Positions 1 to 6,970 of a stretch of 6,970 bases of DNA are shown piece by piece (the stretch's first letter is position 1; each line of letters begins with the position of its first letter). Origin of the DNA: an uncultured Acidimicrobiaceae bacterium. Its GTDB lineage: Bacteria; Actinomycetota; Acidimicrobiia; Acidimicrobiales; Microtrichaceae. The position numbers and the translations under genes were made by a program. Location of the stretch: the NCBI GenBank assembly GCA_937868025.1, contig CALMLJ010000366.1, forward strand, positions 1-6,970. The letters are read 5' to 3'. The notes below the pieces were generated by a model. It made no database searches. It was not told the DNA's origin and saw only the letters and a program-made list of their open reading frames with translations.

Positions 1-71
1 TCGTTCCGTCGAACTCGAGCGAAGCGTCCGCCGGCTGGGGTGCCGCCGGGATGGCGCCGGTTGGCGGTCAT
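1..71 (-). CDS. N-terminal fragment of a further gene with the shared motif
   Basis: Only the first 23 codons are inside the window. The ATG at 71-69 overlaps the TGA (70-68) of the preceding gene in an ATGA junction, as at the junction before it. The visible residues begin MTANRRHPGGTPAGGRFA and are clearly related to the start of the preceding 183-residue protein and, more loosely, to the start of the ArdC-like protein. The upstream Shine-Dalgarno is weak (GCGAG), so coupled reinitiation is likely. Nothing can be said about the body of the protein. Confidence 0.7.
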   Translation of the reverse strand, partial: MTANRRHPGGTPAGGRFARVRRN

Positions 72-85
72 GGCTGCTCGCTGGG
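26..85. repeat. Direct repeat copy 1 over a gene junction
   Basis: This copy spans the end of the acidic protein gene and the start of the partial gene. By eye it closely matches 571-633; the core ggttgg(c/t)ggtcatggctgctc differs at one base. The core encodes the end of one protein (Glu-Gln-Pro-stop) and the start of the next (Met-Thr-x-Asn-Arg). Boundaries are approximate. Family-level conservation of the motif or duplication of the junction could each explain it. Confidence 0.6.
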
Positions 86-619
86 GCCGTTCGGGTCCCA
101 CGCGAGCGCTTTGTCCAGGTCGAGGATCGATGGACCGTGTCGACGGATCACCTCGGGGTGCGATTCGCCGAGCCGGTCCCGCTCCTCCTCGGGCGCTTCG
201 AACTCTGTCCAGTAGTTCGGGCCGTCGCTGTCGGTCATCTGGCCGACGAAGTAGAAGAGCTCGTCGGTGCAGCCGGGCAGTTCGAGAGACCAGAGGTCCT
301 CCTCGTCGATGTCGTTCAGGTCGTCGTCGATCAGCGCGACCGGCACCATGTCGTCACCGCCCTGGTCGTTGGACTCGACGAGGAGGTATCGGGCGGTCGG
401 ATGGTGGTGACGGAGGATCGTCGCCGCGAGTTTCGCTCCGAGCAGTTCGGTTCGACGTCCGAGGCGGCTGAACTCGGTGACGCTCGTCCCGAAGTCGTCG
501 AGCAGTGCGGCGACGCGGTGGGTTGCGTCGTCGAGTTCGACGTTCGAGGCCTCGGGGTGGTCGACGGGAGCGAACTGGCCGCCGGTGGGGGTTCCGGGCG
601 GCCGTCGGTTGGTGGTCAT
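68..619 (-). CDS. Acidic hypothetical protein with shared N-terminal GTPxGGxFA motif
   Basis: A 183-residue protein I do not recognise. It starts at an ATG overlapping the previous gene's TGA (ATGA, 619-616) with GGAGAG five bases upstream, and ends in TGA overlapping the next ATG. Residues 1-19 (MTTNRRPPGTPTGGQFAPV) carry the motif also seen in both neighbours. Residues about 30-80 look helical then strand-forming (AKLAATILRHHHP, ARYLLVES). Residues 84-108 are dense in Asp/Glu (GGDDMV, LIDDDLNDIDEEDLW). By hand count there are 38 acidic and 14 Lys/Arg residues, so the protein is strongly negative. No transmembrane segment or signal peptide is seen and there is one Cys (107). Its place after an ArdC-like gene allows an antirestriction or DNA-mimic role, but charge alone does not prove it. 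The same open frame runs upstream to 1318, where it is only a shadow of the ArdC-like gene. Confidence 0.82.
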   Translation of the reverse strand: MTTNRRPPGTPTGGQFAPVDHPEASNVELDDATHRVAALLDDFGTSVTEFSRLGRRTELLGAKLAATILRHHHPTARYLLVESNDQGGDDMVPVALIDDDLNDIDEEDLWSLELPGCTDELFYFVGQMTDSDGPNYWTEFEAPEEERDRLGESHPEVIRRHGPSILDLDKALAWDPNGPSEQP

Positions 620-633
620 GGCTGCTCTCCGGT
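571..633. repeat. Direct repeat copy 2 over a gene junction
   Basis: This copy spans the end of the ArdC-like gene (ending GEQP-stop) and the start of the acidic protein gene (MTTNRR). It pairs with 26-85 in the same orientation, and both copies place the ATGA overlap at the same point. Outside the core, the similarity follows the codons of the GTPxGGxFA motif with several substitutions and a codon-length gap. Confidence 0.6.
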
Positions 634-2076
634 GTTCTCGTTGGCGGTTGCGGTCACGTAGCCGTCGAACGCGACGACAGCGCTGCGGAGCGGGCCGAGG
701 CCGGCGGACTTCATGTCGATGCCGGCGCTGCGGCGCCAACCTTCGATGTAGTGGGCACTGATCTCCGACGAGTCGATGCCGTGGTGGGCGAGGGCGAGGG
801 CGGCGAACGATTCGGCCGCCACCTCCTTCTCCGCGGACCGCTCCTCGGCCTGAGCGTCGGTCGAATGCCCGAGCAGTGCGTGGCCGAGCTCGTGGGCGAG
901 AGAATGGGCCCGGGCCCGGGCGTCGCCGCCACCGACCCCGGTCCACACATTGATCTTCGATTCCGAAGCCAACCAGTAGGCGATCGCTCCTCGGTCCTGG
1001 TGGTCGGTGTAGACCACCTTGATCCCCATATCGGCGGCGAGACGCTCCATCTGGGAGATCGCCGCGTCGGGATCGCCGAATCCGGTTGGGCGGGCTGCAG
1101 CGAGAGGCTCTTCGACGAGGGGGTACTCGTCGCCGTCCGTGCTCGACAGCGGGAACTCGAGGTGTGCACCGTGGAAGCCGCGTCGCGAACGTGCGCAGCG
1201 GAGCTCGTACTCCTCGTCGGTCTCGTCGGCCTTCTGCTTCGGCTTCGAGCCGGGCTTCCACCACACCACGGCAACACCTGGTTCCCCGTCGATTGGCGTC
1301 CGGCCCTTCTTCGCCCACGCGTTGATGTTGAGGTGCGGCTCCTTCAACCTCTTGAGAGCGAGAGCCATGGCGGCGTCGGAGTCGGCCTCGTCAGCGTCTT
1401 CGGTCTCGTCGAGGGCGTTCGCCCAGTGCTGGGCGAGCACGAGCATCTGGTTCGACGGTGAGAAGCGGGCGACACCGTCGGCATCTTGGCGGCGCCACTC
1501 GACGTACAGCTGCGCGATGGCAGTGGTGTCGGTCTCGAGCAGTCCGAGAAGGCGCCCCTGAGCCGCTGCGAGGCGCTCGTCGGTCTGTGCCCAGTGCTCG
1601 GCGGCAAGCGGATGGCACTCGCCGCGCCCCGCCTCAGCGAGCGCCTTGGAGATCGTGCGTCCAAGGCTCGTCTCGGTGCTCCCGCCGTGTTGGTGGCAGG
1701 TGGTCGCCGGGGAGCGGACAGCGTTTCGGCACCCGCGCACCTGGCCTTCGACTCGAGCGCCTCCGCGGTAGACGGGTACGAACCCGTAATCGCACTGGAC
1801 GATGTCACCGATGTCGACGGTGACGGTTCGGTCGAGGATCGGCCCGGATCGGGTCACGTGTTCGACGCCGGCGACGGGCCCCGACGGCTTGGTGCGCTTG
1901 GGGTCGCAGCGGCGGCACAGTCCGGAGCTGCGTTTGGTCGACGTGCCACAGGACGAGCAGGGGGTGCCGTCTGTGATCGCGACGTCGGATTCGCTTCGGC
2001 TTGTTGGGGCGAAGCGACCGCCGACGGACCCGGCGGCCCCGGCGCGATGTCGTGCGTTGGTGGCCATGGACCGCAT
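616..2076 (-). CDS. ArdC-like antirestriction protein with N-terminal zinc-binding clusters
   Basis: A 486-residue protein. After a short tag (residues 4-24) come two possible zinc sites: C40-x2-C43-x10-C54-x2-C57, and C116-x10-C127-x2-H130 followed by GG, with C95 a possible extra ligand. Residues about 200-325 resemble the ArdC ssDNA-binding domain: FSPSNQMLVLAQ (205-216), W254 with GRTPIDGEPGVAV (258-270), and FHGAHLEFPLSSTDGDEYP (301-319). Residues about 330-470 are a zincin: HELGH at 395-399, a Glu near 416-422 as probable third ligand, and a late HYIEGW (442-447). ArdC-type proteins bind ssDNA and protect incoming plasmid DNA from restriction. Compared with what I know of the family, an acidic segment of about 30 residues (219-249) is inserted in the ssDNA-binding domain. 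The gene starts 30 nt after the methylase-helicase. The ATG at 2076 is the first possible start, since an in-frame TAA lies at 2109-2107; the ATG at 2067 aligns better with the shared N-terminal motif. Its TGA overlaps the next ATG. Confidence 0.85.
   Translation of the reverse strand: MRSMATNARHRAGAAGSVGGRFAPTSRSESDVAITDGTPCSSCGTSTKRSSGLCRRCDPKRTKPSGPVAGVEHVTRSGPILDRTVTVDIGDIVQCDYGFVPVYRGGARVEGQVRGCRNAVRSPATTCHQHGGSTETSLGRTISKALAEAGRGECHPLAAEHWAQTDERLAAAQGRLLGLLETDTTAIAQLYVEWRRQDADGVARFSPSNQMLVLAQHWANALDETEDADEADSDAAMALALKRLKEPHLNINAWAKKGRTPIDGEPGVAVVWWKPGSKPKQKADETDEEYELRCARSRRGFHGAHLEFPLSSTDGDEYPLVEEPLAAARPTGFGDPDAAISQMERLAADMGIKVVYTDHQDRGAIAYWLASESKINVWTGVGGGDARARAHSLAHELGHALLGHSTDAQAEERSAEKEVAAESFAALALAHHGIDSSEISAHYIEGWRRSAGIDMKSAGLGPLRSAVVAFDGYVTATANENTGEQP
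625..630 (-). promoter_or_regulatory. Ribosome binding site of the acidic protein gene
   Basis: GGAGAG ends 5 nt before the ATG at 619, inside the last codons of the ArdC-like gene. Its position supports the 619 start over the much longer upstream open frame. Confidence 0.65.
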
Positions 2077-2096
2077 GTGGGTTGCCGAAGCGGCCG

Positions 2097-2103
2097 CTCC
2101 TCC
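2097..2103 (-). promoter_or_regulatory. Shine-Dalgarno-like GGAGGAG, distant from the ArdC-like start
   Basis: GGAGGAG lies in the 30-nt gap after the methylase-helicase TAA. It is 20 nt before the ATG at 2076 and 29 nt before the ATG at 2067, farther than usual. No in-frame ATG, GTG or TTG lies closer, so it may help reinitiation by ribosomes finishing the upstream gene, or it may be fortuitous. Confidence 0.4.
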
Positions 2104-2106
2104 GGG

Positions 2107-5100
2107 TTAGGCGACGAGCGCCTCGTCGCTCTGGTCGGCTGCCTCGGCGACCGACCTGTCGGTCGGGGATCCGACGGAGGCGACGCTGGCCTGACGCAGC
2201 TCCTCGTCGATCGCGACCAGTTCCGCTTCGAGGGCGGCGAGCTCGCCGTCGCCCGCCCACGCCGCTTCGGACTGCGCTGTGAGAGAGGCGATCTCGGCTT
2301 CGGTGGTGGCGATCTCCTCGTCGAGTTCGGCGATGCGTCCGGGGCGGATGTTCAGGAACGTCGCCCACAGGTGGTGAAGCGTCGGCGCCGCTTCGTCGCG
2401 GAGATCTCTGGCGCTGACCTCGAAGGTGAGGAGCGGGTCGTAGTTGAACGAGAACTCGGCGTCGATGCGGCGGGCGCCGCGGCGCCGCATCGTCAAGGTC
2501 ACGCGGGAGTTGACCATGACCTGGTGGTCTCGGCCGCCGAGCACCTCGATCGCCATCTCCTCGGCGTCGAACGGGGTCGAGCTGTAACGGCGAGCGAAGG
2601 CAGGGTTGGAGTTGAGTGCGCCGTCGATGTGTTCGAGGATCAGCAGCCCGTCACGGAGCCGCACGTTGTTGGACATCGCGACGCCGAGATCCTTGATCAT
2701 GGAGCGCCGGTGCCGGTTGGTGCGAATGTGGCCGGTGCGGCTGCGACGATGCTTGGCGATCAGGTTCTCGAGCTCGGCGCGTCGCAGCAGGGCTGGGTTG
2801 CCGGAGGCGACGGCCTTCACCTCGGCGAACGTGAACACTGCATCGCCGTCGACATCTTCGATGGCCCGAGCCTCGCTGCGGTACACCTGCTCGATGAAGC
2901 GGGCCTTGCGTTCGAGGGTTCCCCACATGAAGGCGTCGAAGGAACCGGTGACGACGTAGCGGTAGATCCGGACATGGTTCGGGTTCCCCTGCCGGACGCC
3001 GCGACCTTCGCGCTGGCGGATGTCGGAGGGCCGCCAGGGGGCGTCGAGGTGGTGAATGGCGGTCACCCGATCCTGAATGTTGGTGCCTTCGCCGAAGGTA
3101 CCGGTCGAGCCGATCACGACATCGACGTCGCCGTTGCGGCATGCGGCGAACAGGGACTCTTTCGCCTTGTCGGTCTTGGCGTCCTGCACGAACCGGATTC
3201 GGTCGGACTCGAATCCGCGTGCGACGAGCTGGGACCGCAGCTCGGCGTACATGTCGAATCGGGTGGAGCCGGGGGTGCCGAGGTCGCAGAACACGATCTG
3301 CAGGCCGTGGCGGTTGCGTGCGCACCGGTCGACGCATCGGCCGATCTTGCCGCCGTCGCTGGGAGCGTCGAGCCCGACGAGGCGGGGGTCGAGGGACGCG
3401 TGCCGGGCGTCGGTGGAGAGCTTCAAGAAGTTGTCTTCGTCGGACTTCACCATTCGGGCCCGGATCTGGTCGGCGCGCTCCATGAACTGCTCCATGGCTT
3501 CGGCGAGCTCGGGCGAGCAGTCGACCGTTTCGATGCTGCGCGTGCAGTCGGGCAACGCCAGGTCGAGATCCTCGTGGGTCTGGATGTCGGCGAAGCGGCT
3601 GAACATGAGGACCATCTCGGGGGCGTTCGAGAAGCGGGCGATGCGCGACTTCATCCGCCACCCGGTGCCTGACGGATCCATTTCGAGTCCAGTGACGACC
3701 TCGGCGAACGTGGCAAGCCAGGTGTCGAACTCGGCGAGCCCGGCCTCTTCGAGCGACGACGGGTCGACGTAGTGGTGCACGACCCACAGCTCGGCGAGCG
3801 TGTTGCTGATCGGGGTGCCGGTAGCGAACACGATGGCCCGGTTCGGGTCGTAGGTGGAGCGGATCCAGGCGAGCTTTGCGTCGAGATCCGACGCGGTCTT
3901 GGACGGGTTGCCGGTGGCGATGTCGGATCGCGTGTTGACCGCAAGGTTCTTGTACCGGTGAGCTTCGTCGACCCACAGAGCGTCAACCTGCAGGTCCTCG
4001 AAGGACACGGCGGTGTCGTCGCGCTGCTGGCCGAGCACGAGGCGTTCCAACTTCGCTTCGAGCGCGCGTTTGCGGCGTTCGATCGCCTTCACGACCGATC
4101 GCTGCTCGGTGTTCTCACCGATCGCCGCATCGAACCGTGCGATCTCGTCGCGGATGTAGTTGGCCATCGACTCGTCAGAGAGTCCGATCCGACCGAACGC
4201 GTTGTGCGTACACACGATCGCGTCCCAATCACCGATCGCGGCGGCCGCGACGAACTCGGCACGCTCGGATGCCGAGGTCTCATGGCGGCCCGCGGCGAGC
4301 ACGTTCGCCTTCGGGTACAGCGACATGAAGTCCGCGGTGAACTGCTCGAGCATGTGGTTCGGGACGACGATCATCGGCTTGTTGACCAGCCCGAGCCGAC
4401 GCGACTCCATCGCCGACATGATCAGCGACGCGGTCTTGCCGGCGCCCACGTCGTGTCCGATCAGGGTGTTCCCGGATGCGACGACACGCCACACGACATC
4501 GCGCTGATGATCGTGGGGCACGAACGCCGGGTTGAGGCCGGGGAACGTCTGGTGGGAGCCGTCGAAGTTGCGGCCGCGGTGGGATCGGAACCGGCGGTTG
4601 AACTCGGCGAGCAGGGTTTCGGTGCGGTCGGGGTCTTCCCACACCCACTCGCCGAACCGCTCCGCGATCTCGGCGGCCTTCTCGTTGACCGCTTCGGTCG
4701 CAGCGTTGTCGATCCGCTTCAACTCCGCCCCGTTGACGAAGATCGACTCCCACACGCGGAGCGCCGACATGTTGAGCATGCCCTGGACGATGTCGAACGT
4801 GTCCATCCAGGGGGTTCCCCAGGTGCCGGCCGTGAGCGACGTCGAGTAGTCCTTCCGAGGGCCGGGGACGACCTTCCACTGGCCGACCTCGGCTGCGTGT
4901 TCGACTTTGATGCCACCGCCGTAGCGGCCGGGGGAGACGAGCTCGTTGACGAATGCGGCGATGATCTCGGGAGCGATCCACGCTGCGCCGAGCCGGGCGG
5001 CAACCTCTTCGGGGGTCGCATCGGCGGGCACTACCTCGGCGAGAGCGGAGATGTTGGGCTCCGCGCCCGCTGCGACCGCTTGGGCGTGACGGGTGCGGAC

Positions 5101-6750
5101 GTCGCCGGACAGGTACTCGTCGGCCATCATCCAGCGGCCGGTGAGCGGGTCGGCGAACGCAAGACGCTTGTCCGTCAACTGCTCGTGAACCGAGTCGGCG
5201 GTCCAGCCGAGGAGTTCGGCGACCAGGTCGACATCGAGACCACCGGTGCGGTCGAGCGACACTGCAATCGCGCTCGCCAGGTCGGTGACGACGACCTCGG
5301 CCTCGGGCGCTGGTGCGGTCAGGCCGATCTCGAGGCTGGCGACAAGTGGCCAACCCGGGTCGACACGGAACCCGCCGAGCTTCGGGTAGCGGGGTGCGGT
5401 GGCTGTCCCGCCAACTCGTCGGAGGGAACCCCACCGCTTCGTGTAGGCGGCGTGCAGTTCGACGACGTTGTCGCGGCTGTCCCGGTCATCGAGCATCGTT
5501 CGGACGGCGTCGCGCAGTTCGATGAGGGCCGTCAGTTCAGCCGCCTCTCGGCCAGCGTCATGTCCGATCCACCCGTCGATTGCGGTGAACCGTTCGAAGC
5601 CGCTGCCTGCGATCCTGATGGTGCCCGGCAGAACCTTCGTGTCGGGAGTGGCGGCGGTCGGGTCGAACGACGCGAGCGGGGCTGTGTGGTCGAACGTGTG
5701 GGTGGCAGCGACGGCGTCGAAGACTCGTGCGACCGTCTTGGTCACTTCGCGTTGGACGTCGGCGCCACGTTCGAGGCGCCACGTCACCGAACCCGAGCCG
5801 TACATGCCGGATCCGACGGCCAGTTCGCCGACGACGCCGACGGTAGGGGAGCCGACATCGAACAACGTGTTCATCGTCGGGATGGTGTCATCGCGGTTAC
5901 GCATGTAGCGGGGGATCTCGAGGTCGTAGCGGCCGGCGAGCTTGGTGGATGCACGCCACGAGGCGTCGGCGAGGCGAGGGGAGCCATCGGTGTCGTCACG
6001 ACGGAAGATCAGGAGGTCGGCGACGACGTTGGTCCCCATGTCGGCGAACGTTCCTTCGGGGAAGCGGACGACACCGAGGAGCGAACCCCAGCGGGCGATT
6101 TCGTCGCGGGCTTTGGTGGTGCCGGCGTCGAGCGTGAAGCGTGACGTGACGACTGCGACGACGCCGCCGGGGCGGACGAGGCGGAGTGCCTTGGCGATGA
6201 AGTAGTTGTGAATCGCAAGGCCTGCCGGATTGTCGATCGGGTCGTAGGGGGTGTCCTTGCCGAATGGGACGTTGCCGATGACGAGGTCGAACGATCCGGC
6301 AGGCGCGGTGAACCTCTCGAATCGGCTGGTGACGATCGTGGCTTCGGGGTGTCGGAGCCGTGCCGCTTCGGCGGTGACTGGGTCGGCTTCGACGCCGACG
6401 AGCTCACCGACCGCGTCGTCGAAGAACAGTCCGGACCCGCAACCGGCTTCGAGGACCCGACCGCCAGTGAACCCGAGCGAACGACGGACGCCCGACCAGA
6501 TCGAGGCCGCCAGCCATGGGGGCGTGTAGAACGCGGTGGTTGTAGCCCGCTTCGCAGCCTCCAGCTGTTCCTCGTCGAGCGTCGCGATGATCTCGGAGCG
6601 GTGCGGCGAGTGGTTCTCGAGCATCTTCGCCGCCGGCCCCCACCCGCGCCACGCGGCGACCGCTTCCATCTCTTCCGCGGTGACGGGCTCTCCGTCGATG
6701 CTCCGGGCGATGGCGCGCAAGGCGGTGAGGTGGGACTGCGTGGCGTTCAT
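2107..6750 (-). CDS. Large N6-adenine DNA methylase-SNF2/DEAH helicase fusion (DarB-like)
   Basis: A 1547-residue protein. Residues about 70-250 form a Rossmann methyltransferase: YTPP at 75-78, SAM-binding VLEAGCGSGLFF at 99-110, and motif IV GNVPFG at 159-164, an N-[VIP]-P-F variant of the NPPY/F catalytic motif. About residues 510-560 include DEYLSGDVR (544-552), a stretch I associate with DarB-type phage/plasmid methylase-helicases. The helicase covers about 740-1300: HDHQRDVVWRV (746-756), Walker A GHDVGAGKT (765-773), DEAH (928-931), FATGTPISNTLAELW (975-989), motif V near GSTGTFGEGTNIQDR (1214-1228) and motif VI QREGRGVRQGN (1246-1256). Residues about 1472-1521 are rich in Glu/Ala/Leu and probably coiled coil. 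No restriction nuclease motif was recognised. The frame stays open to 6873, but the ATG at 6750 is preferred because it lies 5 nt after the macro-domain stop and begins a sensible protein; the upstream extension is Arg-rich and overlaps that gene. No good Shine-Dalgarno is visible, so coupled translation is likely. It probably modifies or remodels element DNA against host restriction; a defence role is an alternative. Confidence 0.9.
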   Translation of the reverse strand: MNATQSHLTALRAIARSIDGEPVTAEEMEAVAAWRGWGPAAKMLENHSPHRSEIIATLDEEQLEAAKRATTTAFYTPPWLAASIWSGVRRSLGFTGGRVLEAGCGSGLFFDDAVGELVGVEADPVTAEAARLRHPEATIVTSRFERFTAPAGSFDLVIGNVPFGKDTPYDPIDNPAGLAIHNYFIAKALRLVRPGGVVAVVTSRFTLDAGTTKARDEIARWGSLLGVVRFPEGTFADMGTNVVADLLIFRRDDTDGSPRLADASWRASTKLAGRYDLEIPRYMRNRDDTIPTMNTLFDVGSPTVGVVGELAVGSGMYGSGSVTWRLERGADVQREVTKTVARVFDAVAATHTFDHTAPLASFDPTAATPDTKVLPGTIRIAGSGFERFTAIDGWIGHDAGREAAELTALIELRDAVRTMLDDRDSRDNVVELHAAYTKRWGSLRRVGGTATAPRYPKLGGFRVDPGWPLVASLEIGLTAPAPEAEVVVTDLASAIAVSLDRTGGLDVDLVAELLGWTADSVHEQLTDKRLAFADPLTGRWMMADEYLSGDVRTRHAQAVAAGAEPNISALAEVVPADATPEEVAARLGAAWIAPEIIAAFVNELVSPGRYGGGIKVEHAAEVGQWKVVPGPRKDYSTSLTAGTWGTPWMDTFDIVQGMLNMSALRVWESIFVNGAELKRIDNAATEAVNEKAAEIAERFGEWVWEDPDRTETLLAEFNRRFRSHRGRNFDGSHQTFPGLNPAFVPHDHQRDVVWRVVASGNTLIGHDVGAGKTASLIMSAMESRRLGLVNKPMIVVPNHMLEQFTADFMSLYPKANVLAAGRHETSASERAEFVAAAAIGDWDAIVCTHNAFGRIGLSDESMANYIRDEIARFDAAIGENTEQRSVVKAIERRKRALEAKLERLVLGQQRDDTAVSFEDLQVDALWVDEAHRYKNLAVNTRSDIATGNPSKTASDLDAKLAWIRSTYDPNRAIVFATGTPISNTLAELWVVHHYVDPSSLEEAGLAEFDTWLATFAEVVTGLEMDPSGTGWRMKSRIARFSNAPEMVLMFSRFADIQTHEDLDLALPDCTRSIETVDCSPELAEAMEQFMERADQIRARMVKSDEDNFLKLSTDARHASLDPRLVGLDAPSDGGKIGRCVDRCARNRHGLQIVFCDLGTPGSTRFDMYAELRSQLVARGFESDRIRFVQDAKTDKAKESLFAACRNGDVDVVIGSTGTFGEGTNIQDRVTAIHHLDAPWRPSDIRQREGRGVRQGNPNHVRIYRYVVTGSFDAFMWGTLERKARFIEQVYRSEARAIEDVDGDAVFTFAEVKAVASGNPALLRRAELENLIAKHRRSRTGHIRTNRHRRSMIKDLGVAMSNNVRLRDGLLILEHIDGALNSNPAFARRYSSTPFDAEEMAIEVLGGRDHQVMVNSRVTLTMRRRGARRIDAEFSFNYDPLLTFEVSARDLRDEAAPTLHHLWATFLNIRPGRIAELDEEIATTEAEIASLTAQSEAAWAGDGELAALEAELVAIDEELRQASVASVGSPTDRSVAEAADQSDEALVA

Positions 6751-6755
6751 GGGTT

Positions 6756-6970
6756 CTATGTGGGCGGGCCGTGAGCGGTCCCCACCGGTGCGGCGATGAC
6801 GTAGTCGACGCATGCGAATGCGTCGTCGACGACTGGGCCGACGTCGGCCCAGTCGAGCCCTCCGAGCCCGCACCCGAGCTTCGGCACGACGAGGCTGACG
6901 TTGCGCCTGAACGCGTAGGCGGCGACTGCGTGGCAGCTCGATGCGACAAGGTCGAGGCTCGAAGGGTCGG
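6756..6970 (-). CDS. Macro-domain (ADP-ribose-binding/hydrolase-like) protein, C-terminal part
   Basis: This is the last 70 codons of a gene that begins beyond the window's right edge; it ends in TAG at 6758-6756. The visible part reads VSLVVPKLGCGLGGLDWADV followed by a predicted helix (GPVVDDAFACVD) and a final strand (YVIAAPVG). The P-K-x-G-C-G-L-G-G-L-D-W stretch matches the phosphate-binding loop of macro domains of the ALC1/TARG1-like group, where the loop is followed by a W-x-x-V helix. Family members bind ADP-ribose, and several remove ADP-ribose from proteins or nucleic acids. The N-terminal half with the other ligand-binding loop is missing, so activity cannot be judged. The protein ends soon after the fold, which suggests a small stand-alone domain. 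The next gene starts 5 nt after the stop. In a mobile element it could reverse host ADP-ribosylation or act as an antitoxin; both are inference. Confidence 0.72.
   Translation of the reverse strand, partial: DPSSLDLVASSCHAVAAYAFRRNVSLVVPKLGCGLGGLDWADVGPVVDDAFACVDYVIAAPVGTAHGPPT
6806..6825. repeat. 8-bp stem with 4-nt loop next to the palindrome
   Basis: The arms cgacgcat and atgcgtcg enclose gcga. The element lies 4 nt from the 26-bp palindrome, within the last 23 codons of the macro-domain gene. On the transcribed strand the two would form consecutive hairpins about 55-105 nt before the methylase-helicase start. No T-run follows, so it does not look like a standard intrinsic terminator. Confidence 0.6.
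6830..6855. repeat. 26-bp perfect palindrome inside the macro-domain gene
   Basis: The arm CGACTGGGCCGAC is followed directly by its exact reverse complement, with no spacer; the next base pair outward does not match. It lies in the codons for the L-D-W-A-D-V-G-P-V-V segment after the macro-domain phosphate loop, about 80 nt upstream of the methylase-helicase start. It could be a protein-binding site or an mRNA hairpin, or a by-product of codon choice. Confidence 0.8.

What the first reader, a model, noticed from the sequence alone, without database searches (positions are those of the whole stretch)
1..2067. Common N-terminal tag on three consecutive, otherwise unrelated proteins
Three adjacent genes start with the same short pattern: MATNARHRAGAAGSVGGRFA (ArdC-like, from the second Met), MTTNRRPPGTPTGGQFAPV (acidic protein) and MTANRRHPGGTPAGGRFA (partial gene). 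Shared positions are Met, Asn-4, Arg-6, Gly, then GG-x-F-A. After the tag the two readable proteins show no similarity. A short basic, Gly/Pro-rich N-terminal tag on unrelated cargo suggests a sorting signal, for example recognition by a conjugative secretion channel, a partner protein or a processing protease. ArdC of plasmid pSa is reported to travel with transferred DNA, which makes a translocation signal a reasonable hypothesis. From memory I associate similar GTPxGGQFA starts with actinobacterial mobile-element proteins, but I cannot verify that here.
Basis: partly seen in the sequence, partly recalled or inferred. Interest (0 to 1): 0.8.

Follow-up and report, generated by a model that had tools for sequence, protein, structure and literature searches.

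The report
Shared address tag on plasmid proteins
Dozens of otherwise unrelated proteins on large plasmids and related elements of soil actinobacteria start with the same short floppy tag, which is probably an address for delivery through the element's own transfer machine and was not found described in the searches made.

Summary
A profile built from 127 tags outside the window hits three of its 127 six-frame segments, the three named genes (E 2e-12, 7e-7, 8e-6). The tag is about 30 residues (consensus R-x-P-x-G-[IVT]-P-x-GG-[QR]-[FYW]-A-x3-H-x-E-x4-L) and predicted disordered. Large actinobacterial elements carry many: pACHL01 49, an Arthrobacter plasmid 41 (35 at E<=1e-3), pYJN5-1 37, genome G418 36. 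129 tagged proteins form 69 cargo families, all tagged by residue 25; other plasmids use dialects. Cargo is soluble (0 of 151 with a membrane-like segment, 489 of 1943 untagged), acidic, and includes ArdC, DNA ligase, CCA-adding enzyme and Fic. Tag and a TraG/VirD4-like ATPase co-occur (11 and 7 of 297 genomes, both in 6, p=4e-9), with exceptions. Best reading: a substrate signal of the element's transfer system, delivering establishment and counter-defence proteins. That sorting step is inferred, not shown; cell-internal docking is the main rival.

The parts
1972..2067 (-). Tag on the ArdC-like protein (residues 1-32, MATNARHRAGAAGSVGGRFAPTSRSESDVAIT)
   Evidence: Independent tag profile E 7.2e-7; present in 16 of 19 family members; alignment; pLDDT about 30
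616..2067 (-). ArdC-like protein, 483 aa: tag, Cys-rich stretch (zinc-ribbon-like, by eye), body with HExGH peptidase motif
   Evidence: Pfam M78 weak, below cut-off; relatives; Foldseek best hits are ArdC of R388, 6i89 E 3.8e-7 and 6sna 9.4e-7, TM-scores low
530..619 (-). Tag on the acidic protein (residues 1-30, MTTNRRPPGTPTGGQFAPVDHPEASNVELD)
   Evidence: Independent tag profile E 2.1e-12
68..619 (-). Acidic protein, 183 aa, no family; net charge -22 over the 148 residues after residue 35
   Evidence: No Pfam family at E 0.1; one relative at 97% identity, P0021; charge
1..71 (-). Start of a third tagged gene (23 residues, MTANRRHPGGTPAGGRFARVRRN), cut by the window end; residues 1-18 match the tag
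   Evidence: independent tag profile E 7.6e-6
2107..6750 (-). Upstream gene in the same direction, 1547 aa: methyltransferase plus SNF2-type helicase (DarB-like architecture, a recalled name, not tested); no tag hit
   Evidence: SNF2-rel_dom 1.3e-9, Helicase_C 4.3e-7, Methyltransf_11 2.7e-5; no tag segment
6756..6968 (-). Partial gene, possibly a macro domain; its start lies outside the window
   Evidence: Macro E 0.037, below the curated cut-off

Best explanation
The stretch encodes two complete members and one partial member of a large set of proteins that carry a common, modular, disordered terminal tag. Shown: the tag is a real sequence on many unrelated soluble proteins; it is N-terminal as a rule and C-terminal in one family; its codons vary, so the peptide is what is kept; it is concentrated on large actinobacterial plasmids and related elements; and it co-occurs with a TraG/VirD4-like ATPase. 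Inferred: the tag is the substrate signal read by that ATPase (or by the FtsK/SpoIIIE ATPase coded near it), so that tagged proteins are handed to the element's transfer channel and reach the recipient with or around the DNA. There they would protect and establish the incoming element: ArdC-like antirestriction, NAD-dependent DNA ligase, CCA-adding tRNA repair enzyme, ParB-like, Fic and acidic small proteins. The dialects in other plasmid lineages would then reflect co-evolution of tag and reader.
For: Numbers: 49, 41 and 37 matches at E<=0.01 on three named plasmids (35 of the 41 at E<=1e-3). Unrelated cargo: 69 families among 129; 109 of 113 database candidates match the first 40 residues of one tagged protein at E<=0.1 and form 20 cargo clusters. 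Position: 129 of 129 start by residue 25, none internal at E<1e-3 in 1500 predicted proteins; C-terminal in one orthologous family of three elements. Solubility: 0 of 151 tagged with a membrane-like segment, 489 of 1943 untagged; bodies more acidic than untagged soluble proteins. Runs: 19 adjacent same-strand tagged pairs in pACHL01, 3.0 on shuffling. Reader: tag in 11 and TraG-like ATPase in 7 of 297 genomes, both in 6 (Fisher 3.5e-9); 16, 11 and 7 of 197 (1.6e-6); same contig in 5 of 6 and 5 of 7. Element: VirB4-type AAA_10 1.1e-11, weak TrbL/VirB6 0.0014, CHAP hydrolase. In pS16 a run of dialect tags lies between the TraG-like ATPase and FtsK genes. Cargo: ArdC, LigA, CCA-adding enzyme, Fic, AbiEii, LPD29, DUF2958. 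Precedent: ArdC and TraC1 cross with DNA (PMC5512222, passages); an F-type plasmid sends ParA, ParB, SSB and Psi proteins (PMC8406263, start of abstract).
Against: No transfer, binding or secretion was measured. PLSDB types the plasmids viewed as non-mobilizable; no relaxase turned up, though no dedicated search was made. G338 (16 tags), G340 and G467 (2 each) have no ATPase hit; G338 is a fragmented assembly. G425, G466, G479 and G824 have the ATPase but no tag in the 60, 54, 93 and 41 genes sampled; of five such genomes only G457 showed dialect tags, 3 of 72 genes. The Glaciihabitans plasmid has 9 dialect tags, the TraG-like ATPase and FtsK, but no relative of the VirB4- or VirB6-like proteins at E 1e-4. 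SSB, DnaE and ParA-like proteins are untagged, although SSB and ParA are sent by an F-type plasmid. Closeness of tags to the ATPase-FtsK module is weak once clustering is kept: rotation P 0.20, 0.007, 0.17, 0.41. Only two core genes (this ATPase and FtsK) were put to the co-occurrence test, so the ATPase is not singled out. Known T4SS signals are mostly C-terminal (recalled).
Confidence: 0.5

Rival explanations
1. The tag is a docking motif used inside the plasmid-bearing cell: it gathers plasmid proteins at one partner, for example the plasmid's replication site, a chaperone or Clp_N-domain adaptor, or RNA polymerase, without any export.
For: Tagged proteins are soluble and the tag is a disordered short linear motif. 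pACHL01 codes four Clp_N-domain proteins close to the TraG-like ATPase gene. G338, G340 and G467 have two or more tags but no ATPase hit. SSB and DnaE are untagged.
Against: The named cargo (ligase, tRNA repair, ArdC, Fic, AbiEii) has no obvious common site in the cell; its common theme is an incoming element (inference). The co-occurrence with a secretion-type ATPase is strong, though other core genes but FtsK were not tested.
Confidence: 0.28
2. The tag packages proteins into a phage-like particle and is a capsid targeting sequence, as for T4 internal proteins or P1 DarA/DarB (recalled).
For: A methyltransferase-helicase and an ArdC-like neighbour in the window recall P1 and polyvalent proteins. 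Three IMG/VR stretches look like phage proteins with GxPxGGQFA, L032 near a start. pACHL01 carries phage-type replication genes and three endolysin-family matches.
Against: No head or packaging family is among the 25 PHROG families shown, of 107, for 106 large untagged pACHL01 proteins (the rest were not seen). The elements carry T4SS-type genes. A strict tag pattern gave 0 hits in viral contigs.
Confidence: 0.06
3. The conserved start is a DNA or RNA feature (recombination site, translation or attenuation signal) that happens to be translated.
For: Glycine, alanine and arginine codons of the motif are less varied than background at several positions in pACHL01 and G418; genes come in runs.
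Against: All four glycine codons and several arginine codons occur, and in the zg-Y1110 plasmid 6 of 7 positions are as varied as background. The distance from Met to the motif varies from 1 to about 20 residues, and the motif also sits at a C-terminus. Dialects change many residues but keep the order of R, G, an aromatic residue and the closing L.
Confidence: 0.07
4. The tag is a pro-peptide or degron cut or read by a protease, or a type VII signal read by the FtsK/EccC-like ATPase.
For: Two glycines in front of Q-[FYW]-A could be a processing site (inference). The FtsK protein finds EssC and EccCa in tblastn at about 27% identity over 16-17% of its length.
Against: FtsK and tag co-occur only weakly (6 and 16 of 197 genomes, both in 2, p 0.077). 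The GG pair is often lost in the dialects. No WxG100 partner was looked for.
Confidence: 0.08

Closest known systems
ArdC of R388/pSa (antirestriction protein that travels with DNA)
   Same: The window's 483-aa protein has ArdC of R388 as its best fold matches (6i89, 6sna). Tagged ArdC-type bodies also occur in G002 (ArdcN 1.7e-13) and, with a dialect tag, in pS16 (219373-220659, M78 3.5e-6, ArdcN below cut-off).
   Different: The tag and the Cys-rich stretch are extra; the Pseudonocardia relative P0020 starts without the tag. R388 ArdC is not known to need such a tag (recalled).
Type IV secretion translocation signals (relaxase TS domains, C-terminal effector signals)
   Same: Signals shared by otherwise unrelated substrates and read by a VirD4-type ATPase (recalled; PMC3912908 and PMC8406263, starts of abstracts).
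   Different: Here N-terminal as a rule, about 30 residues, a sharp consensus, about 35-49 carriers on one plasmid, in Gram-positive actinobacteria. Delivery is not shown.
T4 capsid targeting sequence / P1 Dar proteins (recalled)
   Same: A common N-terminal tag on unrelated internal proteins, some of which protect incoming DNA.
   Different: No capsid genes seen in the part of the PHROG result that was shown.
Polyvalent proteins (Iyer et al. 2017, PMC5512222)
   Same: Same cargo themes: ArdC-N, metallopeptidase, SNF2 and methyltransferase, LPD domains, on conjugative elements (passages).
   Different: There many domains are fused in one large chain, with ArdC-N proposed as a 'header'; here many separate proteins share a 30-residue header. 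The passages shown do not mention such a tag; the paper was not read in full.

Membership tests
Modular terminal peptide tag (short linear motif) | Same motif on non-homologous proteins | tested here: met
   69 single-linkage cargo families among 129 tagged proteins, E<1e-4
Modular terminal peptide tag (short linear motif) | Terminal position, disordered, no known domain | tested here: met
   129 of 129 by residue 25; pLDDT about 30 in the one model made; no Pfam/PHROG/NCBIfam family in more than 4 of 122
Type IV secretion substrate signal | Element carries a coupling ATPase and a VirB4-type motor | tested here: met
   TraG-D_C 0.0013, below cut-off, plus RefSeq name; AAA_10 1.1e-11; but no VirB4 relative on the Glaciihabitans plasmid
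Type IV secretion substrate signal | Signal and receptor co-occur across genomes | tested here: met
   Fisher 3.5e-9 (297 genomes) and 1.6e-6 (197 genomes); exceptions
Type IV secretion substrate signal | Tag binds the coupling ATPase or moves a reporter into recipients | not testable with these tools
   needs bench work
Type IV secretion substrate signal | Relaxase (obligate substrate) bears the signal | tested here: inconclusive
   no relaxase recognised in the scans made, no dedicated search; MOB-suite says non-mobilizable
ArdC antirestriction protein (window 616-2067) | ArdC fold with metallopeptidase half | tested here: met
   6i89 E 3.8e-7, 6sna 9.4e-7, the only matches at E<=0.001, with low TM-scores; H-E-x-G-H invariant in A1
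ArdC antirestriction protein (window 616-2067) | Protects DNA from restriction | not testable with these tools
   not assayed
Type VII secretion substrate | WxG100-type helical hairpin and YxxxD/E signal (recalled) | not tested
   no search for WxG100 partners was made; the tag is predicted unfolded
Phage capsid targeting sequence | Carrier codes head and packaging genes | tested here: inconclusive
   none among the 25 of 107 PHROG families shown

The most novel reading that the evidence does not exclude
A family of actinobacterial megaplasmids and related elements owns a protein-delivery code: a terminal address of about 30 residues, spoken in plasmid-specific dialects, that sends nearly a tenth of the element's gene products (some 35-50 proteins) through its own conjugation-type machine into the recipient, as a complete establishment and counter-defence kit.
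Probability: 0.42. Interest if true: 0.95.

Novelty: new variant of a known kind. Interest (0 to 1): 0.85.

Why it matters
If right, one short sequence predicts which of the many 'hypothetical proteins' on actinobacterial megaplasmids are delivered to recipients, and hands over dozens of candidate counter-defence proteins at once. It also makes an open question testable: what marks protein substrates of Gram-positive conjugation systems. Even if the partner is cell-internal, a plasmid-wide sorting tag on about 8.5% of genes (46 of 540 called in pACHL01) would be a new level of plasmid organisation.

Tried and rejected
Led nowhere: tblastn of the window's ArdC-like protein in plasmids and phages, no match; tblastn of a 30-residue tag, no match (the query is short). 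A strict tag pattern in viral contigs gave 0; a looser one 7 stretches, of which L032, L033 and L038 look, by eye, like phage proteins with GxPxGGQFA but without the H-x-E part. Locus searches with the ArdC-like protein gave none or only distant relatives, though they opened genomes G001-G009. PDB sequence searches with the VirB4- and TraG-like proteins gave no match. Rejected: one family spread by duplication; an even chromosomal feature; FtsK as the sole reader; a DNA-level site. Decoys: a hand-reversed tag alignment of 20 rows (the real one has 27), 0 of 149 genomes; reversed N-termini, 0 hits at E<0.1.

Limits: genes were called by a simple script of mine. It gives 46 tags in pACHL01 where genome search gives 49; RefSeq starts one of the missed ones at its tag (358365). 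Large samples scored only 27-54 tag candidates per genome, so counts such as 27 in G879 are lower bounds. Six of the 41 matches on the zg-Y1110 plasmid have E between 0.002 and 0.01. In one search the pS16 row uses 26 dialect tags that I listed by hand of about 42; the rest count as untagged there, and membrane segments were judged by a hydropathy rule. The dialect profile was seeded with tags from pS16, the Glaciihabitans plasmid and others, so its hits there are partly by construction; the reversed control is not affected. In one search tags were taken at E<0.01 (190 in all). The order and family samples share some genomes, and G004 and G418 helped to build the tag or ATPase profile; without them p is 8e-8 (order, without G004) and 1e-4 (family, without both). 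Literature: 'GGQFA' gives 2 unrelated papers, 'pACHL01' 2, and the listings and the passages show nothing on the tag; only open-licence PMC papers are held.
Full report
What is in the window. On the minus strand the window reads: a partial gene with a weak macro-domain match (6756-6968), a 1547-aa methyltransferase plus SNF2-helicase protein (2107-6750), a 483-aa ArdC-like protein (616-2067), a 183-aa acidic protein (68-619) and the first 23 residues of a further gene (1-71). The last three genes overlap by ATGA. Only these three hit the tag profile.

Is the tag real. The protein database holds 20 matches to the ArdC-like protein: 19 along most of its length (one 99% identical), nearly all without a named organism, and one distant Pseudonocardia protein. 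16 of 19 score with the independent profile; P0016 lacks its N-terminus, P0018 and P0019 differ. The predicted structure (mean pLDDT 75, pTM 0.45) leaves residues 1-33 unfolded (pLDDT about 30); the rest has ArdC of plasmid R388 as its best fold match (6i89, E 3.8e-7, TM-scores low).

How far it spreads. With the 17-row tag alignment A2, nine genomes were searched; two actinomycete bins had many strong matches, in G002 seven in a row on contig C41. With the 27-row A3 at E<=0.001: 4 of 296 genomes of the phylum sample, 16 of 197 of the family sample, 11 of 297 of the order sample, and 3 of 148 in each of two order searches around G001 and G002, which include those genomes. A reversed decoy alignment gave 0 of 149. 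Counts are very uneven: G418 36, G879 at least 27, G338 16, G002 12, G650 12, G804 9, G001 9, the others 1-4. In G418 all 36 matches lie on two contigs of 195 and 192 kb; a protein on a 191,881-bp contig is named Paeniglutamicibacter antarcticus, so G418 is probably that species. Among six plasmid records chosen through an FtsK relative, pACHL01 of P. chlorophenolicus A6 has 49 matches at E<=0.01, the Arthrobacter sp. zg-Y1110 plasmid 41 (35 at E<=1e-3), pYJN5-1 37, Curtobacterium pS16 7, and a Glaciihabitans and a Bifidobacterium plasmid 0 with A3. A dialect profile from 20 seeds, many of them from these same plasmids, then found 33 tags at E<0.01 in pS16 and 9 in the Glaciihabitans plasmid (42 and 9 in union with A3), for example MTFNEHDHPRGTAGKFTEKQQSADEVTL, against 0 in reversed N-termini. 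The common core, read by eye, is R, then G-x-[FYW], then [HRQ]-x-[EDA] and a closing L.

One tag, many proteins. In 1500 predicted proteins of eight sequence sets, 129 are tagged at E<1e-3, all by residue 25, none inside. After the tag they fall into 69 families (E<1e-4); within single elements 46 make 42, 35 make 33, 34 make 26 and 12 make 12. A database search with the first 40 residues of one tagged pACHL01 protein returned 109 of 113 candidates at E<=0.1, in 20 cargo clusters. Tagged genes sit side by side: 19 same-strand neighbour pairs in pACHL01 (3.0 on shuffling), 10 in C45 (1.4), 11 in the zg-Y1110 part (1.6), 6 in the G002 C41 stretch (1.0); in G002 C14 none (0.5). In one orthologous family of three elements the same motif stands at the very C-terminus (...NRGSFASYQHAEPTFRL; the profiles find these only weakly). 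Codons of the conserved residues vary; several glycine, alanine and arginine positions are less varied than background in pACHL01 and G418, hardly any in the zg-Y1110 plasmid.

What the cargo is. Of 122 tagged proteins scanned (those of the 129 that lie within one tile), Pfam names few: DUF7007 (4), DUF2958 (4), NAD-dependent DNA ligase (2), Fic (2), LPD29 (2), and one each of ArdcN, M78 peptidase, AbiEii, poly-A polymerase head (CCA-adding enzyme in NCBIfam), ParBc_2, sigma-70 region 2 and others. PADLOC adds SoFic and candidate (PDC) models. One pS16 protein with a dialect tag matches M78 above the cut-off and ArdcN below it; a second, named ArdC family in RefSeq, matches ArdcN below the cut-off and has a tag-like start by eye. 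By a hydropathy rule 0 of 151 tagged proteins have a membrane-like segment, 489 of 1943 untagged do. Their bodies are more acidic than those of untagged soluble proteins: medians -5.9 against -2.9, -7.8 against -3.4 and -5.7 against -2.3 charges per 100 residues. The window's acidic protein has -22 over 148 residues.

What they travel with. These plasmids code a VirB4-type ATPase (AAA_10), a weak TrbL/VirB6-like protein, a CHAP hydrolase, a TraG/VirD4-like ATPase, two FtsK-type proteins and a pilus-type ATPase (T2SSE), as well as DnaE and ribonucleotide reductase. None of these was called as tagged. In the order sample 11 of 297 genomes have tags and 7 the TraG-like ATPase; 6 have both (Fisher 3.5e-9; 8e-8 without G004). 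In the family sample it is 16, 11 and 7 of 197 (1.6e-6; 1e-4 without G004 and G418). In 5 of 6 and 5 of 7 of the double-positive genomes (G004 is in both) they share a contig. FtsK does less well (16, 6 and 2 of 197, p 0.077). Of five ATPase-positive genomes without an A3 tag, G457 has three dialect tags in the sampled pieces; G425, G466, G479 and G824 show none. G338, G340 and G467 have two or more tags and no ATPase hit. In four circular plasmids and contig C45, tags lie nearer the ATPase-FtsK module than expected gene by gene (four of five with p<0.002), but when their clustering is kept the effect in the four circular ones is weak (rotation P 0.20, 0.007, 0.17, 0.41).

Mechanism. The facts fit a sorting signal: modular, terminal, unfolded, on soluble proteins, not seen on the machine itself, tied to one kind of element. 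The named cargo is what an incoming element would want early: antirestriction, DNA sealing, tRNA repair, modifying enzymes. ArdC and TraC1 are known to cross with DNA (PMC5512222, passages); an F-type plasmid sends ParA, ParB, SSB and Psi proteins (PMC8406263, start of abstract). So the likeliest reading is a substrate signal for the element's transfer system, with the TraG/VirD4-like ATPase the first candidate reader. That step is inferred. A cell-internal docking partner remains a serious rival.

Known or new. No Pfam, PHROG or NCBIfam family covers the tag on these proteins, and the literature searches named under Tried and rejected found no report. As a kind, secretion and packaging signals are known; an N-terminal code of about 30 residues with dialects, on about 35-49 proteins of one plasmid, is not known to me.

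Noticed in passing
L163:4424-5272 (-) in pACHL01, and relatives at G418 C56 102481-103335 (+) and zg-Y1110 plasmid 31958-32830 (-): One orthologous protein family carries the tag motif at its extreme C-terminus instead of its N-terminus.
   Followed up: partly
G418 C45 69882-73769 (-): The VirB4-type ATPase is 1295 aa and matches the 833-aa pACHL01 relative in two pieces of 478 and 375 residues, as if an intein or other insert sat in the middle.
   Followed up: no
L032 3039-3065, L038 6373-6399, L033 6135-6161 (IMG/VR contigs): Phage-like proteins carry PRxPKGTPxGGQFA or GIPRGGQFA without the later H-x-E part; possibly a related motif (by eye).
   Followed up: no
pACHL01 242527-245951 (L153 8923-12347): Four Clp N-terminal-domain proteins stand close to the TraG-like ATPase gene; a possible chaperone or adaptor for tagged proteins.
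   Followed up: no
L158 30652-31297 (Bifidobacterium longum plasmid, NZ_CP146883): A plasmid with an FtsK relative codes SecE and SecG (RefSeq names); pACHL01 has proteins that look like SecY and SecG by eye (11532-12836, 11238-11486, not tested).
   Followed up: no
G466 C1 4447730-4451767: The TraG-like ATPase matches in two parts (1-409 and 403-820) with about 1.6 kb between them in one open frame of 1404 aa, again like an intein.
   Followed up: no
L207 (G474 C1 around 1213503) and L209 (G467 C1 around 1772947): Single tagged genes on chromosome-sized contigs lie among transposase- and recombinase-like genes, probably remnants of such elements (by eye).
   Followed up: partly
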